A stretch of 64,000 nt of DNA, taken from the NCBI RefSeq assembly GCF_022479115.1, contig NZ_CP092497.1:6882001-6946000 (forward strand), in the 5' to 3' direction. Positions 1-64,000 of the stretch are shown here, one piece after another (position 1 is the first letter of the stretch; each line of letters opens with the position of its first letter). Under the pieces are notes generated by a model. That model ran no database searches. It was not told the DNA's origin and saw only the letters and a program-made list of their open reading frames with translations. Source of the DNA: Amycolatopsis sp. EV170708-02-1. GTDB lineage: Bacteria > Actinomycetota > Actinomycetes > Mycobacteriales > Pseudonocardiaceae. The position numbers were made by a program, and so were the translations under genes.

Positions 1-53
1 ATTTCAGCGCCACCACCGTCGGCGAGCAGACGGTGTACAACCTGCTCTCGTAA
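1..53 (+). CDS. 3' end of a truncated gene, product unknown
   Basis: The window opens inside a reading frame (third frame) that ends at TAA 51-53. Only sixteen residues remain, reading FSATTVGEQTVYNLLS. The fragment is too short to assign a family. It is called coding because the frame is open to the edge, its codons have G or C at third positions, and the next gene starts 42 bases later in the same direction. Confidence 0.4.
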   Translation, partial: FSATTVGEQTVYNLLS

Positions 54-95
54 ATCCTTCGACAAACGTCGGGGCGCGCGGGAATCCTGGACGGC

Positions 96-917
96 GTGAA
101 TCGGCCGTACCGCTGGGATCTCGTGCGCCCCGACCAGCTCGGGACGCTACTGGAGCGCGCCGAAGAACCGTCGTTGTGGTTTCTGGACGAACTGATCGAA
201 TGCGCCGCGAAGGTGATCGCGCGGGCGGGGGACGCGGACCTCTACTTCGTCGGCCGCTCCGCGGACAGCGTGCACGACCTGCTGAGCGGAACCCCTTGGC
301 GGGAACGGATCCACCAGTTACCGCTGTCGTTCGCTGGGGCATACGCCGGGCTTGCCGAGTCCGATGTGGACACTCTTCGCGGCTATCTCGCCGCGGCGGG
401 GCTGAGCCCGCACGATCTGGCGCGCGGACGGCCGAAGGTGTTCGTCGACCTCGTCTACACAGGACAGACGTTCACCGAACTCTACGGATTCCTGCGGCGC
501 TGGATCGAGGACGAACGCGAGGCCTGGAGCATCATCCGCGGACGGCTTCGGTTCCTCGGGATCACCATCCGCGAGGACACGTCCCCGTCGGCGTTCCGCT
601 GGCAGCAGGAGTTCGCGTGGCCCGCCGAGCTGCCCGCGAACGGTGTCCGGAACATCTCGCTCGACGAGCCGGTGTGGCTCTACTTCGGGAACACCCAGCC
701 CAAGCTGACGGCGTCGTTCCCGCGGCCACGCTGGTCGGACGAGAACGGCCGCGCGCCGGAGCATTCGGACAAGCGGCTGCGAGGGCTCGCCGAGGCGGTC
801 GCGATCGTCGAGGCGGGGCGCTCGAAGGCGGGGCGGGACCTGCTCGTGCGGCATCTGCGGAAGGAACCGGCGATGGCGGAGAGCTGGCTGCGGACGCTGA
901 TCACCCGACTGCGCTGA
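96..917 (+). CDS. Hypothetical protein with phosphoribosyltransferase-like motif
   Basis: This gene encodes 273 residues from a GTG start, soluble, with no signal peptide or membrane segment. The segment LYFVGRSADSVHDLL near residue 50 and KVFVDLVYTGQTFTELYGFL near residue 113 resemble the first strand and the PRPP-binding loop (hydrophobic strand, acidic residue, then TG-T) of type I phosphoribosyltransferases. A single Asp stands where the family normally has two acidic residues. A nucleotide-salvage or regulatory PRTase-fold role is therefore only a suggestion. It ends just before a perfect palindrome at 935-980, the likely transcript end. No operon partner is evident apart from the truncated gene upstream. 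Confidence 0.6.
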   Translation: MNRPYRWDLVRPDQLGTLLERAEEPSLWFLDELIECAAKVIARAGDADLYFVGRSADSVHDLLSGTPWRERIHQLPLSFAGAYAGLAESDVDTLRGYLAAAGLSPHDLARGRPKVFVDLVYTGQTFTELYGFLRRWIEDEREAWSIIRGRLRFLGITIREDTSPSAFRWQQEFAWPAELPANGVRNISLDEPVWLYFGNTQPKLTASFPRPRWSDENGRAPEHSDKRLRGLAEAVAIVEAGRSKAGRDLLVRHLRKEPAMAESWLRTLITRLR

Positions 918-934
918 CCACCCTGCTCACCGGC

Positions 935-980
935 CTCGTGAGTGGCAAGGACGGTTAGAACCGTCCTTGCCACTCACGAG
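935..980. repeat. 46-bp perfect palindrome, copy 1
   Basis: Two 22-base arms (935-956 and 959-980), beginning CTCGTGAGTGGCAAGGACGG, flank the dinucleotide AG and are perfectly complementary. It lies 18 bases after a stop codon. The same sequence recurs at 6877-6928, again just after a stop codon, so it is a dispersed intergenic element that can also act as a transcript-end hairpin. There is no T-tract. Confidence 0.9.
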
Positions 981-1077
981 ACGGGACCGACAGCCGCCTT
1001 TCACCTACCCCTCAGCCGCTCCACAGGTTCACGGCGCACTCTGGAAACAGGCATCACCCAGGGGTGAGGAGTAGACG

Positions 1078-1776
1078 ATGAGGGAGCTTCCGCACTGGCA
1101 CACGGCGAGCGCGCAGGGGCCTCGCGAACACAACGCGGACGCCGTCGCGGCGTACGCGGCGGCGGGCGGCCGCGGGATCGTGTTCGCCCTGGCCGATGGA
1201 GTCGGAGATCACCCGAACGCCGCACAAGCGGCGCGGACGGCGGCCTCGGCGGCGGCGCGGACACCGGTCGAGCAGGGGGCCGTCGGAGCCGTTCTCGCTG
1301 CTCAGCGGGCCGTGCTCGGCCTCGGCGGAGCCGGTGACTGTGTCCTCGTCGTGGCCGTCCAGACCGGCGAGGGGTATGGCATCGCGTGGGTCGGGGACGC
1401 GCGGGCGTACGCTTGGGACGGTTACACCGTGCGGCAGGTGACGAAGGACCATACGCTCGCGCAGTACTTCCGCGACCACGACCAACCCGTGACACCGCGG
1501 ATGGAACACGTCGTCACCACCAGCGTCCGTACGGCCGGTGCGCACGAGATCGGCACCGCCACCGTCACGACCGGCGGGCTTCTGCTCACCAGCGACGGTG
1601 TGCACAAGACGCTCGGCGGTCCGGCCATGCTCGACATCCTCGGGATGCCGGACGGGGCGGCCACGGAGCTGGTGCGGACGGCGATCTCGCTCGGTGGCAC
1701 CGACAACGCCACCGCGATCGTGGTGGATCCGCCCGGCGCGGAGGTCACCACGGAAAAGTTTCGCGTCGCGGCCTGA
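1078..1776 (+). CDS. PPM/PP2C-family Ser/Thr protein phosphatase
   Basis: A 232-residue stand-alone phosphatase domain without membrane segments. The metal-binding motifs of the PPM family are readable in order: HNADA near residue 18, ALADGVG near 38, WVGDARAYAW near 103, LLTSDGVHK near 165, and GGTDNATAIVV near 205. Asp residues in these motifs bind the two catalytic Mn/Mg ions. Such enzymes dephosphorylate substrates of Hanks-type kinases. A kinase gene lies at 11142, too far away to be co-transcribed. The start is ATG with a GGGGTGAGGAG stretch upstream serving as ribosome binding site. It is shorter than PstP-like enzymes because it lacks the transmembrane and extracellular parts. Confidence 0.85.
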   Translation: MRELPHWHTASAQGPREHNADAVAAYAAAGGRGIVFALADGVGDHPNAAQAARTAASAAARTPVEQGAVGAVLAAQRAVLGLGGAGDCVLVVAVQTGEGYGIAWVGDARAYAWDGYTVRQVTKDHTLAQYFRDHDQPVTPRMEHVVTTSVRTAGAHEIGTATVTTGGLLLTSDGVHKTLGGPAMLDILGMPDGAATELVRTAISLGGTDNATAIVVDPPGAEVTTEKFRVAA

Positions 1777-1785
1777 ACCGGGCGG

Positions 1786-2250
1786 TCAGGCCGCGACGCG
1801 ATCCCTCTTCAGCTGACGGTATTCACGCAGCACCAGCACGACGATCACGACGTCGAGGGCGGCGAAGAACGGCAGCGCGAGCGAATGCGTGTGGATCGCG
1901 CGGAAGACCTCGTAGACCACGAACGCCGAGAGCACCACGGCGGCGACGGGGTAGGCCCGCATCACCTTCTTCGCGAGCGCCCAGACCAGGCCGAGCTTGA
2001 TGAGGCCGTGCGCGACGAGGTACACGACGGCGAACGTCCGGCCCTCGGCGAAGTGGCCGGCGGCGAGTTCGAGGTGCCGGGCCAGCGTCCCCTCGGGGTC
2101 GCCGAGCAGGTCACGGGTGACCACGGCGTGCGCGAATCCGGAGATGACCGTCGCCGGGACGATCATCAGGACGAGGCCGCCCACCAGCTGCAAAGCGCCG
2201 TCGAGCCCCTTCAGGGTGATGGCGATCCGGAACAGCTTCTCGGTGCTCAT
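1786..2250 (-). CDS. DUF2127 family membrane protein
   Basis: Encodes 154 residues with about four hydrophobic helices (roughly 12-38, 66-90, 95-117 and 120-140). The pattern FRIAITLKGLDGALQLVGG at the N-terminus and a helix carrying VYEVFRAIHTHS are typical of the DUF2127 small integral membrane proteins, whose function is not established. The C-terminus is basic (EYRQLKRDRVAA) and probably cytoplasmic. It converges with the phosphatase gene, leaving only 9 bases between stops. Confidence 0.8.
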   Translation of the reverse strand: MSTEKLFRIAITLKGLDGALQLVGGLVLMIVPATVISGFAHAVVTRDLLGDPEGTLARHLELAAGHFAEGRTFAVVYLVAHGLIKLGLVWALAKKVMRAYPVAAVVLSAFVVYEVFRAIHTHSLALPFFAALDVVIVVLVLREYRQLKRDRVAA

Positions 2251-2293
2251 GTCACCTCACCCTGCCGCACCGGGCCGCCGTGCGCAGCCGCCG

Positions 2294-2698
2294 TCACCGG
2301 AACAGGCGGTCCCGGCAGGTCCGGCACCGTCCGTGCCGCGCGGTCCGGCCGGAGGGGTCCCTGCCATAGAACGGAAAGCACGGCGCCCCGCACACGGCGA
2401 GGTAGATCCGTCCGCACCGCAGCGGCCGCTCACCGACGTTGTGGGCGACGACCAGCGCCCGGTGGTGCTCGCCCGCTTCCGGCAGCCAGCCGTCGTCCGG
2501 CAGCTTCGCGAGCACGCCCGCGTCGACGTCGTCCGAACGGGCGAGCAGCGCCGTGCCGAGGTCGGTCAGCCGTTCGCCGAGATCACGGAGGACGTCGGCG
2601 CGCGGCGCGTCGTCTTCGACCATCCGGGTGACGACGGTGATGTCGGTGCCCAGGGAGCCGTGGAGGTCCCGGAGCCGATCGAGAAGGCGGTGATCCAT
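2294..2698 (-). CDS. Small hypothetical protein with Cys-rich C-terminus
   Basis: Encodes 134 residues. The N-terminal two thirds look helical and acidic. The last 40 residues hold five cysteines (CGRIYLAVCGAPC, then CRTC) among arginines, which suggests a zinc-binding knuckle but matches no family recognised here. It lies in the same direction as the upstream amidohydrolase, 39 bases after it, so the two may be co-transcribed. GC-rich codon use and an ATG start support it as a gene. No function is proposed. Confidence 0.6.
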   Translation of the reverse strand: MDHRLLDRLRDLHGSLGTDITVVTRMVEDDAPRADVLRDLGERLTDLGTALLARSDDVDAGVLAKLPDDGWLPEAGEHHRALVVAHNVGERPLRCGRIYLAVCGAPCFPFYGRDPSGRTARHGRCRTCRDRLFR

Positions 2699-2737
2699 GC
2701 CCTTCCATTAAGGCGTTGCGCCCCGGCAAGGAAAGGC

Positions 2738-4195
2738 TCACGACGCGTAGGTGACCCGGCCGTTCATGACGGTGGCGGTGACGGGGATGTCGCGCAGCCC
2801 GGCCGGGGACAGCCGGGCCGGATCCACCGCGGTGACGACGAGATCCGCGACGTCGCCCACGGCCACTCCGGTCCGGCCGCCGGACGAAGCCGCGAGCGCG
2901 GCCTCCAGCGGCATGGCCTGCTCGGGGTGCCACGCCGGGCGGTCGTCGTCGGTGCGGCTGACCGCCGACGCGATCGCGTCCCACGGGTCCAGCGGCGCGA
3001 CCGGCGCGTCCGAGCCGAACTCCAGGCGTACCCCGGAGCGGTGCAGAGCGCCGTACGGGAACGCCCGGTCGGTCCAGCCGTGCCAGTGCCGGTCTGCGAC
3101 GTCGCGGTCGTCCGGCTGATGGGCGGGCTGCACGCTCGCCACGACACCCAGTTCGGCGAAGCGGGTGACGTCCTCGGCACGCAGCAGTTGCGCGTGCTCG
3201 ATGCGCCCCGCGCAGCCGACGTTCGCGAAGGCGTCGAGCGCGATCTTGTTGGCGTGATCGCCGATCGCGTGCACCGCGGGCGAAAGACCGTGTCCGGAAG
3301 CCTTGCGCATCAACGGTTCCAGCTCGTCGGGCGGCAGTTCGAGCAGCCCGTGGGAGTCGGTTCCGGCGTAGTGGCCCACGCAGTACGCGGTGCGCGTGTT
3401 CAGCGAACCGTCGACGAACAGCTTGAACGGGCCCACCGTGAGCAGGCCGCCGCTGCCCTCCAGCACGTCGCCGGAGCGGTGGCCGCGTTCGATGGCCGTG
3501 TCGAGCAGGTACTTCGCGATCACGCAGGAAACCCGGACCGGCAGGGGTTTCCGCGCCAGCCGTCGCCGCCAGTCGGTGACGGTGTCGGCGTATTCGTAGT
3601 CGACGATCTTGGTGACACCGCGGGCGGCCGCCGCGTCGAGGGCGTCGGCGACCCAGCCGTCGATGACGTCGTCGGGGGCGACCGGGAGTTCGGCCGTCGC
3701 GCTCATGCAGTCGTTCTCCAGCAACACCCCGGTGGGGTGCTCGCGGCCGAGGAGTTTCAGCGCGGCGGGGCTGAGCCACAGCGTGTGGAGGTCGGCGCTG
3801 AACAGCGCGACCGGATGCCCGGGCAGCGCCTTCTGCAGCAGATCCTTGTGCGGGGCGTCGGGCCAGAGGCCGTCGCGGAACCCGGCACCGAGGACGAGTT
3901 CGCCGGGCGGCGCGGGATGCGCCAGCAGGTGGGCGAGCACGAGCTCGACCGTGTGGGCGGCGGAGGTCGCCTCCCCCAGCGGGATCCGGCGGCGCGCGGC
4001 CGACCACTGCGCGGTGTGCACATGCGCGTCGACCAGTCCGGGCAACAGGGTGCCGCCGTGCCCGTCCAGGATCTCCGACGCCTCACCCGCCTGCCCCGGG
4101 CCCGCGATGGCCGCGATCCGGCCGTCCTCGATCCGCACGTCCGACAGGGAACCCGCCAGCCCGATCCGGACCCGGCGCAACAGAAGATCGTCCAC
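2738..4195 (-). CDS. YtcJ-like metal-dependent amidohydrolase
   Basis: A 485-residue TIM-barrel amidohydrolase. The metal-binding signature GLVDAHVHT sits near residue 55, after an N-terminal beta-sandwich typical of the YtcJ/exoenzyme group. Further barrel residues include HAIGDHANK (around 265), RIEHAQLL (around 287) and EFGSDAPV (around 350), the last giving the C-terminal Asp ligand. Substrate cannot be read from sequence; relatives hydrolyse cyclic amides or N-acyl compounds. Cytoplasmic. ATG start; no strong Shine-Dalgarno. It is transcribed away from the MarR gene side, with 35 bases between its start and the stop of the MarR gene, so a shared leftward transcript is plausible. Confidence 0.85.
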   Translation of the reverse strand: MDDLLLRRVRIGLAGSLSDVRIEDGRIAAIAGPGQAGEASEILDGHGGTLLPGLVDAHVHTAQWSAARRRIPLGEATSAAHTVELVLAHLLAHPAPPGELVLGAGFRDGLWPDAPHKDLLQKALPGHPVALFSADLHTLWLSPAALKLLGREHPTGVLLENDCMSATAELPVAPDDVIDGWVADALDAAAARGVTKIVDYEYADTVTDWRRRLARKPLPVRVSCVIAKYLLDTAIERGHRSGDVLEGSGGLLTVGPFKLFVDGSLNTRTAYCVGHYAGTDSHGLLELPPDELEPLMRKASGHGLSPAVHAIGDHANKIALDAFANVGCAGRIEHAQLLRAEDVTRFAELGVVASVQPAHQPDDRDVADRHWHGWTDRAFPYGALHRSGVRLEFGSDAPVAPLDPWDAIASAVSRTDDDRPAWHPEQAMPLEAALAASSGGRTGVAVGDVADLVVTAVDPARLSPAGLRDIPVTATVMNGRVTYAS

Positions 4196-4230
4196 GCCCT
4201 CACCTTGCCAGCCCGCCCACGTTTAGTCCT

Positions 4231-4683
4231 CTAATTGCCGGCGAAGGTGAGCTTTCCCAGCGCGGCCACCAAAGGCGCGAGTTCGGGGAGCTCCTCGGCG
4301 GCGGCGAGGGCCTCGGTGAGGACGGTGTCGTGCGTCGGCCGTGCGGCCGCGAGCAGCTCCTGCCCCGACGGCGTGACCTCCGTGTAGATCCCCCGCCGGT
4401 CGTCCGGGCACAGGTACCGCTGCAGCAGCCCCCGGTCCTCCAGCCGTGACACCAGCCGCGTGGTCGCCGACTGGCTGAGCACGACGGCGTTCGACAGCTG
4501 GTTCATCCGCAGGTGGAAACCGTCCTGACGGGCGAGCACGTCCAGCACGGTGTACTCGCTCACGGACAACGAGTGCTTCTGCGCCAGCGCGCGCTCGAGC
4601 GCGTCCTCGATCCGCGCGTGCAGCGCGGCGAGGGTCCGCCAGCCCTGCGCGCGTGCCTCCACGGCGTCGTCGGCCAGTGACAC
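4231..4683 (-). CDS. MarR-family transcriptional regulator
   Basis: Encodes 150 residues from a GTG start. The winged helix-turn-helix is clear: SVSEYTVLDVLA, then LSNAVVLSQSATTRLVSRLE (recognition helix near residues 68-85) and the wing DDRRGIYTEVT. The gene is divergent from an MFS exporter and aldo/keto reductase pair, the usual arrangement in which a MarR repressor controls an efflux operon in response to a small phenolic or drug-like ligand. The 143-bp divergent region holds direct and inverted repeats of GTGCAA/GCAACTA that could be its operators. The inducer is unknown. Confidence 0.88.
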   Translation of the reverse strand: MSLADDAVEARAQGWRTLAALHARIEDALERALAQKHSLSVSEYTVLDVLARQDGFHLRMNQLSNAVVLSQSATTRLVSRLEDRGLLQRYLCPDDRRGIYTEVTPSGQELLAAARPTHDTVLTEALAAAEELPELAPLVAALGKLTFAGN

Positions 4684-4734
4684 GGTTCACCTCTTCCCCG
4701 GTTGCCCGAGCTTCGTTGCGTCATGCATCATCAA

Positions 4735-4783
4735 GCGTGTGCAATATACGGCGCGTGCAACTATTTCGGACGCCCGTAGTTGC
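4735..4783. promoter_or_regulatory. Candidate MarR operators in the divergent promoter
   Basis: GTGCAA occurs at 4739-4744 and again at 4755-4760, 16 bases apart. GCAACTA (4757-4763) is inverted as TAGTTGC at 4777-4783. These sit midway between the MarR gene and the MFS gene, together with a TATAC tract at 4745-4749. Binding by the adjacent regulator is inference from position and symmetry. Confidence 0.45.
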
Positions 4784-4826
4784 CAACGCCAGCCAACACC
4801 ACTCTACGGGAAGAAGTGAGCCTCCA

Positions 4827-6008
4827 ATGCCTGCCGCTCTGCTCGCACTGGCGATCAGTGCCTTCGGTATCGGCACCACCGAGTTCGTGATCATGGGCCT
4901 GCTGCCCGAGGTCGCGGGCGACTTCGGCGTCTCGATCCCCTCCGCCGGGCTGCTGATCTCCGGATACGCGCTCGGCGTCGTGGTCGGCGCCCCGCTGCTG
5001 ACCGCGCTCGCGTCGCGGGTGCCGCGCAAGACGGTCCTGGTCGGCCTGATGGTCCTGTTCATCGCCGGCAACGTCGTGTCCGCGCTGGCCCCGACCTACG
5101 GCCTGCTGATGACCGGACGCGTGGTCGCCGCGCTGTCCCACGGCGCGTTCTTCGGCGTCGGCGCGGTCGTCGCCGCCTCGCTGGTCGCGCCGACCAAGCA
5201 GGCGGGCGCCATCGCGATGATGTTCACCGGCCTGACCGTCGCCAACGTCCTCGGTGTGCCCGCCGGGACCGCGCTCGGCCAGGCGCTGGGCTGGCGATCG
5301 ACGTTCTGGGCGGTCAGCGCGCTCGGCGTGATCGGCCTGATCGGGATCCTCGCGCTGGTCCCCGTGCAGGCGACGACGAACAGCGCCGGGCTGCGCAGCG
5401 AACTGGCCGTGTTCCGGCGTCCGCAGGTGTGGCTCGCGCTGGCGATGACCGCGCTCGGCTTCGCCGGGGTGTTCGCGTCCTTCACCTACATCGCCCCGAT
5501 GATGACCGAGGTCGCCGGTTTCTCCCCCGGCGCGGTGACCTGGCTGCTGGTGCTGTTCGGCGGCGGCCTGTTCGTCGGCAACCTGCTCGGCGGCAAGGCG
5601 GCCGACCGGTCGCTGATGCCCAGCCTGTACGTCATCCTCGCCGTGCTCGCGGCCGTACTGGTCGTGTTCGTCTTCACCGCGCACGCCCAGCTCCCCGCCG
5701 CGATCACCATCGCGGTCTTCGGCGCGGCCGGTTTCGCGACCGTCGCGCCGCTGCAGGCCCGCGTCATGAACAAGGCCGAAGGCGCGCCCGCGCTGGCTTC
5801 GGCGGCCAACATCGCCGCGTTCAACCTCGGCAACGCCGGGGGCGCGTGGCTCGGCGGCAAGGCCATCGACGCGGGTCTCGGCTACACCGCGCCCAACTGG
5901 ATCGGCGCCGCGCTCGCGCTCGCCGGACTGCTGGTCGCGGTCGTCTCGGGCATGCTCGACCACGGGCGGCGAAAGGCTCGTCGCGCCGAACTGGCCCCCG
6001 CCGCCTGA
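4827..6008 (+). CDS. MFS transporter, DHA1 drug-efflux type
   Basis: Encodes 393 residues with twelve predicted transmembrane helices. The N-terminus ALAISAFGIGTTEFVIMGLL and the following LLPEVAGDFGVS belong to the DHA1 group that includes AraJ- and Cmx-like exporters. A typical MFS loop (ASRVPRKTVLV) follows helix 2. An upstream in-frame ATG at 4653 would overlap the MarR gene and add non-membrane sequence, so the ATG at 4827 is preferred. It is followed 28 bases later by an aldo/keto reductase, giving an export-plus-reduction operon under the divergent MarR regulator. Drug or arabinose-like substrate not determinable. Confidence 0.88.
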   Translation: MPAALLALAISAFGIGTTEFVIMGLLPEVAGDFGVSIPSAGLLISGYALGVVVGAPLLTALASRVPRKTVLVGLMVLFIAGNVVSALAPTYGLLMTGRVVAALSHGAFFGVGAVVAASLVAPTKQAGAIAMMFTGLTVANVLGVPAGTALGQALGWRSTFWAVSALGVIGLIGILALVPVQATTNSAGLRSELAVFRRPQVWLALAMTALGFAGVFASFTYIAPMMTEVAGFSPGAVTWLLVLFGGGLFVGNLLGGKAADRSLMPSLYVILAVLAAVLVVFVFTAHAQLPAAITIAVFGAAGFATVAPLQARVMNKAEGAPALASAANIAAFNLGNAGGAWLGGKAIDAGLGYTAPNWIGAALALAGLLVAVVSGMLDHGRRKARRAELAPAA

Positions 6009-6036
6009 ACCGGAAACACCCATGAAAGGAACGCAA

Positions 6037-6870
6037 GTGACCGACATTCCCACCGTCAAGCTCAACAACGGGGTGGAGATGCCGCAGCTCGGGTTCGGCG
6101 TCTTCCAGGTGCCGGACGAGGAGACCACCGCCGCGGTCAAGGCCGCGCTGGACGCGGGCTACCGCAGCATCGACACCGCCGCCATCTACGGCAACGAGGC
6201 GGGCGTCGGCAAGGCGCTCGCCGAGTCCGGGATCGCCCGCGACGAGCTGTTCATCACCACCAAGCTGTGGAACGCCGAACAGGGCTACGACGCCACCCTG
6301 AAGGCGTTCGACGCGAGCCTGGCCAAGCTGGGCCTGGAGCGGCTCGACCTGTATCTCATCCACTGGCCGACGCCTGAACGCGATCTCTACCGCGACACGT
6401 GGAAGGCCTTCGAGAAGCTCTACGCCGACGGCCGGGTGCGCGCGATCGGCGTCTCCAACTTCCAGCCGGCGCATCTCGACCGGCTGGCCGACGCCGGTTC
6501 CGTGACCCCGGCGGTCAACCAGGTGGAGGTGCACCCGTACCTGCAGCAGGCCGAGGTGCGCGAATACGACGCGAAGCACGGCATCGCGACCGAGGCCTGG
6601 AGCCCGCTGGCCAAGGGCGGCGACCTGCTGGACGAGGACGCGGTCAAGGCGCTGGCTTCGAAGCACGGCCGCACGCCGGCGCAGATCGTGCTGCGGTGGC
6701 ATCTGCAACTGGGCAACGTCGTGATCCCGAAGTCCGTGACCCCGTCGCGGATCAAGGAGAACCTGGACGTCTTCGGGTTCACGCTGTCGGAGGAGGACAT
6801 CGCCTCGCTGTCCGTGCTGGACCGGGGCGAGCGGACCGGGCCGGATCCCGACACCTTCAACGTCGCCTGA
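6037..6870 (+). CDS. Aldo/keto reductase (2,5-diketogluconate reductase-like)
   Basis: A 277-residue (beta/alpha)8 NADPH-dependent carbonyl reductase. The catalytic tetrad is visible: Asp46 and Tyr51 in SIDTAAIYGNE, Lys76 in TTKLW, His109 in YLIHWP. The nicotinamide-site motif GVSNF and the cofactor segment VIPKSVTPSRIKEN are present. An ATG at 6022 is also in frame, but AAAGGA at 6025-6030 lies six bases before the GTG at 6037 and would be inside the longer version, so 6037 is taken as the start. It is cotranscribed with the MFS exporter, probably for detoxification of aldehydes or ketones. Confidence 0.9.
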   Translation: MTDIPTVKLNNGVEMPQLGFGVFQVPDEETTAAVKAALDAGYRSIDTAAIYGNEAGVGKALAESGIARDELFITTKLWNAEQGYDATLKAFDASLAKLGLERLDLYLIHWPTPERDLYRDTWKAFEKLYADGRVRAIGVSNFQPAHLDRLADAGSVTPAVNQVEVHPYLQQAEVREYDAKHGIATEAWSPLAKGGDLLDEDAVKALASKHGRTPAQIVLRWHLQLGNVVIPKSVTPSRIKENLDVFGFTLSEEDIASLSVLDRGERTGPDPDTFNVA

Positions 6871-6876
6871 CCACTA

Positions 6877-6928
6877 AGCCTCGTGAGTGGCAAGGACGGT
6901 TAGAACCGTCCTTGCCACTCACGAGGCT
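6877..6928. repeat. 52-bp perfect palindrome, copy 2
   Basis: The same core as 935-980 with longer arms: AGCCTCGTGAGTGGCAAGGA begins the left arm, and the arms pair perfectly over 25 bases around an AG loop. It starts 6 bases after the aldo/keto reductase stop. The matching cores at both sites indicate a mobile or maintained intergenic element rather than two independent terminators. Confidence 0.9.
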
Positions 6929-7041
6929 CTGGGCTTTCCCAGGTAGCGGGCGTAGCGCTTTGTTTTCGCCCGAGCCCGCTGCGTAGCCGGTTACTATTCG
7001 GCCGCACAGCAGGCACTTGTGCGAAAAGAGGTAACCGGACG

Positions 7042-8925
7042 ATGCAGGCCCGAGGACGCGCCGTCCTCGCGACACTTCTGCTCGTGGCGTTCCCAGTGGT
7101 GGTCGTCGCGGTGGGTGTCGCCAGTGTGCTGGCGGGCCTGCGGATCCAGGGCAAGATCGGCACCTACGTCATGCTCGGCGGGCTCGCGATCATGGTCGCG
7201 CTCGCCTTCGGGCTGATGAGCGCGTTGCGGGCGCGGCGTCCCCCGATCGAGGGTCCGCGGCTCGACCGCGAAGCGCATCCCGCGTTGTGGGAGATGATCG
7301 ACGACCTGGCCGCCCAGGTGAAGACGCGGCCGCCGGACGAGATCGTGCTGATCGGCGAGATCAACGCCGCGGTCAGCGAGGACGCCCGGTTCCTCGGGCT
7401 GCGGCCGGGCCGCCGCACGATGCTGATCGGGCTGCCGTTGCTGGCGGCGATGAGCGTGAGTGAGCTGCGGTCGGTCCTCGCGCACGAACTGGGCCACTAC
7501 AGCGGTGGCCACACGCGCCTGCTCGCGCTGACCTACCGCGGCACCCAGACGCTCGCCTTCACGGTCGACAGGCTGGACGGCGGCCCCGCCAGGGCCTTGC
7601 TCTCCGCCTACTCGAAGCTGTACCTGCTCGTCGCGCGGTCGGCGAACCGGCGGCAGGAGCTCCAGGCCGACGAGGCGTCCGTGCTGGCCGCGGGCAGCCG
7701 CACGGCGGCCGCGGCCCTGCGGAAGGCCGCGACGCTGAGCCCGCTGTGGAAGGACTACGCCGAGCGCTACCTCTCGCTCGGCGCGGCGGCGCGGCGCACT
7801 CCCCCGGTTCTGCTGGGGTTCCGCTCGTACCTCAATCACCCCGTCCAGCGGGACTGGGTGGCCGAGTACGCCGAAGACATCATCGACGGCGAAGAGCTGT
7901 CGAAGTACGACAGCCACCCGCCCACGAAGCGACGGATCGCCGCGCTGGCCGGAGTCCCGGACAACCCGGTGAAACCGGACGCGCGACCGGGCTGGTCGCT
8001 GCTGGGCGCGCCGAAGATCGACGTGCCGGAGGCGGAGCTGGACGTGCTGATCCGCGACGTCGGGCCGCGCGCGGACTGGGACGAGGTCGTCAAACGCGCG
8101 GGCCGCGCGTCGGTGGCGGAAGGCGCGAGGCTGCTGACCGCGGCCGGGATCGAGAGCAGGCTGGCGCCGCGCGGCACGATCGGCGAGGTCGTGCGGGTCC
8201 TGCGTGACGGCGACGCCGACGCGCTCGCGAAACCCCTGCGGGCCCCGTCCCGCGAAGAGGGCCTGGAACTGCTGACCGAGTTGTTCGCCGACACCGTCAC
8301 CGCCGCGATGATCGACAACGGCGTCGCCGCGCACCGCCTGAACTGGGGCGGCGGCTGGGAACTGTGCCTTGGTGACGGCGAACCGTTCGACGTCACCGAG
8401 CTGGTCGGCGCGGCGGTGCGCAGCCCGCGCGCGGTGGACGAGCTGGTCCACAACCTGCAACTGCTGAGCGTGCCCGCCGCGTACTTCTGCAAGCAGGAAC
8501 CCCAGCCGGAGCCGGATCCCGCCGAAGCCCGCATGCTCGGGCTGTTCACCGCGCTCAAGGCCAACCGGAAGCTCTACGACCTGATCGTCTGCGACACCGA
8601 GGTGGTGCTGCTGCCGATGGCGCGTTCGGTGCTGATCCGCCGCGGCCTCGCCGGTCTGATCGGGGGACGCGGCGTGTCGGACCGCAAGCGGATCCGGAAG
8701 CTGCGTGAACGCGGCCTCGACGATCTGCGTGCCGAACCCGGCGCCCGGCGGATCCCGTTCTCGGACATCGTCGCGGGCGGTTTCCCGCGCCGGAAACTCA
8801 CCACGTACCTGACGCTGGAACTGTCCGACGGCGAGACGCTGGAACTGGCGATCACCGGCAACACCGAGGATTTCGGCACCGCTCACGACGAACTGACGGC
8901 GTTCTTCGACTCGCTGAAGGCCTGA
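7042..8925 (+). CDS. M48-family membrane metalloprotease
   Basis: Encodes 627 residues. Two hydrophobic helices at residues 8-30 and 40-60 anchor it in the membrane. The zinc motif is HELGH, with His148, Glu149 and His152, and the third ligand lies in QELQADEASV near residue 213, as in HtpX/Ste24-type proteases. The part after about residue 300 is a long extra cytoplasmic region (DUF-like, alpha/beta) that is unusually large for M48 enzymes and has no motif recognised here. The start is supported by AAAGAGG at 7025-7031. It stands alone, following the palindrome at 6877. Confidence 0.85.
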   Translation: MQARGRAVLATLLLVAFPVVVVAVGVASVLAGLRIQGKIGTYVMLGGLAIMVALAFGLMSALRARRPPIEGPRLDREAHPALWEMIDDLAAQVKTRPPDEIVLIGEINAAVSEDARFLGLRPGRRTMLIGLPLLAAMSVSELRSVLAHELGHYSGGHTRLLALTYRGTQTLAFTVDRLDGGPARALLSAYSKLYLLVARSANRRQELQADEASVLAAGSRTAAAALRKAATLSPLWKDYAERYLSLGAAARRTPPVLLGFRSYLNHPVQRDWVAEYAEDIIDGEELSKYDSHPPTKRRIAALAGVPDNPVKPDARPGWSLLGAPKIDVPEAELDVLIRDVGPRADWDEVVKRAGRASVAEGARLLTAAGIESRLAPRGTIGEVVRVLRDGDADALAKPLRAPSREEGLELLTELFADTVTAAMIDNGVAAHRLNWGGGWELCLGDGEPFDVTELVGAAVRSPRAVDELVHNLQLLSVPAAYFCKQEPQPEPDPAEARMLGLFTALKANRKLYDLIVCDTEVVLLPMARSVLIRRGLAGLIGGRGVSDRKRIRKLRERGLDDLRAEPGARRIPFSDIVAGGFPRRKLTTYLTLELSDGETLELAITGNTEDFGTAHDELTAFFDSLKA

Positions 8926-8929
8926 GTCC

Positions 8930-9760
8930 TCAAGGCTTGAGCCCCACGCCGCCGAGGCTCAGGTGGTTCAGCTCCGTCAGCGGCGCGAGACGCGGGCCCT
9001 CCGGCCACCATTCGTGCAGGTGGACCACGCCGGGCTCCAGGATGTCCAGCCCGTCGAACAGCGACTCGATCTCGTCGCGGCCGCGGTGCACCGTGCGGTG
9101 CCCGGTGCCTGCCATCAGATCGTCGAGCTTCCGGGCGAGCGCGCCGCGTGCGCCTTCGCCGGGGGTGAAGTCGTGTGTGATCAGCACGTAGGACCCCGGC
9201 GCGATCGCGTCGACGTAGGCGCGCACGACGGCCCGCGCCTTGCCGAGGTCATCGATGTGGTGCAGCACCGAGTTCAGGATCACCGCGACCGGGCGGTCGA
9301 GTTCGATGTGCTCGGCGACCACCGGATCGGCGAGGGTCTGCCCGGGATCGGTCAGATCCGCGCCGCTCACGTGGACGAGGTGGTCCTCCAGGAGCGCCAG
9401 GCCGTGCGCCTGGACCACCGGGTCGTGGTCGACGTAGACGACCAGCGCGTCCGGGTTGTACCGCTGCGCCGCCTGGTGGGTGTTCTCCGAGGTGGGCAGC
9501 CCGGAGCCCAGGTCGAGGAACTGGTCGATACCGCGGGCACCGGCGAGGAACCGGACCACCCGGTTCGCCCAGGCGCGGAACTCCTTGGCCATCGCGGCGG
9601 CGTCGGGGGCGAGGGCGAGCAGGTCTTCGACGGCCCGCCTGTCGACCTCGTAGTGGTCGTGCCCGCCGAGAAGGACGTCCTTCATCCGGGCGAGGTTGGG
9701 CTTGCTGTAGTCGAGGGGGAGCGGGCGCCTCGGCACAGACCGGACCTCGTCCGAAGTCAT
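8930..9760 (-). CDS. SAM-dependent methyltransferase (Methyltransf_19 type)
   Basis: A 276-residue protein. The N-terminal signature PNLARMKDVLLGGHDHYEVD and the Rossmann motif I FLDLGSGLPTSENTH (near residue 78) identify the S-adenosylmethionine methyltransferase family that is greatly expanded in actinomycetes (PF04672). VYVDHDPVVQAH supplies the acidic ribose-binding residue. The true substrates of this family are mostly unknown. A longer frame extends to 9838, but the ATG at 9760 gives the usual family length and follows GGGTGGAA. Its stop lies 4 bases after that of the convergent M48 protease gene. Confidence 0.85.
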   Translation of the reverse strand: MTSDEVRSVPRRPLPLDYSKPNLARMKDVLLGGHDHYEVDRRAVEDLLALAPDAAAMAKEFRAWANRVVRFLAGARGIDQFLDLGSGLPTSENTHQAAQRYNPDALVVYVDHDPVVQAHGLALLEDHLVHVSGADLTDPGQTLADPVVAEHIELDRPVAVILNSVLHHIDDLGKARAVVRAYVDAIAPGSYVLITHDFTPGEGARGALARKLDDLMAGTGHRTVHRGRDEIESLFDGLDILEPGVVHLHEWWPEGPRLAPLTELNHLSLGGVGLKP

Positions 9761-9899
9761 GGACACGTTCCACCCTTCAGCCGCGCACAGGCCACGCGAA
9801 CGTGCCCACGGCTCCCTCGACATCGACGGACCGTACACAGATTACGACATGGCGTGCACCCTCGTGAACCTCCCCAAGGGCCTTGGCTACCTGCGACGA

Positions 9900-10997
9900 T
9901 CACCCGAAGCCGAGTTCACGCCAGGTGCGTCCGCCGTCGGTGGTGCGATACACGGCGGACCCGCCCTCGGCGTCGGGCAGGCCGTCCACGACCACGCCGA
10001 CCCGTTCGTCCGGGAAGTCCAGATCGTTGAGGCAGACCCCGCGGCCGCTGAGCACCGTCGTCGTCCAGGTCGTCCCGCCGTCGGCGGTGCTGTGCAGGAA
10101 TCCGGTGCCGCCGCCTTCCGCCGCGACGGTCGCCGCCGCGGGCGAAGCCGCGCTGAAGCTCTGGTCGATCCCAAGGGTCGGCGCCTGCGCCGTCCCGGTG
10201 AAGTGCCCGCCGAGCTTCGGCGCCCGCCACAGCCGCCGGACGGTCGCCCCCGGCTGCGGTGTCCCCGGTCCCCCGCTGCACAGCGCCAGCACCTGTCCCC
10301 GCCGGACTCCGCTCAGCGAAGCCGAACTGTCCGCCGGGCAGGGCGGCGGCGCGGTCGCGAAGGTCAGGCCGTCCGTGGACGTCCAGTACTTCTGGACGCG
10401 GTAGTCCGCGCCCATGGACACCTGGACCCCGCCGCTCGTGGCGATGTCGCCGTAGGTCGTGGATCCGGTGACGGTGAATCCCGGGACCGGCAGGAGAAGC
10501 CGTGTGCCGGCGATCCCGGCGTACAGCGTCGTCGTCGACGGGCTGCCGAAACCGGTGACCATCGCGAACACCCGAGGGCCTGCTTCGGTGATCTTCGAAA
10601 TGTAGAAGGGTTCCCGGACACCGGCGAGCCTGACCTCGGACCAGCTGCCGCCGCCGTCGCGGCTGGCGAGCAGCCGTGTGCCGTCGGAGAGGAAGACGTC
10701 GCGCTCGTCGATCACCGTGAGCTTGACCTGATTGTGGTTGTCCGGCAACGAGATCGGCGGTTCGCCCGCGCGCCGCCACCGCTTCCCGCCATCGGCCGTC
10801 GACAGCAGGGACGCGCACCATCCCGGTTTCCCGCACGGCGAGAAGCCGAGGACGAATCCCCGCAGCGGCCCGGTCCAGCTCGTCGACGCGGGAGCGAAAC
10901 CCTTGGGCACCAGCGGGTCAGCGGCGGCAGGTGTGGTGAAGACGGCCAGGGCGGTCAGTGCGGCGGCGGCGAGCGCGGCCCACCGGTTCGGCTTCAT
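9900..10997 (-). CDS. Secreted BNR/sialidase-like beta-propeller protein
   Basis: Encodes 365 residues. A Sec signal peptide is clear: KPNR, a hydrophobic Ala/Leu core, then cleavage after PAAA near residue 26. Asp-box (BNR) motifs of the form S-x-D-G-G-x-x-W recur: STADGGKRW, SRDGGGSW, STADGGTTW and TTDGGRTW, giving a propeller of several blades. Six cysteines probably form disulfides outside the cell. No catalytic residues of sialidases can be assigned, so a binding or structural role is as likely. The reading frame runs on upstream to 13049, but that is a shadow of the kinase gene. It is divergent from the kinase gene, sharing a 144-bp promoter region. Confidence 0.8.
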   Translation of the reverse strand: MKPNRWAALAAAALTALAVFTTPAAADPLVPKGFAPASTSWTGPLRGFVLGFSPCGKPGWCASLLSTADGGKRWRRAGEPPISLPDNHNQVKLTVIDERDVFLSDGTRLLASRDGGGSWSEVRLAGVREPFYISKITEAGPRVFAMVTGFGSPSTTTLYAGIAGTRLLLPVPGFTVTGSTTYGDIATSGGVQVSMGADYRVQKYWTSTDGLTFATAPPPCPADSSASLSGVRRGQVLALCSGGPGTPQPGATVRRLWRAPKLGGHFTGTAQAPTLGIDQSFSAASPAAATVAAEGGGTGFLHSTADGGTTWTTTVLSGRGVCLNDLDFPDERVGVVVDGLPDAEGGSAVYRTTDGGRTWRELGFG

Positions 10998-11141
10998 GAC
11001 CACGAGACGTCCCGTCCGCGCCGGGGTTGCCCGCCGTTCGGGGTGAACCCGCCGACCGTCTCCGGTAGGCTCCCCAACCTTGTTTCGCCCGGGGCCGGAC
11101 CGGGTATACGGCGTTCGGCCGGTGAGACGGAGGTAACACCG

Positions 11142-12461
11142 ATGGACGACGCGGGTTCGCGTGCTGGCGGTGACGAAGAGGAAGAACCCGATGCCGGGAC
11201 CACCCAACGCCGGTTCAGCCTGAACGTCCACGACCCGGACCATCTCCCGCGCCGCCTCGCCGGCCGGTACGAGGTCGGGGAACTGCTCGGCCGCGGCGCG
11301 ACCGCACGCGTCTTCCGCGCCCGTGACCTGCTCGAACAGCGCGAAGTGGCGCTGAAACTGTTCCACGCCGACACGATGATCCGGGACGAGCGCCGCCGTC
11401 AGCAGGAGATCCAGACCCTCAGCGCGGTCCGTCACCCCGGGCTCGTCCCGCTGTACGACGCGGGCTCCGACGACGGCTACACCTACCTCACGATGCGCCT
11501 GGTCGACGGGCCGAACCTCGCCCAGCGGCTGCGTTCCGGCCCGCTCCCCCAGGACGAGGTCGTCGAGCTGACCGCCAGGCTGGCCGACGCGCTCGCGCAC
11601 GTCCACGCGCACGGCATCACCCACCGTGACCTGAAACCGGCGAACATCCTGCTCGACGGCGACGGTCCGCTGATCGGCGACTTCGGGGTGGCGCACGCCT
11701 TCGACGCGACCAGGGTGACCGAGACCGGCGGTGTCGTCGGCACGGCGGCGTACATGGCGCCCGAACAGGTCCGCGGCGAGAACGTCGGCCCGCCCGCCGA
11801 TGTCTATTCGCTCGGCCTGGTCCTGCTCGAATGCCTGTCCGGGGAACGGGAGTACACCGGGACGCCGGTCGAGGCCGCGGTCGGACGGCTGCACCGGCCG
11901 CCGCGGATCCCCGCCGGGCTGTCGGCGACCATGACGACGCTGTTGCGCGGGATGACGGCGCGGAAACCGTCGCAGCGCCCGACGGCCGCGGCGATCTCGC
12001 GGATCCTGCTGGAGGATTCCACCGGCACGAAGGTCGCCCACCTCGCGCCCGCCACCCGCAAACGGGCGGCCGTGGTGGCCGCCATCAGCGCGCCCGCCGC
12101 CGCGATCACCGTCGGGGTACTGCTCGCGGTGAACCAGACCCCGGCCGGCCAGCCGGGCGGTCCGGGCGGCCCGTTGCCCCCGGCGGCGACCGGCTCCTCC
12201 GCTCCGATGCGCGGCCAGGGGCCGCAGTCCTCGGAAGCGGTCGAGGTGGCCACCCGCGACCCGAAGGCGAGCAACGGCACCGTCGTGGTGACCGAAGCCG
12301 TGCCCACCTCCGCGGATCCGTCCGGCGCCACCGAAAGCGTCGACGCCACCTCGACACCGAGGGACACGACCGCCGCCAGCGACCGGCAGAGCACCTCGGG
12401 CAAGCCGAGCAAGACCAAACCCAGCCCCCCGACGAAGAGCAGGCCAGGCCCTCCCGGCTGA
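11142..12461 (+). CDS. Transmembrane Ser/Thr protein kinase (Hanks type)
   Basis: Encodes 439 residues. An acidic N-terminal tail is followed by the kinase domain (about 45-295): glycine loop LGRGATARVF, ATP-binding Lys in VALKLF, catalytic loop HRDLKPAN with Asp163, DFG in IGDFGVAH, and MAPEQ for the activation segment. One transmembrane helix (about 312-332) precedes an extracellular Pro/Ser/Thr-rich tail that lacks PASTA repeats, so the external sensor is disordered and its ligand unknown. The start is fixed by GGAGGT at 11129-11134. It is divergent from the secreted propeller; the next gene, a small membrane protein, follows after 48 bases and may be co-transcribed. Confidence 0.9.
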   Translation: MDDAGSRAGGDEEEEPDAGTTQRRFSLNVHDPDHLPRRLAGRYEVGELLGRGATARVFRARDLLEQREVALKLFHADTMIRDERRRQQEIQTLSAVRHPGLVPLYDAGSDDGYTYLTMRLVDGPNLAQRLRSGPLPQDEVVELTARLADALAHVHAHGITHRDLKPANILLDGDGPLIGDFGVAHAFDATRVTETGGVVGTAAYMAPEQVRGENVGPPADVYSLGLVLLECLSGEREYTGTPVEAAVGRLHRPPRIPAGLSATMTTLLRGMTARKPSQRPTAAAISRILLEDSTGTKVAHLAPATRKRAAVVAAISAPAAAITVGVLLAVNQTPAGQPGGPGGPLPPAATGSSAPMRGQGPQSSEAVEVATRDPKASNGTVVVTEAVPTSADPSGATESVDATSTPRDTTAASDRQSTSGKPSKTKPSPPTKSRPGPPG

Positions 12462-12509
12462 GCGACCGCCCGGCCGGGTGTCCACAGTGGACGATGATGG
12501 GAGACGGTG

Positions 12510-12896
12510 ATGACCTACATCAACGACCCGCGTGAGCCACCGGAAGAGATCGTCGAACAGACGCCCGCCAGGATCCGCGTCGTGCGGATCGTCAACGCCC
12601 TCGTCCACGCGGTCTGCTGGATCTTCGCGCTGGTGCTGATCGTGCACATCCTGCTGGTGTTCGGCGAAGCCAATCCGGGGAACGGGTTCGCGCAGCTGAT
12701 CGACCAATGGTCGCGAGCCGTCTCGCTCGGCCTGCGGAACCTGTTCACCCCGGAAGGGATCAAACCCCGGACGCTGTTCAACGACGGTCTCGCCGCGTTG
12801 CTGTGGCTGATCATCGGCGGAGTGGTGACCGATCTGGTCTCGCGGATCGGCCTGCCCGGCCCGAAGCGGGTCTGGTACCGGCGACCGCTCAGTTGA
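12510..12896 (+). CDS. Small membrane protein, unknown function
   Basis: About 128 residues with two transmembrane segments (roughly 35-55 and 92-112) separated by a loop containing GNGFAQLIDQWSRAVSLGL. GTG at 12507 directly precedes the ATG at 12510; either could start it, and GGGAGACG lies just upstream. The two-helix layout recalls YggT-like proteins, but the match is weak. It lies 48 bases after the kinase gene and its 3' end overlaps the convergent small gene by 8 bases. Confidence 0.7.
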   Translation: MTYINDPREPPEEIVEQTPARIRVVRIVNALVHAVCWIFALVLIVHILLVFGEANPGNGFAQLIDQWSRAVSLGLRNLFTPEGIKPRTLFNDGLAALLWLIIGGVVTDLVSRIGLPGPKRVWYRRPLS

Positions 12897-13059
12897 GCGA
12901 ACCCGGTCTCGCTTCCGGGGCGTCACCGGCCTGGGCCTGCTCGGCCTGGGCGTCGGTGACCTCCGGCGCGGCCTCGGTCTCCGAGGGCTGCTCCGGCTCG
13001 TGTTCCGTCTCGAAGTGCTCACGGCACCAACGGCCGTAGCGTCTGGCATGCACGGTCAT
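12889..13059 (-). CDS. Small acidic-tailed protein (56 residues)
   Basis: The peptide begins MTVHARRYGRWCREHFETEH, followed by a Glu/Ala/Pro-rich acidic tail. A perfect GAGGAGGT lies 6 bases before the ATG at 13059, which argues strongly for translation; the longer frame to 13113 would put this site inside the gene. The basic head holds one Cys and two His residues. No family is recognised. It ends inside the last codons of the convergent membrane-protein gene. Confidence 0.6.
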   Translation of the reverse strand: MTVHARRYGRWCREHFETEHEPEQPSETEAAPEVTDAQAEQAQAGDAPEARPGSLN

Positions 13060-13117
13060 CGCGGCACCTCCTCCTCTGCCACCACGATCCCTCATCATTG
13101 TGACGCGCGCCACTCGT

Positions 13118-13660
13118 TTATCCGGCGAATCGGGCGACGATCGCGGCGCAGAACGCGGGGAGGTCGCCGGGGTTCCGGCTGGAGATCAGGCCGTCGTCGT
13201 CGACCACCTCCTGGTCGACGACGGTGCCGCCGGCGTTGCGGATGTCGGTGCGCACGCTCGGGTACGCCGTGAGCGTGCGGCCGCGGACCACGTCGGCCTC
13301 GACCAGCGTCCACGGCCCGTGACAGATCACCCCGACCGGCTTCCCGCTGTTCACGAAGTCGCGCACGAAACGGACCGCGTTCTCGTCCGCGCGCAGATTG
13401 TCCGGATTCATCGTGCCGCCCGGCAGCACGAGCGCGTCGAAGTCGTCGACCGTGACGTCCTTGACGACGCGGTCGACGGTGAACCTGTCCGCCTTGTCGA
13501 TGTCGCCGTTCATGGCCTGGATCTCGCCGGGTTCCAGCGAGACGACCTCGGCCGTCGCCCCCGCGTCCGTGACCGCTTTGCGCGGTTCGACCAGTTCGAC
13601 CTGTTCCACGCCGTCCGCGGCGAGGATGGCCACGCGGCGTCCGTTCAGCGATGTCGCCAT
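13118..13660 (-). CDS. DJ-1/PfpI family protein (class I glutamine amidotransferase-like)
   Basis: Encodes 180 residues, a single DJ-1/PfpI domain. The nucleophile elbow is VGVICHGPW with Cys113 and the adjacent His, and the Glu of the elbow partner lies near residue 19. YhbO/PfpI-type members are stress proteins described as deglycases or glyoxalases, sometimes annotated as proteases. The start at 13660 follows AGGAGGG; a longer frame to 13720 lacks any ribosome binding site. It is divergent from topoisomerase IB with 97 bases between starts, and both may respond to stress. Confidence 0.88.
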   Translation of the reverse strand: MATSLNGRRVAILAADGVEQVELVEPRKAVTDAGATAEVVSLEPGEIQAMNGDIDKADRFTVDRVVKDVTVDDFDALVLPGGTMNPDNLRADENAVRFVRDFVNSGKPVGVICHGPWTLVEADVVRGRTLTAYPSVRTDIRNAGGTVVDQEVVDDDGLISSRNPGDLPAFCAAIVARFAG

Positions 13661-13757
13661 CGGTTCCCTCCTGAAGTCGTGTTCGCCCCCGGCTACCCCG
13701 GACCGGCCTCGCCGAACCATGGGTATGAACCGCGATCACCGGGGGTATTCGCCGCGC

Positions 13758-14765
13758 ATGCGATTGCGGCGAGCGGATCTGGGGTCCCCCGGCATCAGGA
13801 GACGCCGAAGAGGCCGGGGTTTCGGATACCTGACTCCCGACGGCGAACCGCTGAAGGACGAGGAGACGATCGAGCGGATCGAGGCGCTCGCGATCCCGCC
13901 CGCGTGGCGGCGCGTGTGGATCTCCCCGCACGAGAACGCCCACATCCAGGCCGTCGGGGTCGACGACGCCGGGCGGAAGCAGTACCTCTACCACGCGGAT
14001 TGGCGGCGGGCCCGTGACGAGGAGAAGCACGAGCGGGTCCTCGCGCTGGCGCGGCGGCTCCCCGCGCTCCGCCGGGCCATCCAGGAGGATCTCGCTTCCC
14101 GCGGTCTCACCCGCGAACGGGTGCTCGCCGGCGCGCTCCGCATGCTCGACCTCGGGGTGTTCAGGACCGGCGGCGAAAACTACGCCGACGAGAACGGCAC
14201 GCACGGGGTGGCGACGCTGCTGTGCGAACACGTTTCGATCCGGGCGGGCTGCCTGCTCTGCGACTATCCGGCGAAGGGCGGGATCCGGCGGAAGGTCCGG
14301 CTCCGTGACGACGGCCTCGTCCGGCTGATCCGCTCGCTCCGGCGTGCCCGCGGCGAAGAGGTACGCCTGCTCGCCTACCGGAACGGTCGCGAATGGCAGG
14401 AGATCCGGGCCGAAGACCTCAACGAGCGGTTCAAGGAACTCGCGGGCGACGATTTCACGGCCAAGGACCTGCGCACCTGGAACGCCACGGTCCTGGCCGC
14501 TTCCGCTTTCGCGGAGACCGAAAAGCCTTCCAGCGAAAGAGGATTGAAGCGGGCGGAGAAGGCCGTGATGGCCGAAGTCGCCGAAGGTCTCGGCAACACG
14601 CCCGCGGTGGCTCGACGGTCCTATGTGGACCCTCGGGTGATCACCGCCTACCGCCGGGATCGGACGATCGCGCGCGCGACGCGACGGGCGGACAAGGTCT
14701 CGGATCCCGACGAGGCCCGCGACATCGTGGAGCGGGCGGTGGTGCGGCTACTGAACGGGTCGTGA
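13758..14765 (+). CDS. DNA topoisomerase IB (poxvirus/bacterial type)
   Basis: Encodes 335 residues. The N-terminus RRRRGRGFGYLTPDG and the segment IPPAWRRVWISP belong to the bacterial type IB topoisomerase N-domain. The catalytic core contains FRTGGENYADENGTHGVATL and AKDLRTWNATV, and the nucleophilic Tyr289 in the C-terminal motif RRSYVDPRV. The enzyme relaxes supercoils by a 3'-phosphotyrosine nick. Earlier in-frame ATGs at 13719 and 13725 exist; 13758 matches the usual family N-terminus. The 3' end overlaps the convergent phosphatase gene by 18 bases. Confidence 0.92.
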   Translation: MRLRRADLGSPGIRRRRRGRGFGYLTPDGEPLKDEETIERIEALAIPPAWRRVWISPHENAHIQAVGVDDAGRKQYLYHADWRRARDEEKHERVLALARRLPALRRAIQEDLASRGLTRERVLAGALRMLDLGVFRTGGENYADENGTHGVATLLCEHVSIRAGCLLCDYPAKGGIRRKVRLRDDGLVRLIRSLRRARGEEVRLLAYRNGREWQEIRAEDLNERFKELAGDDFTAKDLRTWNATVLAASAFAETEKPSSERGLKRAEKAVMAEVAEGLGNTPAVARRSYVDPRVITAYRRDRTIARATRRADKVSDPDEARDIVERAVVRLLNGS

Positions 14766-16325
14766 GGCCTCGATGGCGAGGACGGCGATGTCGTCGTGCG
14801 TCCCGTTGCCGAGCCATTCCCGCACCGCGGTGCGGATCCGGGCGACCACCTGGCGGCCGGACATCCCCTGGCAGCCGGCCAGCAGTTCACGCAGCCGTTC
14901 GTCGCCGAACAGGTCCGACGGCCGCTCGTGGTGGCGCGCTTCGGTGATGCCGTCGGTGTAGAGCAGGCAGACGTCGCCCTCGGCCAGCCGGATGGCCGTC
15001 TCGGCGAACCGGGCCTGCGGGGAGATCCCGACCAGCGTGCCGGGCAGGGTGATCTCGTCGACCCCGCCCCGGCGGCGCACCACCAGCGGCGCGGGATGCC
15101 CGCCCGAGGCCAGCGTGACACCGAGACCGTCTTCACCCGCCAGCACCGAACCGAGCACCAGGGTGGCGAACCGGCCGCTGCCGCCGGTGATGAGCAGCGA
15201 GTTGAGCAGGCTCAGCAACGTGGTGTTGTCGTGCTCGACGAGGTCGAGCGCGGCGAGGGTCTGCCGGACCCGGCCGGTGAGCGCGGCCGCCTCGGCGCCC
15301 TTCCCGCAGACGTCGCCGAGGACGAACATCGCGCCGCCGCCTTCGCGCGGCAGGACGTCGTAGAAGTCGCCGCCGACGTCGAGCAGGCCGCCCGACGGCT
15401 CGTACCAGACGTCGAATTTGACGCCGTGGACGTCCGGCGGCGGTGTCGGGCGCAGCGTGGTCTCCAGACCGCGGGTGGCCTCTTCCTGGCGGGCGTAGCG
15501 ATGCGCGTTCGCCAGCGCCGTCCCGGCCGCGCGGGCGAACTCGGTCACCGCGCGCGGGTGGTCCTCGCCGAACGCGGGCGCGCCGCGCCTGCCGAGCACC
15601 ACCGCCCCGGTCACCCCGGCGCCGCCGTCGAACCCCAGTGAGACCACCGTCACGGACGGATGGACGGCGAGCCGTTCCGCGACGATCGCGGGCAGCGTCG
15701 CGACCTCTTCCTCCGGGACGGCCTTGGCCTCGGGTTCCTCGGTGGAGGCGAAGGTGCCGGCGAGCACCGGCGCGAGCTGGGCCGGGACCCGGCGGATCCG
15801 GCCGTGCCCGTGGTTGGTGCGGTGATCGCAGCTCCACCATTCCCACCGGCCGCGGGTGGTCGGCAGCAGCACGAACACGCAGTCGGCGAGTTCGGCGGCG
15901 GCGACCTCGGCGATCACCTTCGCCGTCCCGTGCCGTCCCCGCGCGGAGGCCAGCCGGGGCGCCGAAGCGGCGAGGAAGCCGTCCACGCGCGGGCCGTCGG
16001 CCGCGACCGCGGAGGTCACCGTCCACGCGTGCCAGCCGCCGGGCAGGGTCCGGATCCGGGCCGGGAACCGGCGGCCGGTGTGCTCGACATGCCCGACGTC
16101 CGGGCCTTCGGCGGTCAGTATCGGGCGGCCGCCGCCGAACAGCTCCCGGGCGGCGGGATTCGACCAGCGCAGCGCGCCGCCGACGTCCTGCACGAGCACC
16201 GCGTCACGGACGTCTTCCAGCAGCTCACGCCAGAACCGCCCGGATTCGGGCAGCGCGCCCTCGCTGGTCGCCGTCGACGACTCCGAGGGGAGCGACGTCG
16301 AGGCCGGGGCCGGCCGTGACACCAT
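14748..16325 (-). CDS. PAS-GAF-SpoIIE (PP2C-like) protein phosphatase
   Basis: Encodes 525 residues. A PAS-like region (about 25-115, with FWRELLEDVRDAVLVQDVGG) is followed by a GAF-like segment (about 140-290) and a SpoIIE/RsbU phosphatase domain (about 320-520) carrying GGDFYDVLP, GDVCGKGAEAA, ASGGHPAPL, LLYTDGITEAR and HDDIAVLAIE. Family members dephosphorylate anti-anti-sigma factors. The start at 16325 is set by GGAGGAGG 8 bases upstream; the frame open to 16814 is a shadow of the histidine kinase. It is divergent from that kinase, with a 130-bp shared control region, suggesting one signalling module. Confidence 0.9.
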   Translation of the reverse strand: MVSRPAPASTSLPSESSTATSEGALPESGRFWRELLEDVRDAVLVQDVGGALRWSNPAARELFGGGRPILTAEGPDVGHVEHTGRRFPARIRTLPGGWHAWTVTSAVAADGPRVDGFLAASAPRLASARGRHGTAKVIAEVAAAELADCVFVLLPTTRGRWEWWSCDHRTNHGHGRIRRVPAQLAPVLAGTFASTEEPEAKAVPEEEVATLPAIVAERLAVHPSVTVVSLGFDGGAGVTGAVVLGRRGAPAFGEDHPRAVTEFARAAGTALANAHRYARQEEATRGLETTLRPTPPPDVHGVKFDVWYEPSGGLLDVGGDFYDVLPREGGGAMFVLGDVCGKGAEAAALTGRVRQTLAALDLVEHDNTTLLSLLNSLLITGGSGRFATLVLGSVLAGEDGLGVTLASGGHPAPLVVRRRGGVDEITLPGTLVGISPQARFAETAIRLAEGDVCLLYTDGITEARHHERPSDLFGDERLRELLAGCQGMSGRQVVARIRTAVREWLGNGTHDDIAVLAIEASRPVQ

Positions 16326-16455
16326 TCCCGGACCTCCTCCTGCCTTGCGGGTAGCGCAGTGTGAGCGGGCGGACTGGCTCGAAGTGTAGGTCGAATCATG
16401 GCACGCTGATGCGACGACCATGGCTTGGCATGCGTGGTGGAGAGGGTCGACACAG

Positions 16456-21150
<4,695 letters not shown>

Positions 21151-21180
21151 GCCTTCGGCTCCTCGTGAGTGGCGCTCTCG

Positions 21181-21350
21181 CGTGACCGGCCGGACCGCAC
21201 GTGTGATCAGAGGGACGACACGCGTGACCGGCCGGACGGCACGCGCCCGCAGCCGGGTCCGCCACGCGGCGTCCGCCTGGACACGCGTGTCGTCCGTCTG
21301 ATCACGCGTGTCGTTCGTCTGATCACGTGTGTCGTCCCTCCGGTCACGCC
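21181..21350. repeat. Inverted array of GACACGCGTG-type units, array A
   Basis: The first half holds units resembling GGACGACACGCGTGACCGG, and the second half holds their reverse complements such as ACGCGTGTCGTCCGTCTGAT, about 20-22 bases each and six to seven units in all. The whole can fold back as a long imperfect cruciform. It fills most of the 302 bases between the kinase stop and the tRNA-Gly gene. A related array lies at 32551-32689. No reading frame or known element is evident in it. Confidence 0.75.
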
Positions 21351-21399
21351 GGATCGCCGCTCGCGAGGCCTGCGCGGGTCCTGCCGCCGGGTGTCCTCG

Positions 21400-21436
21400 A
21401 AACAAAAGAACCCGCAGGCCAGACGCCTGCGGGTTC
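21400..21436 (-). terminator. Rho-independent terminator of tRNA-Gly
   Basis: Arms GAACCCGCAGGC (21408-21419) and GCCTGCGGGTTC (21425-21436) pair perfectly over 12 bases around the loop CAGAC. On the minus strand the hairpin is followed by TTTTGTTT. It lies 17 bases beyond the 3' end of the tRNA-Gly gene. Confidence 0.85.
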
Positions 21437-21452
21437 CGATGTGGAGCTGCGG

Positions 21453-21523
21453 AGCGGGTGACGGGAATCGAACCCGCGTAGCTAGTTTGGAAGACTAGGG
21501 CTCTACCATTGAGCTACACCCGC
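21453..21523 (-). tRNA. tRNA-Gly (anticodon TCC)
   Basis: Read on the minus strand, acceptor arms GCGGGTG and CACCCGC pair over 7 bases. The D arm is GCTC/GAGC, the anticodon stem CTAGT/ACTAG with loop CTTCCAA gives anticodon TCC, the T arm is GCGGG-TTCGATT-CCCGT, and the discriminator is T. The CCA is not encoded. It reads GGA codons. The gene is 71 bases. Confidence 0.95.
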
Positions 21524-21551
21524 GCGCCCCCGGAGTACCGGGTGCGAAAAC

Positions 21552-21574
21552 AGCTTAGCGTGACCCGCTAGGCT
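21552..21574. promoter_or_regulatory. Back-to-back -10 elements for divergent tRNA genes
   Basis: An imperfect inverted repeat (AGCTTAGCG, spacer TGACC, CGCTAGGCT) contains TAGGCT at 21569-21574 on the plus strand and TAAGCT on the minus strand at 21557-21552. Each lies 29-32 bases before its tRNA gene. No convincing -35 hexamers are seen at 17-base spacing. Confidence 0.4.
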
Positions 21575-21605
21575 GTGCGCACACCCCCGGGAGATCGGGG
21601 AGTCA

Positions 21606-21679
21606 CGGGATGTGGCGCAGCTTGGTAGCGCATCCGCTTTGGGAGCGGAGGGTCGCAGGTTCAAATCCTGTCATCCCGA
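21606..21679 (+). tRNA. tRNA-Pro (anticodon TGG)
   Basis: Acceptor arms CGGGATG and CATCCCG pair over 7 bases. The D arm is GCGC/GCGC, the anticodon stem TCCGC/GCGGA with loop TTTGGGA gives TGG, the T arm is GCAGG-TTCAAAT-CCTGT, and the discriminator is A. CCA is not encoded. It reads CCA and CCG codons. The gene is 74 bases. Confidence 0.96.
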
Positions 21680-21726
21680 CTCAAGGTCTTCGACCTGCGA
21701 GTTCACCGGACGGTCGCGCCGGTTTA

Positions 21727-22182
21727 ATGGCGATCATGGAGATCCGCCACGCCCGCACCACCGACGCCTCCGCCGTGACAGCGCTCCTCGCCGAGCTCGG
21801 CTACCCCGATAACAACGAGACCGGCGTGCGCGCCCGGCTCGAACGCTGGGCCCGTCATCCCGAGGGTGCCGCGTTCGTCGCCGAGGAAAACGGCACGGTG
21901 GTCGGTGTCGTCGCGGTGGTAGCGATCCCGCTTCTTGAGCGGCCGGGCTCCGGCGGCCGGATCGTCGCCTTGGTGGTGGACGAGACCCGGCGCGGCTCGG
22001 GGATCGGACGCGAGCTGGTCGCCGCAGCCGAGGCGGAGGCGCGGCGGCTGGGCTGCGACACCATGGAGGTCACCAGTTCCCGCCACCGGACCGGAGCGCA
22101 CGCCTTCTACCGCGCGCGGGGATACGAGGACCGCTGCGAACACAGCGCCAGGTTCATCCGGCGGCTTGCTCCCGGATACTGA
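21727..22182 (+). CDS. GNAT-family N-acetyltransferase
   Basis: Encodes 151 residues, one GNAT fold. The acetyl-CoA pyrophosphate-binding loop is DETRRGSGIGRELVAAAEAEA (around residue 80), with motif B HAFYRARGYED near residue 125. Substrate unknown; such proteins acetylate small amines, antibiotics or protein N-termini. ATG 21727 is the first start outside the tRNA-Pro gene; a second ATG lies three codons later. No strong ribosome binding site. It ends 42 bases before the ROK regulator gene. Confidence 0.85.
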   Translation: MAIMEIRHARTTDASAVTALLAELGYPDNNETGVRARLERWARHPEGAAFVAEENGTVVGVVAVVAIPLLERPGSGGRIVALVVDETRRGSGIGRELVAAAEAEARRLGCDTMEVTSSRHRTGAHAFYRARGYEDRCEHSARFIRRLAPGY

Positions 22183-22224
22183 GAGCCCTGGGCCCGCCGC
22201 CACCCGCTTGCGAACATCGGCACC

Positions 22225-23391
22225 GTGACCGGCAGGCGGAGCGCCAGTGCCAGCGCGGTGCTCCGCGTGGTGCTGGACGAAGGGGCGATAGCGCGCAGCA
22301 CCATCGCGCGCCGCACGGGGCTGAGTGCCGCGGCCGTCACGGGACATGTGGCGGAGCTGATGCGCCGCGGCTTCCTCACCGAGCTGCCCGAGGTCGCGGG
22401 CGCGGTCGGCAGGCCGTCCGTGCCGGTGGACCTCGACACGGAGCGGTTCGTGGTGTGCGGAGCGCATGTCGCGGCCGACCAGCTCACCGTCGGGCTGCTG
22501 GATCTGCGCGGGAAAGTGCTGGCACAGCTGGAAACCCCGCATCACGGCGCCGAACCCGCCGTTCAGGCCGCGCAGATCGCGGAACTGCTCGACGACCTCC
22601 TCGTCGGGCACGTGCCGGAGCGGACGCCGCTCGGGCTGGGGGTGGCGACCGGCGGTTGGGTCGACGAGGCCTCGGGAACGGTGGTGGAGCACGGGTTGCT
22701 CGGCTGGCGCGGGGTCCCGTTGCGCGATCTGCTGACGGAGGTCACCGGTCTCGACGTCCGCGTCGACGGGCATTCACGGGCGCTCATCCACGCCGAACGC
22801 CTGCTGGGGCAGCCGAGATCGCGCCGCAGTGTCGTGCAGTTGTTCACCGGCAACGTGGTCGACGCCGCCTTCGCCACCGGCGACACCGTCCATCATGGAC
22901 CGAGGTCGGCGGCGGGCGCCGTCGCGCATCTGCGGGTCGACGACAGTGACGAGCCTTGCGGTTGCGGGCGTTCCGGCTGCCTCGAAGCGACGGTGTCCGA
23001 ACGCACGGTCGCCCGTAAAGCCGTCGAAGCACGCATCATCGAAGAACCGATTTTCGCCGACGCGCTCCATTCGGCGGCATCGGGAAATGAAAGCGCCATC
23101 GCCCTTTTCCAGGAACGCGCACGGATCATCGGACAGGCCGCCGCCTTGCTCTTCGACGTCCTGAATCCGGAAATCCTGATCGTGCTCGACCAAAGTGTAC
23201 GCGATGTCGAAGGTTGCCTTTCCACGATACGGGACGAGGTCGCGCAGCGCTCCTGGATCTGCCAGGACGCGAAGAAAAACGTTGTGGCGTCGAGCTTTCC
23301 GGGGACCGAGCTGGCGACAGCCGGCGGGGCGGTCATGCTGAGCGCCCTGTACGAAGATCCGCTTTTCACGAACCTCGCCGACGCCTCCTGA
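22225..23391 (+). CDS. ROK-family transcriptional regulator
   Basis: Encodes 388 residues from a GTG start. A winged helix-turn-helix (about 8-60, RSTIARRTGLSAAAVTGHVAEL) precedes a ROK sugar-kinase-like fold with LGVATGGWVDE and the zinc site CGCGRSGCLEA near residue 250. The normal kinase Asp region reads DGHSRALIHAE, so catalysis is doubtful and a repressor role is likely. It lies 90 bases upstream of the sulfonate-uptake operon in the same direction, and is the obvious candidate controller of that operon. The effector could be a sugar or a sulfur compound; the sequence does not say. Confidence 0.87.
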   Translation: MTGRRSASASAVLRVVLDEGAIARSTIARRTGLSAAAVTGHVAELMRRGFLTELPEVAGAVGRPSVPVDLDTERFVVCGAHVAADQLTVGLLDLRGKVLAQLETPHHGAEPAVQAAQIAELLDDLLVGHVPERTPLGLGVATGGWVDEASGTVVEHGLLGWRGVPLRDLLTEVTGLDVRVDGHSRALIHAERLLGQPRSRRSVVQLFTGNVVDAAFATGDTVHHGPRSAAGAVAHLRVDDSDEPCGCGRSGCLEATVSERTVARKAVEARIIEEPIFADALHSAASGNESAIALFQERARIIGQAAALLFDVLNPEILIVLDQSVRDVEGCLSTIRDEVAQRSWICQDAKKNVVASSFPGTELATAGGAVMLSALYEDPLFTNLADAS

Positions 23392-23413
23392 GTTACTTCA
23401 CTAAATCGCAAAA

Positions 23414-23443
23414 TTGACGCTCTCCGCCGGGCCTGCGAAGAAT
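23414..23443 (+). promoter_or_regulatory. Possible promoter of the sulfur-uptake operon
   Basis: TTGACG at 23414-23419 is followed after 18 bases by AAGAAT (23438-23443), a weak -10. The overlapping GAAGAATCTTC (23437-23447) is nearly palindromic and could bind a regulator. The operon start is 38 bases downstream. The region 23392-23450 is visibly AT-richer than its surroundings. Confidence 0.35.
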
Positions 23444-23481
23444 CTTCTTCAACGACGCGAACCCGAACGAAAGAGCCCACC

Positions 23482-24501
23482 GTGAAGAAACCAGTGCCCT
23501 TGATCGCCGCGCTCATCGCCGGATTGGCGCTGTCGGGCTGCGGCGCCTCCGCGACCCCGGCGGGCGTGGCCGGGCAGCCGGAGAAGCTCGAACTCCGCTA
23601 CCAGGGGTCGGCGAACAACGTCACCTTCCCCGAACTCGCCGAAGACCTCGGCTACTTCGGCCCGGTCAAACTCAAATGGGTCGGCAACACGATCAGCGGA
23701 CCGCAGGACATCCAGTCCGCCGCGACCGACCAGACCGACTTCGGTGGCGCCTTCACCGGCGCGGTCGCCAAACTCGTCGACGCCGGCGCCCCGATCAAGG
23801 CCGTCGTCAACTACTACGGCTCCGACGAGAAGACCTTTCTGGGCTTCTACGTCAAGGAAGACAGCCCGATCCGGACCGCGCGCGACCTCATCGGCAAGAA
23901 GGTCGGCGTCAACACCGTCGGCGCGAACCTGGAGGCCGCCCTCGACACCTGGCTCAAACGCAACGGCCTCTCCGACGCCGAAATCGACCAGGTGCAGCTC
24001 GTCGTCCTGCCGCCGATCAACACCGAACAAGCCCTGCGCAACGGCCAGATCGACGTCGCCGCGCTCAACGGTGTCCTCCAGGACCGAGCCCTCGCGGGAG
24101 GCGGGGTGCGCCCGATCGTGAAGGACGTCGAAGCGTTCGGCCCGTACAACGGCGGGCCGTACGTGCTGCGGACCGACTTCATCAAGAAGTACCCGGAGAC
24201 CACGAAGACCTTCGTCACCGGCGTGGCCAAGGCGATCGAATGGGCGCGCACCACGCCGCGCGACGAGGTGATCGCCCGGTTCACCAAGATCATCCAGAAC
24301 CGCGGCCGCAACGAGAACACCGAAACGCTCAAGTACTGGAAGAGCACCGGCGTCACCAAGGGCGGGCTGATCTCGGATCACGACTACACGCTCTGGACGG
24401 GCTGGCTCAAGCAGTCCGGGTTCATCAAGAACGACCAGGTCGACCTGAAGAAGCTCTACACCAACGAATTCAACCCGTACCGCGAAGGCGGTGGCGTATG
24501 A
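23482..24501 (+). CDS. Sulfonate-type ABC transporter substrate-binding lipoprotein
   Basis: Encodes 339 residues from a GTG start. The signal peptide ends in the lipobox LSGC (Cys near residue 21), so it is a lipoprotein facing outward. The fold follows the SsuA/TauA/NMT1 type: RYQGSANNVTFPELAEDLGYF at the N-terminal strand, DIQSAATDQTDFGGAF, then LIGKKVGVNTVGANLEA and NTEQALRNGQIDVAALNG. These proteins bind sulfonates, taurine or related sulfur compounds. It is the first gene of a five-gene operon and its TGA overlaps the next ATG (ATGA at 24498-24501). The exact ligand is unknown. Confidence 0.87.
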   Translation: MKKPVPLIAALIAGLALSGCGASATPAGVAGQPEKLELRYQGSANNVTFPELAEDLGYFGPVKLKWVGNTISGPQDIQSAATDQTDFGGAFTGAVAKLVDAGAPIKAVVNYYGSDEKTFLGFYVKEDSPIRTARDLIGKKVGVNTVGANLEAALDTWLKRNGLSDAEIDQVQLVVLPPINTEQALRNGQIDVAALNGVLQDRALAGGGVRPIVKDVEAFGPYNGGPYVLRTDFIKKYPETTKTFVTGVAKAIEWARTTPRDEVIARFTKIIQNRGRNENTETLKYWKSTGVTKGGLISDHDYTLWTGWLKQSGFIKNDQVDLKKLYTNEFNPYREGGGV

Positions 24502-25259
24502 CCGCCAAGATCAGCCTCCGCTCGGTCACCAAGACCTTCGGCGCGTTGACCGCACTCGACGACGTCTCCCTCGACATCGAAGACGGCACGTTCCTCTCCC
24601 TAGTCGGGCCGAGCGGCTCCGGCAAGTCCACCCTGCTCGATCTGCTCGGCGGGCTCGCGAAACCCACTTCCGGCGAGGTCCTGATCGACGGGAAACCCGT
24701 CACCGGGCCGGGATTGGATCGCGGGGTCGTGTTCCAGCAGTACGCGCTGTTCCCGTGGCGCACCGCGCGGGCCAACGTCGAGTTCGGCCTCGAAGGCGGC
24801 ACCCTGACCAAGCGGCAGCGTGCCGAAAGGGCCCGGGAATTCCTCGACCTGGTCGGGCTTTCCGGCTTCGAAGACCATCTCCCCCATCAGCTTTCCGGCG
24901 GTATGAAACAACGGGTCGCGATCGCGAGAAGCCTCGCCTACGACCCGGACGTGCTGCTGATGGACGAGCCGTACGCCGCGCTGGACTCCCAGACCCGCGA
25001 ACTGCTGCAAGAAGAACTGCGGCGGATCTGGCAGCGCACCGGCAAGACCATCGTCTTCATCACCCACAGCATCGAAGAAGCCGTCTACTTGGGACAGAAG
25101 GTCGCGGTGCTCACCTCGCGGCCGGGCAGGCTCAAGGACGTCGTCGACATCGATCTCGGCGACCGCTCGAACGACGACCTGCGTTCGGCGCCCGCCTTCG
25201 TGGCCCATCGCCATCGGCTGTGGGAACTGCTGCACGACGAGATCCGGAGGGCCGCATGA
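24498..25259 (+). CDS. Sulfonate-type ABC transporter ATPase (SsuB-like)
   Basis: Encodes 253 residues. Walker A GPSGSGKST (near residue 38), Q-loop VVFQQYALFPWRTA, signature LSGGMKQR, Walker B DVLLMDEPYAALD and switch His in FITHS are all present and ordered as in nitrate/sulfonate/taurine importers. The ATG overlaps the lipoprotein stop and the TGA overlaps the permease start, so translation is coupled throughout. The longer frame from 23676 is an out-of-frame shadow of the lipoprotein gene. Confidence 0.92.
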   Translation: MTAKISLRSVTKTFGALTALDDVSLDIEDGTFLSLVGPSGSGKSTLLDLLGGLAKPTSGEVLIDGKPVTGPGLDRGVVFQQYALFPWRTARANVEFGLEGGTLTKRQRAERAREFLDLVGLSGFEDHLPHQLSGGMKQRVAIARSLAYDPDVLLMDEPYAALDSQTRELLQEELRRIWQRTGKTIVFITHSIEEAVYLGQKVAVLTSRPGRLKDVVDIDLGDRSNDDLRSAPAFVAHRHRLWELLHDEIRRAA

Positions 25260-26092
25260 CCGCGACACTCGAAGCACCGAAAGTCCACACTGGACCGAAG
25301 GCCGCCGTGAAACCCCGCGGGAAGAGCCCGCTGCGCAAGGCGTTCCGCAGTTCGGCGGCGATCCTGCTGTTCCTCGCCGTCTGGGAGCTCGCTCCCCAAT
25401 ACCTGCTCGACGAAGGCACGAGGACCTTCCTCCCGCCGCTGTCGGAAGACCTCGTCGCGCTCTGGGAGCTGATCCTCAACGGGCAGCTGGCCGACCATCT
25501 GCTCGCGAGCCTCGGCCGGTCCGCCGCCGGATTCGTGATCGCGGTGGCCGTCTCGGTGCCGCTCGGCCTCCTGATCGCCTGGTACCGGCCACTCGCGGAA
25601 TTCCTGAATCCGTTGCTGGAGCTGGCCCGCAACACCGCCGCGCTCGCGCTGCTGCCGGTGTTCACGCTCCTGCTCGGCATCGGCGAGGTGTCCAAGATCG
25701 CGCTGATCGTCTACGCCTGCGTCTGGCCGGTGCTGCTCAACACGATCGCCGGAGTGAACACCGTGGATCCCTTGCTGGTCAAGGCCGCGCGCTCGCTCGG
25801 GCTGTCGAGCCCGAACCTGTTCCGCAAGGTGATCCTGCCGTCGGCGGTGCCGACCATCTTCACCGGTATCCGGATGGCGGCCGCGTACTCGATCCTCATC
25901 CTGATCGCCGCCGAAATGGTCGGCGCCAAGGCCGGGCTCGGCTATCTGATCAACAACTCGCAGGTCAACTTCCAGATCCAGCAGATGTACGCCGCGATCA
26001 TCACGGTGTCGGTGCTGGGCCTGGCCATCAACGCGGGCTTCGTCGCACTGGAGCGGCGATTCTCCACCTGGCGGGTCAAGGAGAAGTCATGA
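25256..26092 (+). CDS. Sulfonate-type ABC transporter permease (SsuC-like)
   Basis: Encodes 278 residues with a 30-residue cytoplasmic lead and about six transmembrane helices. The coupling EAA motif reads VKAARSLGLSSPNLFRKVILP near residue 178, which docks to the ATPase. It completes the importer with the lipoprotein and ATPase genes. Start ATG 25256 overlaps the ATPase TGA, and the stop overlaps the next ATG at 26089. Confidence 0.91.
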   Translation: MTATLEAPKVHTGPKAAVKPRGKSPLRKAFRSSAAILLFLAVWELAPQYLLDEGTRTFLPPLSEDLVALWELILNGQLADHLLASLGRSAAGFVIAVAVSVPLGLLIAWYRPLAEFLNPLLELARNTAALALLPVFTLLLGIGEVSKIALIVYACVWPVLLNTIAGVNTVDPLLVKAARSLGLSSPNLFRKVILPSAVPTIFTGIRMAAAYSILILIAAEMVGAKAGLGYLINNSQVNFQIQQMYAAIITVSVLGLAINAGFVALERRFSTWRVKEKS

Positions 26093-27411
26093 AACACCTG
26101 CACCTCAACGCTTTCGTGATGCCGAACGGCCATCACGAGGCGGCGTGGCGGCATCCGAGCACGGATCCGCACCGCGCCGCGACACTGGAGCACTACGTCG
26201 ACATCGCCCGTACGGCGGAGCGCGGCAAGCTGGATTCGCTGTTCCTCGCCGACGGCGTCGCCTTGTGGGGCAACGTCCGCTACAACTCCCACACCCTGTT
26301 CGAGCCGCTGACGTTGCTTTCCGCGCTGGCCGGGGCGACCGAGCGCATCGGGCTGATCGCCACCGCGTCGACGACCTACAACGAGCCGTACCACCTGGCG
26401 CGGAAGTTCGCGTCGCTCGACCATCTCAGCGGCGGGCGCGCGGGGTGGAACATCGTGACGTCGGCGGGCGAGGACGAGGCCCGCAACTTCAATCGCGACG
26501 CCCGGCCGGCACACGCGCTGCGCTACGAACGCGCCACCGAATTCCTTGAAGTGGTCAAGAAACTTTGGGACAGCTGGGGCGACGACGCGGCCGTGATCGA
26601 CAAGGCGAGCGGCGTCTACGCCGACACCGGCCGCATCCAGCCGATCGACCACGAAGGCCCGCATTTCCAGGTCCGCGGCCCGCTGAACATCCCGCGGCCG
26701 GTACAGGGTCATCCGTTGCTCGTCCAAGCCGGTTCCTCGGAGACGGGCAAGGAATACGCGGCCCGATTCGCCGAGGCGGTGTTCACCGCGCAGCAGACTT
26801 TCGCCGAGGGCAAGGCCTTCTACGACGACGTCAAGGGAAGGCTCGCGAAGTACGGCCGCTCGCCGGAGGAGATCAAGATCCTGCCGGGGATCAGCCCGAT
26901 CCTGGGCCGCACCGAGGCCGAGGCGAAGGAACGAGAAGCCGAACTCAACGCCCTCATCACGCCCGCGTACGGCGTGCGGCAGCTGTCGACCATGCTCGAC
27001 CACGACCTGACGCCGTACCCGCTCGACGGTCCGCTCCCCGACGTCGGCACGTTCACCGAAGGCGCGCAGAGCCGATTCGAGCTGGTCACGGGCTTGGCGC
27101 GACGGGAGAACCTCACCATCCGTCAGCTGATCGAGCGGCTCGCGGGCGGCCGGGGACACCGCGTCTTCGCCGGCACCGCCACCCAGGTGGCCGACCAGCT
27201 GGAGCACTGGTTCACCGAAGGCGCCGCGGACGGCTTCAACGTCATGCCGCCCACGCTTCCGGGCGGCCTGGAGGACTTCGTCGACCTCGTGGTCCCCGAG
27301 CTGCAAAGACGCGGCCTGTTCCGCACGGAATACACCGCCACGACCTTGCGCGGCCACTACGGCCTCGCCCGTCCGGTTCATCGCACCCCAGTGAAGGAGC
27401 ACGCCGCATGA
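26089..27411 (+). CDS. NtaA/DmoA-type flavin-dependent monooxygenase
   Basis: Encodes 440 residues, a bacterial-luciferase-like TIM barrel of the NtaA/SnaA/DszA/SoxA group. Typical features: LHLNAFVMPNGHHEAAWRHP at the start, FLADGVALWG, TASTTYNEPYHLARKFASLD and GRAGWNIVTSAGEDEARNF. Relatives use reduced FMN from a separate reductase to cleave C-S or C-N bonds (dimethyl sulfide, dibenzothiophene sulfone, nitrilotriacetate). In this operon a sulfur substrate is the reasonable inference. No flavin reductase gene is adjacent, so one must be supplied from elsewhere. ATGA overlap with the permease gene. Confidence 0.88.
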   Translation: MKHLHLNAFVMPNGHHEAAWRHPSTDPHRAATLEHYVDIARTAERGKLDSLFLADGVALWGNVRYNSHTLFEPLTLLSALAGATERIGLIATASTTYNEPYHLARKFASLDHLSGGRAGWNIVTSAGEDEARNFNRDARPAHALRYERATEFLEVVKKLWDSWGDDAAVIDKASGVYADTGRIQPIDHEGPHFQVRGPLNIPRPVQGHPLLVQAGSSETGKEYAARFAEAVFTAQQTFAEGKAFYDDVKGRLAKYGRSPEEIKILPGISPILGRTEAEAKEREAELNALITPAYGVRQLSTMLDHDLTPYPLDGPLPDVGTFTEGAQSRFELVTGLARRENLTIRQLIERLAGGRGHRVFAGTATQVADQLEHWFTEGAADGFNVMPPTLPGGLEDFVDLVVPELQRRGLFRTEYTATTLRGHYGLARPVHRTPVKEHAA

Positions 27412-28310
27412 CCGCCATCGATACCCACGTCGAGGTCCGCAAGATCAGCGGAAGGATCGGCGCGCAGGTCCTCGGCGTCGACCCCGCCGGGGAACTCGAC
27501 GCCGCGACCGTCGCGTTCGTGACCGACGCCCTGCACGAGCACAAGGCGCTCGTCTTCTCGGGCGTCGACCTCGACGACGCCGGCCAGCAGCGGTTCGCCG
27601 AGCACTTCGGCGAGCTGACCAAGGCGCACCCGACCGTCCCGTCCGTCGACGGCGAGCCCGCGATCCTGCCTGTCGACAGCGAGCAGGGGCGCGCGAACCA
27701 GTGGCACACCGACGTCACCTTCGTGCTCAACCCGCCGAAGGCCAGCACGCTGCGCAGCCTGGTCGTCCCTCCGTACGGCGGCGAAACGCTGATCGCCAAC
27801 TCGGCCGCCGCGTACCGGGACCTGCCGGAGCCGCTGCGGGCGTTCGCCGACACGCTGCGCGCCGAGCACACCAACGACTACGACTACGCGAAGGCGCCCG
27901 AGACCCTCGACGAGGCGGAGCAAGAACGCCGGAAGGTGTTCGTGTCGCAGAAGTTCCGCACGGTCCACCCGGTGGTGCGGGTGCATCCGGTGACCGGGGA
28001 ACGCGGGCTGTACATCGGCGGGTTCGCGCAGCGGATCGTCGGGCTGTCGAAGGGCGAGTCGCGGGACATCCTGCGGCTGCTGCAGTCCTACGTGACCCGG
28101 CCGGAGAACGTCGTCCGGGTGAGCTGGGAGCCGAACCAGCTGGTGCTGTTCGACAACCGCATCACCCAGCACTACGCCGTCGACAACTACGACGACCTGC
28201 CCCGCCGCCTGAACCGGGTGACCGTGGCGGGCGACGTCCCGGTGGGGATCGACGGGGTGCCGAGCGATTCCCTCGAAGGCGACGCTTCGCACTACTCCCC
28301 CGTCGCCTGA
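27408..28310 (+). CDS. TauD/TfdA-family 2-oxoglutarate dioxygenase
   Basis: Encodes 300 residues. The iron facial triad is His100 and Asp102 in QWHTDVTF and His255 in TQHYAVDNY; Arg266 in the following PRRLNRV would bind the 2-oxoglutarate carboxylate. Family members hydroxylate the carbon next to sulfur in taurine, alkylsulfates or sulfonates, releasing sulfite or sulfate. As last gene of the importer-monooxygenase operon it probably gives a second route of sulfur release. Its ATG overlaps the monooxygenase TGA. It is slightly longer than E. coli TauD. Confidence 0.91.
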   Translation: MTAIDTHVEVRKISGRIGAQVLGVDPAGELDAATVAFVTDALHEHKALVFSGVDLDDAGQQRFAEHFGELTKAHPTVPSVDGEPAILPVDSEQGRANQWHTDVTFVLNPPKASTLRSLVVPPYGGETLIANSAAAYRDLPEPLRAFADTLRAEHTNDYDYAKAPETLDEAEQERRKVFVSQKFRTVHPVVRVHPVTGERGLYIGGFAQRIVGLSKGESRDILRLLQSYVTRPENVVRVSWEPNQLVLFDNRITQHYAVDNYDDLPRRLNRVTVAGDVPVGIDGVPSDSLEGDASHYSPVA

Positions 28311-28337
28311 CGACCCGAATGGGGTAAGACTGGCGTC

Positions 28338-29555
28338 GTGAAGACCGATCGTCAGGTGGAAGCGCTCCTGAGGGAGCTGGCCCCGCAGGTCATCGGGTTG
28401 CTGGTGCGCAAGCACGGGCAGTTCGACGCCTGCGAGGACGCCGTCCAGGAAGCCCTGCTCTCGGCCGCGCAGCAATGGCCGGGGCAGGGCATCCCGGACA
28501 GCCCGAAATCCTGGCTCGCGACGGTCGCGTCACGGCGGCTGGTCGACGAGTGGCGCAGCGAAAGCGCACGACGGCGGCGCGAGGAGAACGACGCGCTGAT
28601 GGACGTGGCCGGTCCGGGGGACGCGTCCGATTCGGACGACACGCTCACCGTGCTCTTCCTGTGCTGCCACCCTTCCCTGTCCGCGCCGTCGCAACTCGCG
28701 CTCACGCTGCGCGCCGTCGGCGGCCTGACCACTGGCGAGATCGCGACCGCGTTCCTGGTCCCGGAATCGACGCTGGCCCAGCGGATCAGCCGGGCGAAAC
28801 AGACCATCAAGAAGGCGGGCGCCGCATTCGTCCTGCCGCCGTCCGCGGAGCTCGGCGAACGGCTCCGCGTCGTCCTCCAGGTGCTGTACCTGATCTTCAA
28901 CGAGGGCTACACGACCAGCGGCGGCCCCGAACTGCACCGCGCCGACCTGACCGCGGAGGCGATCCGGCTGACCCGGCTGCTCCGGCGGCTCATGCCCGAC
29001 GAGGACGAGGTCACCGGCCTGCTCGCGCTCATGCTGCTGACCGACGCGCGCCGGGCCGCCCGCGCCGGCGACGACGGCTCGCTCGTGCCGCTCGCCGAGC
29101 AGGACCGCACGCGCTGGAACGCGGAAACGATCGCCGAAGGGGTTTCGCTGGTGAGCGAGGCTCTGGAGGCGGGCCCCGTCGGGCCGTATCAGGTGCAGGC
29201 CGCGATCGCCGCCGTCCACTCCGAGGCGGCCACCGCGGCCGACACGGACTGGGCCCAGATCCTCGCGCTCTACGACGTTCTCGAAAAGGTCTCGCCCGGC
29301 CCCGTCGTCACGCTCAACCGCGCGGTCGCGGTCGCGGAGGTCAACGGGCCGGAAGCGGGCCTCGAACTGCTGGCCACGCTCGACGGCGACAGCCGGATGA
29401 GCCAGACGCACCGGCTCGATTCCGTCCGCGGGCATCTGCTGGAACTGGCCGGGGACACCGGCGCCGCGCGCGAGGCCTACCTCCGTGCCGCCGGGAAGAC
29501 GGCCAGCGAACCCGAGAAGCGCTATCTGGCGCTCCGGGCGGAGCGGCTCGGCTGA
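28338..29555 (+). CDS. ECF sigma factor with C-terminal TPR-like extension (ECF42 type)
   Basis: Encodes 405 residues from a GTG start. Region 2 (QFDACEDAVQEALLSAAQQWP and SWLATVASRRLVDEWRS) and region 4 (TTGEIATAFLVPESTLAQRISRAKQTI) fill the first 180 residues. The rest is a helical DUF6596/TPR-like extension (LYLIFNEGYTTSGG, ALYDVLEKVSPGPVVTLNRAVAVAE), the mark of the ECF42 group, which lacks an anti-sigma factor. Group members usually sit beside a DGPF/YCII-domain protein gene; none is visible here. It starts 27 bases after the dioxygenase gene. Confidence 0.9.
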   Translation: MKTDRQVEALLRELAPQVIGLLVRKHGQFDACEDAVQEALLSAAQQWPGQGIPDSPKSWLATVASRRLVDEWRSESARRRREENDALMDVAGPGDASDSDDTLTVLFLCCHPSLSAPSQLALTLRAVGGLTTGEIATAFLVPESTLAQRISRAKQTIKKAGAAFVLPPSAELGERLRVVLQVLYLIFNEGYTTSGGPELHRADLTAEAIRLTRLLRRLMPDEDEVTGLLALMLLTDARRAARAGDDGSLVPLAEQDRTRWNAETIAEGVSLVSEALEAGPVGPYQVQAAIAAVHSEAATAADTDWAQILALYDVLEKVSPGPVVTLNRAVAVAEVNGPEAGLELLATLDGDSRMSQTHRLDSVRGHLLELAGDTGAAREAYLRAAGKTASEPEKRYLALRAERLG

Positions 29556-29558
29556 GCT

Positions 29559-30185
29559 TCACATGCGCAGATGCGGCAGCAGGCGGTCGATCACCGCGGA
29601 GTAGTCGGACCGGGCTTCGATGGCCCGCGGTATGTCGTCGAACGTCGTCACCGAGCGCGGGCACACCCGGACCCCGGGCAGGACGAAGGTGTCGAGCAGG
29701 CGTTTGCTTTCGGCGTCGTAAGCCTTGTAGGTGTACTGGACACCCGTGACCGCGACGGAGAGCGGCGGCTTGCCCTTCCGCTCGTACCCGTCGCAGGTGC
29801 CGACGCGCTCGTTGGTCGGTTTCGGGTATTCGCACACCACCACCTGGACCTTCCCCTCCTGGGAAGTGCCCATCGGCAGATGCTGGGCGGCGGTGCCGGT
29901 GAAGTCGCTCATGCCCTTGTCGTCGACCACGAAGTAGGCCAGCCGATGCGGGCCGGACGGCGTACGCGGCCCGGTCTGCCCGTCGAGGCCGGACGGGGAA
30001 CGCACGCGATCCGAGGCCGCGGTCTCCGGGCAGAAGGCCACGGGTGGTTCCGGTGCCGGAGGCGGGGGCGGTGCCTTGGACTCGGCCACGGGGGACGGCT
30101 CTTCCCGGGAGGTCACCACGACGGCGGCGACGACCACGCCCGCGGCCACGACGGCCAGTAGCGTGATCACGAGCCGCCGCCGCAC
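29559..30185 (-). CDS. Membrane-anchored hypothetical protein with Pro-rich linker
   Basis: Encodes 208 residues from a GTG start. A single N-terminal helix (VRRRLVITLLAVVAAGVVVA) anchors it with the C-terminal domain outside, joined by a Pro-rich linker. The outer domain has four cysteines that could make two disulfides, and no known motif. It begins two bases after the stop of the SnoaL-like gene, so it is the last gene of that leftward operon. The open frame upstream to 32084 is a shadow of other genes. Confidence 0.65.
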   Translation of the reverse strand: MRRRLVITLLAVVAAGVVVAAVVVTSREEPSPVAESKAPPPPPAPEPPVAFCPETAASDRVRSPSGLDGQTGPRTPSGPHRLAYFVVDDKGMSDFTGTAAQHLPMGTSQEGKVQVVVCEYPKPTNERVGTCDGYERKGKPPLSVAVTGVQYTYKAYDAESKRLLDTFVLPGVRVCPRSVTTFDDIPRAIEARSDYSAVIDRLLPHLRM

Positions 30186-30187
30186 GC

Positions 30188-30631
30188 TCAGGTCTCCTGG
30201 CGGGCCGTGGCCATGGCGCGCTCGGTCTCCCAGAAGGCGCGCATCGACACGATCAGCCCGTCCTCGCGTACCCGGTAGACGAACACGCCGTCGGTGTCGA
30301 CGCGGTAGCCGCCGGGCAGGTACGTCGTGATCGTGCCGACGTTCGCGACCTCGTCCCCGGCCGCGTGGGAATCGCGGATGGTGAACCGGAAGCGCTCGAC
30401 GTTCGCGATCGTCTTGTCCCAGAAGGCACTGATGCCGTCGTGCCCGTGGTGTCCCTTGCCTTCTTCGTCGAACATCGACTTGCCGATCGGGTCTTCGACG
30501 ACGGCGTCCCCGGCGAAGAGCGCGAGCCAGGCGGCCTTGTCCCCCGCGGTGACCGCGGTCATCGAACGGAACGCGGCCTGCCGCGCGGGCGGCTGCTCGG
30601 TGGCCGGATCCCAGCAGACGTCGACACCCAT
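30188..30631 (-). CDS. SnoaL-like / NTF2-fold protein
   Basis: Encodes 147 residues with the cone-shaped NTF2 fold: an N-terminal helix PARQAAFRSMTAVTAGDKAAW, then ALFAGDAVVEDPIGK, GISAFWDKTIA and GGYRVDTDGVFVYRVREDGLI. This fold serves steroid isomerases, polyketide cyclases and epoxide hydrolases; here the DP pair in VEDPIG recalls ketosteroid-isomerase-like proteins. It lies between an LLM oxidoreductase (3-base gap) and a membrane protein, and behind a KstR-type operator, so a role in steroid or fatty-acid side-chain breakdown is possible but unproven. Confidence 0.8.
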   Translation of the reverse strand: MGVDVCWDPATEQPPARQAAFRSMTAVTAGDKAAWLALFAGDAVVEDPIGKSMFDEEGKGHHGHDGISAFWDKTIANVERFRFTIRDSHAAGDEVANVGTITTYLPGGYRVDTDGVFVYRVREDGLIVSMRAFWETERAMATARQET

Positions 30632-30634
30632 GGT

Positions 30635-31510
30635 TCAGTCTCCCATCTTCGCGATGATCTCGTCGCCGAACTTCTTGATGGAATCGAGCTTCGGGCCGAC
30701 CTCGGCGTCGAAACCGAGGCCGTCGAACACCCACGGCATGGTGATGATGTCGGTGACGCCGATGTCGCCCTGCTCGCGGTAGCCGTCGAGGCCGAACTTG
30801 TCGATACAGACGGCCTGATACTCGAAGGGATCGCCGGCGCGGCCCTGTTCGGCCAGCAGCCCGCGCAGCTTGGCGATGGTGTCGCGGAGGTCGTCGAACT
30901 TCATCATCGCCGAAGACCAGCCGTCGGCGACGCGCGCGGCCCGCCGCAGCGCGACGTCGGTGTGGCCGCCGATGTAGAACGGCACCCGCGACGGCGGTGT
31001 CGGGCTCATGCGGAGCTTGTCGAAGTCGAAGAACTCGCCGTGGAACTCGACCATCCCGCCGTCGAGGATCAGGCGCAGCACCTCGATGGCCTCGTCGACG
31101 CGCTTGCCGCGCTTCTCGTACGGCGCGCCGCACCAGCGGAACTCCTCGGGCGACCAGCCGACGCCGAGCCCGAGCCCGAAGCGGCCGCCGGTCAGCGCCG
31201 CGACCGAGTTGACCTGGCGGGCGAGCAGGACCGGGTTCCGGGAGCCGAGTTTGAGCACGGAGGTGTAGAACGTGAGCCGTTCGGTGACCGCCCCCATCGA
31301 GGCGGCAGCGACCAGCGGATCGGCCCAGGGCGTCTCCTCGGTCCAGAAGCGGCTGCCGTCGGGCGTGTACGGATAGTCGGCCGAGACCGTTTCGGAATAG
31401 AACAGGGAATCCGGGAGCGCGATCGACGAGAAACCCGCCTCTTCGGCGGCCCGGGCGAGCTCGCCCAGCTGATCGAGCGGATTCATCGCGATCGACAGGG
31501 TGAACTTCAT
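30635..31510 (-). CDS. LLM-class (F420-dependent type) oxidoreductase
   Basis: Encodes 291 residues, a luciferase-like TIM barrel. Motifs include SIALPDSLFYSE, TSVLKLGSRNPVLLARQV, GRFGLGLGVGWSPEEF and YIGGHTDVALRRAARVADGW, the set typical of actinobacterial LLM proteins that use coenzyme F420. First gene of a three-gene leftward operon. The start is the ATG at 31510, 8 bases after a TATAGT -10 element, so the mRNA is probably leaderless. The -10 overlaps an 18-bp palindrome of KstR type. Substrate unknown; steroid-related compounds are a guess from the operator. Confidence 0.87.
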   Translation of the reverse strand: MKFTLSIAMNPLDQLGELARAAEEAGFSSIALPDSLFYSETVSADYPYTPDGSRFWTEETPWADPLVAAASMGAVTERLTFYTSVLKLGSRNPVLLARQVNSVAALTGGRFGLGLGVGWSPEEFRWCGAPYEKRGKRVDEAIEVLRLILDGGMVEFHGEFFDFDKLRMSPTPPSRVPFYIGGHTDVALRRAARVADGWSSAMMKFDDLRDTIAKLRGLLAEQGRAGDPFEYQAVCIDKFGLDGYREQGDIGVTDIITMPWVFDGLGFDAEVGPKLDSIKKFGDEIIAKMGD

Positions 31511-31518
31511 GGAGCCGA

Positions 31519-31536
31519 ACTATAACGTGTTCTAGT
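31519..31536 (-). promoter_or_regulatory. KstR-type operator overlapping a leaderless promoter
   Basis: On the minus strand the site reads ACTAGAACACGTTATAGT. It fits the published KstR palindrome TNNAACNNGTTNNA exactly, with extra outer symmetry (ACTA/TAGT). The last six bases, TATAGT, form a -10 element 8 bases before the ATG of the LLM oxidoreductase gene. Binding by a KstR orthologue is inference; no such gene lies in the window. Confidence 0.6.
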
Positions 31537-31622
31537 TTCACCCGCCAGTGTCCACGGGGAACCCCCGGCGGGTTCCCGGCGTTGATCCGGTCAAAGGCCG
31601 AACGATTCCTGGAGTTGAACCC

Positions 31623-32411
31623 ATGGGCACCGCGATCTTCCTGATCGTGCTCCTCGCCGTCGTGGTCGGCGGCGGCATCTACTTCGCGAAATCCCAGGCG
31701 GCGGCCAAGAAGCGCCAACTGGACGACGCGAAGGCGGACGCACGGCGCCTCGTCGAACGACTGGGCGGTCAGGTCATGAACCTCACCGGCACGGACACCG
31801 CCTCCCAGCAGGCGATGGCGGACGCGTCCGAACGCTTCACCGCCGCGGGCTCCCAGATGGAGCAGGCGCAGACCGTCGAGCAGGCCCGGCTGGTGCGCGA
31901 GACCGCCATCGAGGGGCTCTATTACGTCCGCGCGGCGCGGCTCGCGATGGGCATGGACCCCGGTCCGGAACTGCCCGGCAGCGAAGAGCGCGATCGGGCG
32001 GGCAAGGTCACCGAGTACCGCTCTGTCGACGTCGAGGGCGAGCACTACGAGGCCTCGCCGGACCCGAGCCAGCGCACGCCGCACTACTACCCCGGTGGCC
32101 GCGTCGCGGGCCGTCCGGTGCCGCAGGGCTGGTACAGCGAGCCGTGGTGGAAGCCCGCGCTCGTCGCCGGCGCCTGGGGTCTCGGCTCGATGCTGCTGTT
32201 CAGCGCGATGTTCTCCGGTATGGCGGGGATCGCGAGCGCGTCGGCCTGGGAGTCGGGTTACGACGCGGGCCAGGAGGACGCCGGTGCCGGTGATGCCGGC
32301 GGCGACGCCGGGGGCGACATGGGCGGGGACGCCGGCGGGTTCGACGGCGGCGGCTTCGATGGTGGCGGCTTCGATGGTGGCGGCTTCGACGGCGGAGGCT
32401 TCGACTTCTAG
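31623..32411 (+). CDS. Membrane protein with GGGFD-repeat C-terminus
   Basis: Encodes 262 residues. An N-terminal transmembrane helix (TAIFLIVLLAVVVGGGIYF) is followed by a helical, Gln/Ala-rich region (about 25-110), a middle region with HYYPGGRVAGRPVPQGWYSEP, and a second hydrophobic stretch near 180-205. The last 45 residues are Gly/Asp-rich, ending in four GGGFD repeats. This composition suggests a low-complexity surface or metal-binding tail like those of some TPM-type proteins. ATG 31623 follows GGAG; the frame open from 31548 begins upstream without a ribosome binding site. Function unknown. Confidence 0.7.
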   Translation: MGTAIFLIVLLAVVVGGGIYFAKSQAAAKKRQLDDAKADARRLVERLGGQVMNLTGTDTASQQAMADASERFTAAGSQMEQAQTVEQARLVRETAIEGLYYVRAARLAMGMDPGPELPGSEERDRAGKVTEYRSVDVEGEHYEASPDPSQRTPHYYPGGRVAGRPVPQGWYSEPWWKPALVAGAWGLGSMLLFSAMFSGMAGIASASAWESGYDAGQEDAGAGDAGGDAGGDMGGDAGGFDGGGFDGGGFDGGGFDGGGFDF

Positions 32412-32431
32412 CGCCGGTCTTCAAGAGGGCT

Positions 32432-32504
32432 GAAAGGGCCCTTCACCGCATGCGATGCGGTGAAGGGCCCTTTCGCTGCGTCTGATGCGGGGAAAGTCCC
32501 CTTC
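32432..32504. repeat. Intergenic hairpin element (GGGCCC type), copy 1
   Basis: Arms of 20 bases (32432-32451, GAAAGGGCCCTTCACCGCAT, and 32455-32474) pair perfectly around a 3-base loop, followed by GCTGCGTCTGATGCGGGGAA and AGTCCCCTTC, which forms a second short hairpin. A copy with 4 differences in 73 bases lies at 38968-39040. It sits 20 bases past a stop codon and could terminate transcription. With the array at 32551, it fills the 340-base gap before the glycosylase gene. Confidence 0.85.
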
Positions 32505-32550
32505 GGCCGCCACGAGCCGAGAGGTCTCGCCTCGCGCCGCCGCGTGCTTG

Positions 32551-32689
32551 AACGGACGACACGCGTGATCAGACGGACGACACGCGTGACCGGAAGGACG
32601 GCACGATCGCGACCGGGTCCCGAGGCGTGTCGTCCATCTGGACACACGTGTCGTCCATCCCGTCACATGTGTCGTCCGTCCAAACACAC
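32551..32689. repeat. Inverted array of GACACGCGTG-type units, array B
   Basis: Left units (GGACGACACGCGTGATCAGA, then GGACGACACGCGTGACCGGA) and right units (CGTGTCGTCCATCTGGACAC, ACGTGTCGTCCATCCCGTCA, TGTGTCGTCCGTCC) are inverted copies of one roughly 20-base motif, three on each side of a GC-rich centre. It is the same family as 21181-21350. It lies between the membrane-protein gene and the glycosylase gene and holds no open frame of interest. Confidence 0.75.
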
Positions 32690-32751
32690 GAATCGCCACT
32701 CACGACCACCCTGGCCCCAAGTACGTGAAGGCCCCCTTCGGCCGCAGGGGG

Positions 32752-33561
32752 TCAGGCGGGCTGGCAGGTCGGGCACCAGAAGAGGTTCCGCGCCGCCAGA
32801 TCGCTCCGCAGCACCGCCGTCCCGCACACGAGACACGGCATCCCCTCACGGCGGTAGACGTAGACCTCGCCCCCGTGCCGGTCCTGCCGCGGCGCACGGC
32901 CGGTGACCTCGGGCAGATGCTCCGGCGCGACCGTGTCGATCCGGCCCACCCGGACACCGTGCCGCATAAGCGTCACGAGATCCGCCCACAGGTCGTCCCA
33001 CAGCCCGCGATCGAGCGCGCGGCCCGGGACGAGCGGGGCGACACCGTGCCGGAACAGCACCTCGGCGCGATACACGTTGCCGACGCCTGCCAGCACCGAC
33101 TGGTCCATCAGCAGCGCCGCGATCGACGTCTTCGACCGCGAGATCCGCTCCCACGCCTTGTCCGGCTTCGCGTCGCGGCGCAGCGGATCCGGGCCGAGCC
33201 GCGCTTTGATCGCGTCGACCTGGGGCGCGTCCAGGAGCTCGCACCGGGTCGGGCCGCGCAGGTCGGCGGAATGCGTCGGGCCGACCAGCCGCATCCGTAC
33301 CTGCCCCACCGGCGCCGAAACGGGCAGTGGATCGTCGGAGAACGTGCCGTAGAGGCCGAGGTGGACGTGCACCGTCCCGTGTGGACCGTAGTCGTGGAAC
33401 AGATGCTTCCCGTACGCCTCGGCCTTCACCAGCACCCGGCCGTCCAAACGGGACGCTTCGGCGGCGAACCGTCCCTGCGGGCTGCTCATCTCGACCGGGT
33501 GACCGGCGAAACGGCGTTTGTGCAGACGCGCCAAGCGATGGAGCGTGTGCCCCTCGGGCAT
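32752..33561 (-). CDS. Fpg/Nei-family DNA glycosylase (endonuclease VIII-like)
   Basis: Encodes 269 residues. The catalytic N-terminus is PEGHT, with Pro2 as nucleophile after Met removal and Glu3. The H2TH helices contain SKTSIAALLMDQSVLAGVGNVYRAEVLF, and the C-terminal zinc finger shows CLVCGTAVL and FWCPTCQ (four Cys). It excises oxidised bases. The family usually has PEGD at this point; His at residue 5 is seen in Nei-type relatives of actinobacteria. It is 1 base from the RpiB gene in the same direction, and both stand in the same relative order as Rv2464c and Rv2465c of M. tuberculosis. Confidence 0.92.
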   Translation of the reverse strand: MPEGHTLHRLARLHKRRFAGHPVEMSSPQGRFAAEASRLDGRVLVKAEAYGKHLFHDYGPHGTVHVHLGLYGTFSDDPLPVSAPVGQVRMRLVGPTHSADLRGPTRCELLDAPQVDAIKARLGPDPLRRDAKPDKAWERISRSKTSIAALLMDQSVLAGVGNVYRAEVLFRHGVAPLVPGRALDRGLWDDLWADLVTLMRHGVRVGRIDTVAPEHLPEVTGRAPRQDRHGGEVYVYRREGMPCLVCGTAVLRSDLAARNLFWCPTCQPA

Positions 33562-33562
33562 G

Positions 33563-34036
33563 TCAGTGCTCGGGCAGCGGCGGCGGCCAGCCGGTGTTCT
33601 CGTAGTCCAGGATCTGCTGGACGCGGCGGCCGTGGCGCTCGTCCGGGCTCGGCGGGGTCGCGAGGAACGCCTCGACGATCTCCGTGGCCTCTTCGGTGGT
33701 GTGCATCCGCGCGCCGACGCCGATCAGCTGGGCGTGGTTGTGCTCGCGGGTGAGCTTCGCGGTCTCGACGCTCCACGCGAGGCCGGCGCGAGCGCCCTTC
33801 ACCTTGTTGGCCGCGATCTGCTCGCCGTTGCCGGAGCCGCCGACGACGATGCCGAGGCTGCCCTCGTCCGCGACGACGCGGCGGGCCGCCTCGATGCAGA
33901 ACGCCGGGTAGTCGTCGGCCGCGTCGTAGACGAAGGGGCCGACGTCCTCGACGTCGTGGCCCTGCTCCTTGAGGTGGGCCACGAGGTGGTTCTTCAGTTC
34001 GAAACCGGCATGGTCAGAGCCAAGGTAAACACGCAC
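33563..34036 (-). CDS. rpiB: Ribose-5-phosphate isomerase B
   Basis: Encodes 157 residues. RVYLGSDHAGFELKN at the N-terminus holds the phosphate-binding and catalytic region, GIVVGGSGNGEQIAANKV the active-site loop, and ARMHTTEEATEIVEAFL the C-terminal helix. In RpiB proteins the residue corresponding to the E. coli catalytic Cys is replaced here (GGSGNG), as in mycobacterial enzymes that use a Glu. It interconverts ribose and ribulose 5-phosphate in the pentose phosphate pathway. GTG start at 34036; the longer frame to 34237 overlaps the divergent ComB-type gene and lacks support. Confidence 0.93.
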   Translation of the reverse strand: MRVYLGSDHAGFELKNHLVAHLKEQGHDVEDVGPFVYDAADDYPAFCIEAARRVVADEGSLGIVVGGSGNGEQIAANKVKGARAGLAWSVETAKLTREHNHAQLIGVGARMHTTEEATEIVEAFLATPPSPDERHGRRVQQILDYENTGWPPPLPEH

Positions 34037-34081
34037 AGCGCGGAGTCTGCCATCACGTTCCGGGGCGAGCATGCTGTGGGG

Positions 34082-34801
34082 GTGGACATCAGACTCGAAT
34101 GGGGAAGCGAGGGTGTCGCCGCCTTGGGCGCGGACTGCGCCGTGCTGGTCGTCGTCGACGTGCTTTCCTTCTGCACCACAACGGATCTCGTACTGGGCAA
34201 CGGCGGCAGGGTGCTGCCCGTCCGCTGGCGCGATCACCGCGGCGAGGAGGCCGCGAAAGCGCGAAGTGCCATCCTCGCGGGTGAACGCGAATGGACCCTG
34301 CGGCCTTCGTCTGTGACGGAAATCCCTTCCGGCACGCTTCTCGCGCTGCCGTCTCCCAACGGCGCCACGCTCTGCGACGCCGCCGCCACGACCGGTGCCG
34401 AGGTACTGGCGGGCTGCCTGCGCAACGCGTCCGCCGTCGCCGCCCGCGCGGCGGAACTCGCGGACGGACGACCGATCGGCGTCATCCCGGCGGGGGAACG
34501 CTGGGGCATCGACATCCGCGCCGAAGCCAAGACGTTCGGACCGCTCAGGCCGTGTGTCGAGGACCAGCTCGGGGCGGGGATGATCGTCGCGGGACTGGAC
34601 GGCTACGGCCGCCTGTCCGCCGAAGCCCGTCTCGCGGCGATGGCGGCAAAAGCGATCGACATCGCCGAAGCGCTGACGGATTGTGCTTCAGGGCGCGAGC
34701 TCGCCGCGGCCGGGCACGCGAACGACGTGAAGCTGGCCGCGGAGCTCGACACGAGCGGCACGGTTCCTGTGCTGCGCAACGGAATTCTGGAGGATTCGTG
34801 A
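34082..34801 (+). CDS. 2-phosphosulfolactate phosphatase-like protein (ComB)
   Basis: Encodes 239 residues from a GTG start. The pattern VVVDVLSFCTTTDLVLGNGG near residue 22, PSPNGATLCDAA near 96 and VIPAGERWG near 135 matches the ComB family (PF04029). In methanogens ComB makes sulfolactate for coenzyme M; in bacteria that lack this cofactor the substrate is unclear. Its TGA overlaps the start of the next gene (GTGA at 34798-34801), so the two are translationally coupled. It is divergent from RpiB and is an insertion relative to the mycobacterial gene order. Confidence 0.85.
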   Translation: MDIRLEWGSEGVAALGADCAVLVVVDVLSFCTTTDLVLGNGGRVLPVRWRDHRGEEAAKARSAILAGEREWTLRPSSVTEIPSGTLLALPSPNGATLCDAAATTGAEVLAGCLRNASAVAARAAELADGRPIGVIPAGERWGIDIRAEAKTFGPLRPCVEDQLGAGMIVAGLDGYGRLSAEARLAAMAAKAIDIAEALTDCASGRELAAAGHANDVKLAAELDTSGTVPVLRNGILEDS

Positions 34802-35601
34802 CTTGGCTCGAACTCGCGGACGGGGTGTACGCCCGCCGTTACGAGGAGCTGGACCTGACCGTCGGCCTCGTCGTGGGCGACGAACACTGCCTGGTGATCG
34901 ACGTGCGCGGCGACGTCGACCAGGGCGCCGAACTGGCCGCGGCGGTACGGGAGATCACGCCGCTGCCGTGGTCGGTCGTCTACACCCACGCGCATTTCGA
35001 TCACGCCTTCGGCACGACGGCCTTCCTGCCGTGCGACGTCTGGGCGCACGAAGGGTGCCTGGCCGAGCTGACCACCCACGGCGACGGCGCACGGCTCAAG
35101 TGGATCCAGCACTATCTCGGCGAAAACCGTCCGGAGATGGCGGAGGCGTTGGAGCGCACCGAGATCACCCTGCCGGACAAACCCATCGTCGACACCGCCG
35201 AGATCGACCTCGGCGGCCGCACCGTCGTGCTGCGGTTCCTCGGCCGGGCCCACACGGATCACGACCTGTTCGTGCACGTGCCCGACGCGGGCGTGATCTA
35301 CGCGGGCGACGCCGTCGAGAACGCCGAAGCCGGCTTCAGCGAGTTCTCCTTCAACGACGGCAGCTTCCTCGCCGCGTGGCCCGCGGTGATGGACGCCATC
35401 CTCGCGCTGGAACCGAAGATCATCGTCGCCGGGCACGGGGACCCCGTCGACGTTGCCTTCATCGAGAAGCACCGCGACGGGCTGCGCGAGCTCGTCGCGC
35501 TCAAGACCCGGGTCGCGGCGGGAGACCTCACGACGGACGAAGCCGTCGCGAGGTCCCCCTACCCCGGCGATGTCACCAAGGCCGCCCTGGAAACGCCTTA
35601 G
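34798..35601 (+). CDS. Metallo-beta-lactamase-fold hydrolase
   Basis: Encodes 267 residues from a GTG start. The zinc motif [14 protein letters not shown] (HxHxDH) lies near residue 63. Further ligands are in [12 protein letters not shown] (near 158), the bridging Asp in [12 protein letters not shown] (near 168) and the final His in VAGHGDPV (near 216). The family includes glyoxalase II-like thioesterases, lactonases and phosphodiesterases; substrate not assigned. Coupled to the ComB-like gene. Its stop overlaps the stop of the convergent DsbA-like gene by 4 bases. Confidence 0.87.
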
Positions 35602-36218
35602 TCGAAGTTCAGCTCACCGGTCCGGGTGCGCTTCAGCTCGAAGAAGTCCGGGTAGCTCGCCAGCGCGCGGGCGCCGTCGAAGACCTTGACGGCGTCCTCG
35701 CCACGCGGGATCGAGCTGAGCACCGGGCCGAAGAAGGCGACGCCGTCGATGTGGATGGTCGGGGTGCCGACGTCCATTCCGACCGGATTCATACCTTCGT
35801 AGTGACTCTTCTTGAGCGCTTCGTCGTACTCGGTCGACTCGGCGGCCTCGGCCAGCTCGGCCGGGGCACCGATGGCTTCGAGGGTCTCCTTGATGACCTT
35901 CGGGATGTCCTTGTCGCCCTGGTTGTGGTGGCGCGTGCCGAACTCCGTGTAGAAGTCGCGCAGGGCCTCCTCGCCGTTCTTCCGCGCCAGCGCGGTGGCG
36001 ACGCGGACGGGACCCCAGCCGCGGTCCAGCAGCTCCTTGTACTGCTCAGGCAGGTCCTCGCGGCCGCTGTTGAGCTCGGACAGGCTCATGATCCGGAACC
36101 GCAGGTCGAGATCGCGGTGCTTCTCCACTTCGAGGATCCAGCGCGAGCTGATCCAGGCGAAGGGGCAGATCGGGTCGAAGTAGAAGTCGACCTTGGTCTT
36201 CTCGGACGGGGCGGTCAT
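35598..36218 (-). CDS. DsbA-like protein, mycothiol-dependent nitroreductase type
   Basis: Encodes 206 residues, a thioredoxin-fold domain with a helical insert. The active-site region [20 protein letters not shown] carries Cys18, but the second position of the CxxC motif is Ala21. M. tuberculosis Rv2466c, the closest known relative by sequence style and gene order, is described with a two-cysteine CPWC motif. Here only a single thiol remains, which would allow mycothiolation-type chemistry but not an internal disulfide. The cis-proline loop is GVGTPT-like ([11 protein letters not shown]). Start ATG 36218 follows GGGAGAACC. It is divergent from pepN. Confidence 0.87.
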
Positions 36219-36385
36219 CAGGTTCTCCCAGTGCCATCGTCTTGGGGTGGTCCGGTACACACACAGTGCTACACAGCGGCCAACATCGCCGCCGTCGGCG
36301 TTGTTCCCGTCGTCAGCACGGGCTCCGACATGATTGGATGCCTGTAGTTGGAAACCAAAACCGATACCGATGACCAGAGGTGCCA

Positions 36386-38959
36386 GTGCCCGCCCCCAAC
36401 CTGACCCGAGACCAAGCCAAGCTGCGCGCGGAACTGCTCGACGTCGAGTCCTACGACATCGAGCTGGATCTGACCGACGGCCGTGGCGGTCCCGGTGAGA
36501 AGACCTTCACGTCGAAGACGACGATCAAGTTCGCGAGCGCCAGAAGCGGCGAAGCGTCGTGGGTCGACATCGTCGCCGAGGGGATCGGATCGGCCGTCCT
36601 CAACGGGACGGACCTCGACGTCAGCGGGTACGTCGAGGACAAGGGCATCGAGCTGCCCGGCCTCGCCGAGTCGAACGAGCTCGTCGTGGACGCGGTCTGC
36701 CGGTACATGAACACCGGCGAGGGCCTGCACCGATTCGTCGACCCGGTCGACGACGGCGTGTACCTCTACACGCAGTTCGAGACCGCGGACGCGAAGCGGA
36801 TGTTCGCCTGCTTCGACCAGCCCGACCTCAAGTCGGTCTACCGGCTCACCGTGATCGCGCCGAAGGACTGGAAGGTCATCTCGAACGCGCTGATCGAATC
36901 GACGGAGGAGACCTCGGAGGGGGCCGTCCGCACCGTGTTCAAGGTGTCCGAGCGGATCTCGACCTACCTGGTCGCGCTGATCGCCGGCCCGTACAGCGAG
37001 TGGCGCGACGAGTTCACCGACGAGCACCGCACGATCCCGCTGGGCATCTACTGCCGCGCCTCGCTCGCCGAGCACATGGACGCGGAGAAGCTGTTCACCG
37101 AGACCAAGCAGGGTTTCGCCTTCTATCACGAGAAGTTCGCGACCCCGTACCCGTTCTCCAAGTACGACCAGCTGTTCGTGCCGGAGTTCAACGCGGGCGC
37201 GATGGAGAACGCCGGCGCGGTCACCTTCCTGGAGGACTACGTCTTCCGCAGCCGCGTCACCCGCTACGCCTACGAGCGCCGTGCCGAGACGCTGCTGCAC
37301 GAGATGGCGCACATGTGGTTCGGCGACCTGGTCACCATGCGCTGGTGGGACGACCTGTGGCTGAACGAGTCGTTCGCGACCTTCGCGAGCGTGCTGGCCC
37401 AGGCCGAGGCCACCGAGTACAAGAACGCGTGGACCAGCTTCGCGAACATCGAGAAGTCGTGGGCGTACCGGCAGGACCAGCTGCCCTCGACGCATCCGAT
37501 CGCGGCGGACATCGTCGACCTGCACGCGGTCGAGGTGAACTTCGACGGCATCACCTACGCCAAGGGCGCGAGCGTGCTGAAGCAGCTCGTCGCCTACGTC
37601 GGGCTGGAGCACTTCCTCGAAGGCCTCAAGGTCTACTTCGGCAAGCACGCCTGGGGCAACGCGACCCTGGCGGACCTGCTGGGCGCGCTGGAAGAGGCCT
37701 CGGGCCGCGACCTGTCGTGGTGGAGCGCGCAGTGGCTGGAGACCACGGGCCTCAACTCGCTGAGCCCGCGCTACGAGGTCGGCGCCGACGGCACGTACAC
37801 CTCGTTCGCCGTCACCCAGACCGGTGCCAAGCCGGGCGCCGGTGAGCTGCGGACGCACCGCGTCGCGGTCGGCGTCTACGACGAGGACGAGAACGGCAAG
37901 ATCGTCCGCAAGCACCGCGTCGAGCTCGACGTGGACGGCGAGCGCACCGAGGTGCCGGGGCTGGTCGGTCTCCCGGCGGGCAAGCTCGTGCTGGTCAACG
38001 ACGACGACCTGACCTACTGCACGATGCGGCTCGACCCGGCGTCGCTGACCACGCTGATCGACCGCATCGCCGACATCACCGAACCGCTGCCCCGCACGCT
38101 GTGCTGGTCGGCGGCGTGGGAGATGACGCGTGAGGCCGAGCTCAAGGCCCGCGACTTCGTCACCCTGGTGCAGCGCGGCGTGCACACCGAGACCGAGGTC
38201 GGCGTGGTGCAGCGGCTGCTGCTGCAGGCGCAGACGGCGCTGAACTCGTACGCGAAGCCGGAGTGGGCGGCGGACAAGGGCTGGCCGGAGTTCTCCGCGC
38301 GGCTGCTGGAGCTGGCGCAGGGCGCCGAGGCCGGTTCGGACCACCAGCTCGCGTTCGTGAACTCGCTCGCCGGTTGCGTGCTCGACGACAAGACGCTGCA
38401 GATCATCGCGGGCTGGCTCGACGGCTCGGCGCCCCTGGAGGGCCTGACCGTCGACACCGACCTGCGCTGGCGGCTGCTGCACGCGCTGGTCGCGCACGGC
38501 AAGGCGGAGAACCCGGAGATCGACGCGGAACTCGGCAAGGACGACACCGCGGCCGGGCGGCGACAGGCGGAGCGCTCGCGGGCGCTGCGGCCGACCGCCG
38601 AGGCGAAGGCCGACGCGTGGCAGCGGGCGGTGTACGACGACGAGCTGCCCAACGCGGTCAGCGACTCGCTCATCACCGGCTTCTCCCACCCGGGCCAGAA
38701 GCACCTGCTGGGCGACTACGTGACGCGCTACTTCGAGGTCATCGACGAGGTTTGGCAGCGGCGCTCCAGCGAGCGGGCGCAGCCGACCGTGGTCGGGCTG
38801 TACCCGTCGTGGGCCGTCGAGGCGGCGACCGTCACGGCGTCGGACGAGTGGCTGGCCGGGGAGCACCCGGCGGCGCTGCGCCGTCTCGTGTCGGAAGGCC
38901 GGGCCGGGATCGTGCGGGCGCTGGCCGCCCGTGAGTTCGACTCGCAGGCCGGCGACTGA
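36386..38959 (+). CDS. pepN: Aminopeptidase N (M1 family)
   Basis: Encodes 857 residues, the normal length. The exopeptidase motif [11 protein letters not shown] (near residue 272) and the zinc site [13 protein letters not shown] with His305, Glu306, His309, then Glu328 in NESFATFAS are intact. A C-terminal ERAP-like helical domain follows. It removes N-terminal residues from peptides in the cytoplasm. GTG at 36380 is in frame, but AGAGG at 36376-36380 fits GTG 36386 better. It corresponds in position to Rv2467. No signal peptide. Confidence 0.94.
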
Positions 38960-38967
38960 CGAGAGCT

Positions 38968-39040
38968 GAAAGGGCCCTTCACCGCATGTGATGCGGTGAA
39001 GGGCCCTTTCGCTGCGTCCTATGCGGGGAAGGTCCCCTTC
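38968..39040. repeat. Intergenic hairpin element (GGGCCC type), copy 2
   Basis: Identical arms to the element at 32432-32504, with loop GTG instead of GCG and three other differences over 73 bases. It lies 8 bases after the pepN stop, in the gap before the convergent DUF5130 gene, a position suited to bidirectional termination. Confidence 0.85.
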
Positions 39041-39047
39041 AGCTCCG

Positions 39048-39530
39048 TCAGTGCTGCGGAGCGCCCGCCTGGTCGCTCAGCATGCGGAGAGCGTTCACGA
39101 GGCCACCGACGAGGTCGCCTTCCTTGAACGAGGCCACCATGCTGGCCACGGCGAGCTTCGCGCCGCGGTCGGGCAGGCGGTGCCGGGCCTGCGTGCCCGT
39201 CACGACCTCGATCGCCCGCTGGCCGGGCGACACGGCGACGATGACACCGTCGGCCGGGTTGTCGGTCGAGGTCAGCAGCCCTTCGGCGGTGGCGCGGGTG
39301 TCCTCGCCGAGGTCGCCCAGGTATACGCTGAAGTCCAGGCCGGTTTCGCGGCTGGCGAGCGTCAGCGCCTCGTCCAGCCGGGCGAGCTGCTGGGTGGTGA
39401 ATGGGCTGATCGGACCAGCCGGTTCGTACATCTTGGCGGCGGAAATCCGGCCGCTCGAGGTAACGGCGGCGCCGTAACCGGGCTCTTCGTCAACAGCGGT
39501 GGACGAATGGGTCAGTTCACCAGTTGCCAC
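39048..39530 (-). CDS. DUF5130 (TPM-like) family protein
   Basis: Encodes 160 residues from a GTG start. The central part SPFTTQQLARLDEALTLASRETGLDFSVYLG followed by DNPADGVIVAVSPGQRAIEVVTG has the alpha/beta pattern of the TPM/DUF5130 family, but without a signal peptide or membrane helix. Function is unknown. It corresponds to Rv2468c in gene order. Its start overlaps the end of a small membrane-protein gene by 14 bases, indicating coupled translation. Confidence 0.82.
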   Translation of the reverse strand: MATGELTHSSTAVDEEPGYGAAVTSSGRISAAKMYEPAGPISPFTTQQLARLDEALTLASRETGLDFSVYLGDLGEDTRATAEGLLTSTDNPADGVIVAVSPGQRAIEVVTGTQARHRLPDRGAKLAVASMVASFKEGDLVGGLVNALRMLSDQAGAPQH

Positions 39531-39780
39531 GAGCGCCTCCCGTCACCGAAGCTCCGTCCGCCGCGACGACGGCGGTCGCGCCGCCCTCGTTCGCGTGCGG
39601 ATGCCTTGCGCCGACCCCGTCGGGGTTGGCGCTCCACCACATGGCCGGGTACTCCCACGGCTGCCCCGGCCGGTACCGGGCGACGCCCGCGCCCTTCGAC
39701 CGCAGCGTGGCCACCCCGCACAGCGCGTAGATGGCCAAGGGGATCACCGCGAAGACCAGGATCGTCTCGACAAGGTTCAC
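39517..39780 (-). CDS. Small single-pass membrane protein
   Basis: Encodes 87 residues from a GTG start, beginning NLVETILVFAVIPLAIYALC, one membrane helix, followed by a cytoplasmic tail with RPGQPWEYPAMWWSANPDG. The WEYP-MWWSANP block looks conserved-type rather than random, and similar small proteins precede DUF5130 genes in other actinobacteria as far as I recall. It overlaps the DUF5130 gene and is probably its operon partner. The longer frame to 39885 adds an unlikely hydrophilic lead. Confidence 0.75.
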   Translation of the reverse strand: MNLVETILVFAVIPLAIYALCGVATLRSKGAGVARYRPGQPWEYPAMWWSANPDGVGARHPHANEGGATAVVAADGASVTGGARGNW

Positions 39781-40058
39781 GCGCGTGAGCGTATCCGATG
39801 GCGTGCGGCCCCACCCGCTCGCACGGCACCTACCGCTCGTCGTCCGGAGGGGGCCGTCCGCCGCTTGCCGCGAAAGCGCTCCCACGTTGGGGCGAAGCCC
39901 TCAAGGCCGAAAGGTTGCAACTCAACGTACGGGCGGCCGCACCCGGCGCTGTCGTCTTGTCGCGGCCTTGAAATCCTCGTAGCTTTTTCACCTGTACGGG
40001 CCTTGCGCCCAGCTCCCCCACCCCAGCAGGTAACGCACCGGTCGCAGGAGGATATGTC

Positions 40059-40412
40059 ATGCAGAGCACCCAGACACCCGGCCAGGCGATCATCGACGAC
40101 ATTTCGTCACTCTTCGAAATTGGATTCGTCCCCGGTACGCGTGTGACGGCGGGCACACGGGTTACGCGCGGTACACGTGTCACTCGCGGTACGCGGGTCA
40201 CCGCCGGCACCCGGGTCACCCGCGGAACCCGCGTCACGCGAGGCACCCGCGTCACCGCCGGAACCCGCGTCACCCGTGGCACGCGAGTCACCCGGGGCAC
40301 CCGCGTGACGGCGGGCACCCGCGTCACCTGCGGCACGCGCGTCACCCGCGTCACCCGCGGCACCCGTGGCACCCGCGTCACCTGCCAGAGCGACTTCTCC
40401 CTCGCCGCCTGA
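40059..40412 (+). CDS. GTRVT hexapeptide-repeat protein, undescribed
   Basis: Encodes 117 residues. A 25-residue head (MQSTQTPGQAIIDDISSLFE then IGFVP) is followed by twelve contiguous hexapeptides GTRVT[A/R/C], a VTRGTR interruption, a thirteenth GTRVTC, and the tail QSDFSLAA. The sixth residue follows the order A-R-R for three and a half cycles; cysteines occupy it in the 11th and last units. AGGAGG at 40046-40051 sits 7 bases before the ATG, an ideal ribosome binding site. Codons vary among units almost only synonymously. The product is very basic. V at one position and T four later fit the left-handed beta-helix hexapeptide rule loosely; a RiPP-like precursor or nucleic-acid-binding peptide are other options. 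No modification enzyme is adjacent. Confidence 0.75.
   Translation: MQSTQTPGQAIIDDISSLFEIGFVPGTRVTAGTRVTRGTRVTRGTRVTAGTRVTRGTRVTRGTRVTAGTRVTRGTRVTRGTRVTAGTRVTCGTRVTRVTRGTRGTRVTCQSDFSLAA
40134..40385 (+). repeat. 18-bp tandem repeats coding GTRVTx
   Basis: Twelve consecutive 18-base units run from 40134 to 40349, then two partly degenerate ones to 40385. The consensus is GGCACCCGCGTCACCCGC. First and second codon positions are nearly invariant while Gly, Thr, Arg and Val codons change freely at third positions. Because the unit length is a multiple of three, other frames on both strands are also open through it. Confidence 0.92.
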
Positions 40413-40480
40413 GCCCGGGCACGACCGGTTCACAGGGGACGGCGCACTCGTAGCGAGCTTCACCATCGCGTCATCGGCCC

Positions 40481-40508
40481 GCCCCGGCCGCCGAAAGGCA
40501 GCCGGGGC
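40481..40508. terminator. Strong hairpin with GAAA tetraloop between convergent genes
   Basis: GCCCCGGC (40481-40488) pairs with GCCGGGGC (40501-40508); inside, GCC pairs with GGC around a GAAA tetraloop after one C-A mismatch. It is followed by CGACGCTTTT on the plus strand. It lies between the GTRVT gene and the convergent HNH gene, so it can end both transcripts. Confidence 0.65.
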
Positions 40509-40541
40509 GCCGACGCTTTTCGGGGCCCGGTCATGACCGGA

Positions 40542-41312
40542 TCAGGCGGCGGTTCCCAGGTACGGCCGCCACAACGGGTCGGCCTCCTTCGAATGCGCGA
40601 GCAGCCGCCAGTGCGGCCCGTGCGGGGCCCTCGGCACGACGCGCAGGCGCCAGCCGATCTCGGAAAGCAGCTTGTCCGCCTTCCGGTGGTTGCACTTGGC
40701 GCAGCAGGCCACGCAGTTCGTCCAGCTGTGGGGACCTCCGCGACTGCGCGGGACGACGTGGTCGATCGTCTCGGCCCGCCCTCCGCAGTAGGCGCAGCGG
40801 TACCGGTCGCGATGCATCAGCCCGGCCCGGGTCAGCGGCACCTGCGCGCGGTAGGGCACGCGCACGTAGGTGCTCAGCCGGATCACCGAAGGCACGGGCA
40901 GCGAGACCGTGGCGGCGTGCAGTTCGAGCCCTGCCGGGTCTCCGTGCACCACCTCGGCCTTGCCGCACATCACGAGGACCACCGCGCGCCGCAACGGCAG
41001 CGCCGTGAGCGGTTCGAACGTGGCGTTCAACAGCAATACCCGTCTGCGGCCCCAGGACGACGCTGTCGTCGTAGTGGGTACCGCCGAAGTCGACGGATCC
41101 CGCCCTCTACGCTGTCCGGGCGGGCGGGCAACACCCCCTGGCCGCGTTCCCGGCCCGCCCGGTGGAGCCCCGTGCGAGGGGGCACCTCCCGGATGGGCGC
41201 GCAACACGACCTCCGGCGCCTGTCCGGCCACGGCTTGGCTCGGGACGCCGAGGGGGATGGGTTGTCGGTCTGGCACTCGACCACCTCCACCGGTGCAGGC
41301 ATAGTCGACCAC
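40542..41312 (-). CDS. HNH endonuclease-domain protein
   Basis: Encodes up to 256 residues. The C-terminal half has an HNH domain: YRCAYCGGRAETIDHVVPRSRGG (first CxxC, then the catalytic His of DH), then WTNCVACCAKCNHRKADKLL (second CxxC and the N and H). A preceding domain starting LLNATFEPLTALPLRRAVVL is shared with actinobacterial HNH proteins such as Rv2469c. The first 85 residues are Pro/Gly/Arg-rich and might be untranslated: several later GTG starts are possible, so the 5' end is uncertain. Cleavage target unknown. Same place in order as Rv2469c. Confidence 0.83.
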   Translation of the reverse strand: MVDYACTGGGGRVPDRQPIPLGVPSQAVAGQAPEVVLRAHPGGAPSHGAPPGGPGTRPGGVARPPGQRRGRDPSTSAVPTTTTASSWGRRRVLLLNATFEPLTALPLRRAVVLVMCGKAEVVHGDPAGLELHAATVSLPVPSVIRLSTYVRVPYRAQVPLTRAGLMHRDRYRCAYCGGRAETIDHVVPRSRGGPHSWTNCVACCAKCNHRKADKLLSEIGWRLRVVPRAPHGPHWRLLAHSKEADPLWRPYLGTAA

Positions 41313-41455
41313 AGATCAGCCCCAAAGTGCACGTGTGTTACTGGACGTGTCACATGCGCGCGACCCGGCGGCCACATGAAGTTGGGTGTTTCGCATCCGC
41401 CGGGGGCGCGCGGCGTGACCGATCCCCGCCGAGTACGAAAGGACATTTCCTCTCC

Positions 41456-42436
41456 GTGAACCTGCTGCCCACCGAACCCCCGGCCTGCACCCGCGAAGCC
41501 GGCAGCCTGTGCTACCAGGTGTTCCAGGTCACAAAGAACGAATGGCTCTCCGCGTCGGCCGGCTGGCTGCTGACGAAGCCGCTGAGGATCCTGATGATCG
41601 TCGCCGTGGCGTTCCTGCTGCGGTATCTGGTGCGACGCCTGATCAACCGCGTGACGCGGATGCCGAACGGCGGTTCCTCGAAGCTGCCCGCCCTGTTGAG
41701 ACCGCTGCGGGAGAAGGCGCCCGAGGTGCTCGGGTCGGCGGTGATGGAACGGCGCCGTCAGCGTGCCGCCACCATCGGCTCGGTGCTCAAGTCGATGGCG
41801 ACGTTCCTGATCTACGGCCTCGCGTTCATCCTGGTGCTCGGCGAACTGGGCATCGACCTGGCGCCGATCATCGCGTCCGCCGGCATCGTCGGCGTGGCGC
41901 TCGGGTTCGGCGCGCAGAACCTGGTCAAGGACTTCCTGTCCGGCATGTTCATGATGATCGAGGACCAGTACGGCGTCGGTGACGTCGTCGACGTCGGCGA
42001 GGCGTCCGGCACCGTCGAGGCCGTCGGCCTCCGGATCACCACCTTGCGTGACATCAACGGCACCGTCTGGTACGTCCGCAACGGCGAGGTGCTGCGGGTC
42101 GGCAACTCGAGCCAGGGCTTCGCGGTGGCCGTCGTCGACGTCCCGCTCAGCTACTCGGCCGACGTCGAGAAGGCCACCGAGCTGATGGCGGAGAAGGCCA
42201 AGACCCTCCTGGAGAGCGAAGGGCTCGCACCGAACGTGCTGGAGCCGCCGGAGATGCTCGGCGTGGAGACCGTCACCCCCGAGAGCATCAAGCTCCGCCT
42301 GACGGTGAAGGTCCGGCCGGGCAAGCAGTGGGCCGTGCAGCGCGCGCTGCGTGCGCATCTGCTCGCCGCGCTCGACGAAGCCGGCTTCGAGCCGCCACTG
42401 GGGCGCTTTATGTCGTCCGGCCCCGCGGCCCAGTAG
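41456..42436 (+). CDS. MscS-family mechanosensitive channel
   Basis: Encodes 326 residues from a GTG start preceded by AAAGGA. Three transmembrane helices (about 35-55, 105-128 and 131-155) end in the pore helix: [29 protein letters not shown] is the MscS TM3 signature. The cytoplasmic beta domain follows ([30 protein letters not shown]), then the alpha/beta cage. It releases solutes on osmotic downshift. It lies 26 bases before the GlbO gene in the same direction and is absent from that position in the mycobacterial order as I recall it. Confidence 0.92.
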
Positions 42437-42462
42437 GACAAGGGCAGAATGGAGCTGTGTCC

Positions 42463-42852
42463 GTGACCGAACCTGACCCCACCACCCTGTACGAAGCGAT
42501 CGGCGGTGAACCGGTCTTCACCCGGATCGTCGCTCGGTTCTACGCCGAAGTGGCGGTCGACGAAGTGCTTCGCCCGCTGTACCCCGAGGAGGACCTCGGC
42601 CCGGCCGAGGAGCGTTTCCGGCTGTTCCTCATGCAGTACTGGGGCGGCCCGCACACCTACTCGGACCAGCGCGGTCACCCGCGGCTGCGGATGCGGCACG
42701 CGCCGTTCAAGATCGGCCCGATCGAACGCGACGCCTGGCTGCGCTGCATCAAGATCGCGGTCGACGAGGAGAACATCGAGGAGCCCTACCGCTCGCAGCT
42801 GTGGGCGTACCTCGAGATGGCCGCCAACAGCATGATGAACAGCTTCGTGTGA
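42463..42852 (+). CDS. glbO: Group II truncated haemoglobin
   Basis: Encodes 129 residues. The 2/2 globin fold and nearly all group II signatures are visible: [20 protein letters not shown], then [20 protein letters not shown] with proximal His79 in RMRHAPF, and Trp92 of DAWLRC lining the distal pocket. It binds O2 and possibly handles NO or peroxide. GGAG at 42451-42454 suits the GTG at 42463; a GTG at 42457 is also in frame. Its TGA overlaps the ATG of the glucosidase gene by one base, the same pair as glbO-aglA in mycobacteria. Confidence 0.95.
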
Positions 42853-44405
42853 TGGAACGCGACGTGGACTGGTGGGCCCAGGCGGTCTTCTACCAGGTCT
42901 ACGTACGCTCGTTCGCCGATTCGGACGGGGACGGCGTCGGTGACCTCGAAGGCATCCGCGGCAAGCTCGGGTATCTGGAGCTGCTCGGGGTCGACGCGCT
43001 GTGGCTGACGCCGTTCTACCGCTCCCCCATGGCCGACCACGGCTACGACATCGCCGACCCGCGCGACGTCGACCCGATGTTCGGCACCCTCGGCGATTTC
43101 GACGTCCTGCTGACCGAGGCGCACAAACGCGGCATCAAGGTCACCGTCGACGTCGTCCCCAACCACACCAGCAACACCCACGCCTGGTTCAAATCGGCGA
43201 TGGCGGCGCCGCCGGGGAGCCCGGAGCGGGATCGCTACATCTTCCGTGACGGGCTCGGCCCGCGCGGCGACCAGCCGCCGAACAACTGGGTCAGCTCGTT
43301 CGGCGGCCCGGCGTGGACGCGGGTGCCGGACGGCCAGTGGTATCTGCACCTGTTCTCGCCGCAGCAGCCGGATCTGAACTGGGCCAACCACGAGGTCGCC
43401 GCCGACCTGGAGCGGACCCTGCGGTTCTGGCTGGACCACGGCGTGGACGGCTTCCGTATCGATGTCGCGCACGGGATGGCGAAACCGCCGGGCCTGCCGG
43501 ACATGGACCCGCGGGTGAACGCGATCGGGCCGAGCGAGTTCTACGATCCGCGGTTCGACAACGACCGCGTCCACGAGATCCACCAGATGATCCGCAAGGT
43601 GCTCGACGAGTACCCGGGCACCATGGCCGTCGGTGAGATCTGGGTGACCGACGAGAAGCGCCTCGCGCGCTACCTGCGGCCCGACGAGCTGCACCTGGCG
43701 TTCAACTTCCGGCTCGTGCTCACACATTTCGACGCGGACGCGCTGCGGACGGCCATCGAGCGGTCCTTGGCGGTGCCGAAGGCCGCCGGCGCCCCCGCCA
43801 CCTGGACGTTGAGCAATCACGACGTCTGGCGGCAGGTCAGCCGGTACGGCGGCGGCGAACGCGGCGTCCGGCGCGCCAGGGCGATGGCGCTCGTCGAGCT
43901 CGCGCTGCCCGGCGCGGTCTATCTGTACAACGGCGAGGAACTGGGGCTCGGCAACGTCGACATCCCGCCCGACGCGGTCGCGGACCCGCGCGCCAAGATC
44001 TCCGGTGCCGAGTTCGGCCGGGACGCGTCACGGGTGCCGCTGCCGTGGGAAGGCGACCTGCCGCCGTTCGGTTTCTCGCGCAATCCGCGCACCTGGCTGC
44101 CGATGCCGGCTTCGTGGGCTTCGGTGACCGTGGAAGCGCAGCTGGAGGATCCGGCGTCGACGCTCTCGCTGTACCGGCGGGCGATCGAGATCCGTAAGTC
44201 GCACAAGGCTTTCCGCGGTGACGACCTCGAATGGTACGGCGCGCCCGCGGGGTGTTTCGCGTTCCGGAGGCGCGGTGGCGGGCTGGTGTGCGCGCTGAAC
44301 ACGTCGGCGAGCCCGATCGCGCTGCCGCCGGGCGAAGTGCTGCTGTCGAGCGTGCCGTTGGTGAACGGGAAACTGCCACCGGACGCGGCCGCCTGGCTCG
44401 TCTGA
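42852..44405 (+). CDS. aglA: GH13 alpha-glucosidase
   Basis: Encodes 517 residues. The (beta/alpha)8 catalytic domain has the GH13 conserved regions: DVVPNHTS, GFRIDVAH with nucleophile Asp204, GEIW with acid/base Glu262, and LSNHD with Asp324. WWAQAVFYQVYVRSFADSDGDG at the start is typical of oligo-1,6-glucosidase and alpha-glucosidase types. No signal peptide, so it acts on cytoplasmic maltodextrins or trehalose-like sugars. Translation is coupled to glbO (TGATG). A perfect 15-bp stem spans its stop codon. Confidence 0.92.
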   Translation: MERDVDWWAQAVFYQVYVRSFADSDGDGVGDLEGIRGKLGYLELLGVDALWLTPFYRSPMADHGYDIADPRDVDPMFGTLGDFDVLLTEAHKRGIKVTVDVVPNHTSNTHAWFKSAMAAPPGSPERDRYIFRDGLGPRGDQPPNNWVSSFGGPAWTRVPDGQWYLHLFSPQQPDLNWANHEVAADLERTLRFWLDHGVDGFRIDVAHGMAKPPGLPDMDPRVNAIGPSEFYDPRFDNDRVHEIHQMIRKVLDEYPGTMAVGEIWVTDEKRLARYLRPDELHLAFNFRLVLTHFDADALRTAIERSLAVPKAAGAPATWTLSNHDVWRQVSRYGGGERGVRRARAMALVELALPGAVYLYNGEELGLGNVDIPPDAVADPRAKISGAEFGRDASRVPLPWEGDLPPFGFSRNPRTWLPMPASWASVTVEAQLEDPASTLSLYRRAIEIRKSHKAFRGDDLEWYGAPAGCFAFRRRGGGLVCALNTSASPIALPPGEVLLSSVPLVNGKLPPDAAAWLV

Positions 44406-44418
44406 GCCAGGCGGCCGC
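44385..44418. terminator. Bidirectional terminator-like hairpin across the aglA stop
   Basis: GCGGCCGCCTGGCTC (44385-44399) pairs perfectly with GAGCCAGGCGGCCGC (44404-44418) around GTCT. The TGA of aglA is inside the hairpin. The convergent LVIVD gene ends 8 bases further on. Confidence 0.7.
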
Positions 44419-44425
44419 GCCGGGA

Positions 44426-45886
<1,461 letters not shown>

Positions 45887-45973
45887 GATATGGCTCTCCT
45901 TCCACCCAGCTTTACGCGCACCTTATTCCTTATTTAGGCTCAGCAGATACCGACCAACGGAGGAACTCCCGGG

Positions 45974-46615
45974 ATGCGAAAAAGTTTGACATCGGCGCTG
46001 GTCGCCGCCGCTTTCCTCGTCTCGGGCTGCACCGGTGACGCGGAGCCCGCCGCACCGGCCCAGAGCGCGCCGGTGATCGCCCCTGGCAAACCCGGCGAGC
46101 AGGCGGGCACCGCCGCCCCGGGCCCGGTGAACCGCGATCAGCCCAACGAGGCCGACGTCGAGTACATGACGATGATGATCCCCCACCACCAGCAGGCGAA
46201 GGTGATGACCGACCTGGTGCCGGGCAAGACGGCCAACGAGCAGATCCGGGCGATCGCGGGGCGGATCTCGGTCGCGCAGGACGGCGAGATCACGATGATG
46301 AAGACCTGGCTGGCCGACCGCGGCAAGCCGGTGCCGGGCGAAGGACACGCGGGTCACGGGGGCGGGCATGATCACGCGCTCATGCCGGGGATGGCGACCG
46401 AGGCTCAGCTGGCGGATCTGCGCGCGGCGAACGGGGCGGCGTTCGAAAAGCTGTTCCTCGACCTGATGATCGCGCACCACCAGGGCGCGCTGACCATGGC
46501 CGAAGCCCAGCTCGGCAAGGGGGTGGAGGTCAAGGCGCAGGAGATGGCGCAGGAGGTCATCACCGGACAGACCGCCGAGATCGAGCGCATGAAGACGATG
46601 CGCGGAAAGCTCTAG
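45974..46615 (+). CDS. DUF305 lipoprotein
   Basis: Encodes 213 residues. The lipobox is VSGC (Cys near residue 19). DUF305 motifs are EYMTMMIPHHQQAKVMTDL near residue 64 and DLMIAHHQGALTMAEAQL near 157, with paired His residues that could bind copper or another metal. Between them lies a His/Gly loop (HAGHGGGHDHALMPGM). The start is supported by GGAGGAA upstream. It is divergent from the LVIVD gene with 87 bases between starts. Confidence 0.9.
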   Translation: MRKSLTSALVAAAFLVSGCTGDAEPAAPAQSAPVIAPGKPGEQAGTAAPGPVNRDQPNEADVEYMTMMIPHHQQAKVMTDLVPGKTANEQIRAIAGRISVAQDGEITMMKTWLADRGKPVPGEGHAGHGGGHDHALMPGMATEAQLADLRAANGAAFEKLFLDLMIAHHQGALTMAEAQLGKGVEVKAQEMAQEVITGQTAEIERMKTMRGKL

Positions 46616-46887
46616 GCCTCGCCGGAGCCCATATCGCCGAACCCGGAGTCGCCCGAGTCGTCGAGGGTGCCGGAGACGATCCAGGTCGCCAGCGCGGCGG
46701 CCTGGACGTAGGGCGCAGCCTTCGCCGCGGCCCGTCCGGCGCTCTTGGCGCGCCCCCATTTCTCCGGGCGTTCGGCGCGTTCGGGCGCCTCCTCACCCGG
46801 CGGCCGCTCGGTCCGCCACGGAGTCTCCTCCGGCCGGACCCCGGCGAGGAAGTCCGCGGTCGGGTCGTCCCCGTCCTTGTCGTTCAT
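46612..46887 (-). CDS. Small hypothetical protein
   Basis: Encodes 91 residues beginning NDKDGDDPTADFLAGVRPEE, charged and mostly disordered. One mildly hydrophobic helix (AAPYVQAAALATWIVSGTL) near the C-terminus is followed by an acidic Gly/Ser tail. It overlaps the DUF305 stop by 4 bases. The frame to 46935 has an earlier start, but ATG 46887 gives the cleaner N-terminus. No strong ribosome binding site and no family recognised. Confidence 0.5.
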   Translation of the reverse strand: MNDKDGDDPTADFLAGVRPEETPWRTERPPGEEAPERAERPEKWGRAKSAGRAAAKAAPYVQAAALATWIVSGTLDDSGDSGFGDMGSGEA

Positions 46888-46950
46888 GGGGACAGCCTGA
46901 CACCGCGGGCGGCCGGAAGCCACCCGCGGCGTCATGCGGTAAGAAACCCG

Positions 46951-47586
46951 TCAGAACAGCAGCGGCAGGAGCGCGTGGCGGCGTTTGAGCACGGCGCCGT
47001 AGCGCGCGTCGATGCGCATCCACGAATCCGTCGCGGTGACACGGACGACGTCGCCGTCGATCGACGAGTCCACGAAACCCATCCCGGACAGCGCGAACAG
47101 GCACCGCATCTGGACCTTGATCTCCAGCTCGTTGCCCGAAACGGTGAGCACCGCCTGGTCCATCAGCGACGCCGGCGGCGTGCCGTGCGGGCCCACGTTG
47201 TCACGGGCGAGGGTGACCCCGCGATCGGCCAGCTCCGAGATCACCGTCGCCGGCAGTTCGTCCACCAGCTGCCAGCGGCCGGGCGCGGGCAGCTCGGAAT
47301 GCCACATCAGGTCGCGGGCGGGGCCCGGATCCATCCGCTCGCCACCGGCGACGGTCAGCGCGGCGAGCAGCTCGTTCCCGGACACGGTGATGTCCGACGG
47401 CGTGATGTCACCGGCGACGGCCCTGGTGGCGAGGACCTCGAACGGCGTCGCGCACCACGCCTCGACGACACCGTCACCACGCTGCCGCAACCGCACCAGC
47501 GTGTTCTGGTCGAGCCGGACCGCCCTGGCCACGAACGCGCCGAGCGTTTCGCGGTCGCCCGCGTCCGGGATGACGAGCTCAGGCAT
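46951..47586 (-). CDS. Conserved actinobacterial protein (Rv2474c-like position)
   Basis: Encodes 211 residues beginning PELVIPDAGDRETLGAFVAR, cytoplasmic. It mixes alpha and beta segments; the middle holds RWQLVDELPATVISELADRG and the end RRHALLPLLF. No catalytic motif is recognised. Its start overlaps the end of the thioesterase gene by 8 bases, and the order thioesterase then this gene matches Rv2475c-Rv2474c. The partner suggests a link to acyl-CoA handling, but this is position only. Confidence 0.8.
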   Translation of the reverse strand: MPELVIPDAGDRETLGAFVARAVRLDQNTLVRLRQRGDGVVEAWCATPFEVLATRAVAGDITPSDITVSGNELLAALTVAGGERMDPGPARDLMWHSELPAPGRWQLVDELPATVISELADRGVTLARDNVGPHGTPPASLMDQAVLTVSGNELEIKVQMRCLFALSGMGFVDSSIDGDVVRVTATDSWMRIDARYGAVLKRRHALLPLLF

Positions 47587-47998
47587 CCGCGAACCCCTTC
47601 TCCAGGAAGGCACGTTCGTCCTCGGTCAGCCGCCGGGGCCGCTCGGACGCGGTGTCGAACGGCGCGAGCACCGTCTCCGCGGTGACCGCGACCTTGTCGG
47701 CCTCGGCCGGCCCGGCGTGCACCCGGTAGCCGAGGGTGAAGCTGGCGTGCTTCAAGTCCTTCAACGAGATCTCCACCCGGATGTCCTGATCGGACACCAC
47801 GATCGGCGAACGGTAATGGACGGCCAGCTTCACCACCACGATGCCCTTGGGCAGCTCGGTGAGCCCGGCGCGGACGGCGTCCCCGAACAGCAGCGGGATC
47901 CGTGCCTCTTCGAGCAGGGTCACCAGATTCGCGTGGTTGACGTGCCCGTAGACGTCCATATCCGACCAGCGCGGCCGGATCAGGGAAATGTAGCTCAC
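47579..47998 (-). CDS. Hotdog-fold acyl-CoA thioesterase (4HBT type)
   Basis: Encodes 139 residues from a GTG start. The hotdog signature RWSDMDVYGHVNHANLVTLL lies at residues 10-29, with Asp15 the expected catalytic residue and HVNH positioning the substrate. It hydrolyses acyl-CoA thioesters. Its GTG overlaps the glutamate dehydrogenase stop (TAGTG), so both are translated in a coupled way, as with Rv2475c and Rv2476c. Confidence 0.9.
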   Translation of the reverse strand: MSYISLIRPRWSDMDVYGHVNHANLVTLLEEARIPLLFGDAVRAGLTELPKGIVVVKLAVHYRSPIVVSDQDIRVEISLKDLKHASFTLGYRVHAGPAEADKVAVTAETVLAPFDTASERPRRLTEDERAFLEKGFADA

Positions 47999-50900
47999 TA
48001 CCGCACCGTGCTCCGGATCTGCCTCGCCGCCACCGACAGCGTCGCCAGGTCGAGCTTGCCGAACTGGCTGATCTCGTCCAGTGCGACACGGGCCCGCTGC
48101 AACCGCGAGGCGTTCGTCTTCTCCCAGTGGGCGATCTTCTCGTCCGGGTCAGTGCCCGAATCGCTGTGCCGCAAGGCGTCCAGCGTGATCGTCCGCAAGG
48201 AACCGTAGACGTCGTCCCGCAGCGCCAGCCGCGCGAGCGCGTGCCAGCGGTTGCCGCGTTCGAGACCGCTGATCGACGTCAGCATCTTGTCGATGCCGAG
48301 GTGGTCGGAAAGCGCGTAGTACAGGCCCGCCGTCTCCGTCGGGGTGTGCACCGCGTCGATCCCCGCCTGCTGCTCGGCCAGCTCCGCGACGTCGGTGACG
48401 TCGAGCAGGCCGTAGGTGTGCAGCAGCAGCGCCACCCGTCCGGCGAGTTCCGCCGGGACGCCCTTCTCGATCAGCCGCTCGGTGTTCGCGTCCACCGAAG
48501 CGCACTCGACACCGCGAAGCAGCTCGTGCGCCCTCGGGGCCAGCTCGCCGACGACCCGGCCGAACCGGTTGATCTCGGCGAGCGGGGCCAGCGGCTGCGG
48601 CCGGTTGGTGAGGAACCAGCGGGCGGCCCGGTCGAGCAGCCTCCGGGTCTCCAGCATCATCTCGTCGGCGACCTCGGTCGGCACGACGTTGTCCAGCGCG
48701 TCGATCTGGGCCCACAGCGACGGCAGGTCGTACACGTGGGTGACCACGGCGTACGCGCGGACGGCGTCGGTCGCGGTCGCGTTCATCTCCTCCATCAGGC
48801 GGAAGACGTACGAGATCCCGGCGCCGTCGACGACCTCGTTGGCCACCATCGTCGTGATGATCTCGCGCTTCAGCGGGTGCTGGAAGATCGCGTCGCCGAA
48901 GCGTTCCCGAAGCGGCTTCGGGAAGTACTCGGGCAGGCGGCGCGAGAACACCTCGGAGTCCGGGAGTTCGCTGGCCAGCAGCTCGTCCTTCAGGTCGAGC
49001 TTGACGTGCGCGAGCAGCGTCGCCAGCTCCGGCGAGGTGAGGCCCTCGCCCGCCTTCTCCAGCGCGCGGAACTCCGCCGAGCTCGGCAGCGCTTCGAGCT
49101 TGCGGTCGAAGGCGCCCTTCGCGACCAGCGCCGCGACGAGCCGCTGGTGCACCGAGACCATCGGGCCGGCGTGTGCCCGGCTGACGCCGAGCACCGCGTT
49201 CTGGCGGTAGTTGTCGGCCAGTACCAGCTCGCCGACCTCGTCGGTCATCTGCTCGAGGAGTTCGTTGCGCTGCTCGGCGTCCAGCGACCCGGTCGAGACC
49301 AGGTGATCCAGGAGGATCTTGATGTTGACCTCGTGGTCGGAGCAGTCCACACCGGCGGAGTTGTCGAGCGCGTCGGTGTTGATCTTGCCGCCCGCACGGG
49401 CGAACTCGATCCGGCCGAGCTGGGTCAGGCCCAGGTTCCCGCCCTCGCCGACGACCTTGACGCGAAGCTGGTTGCCGTTGACCCGCAAGGCGTCGTTGGC
49501 CTTGTCGCCCGCGTCGGCGTGGGACTCGCTCTCGGCCTTGACGTAGGTGCCGATGCCGCCGTTCCACAGCAGCTCGACCGGCGCCAGCAGGATCGCCTGC
49601 ATCAGGTCGTTCGGCGCCAGTTTCGTGACGTCCTCGCCGAGACCGAGCGCCTCGCGGACCTGCGGGCTGACCGGGATCGTCTTCGCCGAACGCGAGTAGA
49701 TCCCGCCGCCCTCGCTGATCAGCGAGCGGTCGTAGTCCTCCCACGACGAGCGCGGCAGATCGAACAGCCTGCGCCGCTCGGCGAACGACGTCGCCGAATC
49801 CGGGTTCGGGTCGAGGAAGATGTGCATGTGGTTGAACGCGGCCACGAGCCGGATGTGCTGCGAAAGCAGCATCCCGTTGCCGAAGACGTCACCCATCATG
49901 TCGCCGATGCCGACGACGGTGAAGTCCTCGGTCTGGGTGTCCTTGCCCAGCTCGCGGAAGTTGCGTTTGACGCTCTCCCAAGCACCCTTCGCGGTGATGC
50001 CCATGGCCTTGTGGTCGTAGCCCACCGAGCCGCCGGACGCGAAGGCGTCGCCGAGCCAGAAACCGTAGTTCGCCGAGACCTCGTTCGCGATGTCGGAGAA
50101 CTTCGCGGTGCCCTTGTCCGCGGCGACCACGAGGTAGCTGTCGTCGCCGTCGTGGCGGACCACACGCGGCGCCGGGACGGTCTTGCCCTCGACGCGGTTG
50201 TCGGTCACGTCCAGCAGGCCGGAGATGAACATCCGGTAGCAGGCGATGCCCTCGTTCAGCTGGGCGTCGCGGTCCAGGCCGGGGTCACCCGTGGCCGTCG
50301 GCGGGCGCTTCACGACGAAGCCACCCTTCGCGCCGACAGGCACGATGACCGCGTTCTTGACCGCCTGCGCCTTGACCAGGCCGAGGATCTCCGTGCGGAA
50401 GTCCTCCCGGCGGTCGGACCACCGCAGCCCACCGCGCGCGACGTCGCCGAAGCGCAGGTGCACCCCCTCGATCCGGGGCGAGTACACGAAGATCTCGTAC
50501 TTCGGCCGCGGCTCGGGCAGCTCGGGCACCGCGCTCGGGTCGAGTTTGAGCGCCAGGTACTGACGTGAGTTCCCGTCCCCGTCGGTCACGTGGTAGTTCG
50601 TCCGCAGCGTGGCGAGGATGACCGACATCAGCCGTCGCAGGATCCGGTCCTCGTCGAGGCTCGTCACCTCGTCGACCAGCTTGCCGATCTCCGTGGTGAG
50701 CTGATCGGCCTGCGACGCGCGGGCCTCGTCGCCGAGCGAAAGGTCGAAGCGGGTCTCGAACAGCCGCACCAGCGCGGTGGCGATGTCGGTGTGCGCGAGG
50801 ACGGTGTTCTCGATGTACTCCTGCGAGAACGGGATCTTCGTCTGGCGCAGGTACCGCGAATAGGCCCGCAGGATGGCCGCCTGGCGCCAGGTGAGCCCGG

Positions 50901-52971
50901 CGCGCAGGACGAGACCGTTGAAGCCGTCGACCTCGCAGTCGCCGCGCCAGGCGGCGTGGAAGGCATCCTGGAAGCGGGTGCGGAGATCGCTGTCCGCGTG
51001 GTCGAGGACCTGCGGGTCGATCCGCAGGCCGAAGTCGTAGATCCAGGAGCGGCCGCCGTCCTCGCGGCGCAGTTCGTACGGGCGCTCGTCGACGACCTCG
51101 ACACCCATCCGCTGCAGGACCGGGAGCACCTGGGAAAGGGTGACGCCCTCGCCGCGCAGGTACAGCTTGAAGCGCCGCTCCCCTGCCTCGGCGTCGGCGG
51201 GCAGGTAGAACGACATCGACAGGTCGCCCTCGTCGGTCAGCGACTCCAGGGCGCGGAGGTCCGCCAGCGCTTCGAGCGCGGTGAAGTCCTCCTTGTAGCC
51301 CTCGGGGAACACCGCGGCGAACCGCTGCCCCTGTTCGCCCGCGGACTCCTCGACCAGCAGGCCGATCGCGACGCCGCTGTCCCCGGCGCGCTCGCGGCGT
51401 TCGGCGAGGATCGCCTCGACCATCCGGTCGTCCCAGCTGCGCACGGCCTCGTTGAGCCGTTCCTGGATGCGCAGGGTGTCCGGTTCGGAGCGCTGCGACG
51501 GGTCGGTGTGCACGATGAAGTGCACCTGCGCGAGCACGGTCTCGCCGATACGCGCGCTGTACTCCAGTTGCGTGCCTTCGAGTTCTTCGAGCAGGACCTC
51601 CTGCATCGCGAGCCGCGAACGGGTCGTGTAGCGGTCACGCGGGAGGTACACGAGGCACGAGTAGAAACGGCCGTACGGGTCGCGGCGCAGGAACAGGCGC
51701 AGCCGTCTGCGATCCGAAAGCGTGATCGCGCCCGTCGTCGTCGAGTAGAGCGAGTCGGTGTCGGCCGAGAACAGGTCCGCGCGCGGCCAGTTCTGCAGCA
51801 CTTCGAGCATCCGCTGGCCGGAGAAGGACTCCATCGGGAAGCCCGCGCGGTGGATGACCTCGCGGACCCGGTTGCAGACCACCGGGATGTCGAGCACGTT
51901 CTCGTGCAGCGCGGTGGTGGTGAACATGCCGAGGAACCGGTGCTCGCCGGTGACGTTCCCCTTGTCGTCGAACGTTTTCACGCCGACGTAGTACGGATAC
52001 ACCGGGCGGTGCACGGTGGACGGCGCGCTCGCCTGGGTCAGCACCAGCAGCGTCGGCGCCAGCGCGGAGGCCGCCGTGTCCGGGCCCGCGGTGAGACTGC
52101 GCGCGGCCAGGCTGTCCTGACGCAGCACGCCAAGCCCGGTGGCGAGCACCGCGCGCAGGGCGGGCTCGTCGTTGTCGGGGTGCGGGTTGTCGATCAGCTC
52201 GTACCGGCGGTAGCCGAGGAAGGTGAAGTGGCCGTCGGCGAGCCAGCGCAGCAGCCGGGCGCCTTCCGCGACCTCGTGCGCGGGCAGCCTCGGCGGGTTG
52301 CCGTCCAGCTCGTCGGCGAGACGGCGCGCCGTCTCCGTCATCTTGTCGGTGTCCTCGACGACCTCGCGGACGTCACCCAGCACCGAAGACAGCCGGTTGT
52401 CCAGCTCGCGGGCCCGGTTCGGATCCGTGACCAGGTCGATCTCGATGTACATCCACGACTCGGCCGCCGAGTTCGCCGGCGGCTCCGCCGGGTCGGCGTC
52501 CGGGTGGACCTCCAGCAGCTCACCGGTCAGATCCCGGCTCACCACGACGATCGGGTGCACGATGCGCTGCACCTGCACCCCGTCCCGCGCGAACTCCGCC
52601 GCGACGGAATCCACCAGATACGGCATGTCGTCCGTGACGACCTGCACGACGGTCGCCTCACGCGTCCAGCCGTCTTCGGGCCCCGTCGGGTTCAGCAGCC
52701 GCACCGCGGGACGGCCGGGCATGCGGTCCTTCGCGAGCTGAAGATGCGAACGGACGGCGCCGACGAGGTCGACCGGGTCGTCACCGAGAATCTCTTCGGC
52801 CGGGATGTGCCGGTAGTACAGGCGGATCAAGTCGCCGATCTCCGGGGCGTACGCCGCGGCGGCGTCGATCAGGTCGTCCCGGATCTGCTCCGGGTTCGCC
52901 GACCGGCGCCGGGCGCCATCCTCGGTGCCGACATCTTTTCCGGGCGGGGACGAGACTCCCGTCGAGCTCAT
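47998..52971 (-). CDS. gdh: Large NAD-dependent glutamate dehydrogenase
   Basis: Encodes 1,657 residues, the 180-kDa class typical of actinobacteria and proteobacteria. Long N-terminal ACT-like regulatory segments (about 90-700) precede the catalytic domain: KNAVIVPVGAKGGFVVKRPP (glutamate-binding lysine region, near residue 870), RRHDG-like VVRHDGDDSYLVVAADKGTA, DAFASGGSVGYDHKAMGITA and VGIGDMMGDVFGNGMLLS for the NAD fold. It deaminates glutamate to 2-oxoglutarate and is often controlled by the GarA/OdhI-type FHA protein. The start at 52971 follows a TACAGT -10 by 15 bases; the upstream frame to 53070 is less likely. Confidence 0.95.
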   Translation of the reverse strand: MSSTGVSSPPGKDVGTEDGARRRSANPEQIRDDLIDAAAAYAPEIGDLIRLYYRHIPAEEILGDDPVDLVGAVRSHLQLAKDRMPGRPAVRLLNPTGPEDGWTREATVVQVVTDDMPYLVDSVAAEFARDGVQVQRIVHPIVVVSRDLTGELLEVHPDADPAEPPANSAAESWMYIEIDLVTDPNRARELDNRLSSVLGDVREVVEDTDKMTETARRLADELDGNPPRLPAHEVAEGARLLRWLADGHFTFLGYRRYELIDNPHPDNDEPALRAVLATGLGVLRQDSLAARSLTAGPDTAASALAPTLLVLTQASAPSTVHRPVYPYYVGVKTFDDKGNVTGEHRFLGMFTTTALHENVLDIPVVCNRVREVIHRAGFPMESFSGQRMLEVLQNWPRADLFSADTDSLYSTTTGAITLSDRRRLRLFLRRDPYGRFYSCLVYLPRDRYTTRSRLAMQEVLLEELEGTQLEYSARIGETVLAQVHFIVHTDPSQRSEPDTLRIQERLNEAVRSWDDRMVEAILAERRERAGDSGVAIGLLVEESAGEQGQRFAAVFPEGYKEDFTALEALADLRALESLTDEGDLSMSFYLPADAEAGERRFKLYLRGEGVTLSQVLPVLQRMGVEVVDERPYELRREDGGRSWIYDFGLRIDPQVLDHADSDLRTRFQDAFHAAWRGDCEVDGFNGLVLRAGLTWRQAAILRAYSRYLRQTKIPFSQEYIENTVLAHTDIATALVRLFETRFDLSLGDEARASQADQLTTEIGKLVDEVTSLDEDRILRRLMSVILATLRTNYHVTDGDGNSRQYLALKLDPSAVPELPEPRPKYEIFVYSPRIEGVHLRFGDVARGGLRWSDRREDFRTEILGLVKAQAVKNAVIVPVGAKGGFVVKRPPTATGDPGLDRDAQLNEGIACYRMFISGLLDVTDNRVEGKTVPAPRVVRHDGDDSYLVVAADKGTAKFSDIANEVSANYGFWLGDAFASGGSVGYDHKAMGITAKGAWESVKRNFRELGKDTQTEDFTVVGIGDMMGDVFGNGMLLSQHIRLVAAFNHMHIFLDPNPDSATSFAERRRLFDLPRSSWEDYDRSLISEGGGIYSRSAKTIPVSPQVREALGLGEDVTKLAPNDLMQAILLAPVELLWNGGIGTYVKAESESHADAGDKANDALRVNGNQLRVKVVGEGGNLGLTQLGRIEFARAGGKINTDALDNSAGVDCSDHEVNIKILLDHLVSTGSLDAEQRNELLEQMTDEVGELVLADNYRQNAVLGVSRAHAGPMVSVHQRLVAALVAKGAFDRKLEALPSSAEFRALEKAGEGLTSPELATLLAHVKLDLKDELLASELPDSEVFSRRLPEYFPKPLRERFGDAIFQHPLKREIITTMVANEVVDGAGISYVFRLMEEMNATATDAVRAYAVVTHVYDLPSLWAQIDALDNVVPTEVADEMMLETRRLLDRAARWFLTNRPQPLAPLAEINRFGRVVGELAPRAHELLRGVECASVDANTERLIEKGVPAELAGRVALLLHTYGLLDVTDVAELAEQQAGIDAVHTPTETAGLYYALSDHLGIDKMLTSISGLERGNRWHALARLALRDDVYGSLRTITLDALRHSDSGTDPDEKIAHWEKTNASRLQRARVALDEISQFGKLDLATLSVAARQIRSTVR

Positions 52972-53314
52972 TTGAGGCAACTCTCCACTGTAGCGAGATT
53001 GACACCGCGACCGGCACGACTCTGTACCGGCCCAGACCCAACCTACAGCTCCGGACAGTCGGCTCCACAAGGCCGGGTCATTCCCGCCCGTCGAAGATTT
53101 CCCTGCTCAGATACCGGAATCGCCGTGATCGGTTCAGCTACTCGCCGGTCACATCGGCGGTCTGTCCGGACCCTCCCGCGCCTCGCCGCACCGGGGTGAC
53201 CAGCACCCATTCCCTCACGCCGCCCCGGCGGGTGGCCACGGCCGGCGAACTGAATCGTTCAAGCCGACCACCTCTCCCACCGAGGTGAAGCAAGGGACCT
53301 TTGCTATCGCGGGG
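52972..53314. other. 343-bp gene-free promoter region upstream of gdh
   Basis: No gene with good codon use is seen. Near gdh, TACAGT on the minus strand (52992-52987) is a plausible -10. Around 53288-53304 lies AGCAAGGGACCTTTGCT, an imperfect short hairpin that recalls the repeated hairpins elsewhere in the window. The rest is featureless GC-rich sequence. Confidence 0.5.
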
Positions 53315-53640
53315 TCAGTCGCTTCCGTTGGCGCGGTGCCGGTCGTGGCCGTTGACCGGACGCTTTCCCGCGTCCTGGGAACCGAGCTGTTTCACGAGCG
53401 CGGCTGCGCTCGCGGTGCCCGCCTGATGCTCGGCGAGCGCGCGGGCGAGCAGATCGGCGAGACCGGCGTCCGGCGGCGGTTCCTCCTCCGCGATCGCGCG
53501 GGCGTAGCTCTCCGGGAACGGCGTGATCGGCCGCCAGGAACCGGTGTCGGTCAGCGGGTCCAACGCGGGCGGCATCCGCAACCGCGGCAGCCAAGGATCC
53601 GCGACTTCTTCCTTCGGGCGGGGTGAGTCACCCCGCTCTG
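53315..53640 (-). pseudogene. Displaced C-terminal end of the TPR protein (frameshift)
   Basis: In the neighbouring minus frame, from about 53640 down to the stop at 53315, the residues read SPRPKEEVADPWLPRLRMPP, then a block with DTGSWRPITPFPESYARAIAEEE and LLARALAEHQAGTASAAALVKQLGSQD. This looks like genuine protein (helix-forming, balanced composition), whereas the in-frame end of the upstream gene turns into Arg/Cys-rich sequence after the C4 run at 53631-53634. Adding one base in that run joins both frames. It has no start of its own. Confidence 0.6.
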
Positions 53641-55908
53641 CGGAGGCGCCGGATCTTCCCGCGGCGGCGGAGCGAGCGGCACCGCGGGCTCGCTGTACTC
53701 GACGGGCGGCTGTTCCCGGCGGGTGTCGGCGCGTTCTTCGACGACGGATTCGGGGTGCACGGGGTCCACGGCGCCGTCCGCACGGCGACGGCCACCGCCG
53801 TGTCCGCCCGCGCTCGAGATCCCGAGCCGGTCCAGCACCGATTTCGCCGCCACGGAACCATGTTCGGCGTCGTGCCTGGTCTTGCGCGAGACGGGCGCCG
53901 AGGACCGGCGCGCACGCTCTTCGGCCGCCCACTCGTCGCTCTCCCACAACGGGGCGGCGGTGCCGGGCGGACGCGGCGGCGCTGCCTCCGCCGCCATCCG
54001 CGGCCGGGGCTCGGCCGCGGGCTCGGGAGCGAGCAGCAGTTCCGGGACGACGGGCTCCGAGGCCGCCACGGGCACCGGTTCCCCGGTCCGGACGGGCGCT
54101 TCGGCATCAGACTGCCACCGCGCGGCCGGAGCCGGGGTTTCGGCTCGGGCGGCCACCGGTTCGGCGGCGATCTCCCGCGCCGCGGGCTCCTCTTGACGAC
54201 GGCGGCGCCCAGGCTCCGGTTCGGGGCGCGACACCGGCGCGGGTTCCGGTTTCGGCGGCGGCATCAGTTTCGGCGCGGCGGGTTCGGCCTTGGGCTCGAA
54301 CCTGATCGACGGCTTGGTCTTCTTCGGCACCCGACGACGCCAGTCGCTGTCGGACGCCGCCGCTTCCCGTGCGGGCTCCGGGCGGGACGGCGGCTTCAAC
54401 ACCGGCGCCTCGCTCTTCTCCGCGACCGCCGCCGCGGGACGCTCCACCGGACGCGGAGACTCGGCTGGACGCGAAGGCTCGGCGGGATACGAAGGCTCGG
54501 CAGGGTACGAAGACTCGGCGGTCCGCGAAGACAGGGCGGGACGCGCGGGCTCGACCGGCGCTTGCCGCGCAGGCGCGGATTCCGGCTGCCTGCTCTGCCG
54601 CACGGGCTGCGGCTCACGACGAGCCGGCGGCTCGGCCGCGGCCCGCTTCGGCGGCGCCACATCGATCTTCGGCATCACCGCGGTCACCTCGACCGGTTCC
54701 GGCGCCGAAACCGGGGCGGGCGACGGCGTGGGCACCGCGGAGGACGACCGCGCGGCGACGGCCCGCAAGACGTCGTCGAGGTCGACGGCGGCGTTCTCGG
54801 CGGAGCCGAACTCGCCGACCAGGACGTTGCACGCCTGCCTGCGCGCGCGGGCGTGCAGATGCTCGGCGGCCCGTGAACGGTGCAGGCAGCCGATGGCCTC
54901 TTCGGCCCGGCCGAGCCGTTCCTCGATCTGCGCGAGCTCCAGCCACAGCCGTGCCGTGACGGCGTGCAGGTTGCGGTCGCCGGTCCCGGCGACCGCCTCA
55001 CGGACGAGCATGCCCGCGGCCTCGCCGGAGCCGGCAGGCAGCAGGACACGGGTGGCCACCGCCAGCCGCAGCCATGCGGCCGGGGCGATCCCCGCGGCCC
55101 GGACGGGGGCGTCGAGGATCGGCTGCGCGACCTCCAGCGCCATCTCCGTGTCGCCCCGGTCCAGCAAGGTGCAGACGAGTTGCAGGATCAGCCTGATCCG
55201 GACGAGACCGCCGTCGTCGTCCGGGTTTCCGAGCTTTTCGAGCATGCCCAGCCCGGTCCGCGCGGCATCGGCCGCCGCCGTCAGGTCACCATGGCGACGA
55301 CGGTGCGCCGACACCCCGACCCGCAGCATCGCGCGGATCAGCAGCTGCGAGTCCGCCGTCATCGAGCCGTCGCCGAGCACGAGCTTGTCCGCCTCGGCGA
55401 GCACGCGGTCCAGTTCCGCCTTCCGGCCGAACTGCGCCAGGCAGCCGACGAGGTGACACAACGCCTCGGCGCGGTGCGACGGCGAAACCGCCGGATCCGC
55501 CAGCAACGGACGCAACGCGGCCAGCCCCGTCAGCGGGATGCCGACGCTGCGCGCGCAGACCGCCAGGTCGATCCTCAGCCGGGCGGCGATGTCGCCGTAG
55601 CCCGCGTGTTCCGCGGCGCGCAAGGCGGCCACGCCCCGGCCGACCGTCCGGGGACGGCCACCGAGCCGCACCCGGGCGCTCACCACCAGGCTCTCCGCCC
55701 GGATCCACTGCTCGTCGGCCCCGGCGGCCTCGGCGAGCGCGGCCGCGCGCTCCCCGAGGACCAAGGCGAGCTCGGGCGCCCTGAGGTGCAGGGCGTCCGC
55801 GCGTTCGATCAACCTGCCGACAGCGGACAGGGTTCCCCCGGTGGCAGCCGTCCGCCCACCCACCATGGTGGTGGGCGAGCCCGGCCGTTGGCGCTTGCTG
55901 GCTTCCAC
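53551..55908 (-). CDS. TPR-like protein with long disordered tail, probably frameshifted
   Basis: Encodes 785 residues in frame from a GTG start. Residues 25-385 are TPR-like helices (ADALHLRAPELALVLGERAA, ADEQWIRAESLVVSARVRLG, EAIGCLHRSRAAEHLHARAR). From about 390 on the chain is Pro/Ala/Glu/Arg-rich and disordered. The final 26 residues after GVTHPARRKK do not resemble the rest, and a conserved-looking C-terminus continues in another frame to 53315. The corrected protein would be about 860 residues. It follows ettA by 16 bases and lies between ettA and gdh, where M. tuberculosis has no gene. Function unknown. Confidence 0.75.
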   Translation of the reverse strand: MEASKRQRPGSPTTMVGGRTAATGGTLSAVGRLIERADALHLRAPELALVLGERAAALAEAAGADEQWIRAESLVVSARVRLGGRPRTVGRGVAALRAAEHAGYGDIAARLRIDLAVCARSVGIPLTGLAALRPLLADPAVSPSHRAEALCHLVGCLAQFGRKAELDRVLAEADKLVLGDGSMTADSQLLIRAMLRVGVSAHRRRHGDLTAAADAARTGLGMLEKLGNPDDDGGLVRIRLILQLVCTLLDRGDTEMALEVAQPILDAPVRAAGIAPAAWLRLAVATRVLLPAGSGEAAGMLVREAVAGTGDRNLHAVTARLWLELAQIEERLGRAEEAIGCLHRSRAAEHLHARARRQACNVLVGEFGSAENAAVDLDDVLRAVAARSSSAVPTPSPAPVSAPEPVEVTAVMPKIDVAPPKRAAAEPPARREPQPVRQSRQPESAPARQAPVEPARPALSSRTAESSYPAEPSYPAEPSRPAESPRPVERPAAAVAEKSEAPVLKPPSRPEPAREAAASDSDWRRRVPKKTKPSIRFEPKAEPAAPKLMPPPKPEPAPVSRPEPEPGRRRRQEEPAAREIAAEPVAARAETPAPAARWQSDAEAPVRTGEPVPVAASEPVVPELLLAPEPAAEPRPRMAAEAAPPRPPGTAAPLWESDEWAAEERARRSSAPVSRKTRHDAEHGSVAAKSVLDRLGISSAGGHGGGRRRADGAVDPVHPESVVEERADTRREQPPVEYSEPAVPLAPPPREDPAPPQSGVTHPARRKKSRILGCRGCGCRPRWTR

Positions 55909-55924
55909 GGGGAACCCCCGGCCC

Positions 55925-57601
55925 TCAGTCGCGGGTCAGCTTGCGATGGGTGACGCGGTGCGGACGAGCCGCCTCGGCACCGAGACGCTCGACCTTGTTC
56001 TTCTCGTAGCCCTCGAAGTTACCTTCGAACCAGAACCATTGCGAGGGGTTCTCGTCCGTGCCTTCCCAGGCGAGGATGTGCGTCGCGACCCGGTCGAGGA
56101 ACCACCGGTCGTGAGAGATGACCACGGCGCAGCCGGGGAACTGCTCGAGAGCGTTCTCCAGCGAGCCCAGGGTCTCGACGTCCAGGTCGTTCGTCGGCTC
56201 GTCGAGCAGGATCAGGTTCCCGCCCTGTTTGAGGGTCAGCGCCAGGTTCAGCCGGTTGCGCTCACCACCGGAGAGCACGCCCGCCGGCTTCTGCTGGTCC
56301 GGGCCCTTGAAACCGAACGCGCTGACGTAGGCACGCGAGGGCATTTCGGTCTGCCCGACGTGGATGTAGTCCAGCTTGTCCGAAACCACCTCCCATACCG
56401 TCTTCTTCGGGTCGATCCCGCCGCGGTTCTGGTCCACATAGGACAGTTTGACCGTCTCGCCGATCTTGACCCGGCCGTCGTCCGGCTCCTCGAGCCCGAC
56501 GATCGTCTTGAACAGGGTCGTCTTGCCGACACCGTTCGGCCCGATCACGCCGACGATGCCGTTGCGCGGCAGGTCGAACGACAGCCCGTCGATCAGCACG
56601 CGGTCGTCGAAACCCTTGCGCAGCTTTTCGACCTCGACGACCACGCTGCCCAGCCGGGGCCCCGGCGGGATCTGGATCTCTTCGAAGTCGAGCTTGCGGT
56701 GCTTGTCCGCCTCCGCGGCCATCTCCTCGTAGCGGTCGAGCCGGGACCGCGACTTGGTCTGACGCGCCTTGGCGTTGGACCGGACCCATTCGAGCTCGGA
56801 CTTCAGCCGCTTCGCGAGCTTGGCGTCCTTCTTGCCCTGGACCTCGAGGCGCTCGCGCTTCTTCTCCAGGTACGTCGAGTAGTTGCCCTCGTAGCCGACG
56901 ACCCGGCCGCGGTCGAGCTCCATGATCCACTGCGCGACGTTGTCCAGGAAGTACCGGTCGTGGGTGACGGCGAGGACGGCGCCGGCGTAGTTCGCCAGGA
57001 ACTGTTCCAGCCACAGCACGCTTTCGGCGTCCAGATGGTTGGTGGGCTCGTCGAGGAGCAGCAGGTCGGGCGCGGACAGGAGCAGCTTGCACAGCGCGAC
57101 CCGGCGGCGCTCACCACCGGAGAGGTGGGTGACCGGCTCGTCCGGCGGCGGGCAGCGCAGGGCGTCCATCGCCTGCTCGACCGTGGAGTCGATCTCCCAG
57201 GCGTCGGCGTGGTCGAGCTCCTCCTGGAGCCTGCCCATCTCCTCCATCAGCTCGTCGCTGTAGTCGGTCGCCATGAGCTCGGCGACCTCGTTGAAGCGGT
57301 TGAGCTTGACCTTGATGTCGCCAAGGCCCTCTTCGACGTTCTCGCGGACGGTCTTTTCCTCGTTGAGCTCCGGCTCCTGCATGAGGATGCCGACGCTGGC
57401 GCCAGGCTGGAGGAAGGCTTCGCCGTTGCTGGCCTGCTCGATCCCCGCCATGATCTTCAGAACGGTGGACTTACCCGCGCCGTTCGGCCCCACCACGCCG
57501 ATCTTGGCGCCGGGGTAGAACGCGGTGCTGACGTCGTCGAGGATGACCTTGTCCCCGACGGTCTTGCGCACCTTCTTCATGGTGTAGATGAACTCGGCCA
57601 T
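55925..57601 (-). CDS. ettA: ABC-F ATPase EttA
   Basis: Encodes 558 residues, two ABC domains on one chain without membrane helices. Walker A motifs are GPNGAGKST and GPNGVGKTT, signatures LSGGERRR and LSGGERNR, Walker B LLLLDEPTNHLD and ILLDEPTNDLD. The ribosome-contacting linker (PtIM, near residues 240-310) carries EWVRSNAKARQTKSRSRLDRYEE. EttA binds the ribosomal E site and gates the first elongation steps according to energy state. Starts MAEFIYTMKKVRK, the usual N-terminus. It matches Rv2477c by order. Confidence 0.95.
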   Translation of the reverse strand: MAEFIYTMKKVRKTVGDKVILDDVSTAFYPGAKIGVVGPNGAGKSTVLKIMAGIEQASNGEAFLQPGASVGILMQEPELNEEKTVRENVEEGLGDIKVKLNRFNEVAELMATDYSDELMEEMGRLQEELDHADAWEIDSTVEQAMDALRCPPPDEPVTHLSGGERRRVALCKLLLSAPDLLLLDEPTNHLDAESVLWLEQFLANYAGAVLAVTHDRYFLDNVAQWIMELDRGRVVGYEGNYSTYLEKKRERLEVQGKKDAKLAKRLKSELEWVRSNAKARQTKSRSRLDRYEEMAAEADKHRKLDFEEIQIPPGPRLGSVVVEVEKLRKGFDDRVLIDGLSFDLPRNGIVGVIGPNGVGKTTLFKTIVGLEEPDDGRVKIGETVKLSYVDQNRGGIDPKKTVWEVVSDKLDYIHVGQTEMPSRAYVSAFGFKGPDQQKPAGVLSGGERNRLNLALTLKQGGNLILLDEPTNDLDVETLGSLENALEQFPGCAVVISHDRWFLDRVATHILAWEGTDENPSQWFWFEGNFEGYEKNKVERLGAEAARPHRVTHRKLTRD

Positions 57602-57697
57602 ACAAGCGATCGTAGAGCGAGCCGATCGCGGCCTTGACGGCGGTCACCACCGAGCTACCGACAGTCAGCCCGATATCACTGAGCGGGCATCGGCATC

Positions 57698-58153
57698 TCA
57701 CGCCACGGGCGCGTCCTCCAACGCGATGACCATGGGATTCCCCGCGGGCGGCGGCACCGACGGGATCGCCCTGGGCCGATCCCGTCCCATCCGGTGGATC
57801 TCGGCCGAGCACCGGGCGAGGTTGGGGCCGATGGAGAAGGCCTCAAGCTCAGGTAGACCCAGAGGCGCCGGGATCTCCTCCGCCGTCTCGGCGCCGCGCA
57901 GCCGCCCGGCCACGATCACCGGATCGCCTTTGCTGAGGCAGGAGAACGCCGCCATCGCCAGCTTGCGCCAGCAGGTGACCTTGACCGCGAGCTGCCTCCC
58001 CTCGCCCCACTCCCCTCTTTCCTTGTCGTACCGGCGTTCGACACTCCGCAAGCCGAACGACACGACGTCGTGCCCGTGCACCCGCTCCGGATGGTGGACC
58101 GGCTCGCTGGTCAGGTTGCCGATCATGGTCACCCACGTTTCGCCCATCGCCAT
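57698..58153 (-). CDS. Single-stranded DNA-binding protein (SsbB-like)
   Basis: Encodes 151 residues. The OB-fold reads ETWVTMIGNLTSEPVHHPER, SFGLRSVERRYD, VTCWRKLAMAAFSCLSKGDPVIVAGRL. The acidic C-terminal tip DDDIPF of housekeeping SSB is missing; it ends VIALEDAPVA. This is therefore a second, non-essential SSB of the Rv2478c type. ATG 58153 is followed by another ATG two codons later; GAGGAGAAGGGCGAG precedes both. Two DnaA-box-like sites lie about 100-135 bases upstream. Confidence 0.88.
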   Translation of the reverse strand: MAMGETWVTMIGNLTSEPVHHPERVHGHDVVSFGLRSVERRYDKERGEWGEGRQLAVKVTCWRKLAMAAFSCLSKGDPVIVAGRLRGAETAEEIPAPLGLPELEAFSIGPNLARCSAEIHRMGRDRPRAIPSVPPPAGNPMVIALEDAPVA

Positions 58154-58250
58154 CACACTCGCCCTTCTCCTCGATCCGGGACCTTCCCGGTGTTTTCCCT
58201 TGATCACAGACTGCCCCGGATCAAGGGCGGAAAAGGACGCGAACCGGATC

Positions 58251-58289
58251 TGTGGACAACTCCGGGCGTTGTGGGCTTCCTGTGGACAA
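58251..58289. promoter_or_regulatory. Two DnaA-box-like sites upstream of the SSB gene
   Basis: TGTGGACAA occurs at 58251-58259 and 58281-58289. Its complement TTGTCCACA is the consensus DnaA box of high-GC actinobacteria. The two copies are in the same orientation exactly 30 bases apart, each followed by CTCSGGGCG. They lie in the gap 58154-58377 upstream of the leftward SSB gene. Confidence 0.55.
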
Positions 58290-58377
58290 CTCGGGGCGGA
58301 AAGCTCCGGGCAGCGGACGAGTGTGGTAGCGGGGACTCAGGTCATCGAGGGCGAGTCGGCCAGTGGCCGCCAGAGCG

Positions 58378-60405
58378 CTAGGAGCCCTGCCCCGGCCCCC
58401 GCCCCTGATCGGCGAGTTTCTTCAGCATCGCGTTGTAGGCGTTCAGATCCGCGTCGCCCGAGGCCTCCTCGCGGCGATCCCGGCGCCGCGCCTCCCGCTC
58501 GTCCTGACGCGCCCACTGCACCAGCAGCGCGACGAGCACCAACAGCACCGGCAGCTCACCGGACGCCCACGCGATCCCACCGCCGAGCCGCTGATCGGTC
58601 AGCAGGTCGGTGACCCACGGCAGTTTCAGCCCGCGGTAGAAGTCCTGGCCGAGCACGGTCTGCATGCTCATCAGCGCGATCCCGAAGAACGCGTGGAACG
58701 GCATGGCGGCGAACATCATCCCCAGCCGTCCCAGCGGCGGGAGCCGTCGTGGCGCCGGGTCGACACCGATCACCGGCCAGTAGAAGACGTAGCCCGCGAG
58801 CAGGAAGTGCGCGTTCATCGCCAGATGCGCCCAGTGGTAGTTCAGCGCGGAATCGAACAGGCCCGAGAAGTACAGGCCGTAGAAGGAACCGACGAACAGC
58901 AGCAGCGCGACGATGGGATGCGTCAGGAACCGCGAAAGCGGCGAGTGCACGAACGCGAGCAGCCATTCGCGCGGCCCGGGCGGGGCGTCCTTGCCCGCCG
59001 CCGGCAACGCGCGCAGCGCGAGCGTCACGGGTCCGCCGAGCACGAACAGCACCGGCGTCACCATGGACAGGAGCATGTGGTTGCCCATGTGCACGCTGAA
59101 CATCGCGGGGGCGTACCGCCCGATACCGGACGACGTCGCGATCAGCAGCACGAAACAGCCCGCGAGCCAGGCGACCGTCCGCCCGGTGGCCCAGGTGTCG
59201 CCGCGGCGCCGCAGCCGCCGGACCCCGGCGAGGTACAGCCCGGCGAGAACGATCGCGAGGGTGCCGTAGACCAGGTCGAACCGCCAGTCCGTGAGCAGCC
59301 GGAGGACGGTCGGCGGACCGTAGAGGTCGTAGCCGATCAGCAGTTCCGTGGTCGAGGGCTGGGTGAGCGATTCCTGCGGCGGAGGGGTCTTCGCGAGCCC
59401 GGTGGCGATGCCGATCGTGATGAACATGATCAGCACTTCGACCGCGGCGAGCCGCAGCAGCTGACCGCCGCCGGCGCCGTTCACCAGCCCGGCGACGCCC
59501 TTCTGCCGTTGCTGGTGCCCGAAGACACCGAGCAGCAGCAGCGCGACGATCTTCGCGACCACCAGCAGGCCGTAGTCCGTGGTGAGCAGGTCGGCGATCC
59601 TGATCCGCACCAGGGCGTTGACGACGCCGGAGACCGCCATCACGATCCAGCAGACCAGCGCCAGCTTGGAGAAGCGGGTCGCGGCGAGCTTGAGGTTCTC
59701 GCCGCGGCGCCAGCCGAGCGCGAGCAGCGCCACGAGCCCGCCGACCCACAGCGCCGCGGCGACCAGGTGATACAGCAGGCTGTTGGTCGCCATGTCGTGC
59801 GAGCCGCCGCTCGCGGAATGCCCGGTGACCGCGACCGGCACGAGACCGCCGACGGACAGGAAGAACACGACCGTCGTCCAGCCCCAGGTCAGCGCGAGAC
59901 GGCAGCCGAGCGCGACCAGCAGCGCGATCAACGCGGTGAACAGCCAGGCCTTGGGCTGCTCGATGGCGTCCACGAGGTCGATCAGCACCTGCGGCGAGAG
60001 CACCTCGGTGAAGGGACGCCCCGCACCGTCGGCCGCCGAGAAGAAGATCGACGCGGCGGCCGCGAAGAACCAGACCCACGCGGCGACGCCGGCGACGCGG
60101 ATGGCCGCGTAACCGTCGGCCGCGAGCGTGCCGGACTTCTGCGGCGGGACGAGGAACGCGGCGAGCAGCAGCGAACCCACGCACAGCACCGAAGCCGCTT
60201 CGGCCAGCACGCGGACGACGGTGATGCCGTAGCGCGTCACCAGCCCGGGGTCCGGGAGTCCGGCGATGACGTAACCGGCGCCACCGGTCAGCGCGACCAG
60301 GCCGACGGCCACCACCGCGGCCAGGAGCGCCCCGATCGACACCAGCGGCAGGACACCGGCCTTCCGCGCGGACGGGGCCGGTTTCGTCTCGGGGTCTGAA
60401 GGCAC
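58378..60405 (-). CDS. CopD-CtaG fusion-type membrane protein
   Basis: Encodes 675 residues from a GTG start, with about sixteen predicted helices. The first half matches CopD copper-resistance proteins (VTGHSASGGSHDMATNSLLYHLVAAALWVGG). The second half matches the caa3 oxidase assembly protein CtaG (FSVHMGNHMLLSMVTPVLFVLGGP, HWAHLAMNAHFLLAGYVFYWPVIG, MPFHAFFGIALMSMQTVLGQDF), with His residues in membrane positions that probably carry copper. It likely delivers copper to cytochrome oxidase. Fusion of the two domains is common in actinobacteria. The frame to 60906 is a shadow of the next gene. Confidence 0.9.
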   Translation of the reverse strand: MPSDPETKPAPSARKAGVLPLVSIGALLAAVVAVGLVALTGGAGYVIAGLPDPGLVTRYGITVVRVLAEAASVLCVGSLLLAAFLVPPQKSGTLAADGYAAIRVAGVAAWVWFFAAAASIFFSAADGAGRPFTEVLSPQVLIDLVDAIEQPKAWLFTALIALLVALGCRLALTWGWTTVVFFLSVGGLVPVAVTGHSASGGSHDMATNSLLYHLVAAALWVGGLVALLALGWRRGENLKLAATRFSKLALVCWIVMAVSGVVNALVRIRIADLLTTDYGLLVVAKIVALLLLGVFGHQQRQKGVAGLVNGAGGGQLLRLAAVEVLIMFITIGIATGLAKTPPPQESLTQPSTTELLIGYDLYGPPTVLRLLTDWRFDLVYGTLAIVLAGLYLAGVRRLRRRGDTWATGRTVAWLAGCFVLLIATSSGIGRYAPAMFSVHMGNHMLLSMVTPVLFVLGGPVTLALRALPAAGKDAPPGPREWLLAFVHSPLSRFLTHPIVALLLFVGSFYGLYFSGLFDSALNYHWAHLAMNAHFLLAGYVFYWPVIGVDPAPRRLPPLGRLGMMFAAMPFHAFFGIALMSMQTVLGQDFYRGLKLPWVTDLLTDQRLGGGIAWASGELPVLLVLVALLVQWARQDEREARRRDRREEASGDADLNAYNAMLKKLADQGRGPGQGS

Positions 60406-60447
60406 GTCACGAGGGTATGCCGGACGCGCAACCGGCAAGATGGCGGC

Positions 60448-61086
60448 GTGCGGATCATCCTGCTGAGGCATGCCGAGTCGCTCGGCAACGTCGACGAGCT
60501 CGCCTACACCCGGATCCCCGACCACGCGCTGCCGCTCACCGAAGCCGGCCGCGAGCAGGCCAGGCTGGCGGGCCCGGAGATCGAGGAACTCCTCGACGGG
60601 CAGCGGCCGGCGGTCTACGTCAGCCCGTATCTGCGGACGCGGGAAACGTTGCGGCTGATGGACATCCGTGCCTCCTGCGAGCGGATCGTGCCGGAGCCGA
60701 GGCTGCGGGAACAGGATTGGGGCAACCTCCAGGATCCGCAGGAGCAGGAGGTCCAGAAACAACGCCGCCACGAGTTCGGGCACTTCTTCTACCGGCTCCC
60801 GTTCGGCGAGTCCGGCGCGGACGTGGACGACCGGGTCGCGGCGTTCCTCAGCGAACTGGCGGCCTGCGGCGAAGATCACCCCGAAACCGTGCTGGTCGTC
60901 TCGCACGGGCTGACCATCCGGTTGCTGTGCCGACGGCTGTTCGGCTGGAGCATCGAGCTGTTCGAGTCCCTGTCCAACCCGACGACCTGCGAATACCGGG
61001 TCGTCGAGCGGGTGGGCGACAAATGGACGCTGGACCGCCCGTTCCGCCAGTGGCGGGACTCACCCGACGGGGAGACGCAGGACTGA
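60448..61086 (+). CDS. Histidine phosphatase superfamily protein
   Basis: Encodes 212 residues from a GTG start. RIILLRHAESLGN at the N-terminus holds the phosphorylated His of the RHG motif (here RHA), and VLVVSHGLTIRLL near residue 150 the second catalytic His. REQDWGNLQ near 88 carries the acid/base region. Phosphoglycerate mutase-like proteins of this type act on sugar phosphates or small phosphoesters; substrate unknown. Divergent from the CopD-CtaG gene with 42 bases between starts. The 3' end overlaps the convergent kinase gene by 27 bases. Confidence 0.87.
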   Translation: MRIILLRHAESLGNVDELAYTRIPDHALPLTEAGREQARLAGPEIEELLDGQRPAVYVSPYLRTRETLRLMDIRASCERIVPEPRLREQDWGNLQDPQEQEVQKQRRHEFGHFFYRLPFGESGADVDDRVAAFLSELAACGEDHPETVLVVSHGLTIRLLCRRLFGWSIELFESLSNPTTCEYRVVERVGDKWTLDRPFRQWRDSPDGETQD

Positions 61087-62199
61087 AGGAGCGAGGAGCA
61101 CCACTCTCGTTCCCAGCCCCGGGCTGGATTCGATCCGCGCGAAACCACCGATCTCCGCCATCCGCGCGATGATCGAGTTCTCGAGGCCGAAGCCACGCCG
61201 CCGGTCACCGACGTCGAATCCGGCGCCGTGATCGCGCACCGTCAAGGAAACCCCGCCGCCGATCTCCTCGACGCTGACCACGGCCCGTCTGGTCCCGGAG
61301 TGCTTCAACGTGTTCCGCAAGGCCTCCCTGGCCGAATCGTGCAGTGCCACGGCCGCTTCTTCCGCGAGCTCCGGAGCGCAGTCGTCCTGGACGACGACCT
61401 CGGCTCGCAAGCCCTCCGCGGCCATTTCGGCGGCGAGCAGCCGCAGCCGCTGGTGCAGTCCGATCGCTTCGGTGGATTCGTGTTCGAGGCTGATCCGGAT
61501 GCGCATCGCCTGGGCGCGCGCGGTCCGGCGGACCCGGTCGAGGCTGGCCGCCGGGTCGAGTTCGTCGGCGGGCGCGGGGATCGCGAACGACTCCATCACC
61601 TGCAGGACGGTGTCGTGGACGTCGCGGCGATGCCGTTCGCGCTCCGCCGCCCGGCCCTGCTGCTCCCCGAATCCGAGCGCGAACCGCATCGAAGCGCCGA
61701 CCACGCCGACGATCGCGAGCGACGCCACCAGCGCGGTCGCGAGGGTGACCAGGAGACCGAGCGAGGAGCCGAGAGGCAGCGCGGTGTGCAGCAGCACCGC
61801 GCCGCCGATGACCAACGCCCCCGCCGGCGCGCCGCGCAACAGGGCGCAGATCATCACCGTGCCCATCAGATGGGTCCAGGTGATCGACGTGATCGCGCCG
61901 TCCTGCGCGAACGGCACGGCCGCCACGACGAACAGCGTGGCGAACCCGGCGTCCAACACGGGAACCAGCCGCGTCCCGGCCGGAGGGCGGCGGAAGATCC
62001 AGGCGGCTTCGCCGACATTCGGCACGAGGTGCAGCAGCACGAAGATCCACAGCGCGGGACCACCGGCGTCCGCCGTCCACAGCGCCTGCGCCAGCATCAC
62101 CAGCCGGAACGCCACCGGGACCAGGATGAGCCAGGGCAACGTGGTCCGCACCAGCCGCACCGGAATCCCGGCGCCCCCACCGAGCATCAGCACTCTCAC
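61060..62199 (-). CDS. Membrane sensor histidine kinase (NarX/DesK-like HisKA_3)
   Basis: Encodes 379 residues from a GTG start preceded by GGGGAGGGGC. Five or six transmembrane helices cover residues 10-200. The dimerisation motif RHRRDVHDTVLQVMES holds the phosphorylated His (DVHD) near residue 215. HATPase motifs are EALRNTLKHSGT (N box) and DHGAGFD then GFGLENSI. It would phosphorylate a LuxR/NarL-type response regulator; none lies nearby, so it is an orphan in this window. ATG 62247 is an alternative start with poorer support. Confidence 0.88.
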   Translation of the reverse strand: MRVLMLGGGAGIPVRLVRTTLPWLILVPVAFRLVMLAQALWTADAGGPALWIFVLLHLVPNVGEAAWIFRRPPAGTRLVPVLDAGFATLFVVAAVPFAQDGAITSITWTHLMGTVMICALLRGAPAGALVIGGAVLLHTALPLGSSLGLLVTLATALVASLAIVGVVGASMRFALGFGEQQGRAAERERHRRDVHDTVLQVMESFAIPAPADELDPAASLDRVRRTARAQAMRIRISLEHESTEAIGLHQRLRLLAAEMAAEGLRAEVVVQDDCAPELAEEAAVALHDSAREALRNTLKHSGTRRAVVSVEEIGGGVSLTVRDHGAGFDVGDRRRGFGLENSIIARMAEIGGFARIESSPGLGTRVVLLAPSVLRLPVG

Positions 62200-62296
62200 G
62201 CTGCCCCTCCCCGGATCAGCCTTCCTGAAACGGCGACCTGGTCGCATTCATTTCAGTTTACCGAGCCGTCAGCTTGCCCGGGCTCCGGCGAGGATG

Positions 62297-63475
62297 TCAA
62301 CGGCCGACGGGTTCGGCGGCCTCCTCCCGTTTCCGCGCCCGCGCCGCGGCCACCGCGGACGGCACGATCAGCGCGGCGGTCAGGCCGACGAACAGGAACG
62401 ACACCGAAAGCGACGTCACCTGCGCGATCCCGCCGATCAGCGGCGGCCCGGCGAGGAAGCCGGTGTAGGCGATCGCCGTGACGAAGGCCAGCTCGCGTTC
62501 GCCTCCGGTGCCGTCGGCGCGCTTCCCCGACGCCCCCGCGAGGCTCAACGCGATCGGGAAGGCGGCGGCCAGCCCGGCACCCGCCAGCGCGAAGCCGACG
62601 AAGCCGAACACCGGGAGGCTCGCGACCGCGGCGAGCACCAGACCGGCCGCGGCGATCCCGGCGCCGACCGCCAGCGCGCGCGTCGCGCCGAAACGGTTCT
62701 GCAGCCAGGCACCCGCGAGCCTGGCGAGCGCCATGGCCAGGGCGAACCCGGAGTAGGCGAAGGCCGCGGCACCGTCGCCGACCCCGTGCACGGACGTCAT
62801 CAGCAACGCGGACCAGTCCGAACTCGCGCCTTCCGCGATCGCCGAGAACAGCGCGATGGCGGCGAGGAGCCAGAGCACGGGACGTTTGATCGGCGGCACT
62901 CGCGGTTTCTCGACGGGTTCGGTGTGCACCGGCCGCGCGCCGGGCACGGCCGTGATGACGAAGGCCAGCACGACCAGCGCGGCCAGCGCGGCGACCGTGA
63001 GATGCCGTCCCGGCGACCACTGGTGCGACGCGGCGAATCCGGCGGCGACGGATCCCGCCAGCGCGCCGAAGCTGAATCCGGCGTGCAGGGTCGGCATGAT
63101 GGCTCGCCCGGACCGGCGCTCCACCTCGACTCCCGCGACGTTCATCGCCACGTCGAGCGCGCCGACGCTCGCGCCGAGGACGAACAGCGCCCCGGCGAGC
63201 AGGACGACCGACGTCGAGAAGCCGATCATCGGCAGCGCGGCACACGCGATGATCGTGCTGCCCGCGACCACCGCGCGGGCGCCGTGACGTTCGATCAGCC
63301 GCCCCGAAACCGACGCCGCGATCAGCATGCCGACACTGGCGCCCAGCAGGGCCAGCCCGAAAACGCCCGGTGAGGCACTCACCCTCTCCGACAACGCCGG
63401 AGTCCGCGGCGCCCAGGAGCCGAGCGCGGCCCCGTTGAGCGCGAACACGACGAAAACGGCCGTACGGTCACGCAT
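62297..63475 (-). CDS. MFS transporter (YbjJ-like)
   Basis: Encodes 392 residues with twelve predicted helices, beginning RDRTAVFVVFALNGAALGSW. Typical features: APRTPALSERV, then LIERHGARAVVAGS as the loop 2-3 motif and MNVAGVEVERRSGR between helices 4 and 5. The family includes YbjJ and fucose permease relatives; substrate unknown. AAAGGAGA lies about 9 bases before ATG 63475. It is divergent from a LacI-family regulator, with a palindromic site between them, so sugar-controlled expression is likely. Confidence 0.87.
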   Translation of the reverse strand: MRDRTAVFVVFALNGAALGSWAPRTPALSERVSASPGVFGLALLGASVGMLIAASVSGRLIERHGARAVVAGSTIIACAALPMIGFSTSVVLLAGALFVLGASVGALDVAMNVAGVEVERRSGRAIMPTLHAGFSFGALAGSVAAGFAASHQWSPGRHLTVAALAALVVLAFVITAVPGARPVHTEPVEKPRVPPIKRPVLWLLAAIALFSAIAEGASSDWSALLMTSVHGVGDGAAAFAYSGFALAMALARLAGAWLQNRFGATRALAVGAGIAAAGLVLAAVASLPVFGFVGFALAGAGLAAAFPIALSLAGASGKRADGTGGERELAFVTAIAYTGFLAGPPLIGGIAQVTSLSVSFLFVGLTAALIVPSAVAAARARKREEAAEPVGR

Positions 63476-63516
63476 AGACCCCAGTCTCCTTTCGATTCCT
63501 CTTCCCCCAGAATGAC

Positions 63517-63528
63517 TTAAGCGCTTCA
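63517..63528. promoter_or_regulatory. LacI-type operator between MFS and LacI genes
   Basis: TTAAGCGCTTCA is centred on the perfect palindrome AAGCGCTT (63519-63526), the central CpG form typical of LacI/GalR-family operators. It lies 42 bases upstream of the MFS start and 39 bases upstream of the regulator start. Confidence 0.55.
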
Positions 63529-63554
63529 GAAAGTCCACCGGCGCGGCCCGGGAC

Positions 63555-63560
63555 TAGACT
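63555..63560 (+). promoter_or_regulatory. Leaderless -10 element of the LacI-family gene
   Basis: TAGACT is followed by six bases and then the GTG start, the spacing expected when transcription begins at the start codon itself. No clear -35 is visible. Confidence 0.45.
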
Positions 63561-63566
63561 GCGCCG

Positions 63567-64000
63567 GTGACCAGCACGCGACGGCGAAGGCCGACGTTGG
63601 ACGATGTCGCCGACGCCGTCGGGGTGTCGCGGGCGACCGTGTCCAACGCCTACAACCGGCCCGATCAGCTGTCCGCCCAGCTGCGGGAAGAGGTGCTTCG
63701 CGCGGCCAAGAAGATCGGGTACGCGGGGCCGAACCCGACCGCGCGCAGTCTCGCCACCAGCCGCACCGGCGCGATCGCCGTCCTGCTCGACACGAACCTT
63801 TCGACGGCGTTCTCGGATCCCGCGCTGTCGGTCACCCTCGACGCGCTCTCGACCGTCGTCGACCCCGAGGGCCACGCCCTCCTGCTGCTCCCCGGCGACG
63901 GTGAGAGCGGCGGCCCGCGCGCGGAGCGGATCCTGACCGCGCAGGCCGACATCGCGGTGGCGTATTCGCTGGCAGACGGCGCGCCGGCGCTGAACGCGGT
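63567..64000 (+). CDS. LacI-family transcriptional regulator, 5' part
   Basis: The frame is open from GTG 63567 to the window edge (144 residues visible). The N-terminal helix-turn-helix reads RRPTLDDVADAVGVSRATVS, then NAYNRPDQLSAQLREEVLRA and the hinge GPNPTARSLATSRTG, followed by the start of the periplasmic-binding-like effector domain (AIAVLLDTNLSTAFSDPALS). The hinge has the usual ARSLA helix that inserts into the operator minor groove. It is divergent from the MFS transporter and probably represses it. The C-terminal half lies outside the window. Confidence 0.9.
   Translation, partial: MTSTRRRRPTLDDVADAVGVSRATVSNAYNRPDQLSAQLREEVLRAAKKIGYAGPNPTARSLATSRTGAIAVLLDTNLSTAFSDPALSVTLDALSTVVDPEGHALLLLPGDGESGGPRAERILTAQADIAVAYSLADGAPALNA

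Follow-up and report, generated by a model that had tools for sequence, protein, structure and literature searches.

What is the function of a protein that consists, for most of its length, of one pentapeptide written out again and again? The question is raised by a small gene in the window, by which we mean the whole stretch of 64,000 nucleotides from Amycolatopsis sp. EV170708-02-1 that was analyzed (Table 1). The reading that we tentatively prefer, at a probability of about 0.4, is that the protein is a multivalent docking array whose repeated word would co-evolve with a putative partner. The main finding, which lies beyond the reach of any single-sequence reading, is that lineages have exchanged one pentapeptide for another in nearly all copies together, and the comparisons behind it point to an undescribed protein family with a role in recognition.

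A repeat held at the level of the peptide

The original prediction, made from the letters of this one genome, described a protein of 117 residues with a 25-residue head and thirteen GTRVT units, together with a perfect AGGAGG 7 bases ahead of the ATG, and re-reading of the open reading frame confirmed all of this. An ATG with at least four Shine-Dalgarno bases is present in 128 of 129 loci, the remaining one being a false member (L130), a count for which the script picked start codons by that same Shine-Dalgarno score. The array is the only one in its genome, and its 54-base period (three units) outscores the 18-base period in Tandem Repeats Finder. Near the end of the array the register is disturbed (GTRVTR-VTRGTR-GTRVTC), a local change confined to VTRGTR at 40350-40367. 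Ten named relatives with arrays of equal length (L032-L041) read GTRVTRGTRVTRGTRVTC at this place, with GTRVTR instead of VTRGTR.

Table 1. Features of the array gene and its surroundings, in positions of the window
Feature	Position	Strand	Remarks
DUF5130/TPM-domain gene	39048..39530	-	Conserved flank, beyond ctaJ
ctaJ	39517..39885	-	Upstream neighbor; NF050118, 93.3 bits (cut-off 43); NCBIfam match starts at residue 37
Promoter-like pair TTGTCG - 17 nt - TAGCTT	39957..39985	+	Conserved; pattern TTGTNN-17-TANNNT in aligned relatives
Box TTTCACCTGTACGGGCCTTGCG	39986..40007	+	22 bases, conserved; near predicted transcript start
Shine-Dalgarno AGGAGG	40046..40051	+	7 nt upstream of ATG
Array gene	40059..40412	+	117 aa
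Head	40059..40133	+	25 residues; omega 1.06 (few changes)
Array of GTRVT pentapeptides	40134..40385	+	13 perfect, one-residue linkers; omega 0.011
Tail QSDFSLAA	40386..40409	+	SsrA-like C-terminus; omega 0.26
HNH endonuclease-domain gene	40542..41312	-	Conserved convergent flank, used as anchor

One possibility is that there is no protein gene here at all, and that the repeat arose by DNA slippage or is a DNA or RNA element with incidental reading frames. The tandem repetition of the DNA would suit such an origin, as would an open reading frame on the minus strand that also spans the array, but the distribution of substitutions does not. As the original prediction had noted for the DNA of the units, the five core codons of the 13 units are invariant at positions 1 and 2 and variable at all five third positions. 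A match is present in 80 of the 80 Amycolatopsis genomes searched, and between 11 species with arrays of equal length the third positions of the plus frame hold 1128 of 1158 array differences, with an omega of 0.011 in the array (dS 0.29, dN 0.003) against 1.06 in the head, where dS is only 0.04, and 0.26 in the tail. The corresponding values in a second group of 12 species are 0.068, 0.78 and 0.28, and across 91 GTRVT loci there are 1465 perfect pentapeptides and 26 one-off ones. Moreover, third positions differ less between species at the same unit (0.249) than between the units of one genome (0.593), and the same is true of 11 species of the second group (0.219 and 0.629); thus, the units are old and have stayed in order, and it is selection rather than recent DNA copying that keeps the peptide uniform. 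Frameshifts inside homologous arrays had been proposed as grounds for abandoning the peptide, and among 114 loci no array units lie in another frame or past a stop except at L174, which we rejected as a frameshifted array since it is made up of tandem genes, three or more in number, with a separate start for each. The slippage or DNA-element reading is already refuted at the level of sequence and is given hardly any weight here; judged by these comparisons, the array gene is a real gene under selection.

Words that switch between lineages

In genomes with a weak GTRVT match or none, the slot of the array was read with the HNH protein as anchor. In a first set, 43 of 45 genomes were read, and an array was found in 19 of 24 Pseudonocardiaceae and 4 of 4 genomes of family f4, against 0 of 4 in family f8 and 0 of 11 in other families. 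A second set had arrays in 11 of 18 Pseudonocardiaceae, two of which were known GTRVT controls, and in 4 of 8 readable f4 genomes, two further f4 genomes being unreadable. These counts leave out G391 and G397, whose slots were unread, and G479 and G491, which matched only distant HNH genes. Tallied over both sets and other slots, the reading covered 40 Pseudonocardiaceae genera, of which 33 have an array and seven (g5, g14, g19, g30, g41, g44 and g45) showed none in the slots read. A gene that is fixed at one locus across its genus and occurs in some version in so many genera yet has few database entries, and those with names are hypothetical proteins.

The scarcity of entries is plain from the searches. 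With the window protein as query, a database of 5.8 billion predicted proteins returned no Amycolatopsis relative, and gene callers may miss the array gene; the sole match, P0001, was judged to be spurious and to lie in a repeat-rich frame. A GVRIS sibling used as query gave five matches, the three named ones hypothetical. The window protein falls short of the cut-off of every Pfam and NCBIfam model, its NCBIfam matches by a wide margin, in line with the earlier impression that the repeat belongs to no known family, and full-text searches of an open-access library found no published description of the array family. PADLOC had no defense-system model that matched any of the three array proteins tested. 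In PHROGs, the sibling L137 matches phrog_15773 (57.6 bits) and phrog_8332, both families of unknown function, and the window protein, L149 and L131 have no match.

Sixteen words were found, namely GTRVT, GVRVT, GTRIT, GIRVT, GIRVN, GVRVN, GVRIN, SVRIT, GVRIH and GVRIS outside f4, and GTRVG, AVRVG, GSRIG, GARIG, GIRMG and GGRFG within it. In every word residue 3 is Arg and residue 4 is V, I, M or F; the invariance of Arg is partly built in, as both motif scans required it and could miss an Arg-free array, and the periodicity scan accepted any period. Position 2 is T, V, I, S, A or G, with S, A or G in some f4 genomes. The conserved unit is the pentapeptide [GSA]-x-R-[VIMF]-[TSNHG], present in 3 to 51 copies per array and joined by linkers that are much freer.

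Within a genome the word hardly varies. In a set of 130 arrays (which includes L132 and L192 and leaves out L001-L031, the false L130, 13 duplicate loci and L194), 1976 units carry the word of their own lineage and only 4 that of a different one, with 31 more departing from their word by a single residue, although the many species per genus are not independent and 1976 against 4 overstates the number of events. The residues that are standard in one lineage almost never appear singly in an old array of another, which implies that what a unit may be is set by its fellow units or by a reader specific to the lineage. A tree of the HNH protein with 80 rows requires 21 changes among the 17 labels, compared with a shuffled mean of 46.1; supports in this tree are rough, since bootstrapping was not yet fully stable and the f4 part contains long branches that come together. 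In this tree the GVRVT genome L125 is a nested sister of a GTRVT genome (97/90). Only 5 DNA spellings occur among the 12 units of L125, as though a single changed unit had been re-amplified into the whole array. We regard the array family, and the rule that its word is uniform within a genome but switches between lineages, as established at the level of sequence. That any of 16 words is allowed but nearly every copy carries one word is an unusual signature, and it separates a unit-to-unit or partner-specific constraint from a generic constraint on sequence.

The linkers are less constrained. Between GTRVT units, 1225 of 1362 linkers are one residue long (R 667, A 287, M 120, C 94 and others), and the rest have 2-24 residues, some of these being imperfect units; in GVRIS and SVRIT arrays most linkers have 3-4 residues. 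The cycle of A-R-R at the sixth position, with Cys in its place twice near the end, holds in the window, where the sixth residues run A R R A R R A R R A C R ... C, but it is only partly kept in relatives: linker identity in 26 representatives is enriched at lag 3 and also at lag 7 (0 of 500 shuffles each), and weakly at lag 4. Cys is likewise not general and is lacking from 31 of 130 members.

Charge also varies. It was suggested early on that the protein might bind nucleic acid or another polyanion, and since window-type arrays are strongly basic, the form considered here would bind nucleic acid or polyphosphate through its positive charge. Net charge per array residue ranges from -0.045 to +0.317, with the maximum in L131, but two SVRIT arrays, L134 and L138, have net charges of -3 and -7 and their motif is still uniform. 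Basic character is thus not a general property of the family, and the charge-based form of a nucleic-acid or polyanion binder is disfavored and seems to us quite improbable.

Several observations on individual members may be recorded here. The heads of seven non-Amycolatopsis members (L113, L133, L136, L137, L151, L122 and L124) share a stretch of the type [VILF]TRS[GDS] some 10-16 residues from the start and are unlike the Amycolatopsis head. At L174 (genome G419, family f4), the tandem genes are consecutive and consist of AVRVGR repeats, with one word common to separate paralogous genes. At L071, recorded as Rhodococcus rhodnii NRRL B-16535, the tree places the HNH protein beside that of Kibdelosporangium philippinense, as its sister (100/80), and the array heads of the two are nearly identical; the record is probably mislabeled or contaminated. 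L130 (genome G423, E 4.9e-12) was dropped as a member, being a repetitive frame for which no slot gene was found, and weak matches outside the family occur also in G567, G667, G593 and more.

A fixed locus and an SsrA-like tail

Among the 93 arrays whose flanks were read, 90 sit between minus-strand ctaJ and the convergent HNH gene, each at a distance of no more than 1.5 kb. The three exceptions are L108, which a contig end cuts off, L131, in which ctaJ is further off, and L097, in which the HNH gene is absent from the 10 kb downstream, a stretch that contains 200 N. MscS, globin and glucosidase genes usually follow downstream among the loci listed. The DsbA-like, M1 aminopeptidase, globin and glucosidase neighbors are presumed to be such from the reading of their open reading frames, and we take the gene order to resemble that of the Rv2466c-aglA region of M. 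tuberculosis.

The conserved elements upstream of the gene suggest how it may be expressed. The pattern TTGTNN-17-TANNNT was read by eye, and is uncounted, from aligned upstream regions. With up to 8 mismatches allowed in 24 positions, the box that follows the pair is found in 116 of 121 loci, a count that includes some genomes twice; it is absent from family f4 and has one genomic occurrence at up to 3 mismatches. Of the 106 loci having no more than 6 mismatches within 100 nt, 105 place CACCTG 68-72 nt from the ATG. Going by this conservation, the pair and the box would belong to a promoter, the box lying close to where transcription begins. A consensus promoter scan gave no site at the pair, an intrinsic terminator scan found none, Rfam had no match on 39700-40560, and a consensus RNA fold of the 5' region gave no structure. 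In most of the Pseudonocardiaceae loci read, the box keeps a constant distance to the start codon although the DNA between them has diverged.

The locus also bears on whether the protein might be a multi-copy precursor that releases its pentapeptides, with or without prior modification, as signal peptides or as a RiPP. Tandem pheromone precursors have a lineage-specific sequence that is uniform within a genome, and arrays of 3 to 51 copies with the TRS-like stretch common to several heads would be compatible with such a role. The abalone VERL and the yeast alpha-factor precursor are tandem recognition or pheromone arrays, and like them the pentapeptide arrays are uniform within a genome and different between lineages; unlike them, the pentapeptide arrays have no visible secretion signal, free linkers, one fixed locus and rare switches in an otherwise purifying regime. 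In the heads, inspection by eye found no obvious secretion signal, and the residues that flank the pentapeptides (R, A, M, C, S, N, RE, ALEC and others) offer no constant cleavage site. As for a conserved leader, omega in the head is 1.06 and 0.78 in Amycolatopsis, and the TRS-like stretch is seen by eye in several other heads. In the f4 members L131 and L175 the head is down to about 4 residues, which weighs against a precursor. No RiPP enzyme was recognized among the conserved neighbors (DsbA-like, M1 aminopeptidase, DUF5130, CtaJ, HNH, MscS, globin and glucosidase), which counts against the RiPP precursor of the original prediction, and a peptide precursor of any kind appears unlikely.

The tail of the protein resembles a degradation signal. 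The tmRNA tag of the same genome, AEPKSQREFALAA, ends in ...REFALAA, and the window protein ends in ...SDFSLAA. A C-terminal LAA is found in 50 of 130 members compared with 1 of 1017 other long open reading frames at the loci, and a C-terminal AA in 68 of 130 compared with 31 of 1017, against a background that is rough, being made of mechanically chosen frames from related loci. LAA tails accompany six different words, as in SEFALAA and SDYALAA. The likeness to an SsrA tag, as a ClpXP degron, is close in sequence, and the differences are that the array tail is encoded in the genome, ends a repeat protein and has LAA in the 50 members only. Regulated turnover by a Clp protease would be the natural reading of such a tail.

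Possible folds, proposed docking and a putative partner

A close rival to docking, and one that we consider quite possible if short of likely, is that the array stacks upon itself: each pentapeptide would form a short beta-strand, the chain would wind into a beta-solenoid or cross-beta stack in which units match each other, and Arg would form an outward ladder. Self-matching would account for both the uniformity and the whole-array switches with no partner at all. Positions 2 and 4 are beta-prone and alternate in the Pseudonocardiaceae words, the enrichment of linkers at lag 3 is as such a fold would have it, and some siblings match beta-helix profiles above cut-off. Hexapep (PF00132, cut-off 27) is matched by L136 (31) and L131 (28.3), both just over the cut-off, and DUF2345 (PF10106), which we take to be a beta-helix of the VgrG-spike type, is matched by the SVRIT sibling L137 with 58.8 bits against a cut-off of 30.7; these matches suggest beta-strands. 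AlphaFold2 on the single sequence of L137 gave a run of short strands with a mean pLDDT of 79.5. Against PDB sequences the window protein has a single match, the ferripyochelin-binding protein 6ive, with an E of 0.049, far from significance.

Other results sit less well with self-stacking. Siblings also pass the cut-offs of diverse models, namely the DnaN N-terminal domain (L149), Pirin_C_2 and Big_9 (L137) and DUF6799 (L140), so the sibling profile matches are unspecific, and the window protein itself is below all cut-offs. Window-type arrays have the six-residue period of Hexapep, but the conserved unit of the family is a pentapeptide centered on Arg, the period differs in other lineages, where linkers can be long, no transferase domain is present and the window protein does not match. 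Similarly, in contrast to DUF2345, the array protein is short, stands alone and is encoded at a chromosomal housekeeping locus. For the window protein, AlphaFold2 reached a mean pLDDT of only 63.7, with five discordant models that range over 42.5-63.7, and Foldseek with the L137 model found no PDB match at E <= 0.001. AlphaFold2 overpredicts beta-solenoids for perfect repeats, according to one study (PMC11795689).

The left-handed beta-helix suggested in the original prediction divides in two. A coil of 18 residues, or three hexapeptides, fits the A-R-R cycle of the window and the lag of 3, but over the family enrichment at lag 7, repeat periods that vary by lineage and linkers of 2-24 residues count against it, and its strict form is disfavored; a looser beta-stack is not, and retains the weak and unspecific profile support in siblings. 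With only 31-46 residues, the smallest members (L153, L175 and L131) speak against a packed solenoid throughout the family, and so do those f4 genomes in which position 2 is Ser, Ala or Gly. A collagen-like fold was rejected, as Gly occupies every sixth position and not every third, and the collagen match is below cut-off.

The docking reading, to which we return, would work as follows. The array protein is probably short-lived, and at each of its pentapeptides one copy of a conserved cellular partner would dock (or the site would be modified), so that the array would gather many partner copies as a scaffold or sponge; the SsrA-like C-terminus would let Clp protease remove it. All units of a genome would have to fit the partner of that genome, which would explain both their near identity within a genome and their joint switches between lineages. 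The gene, its selection, its fixed locus, the uniformity, the switches and the tail we regard as secure as far as sequences go; docking, a co-evolving partner and proteolysis are what we infer from them. Constraint falls on the pentapeptide with freer linkers, omega contrasts the array with head and tail in both species groups, and the excess of own-word over foreign-word units holds across 16 words, with a nested switch at L125. The minimal members, the SsrA-like tail and the variety at position 2, which resembles a linear motif more than a packed core, are also consistent with docking. Against it, the uniformity at all five positions exceeds what most linear motifs need, the degron is not general (62 of 130 members are without an AA end), the motif is beta-prone with some siblings matching beta-helix profiles, and the unit count and the invariance of Arg carry the limits given above. 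Lineage-specific arrays would in any case be ready-made reagents for finding the reader.

A bolder version, which we regard as a long shot, is that the word is a lineage-specific password. The central Arg would be a site of modification or docking, and its reader a factor from core proteolysis or the stress response, such as the ClpC1 N-domain in the case of phospho-Arg, and the array would be a self-destructing multivalent sponge whose word co-evolves with the reader, all copies being rewritten at once. If this were true, a single locus would supply 16 matched peptide codes ready-made by nature. One report (PMC9604228) describes phosphoarginine in M. smegmatis and links it to ClpC1, which makes the Arg-modification version testable but does not support it.

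The window contains one further tandem repeat. At 16947-19056 a 276-base repeat is present in 7.6 copies, and to us it reads like the repeated HAMP modules of a presumed sensor kinase.
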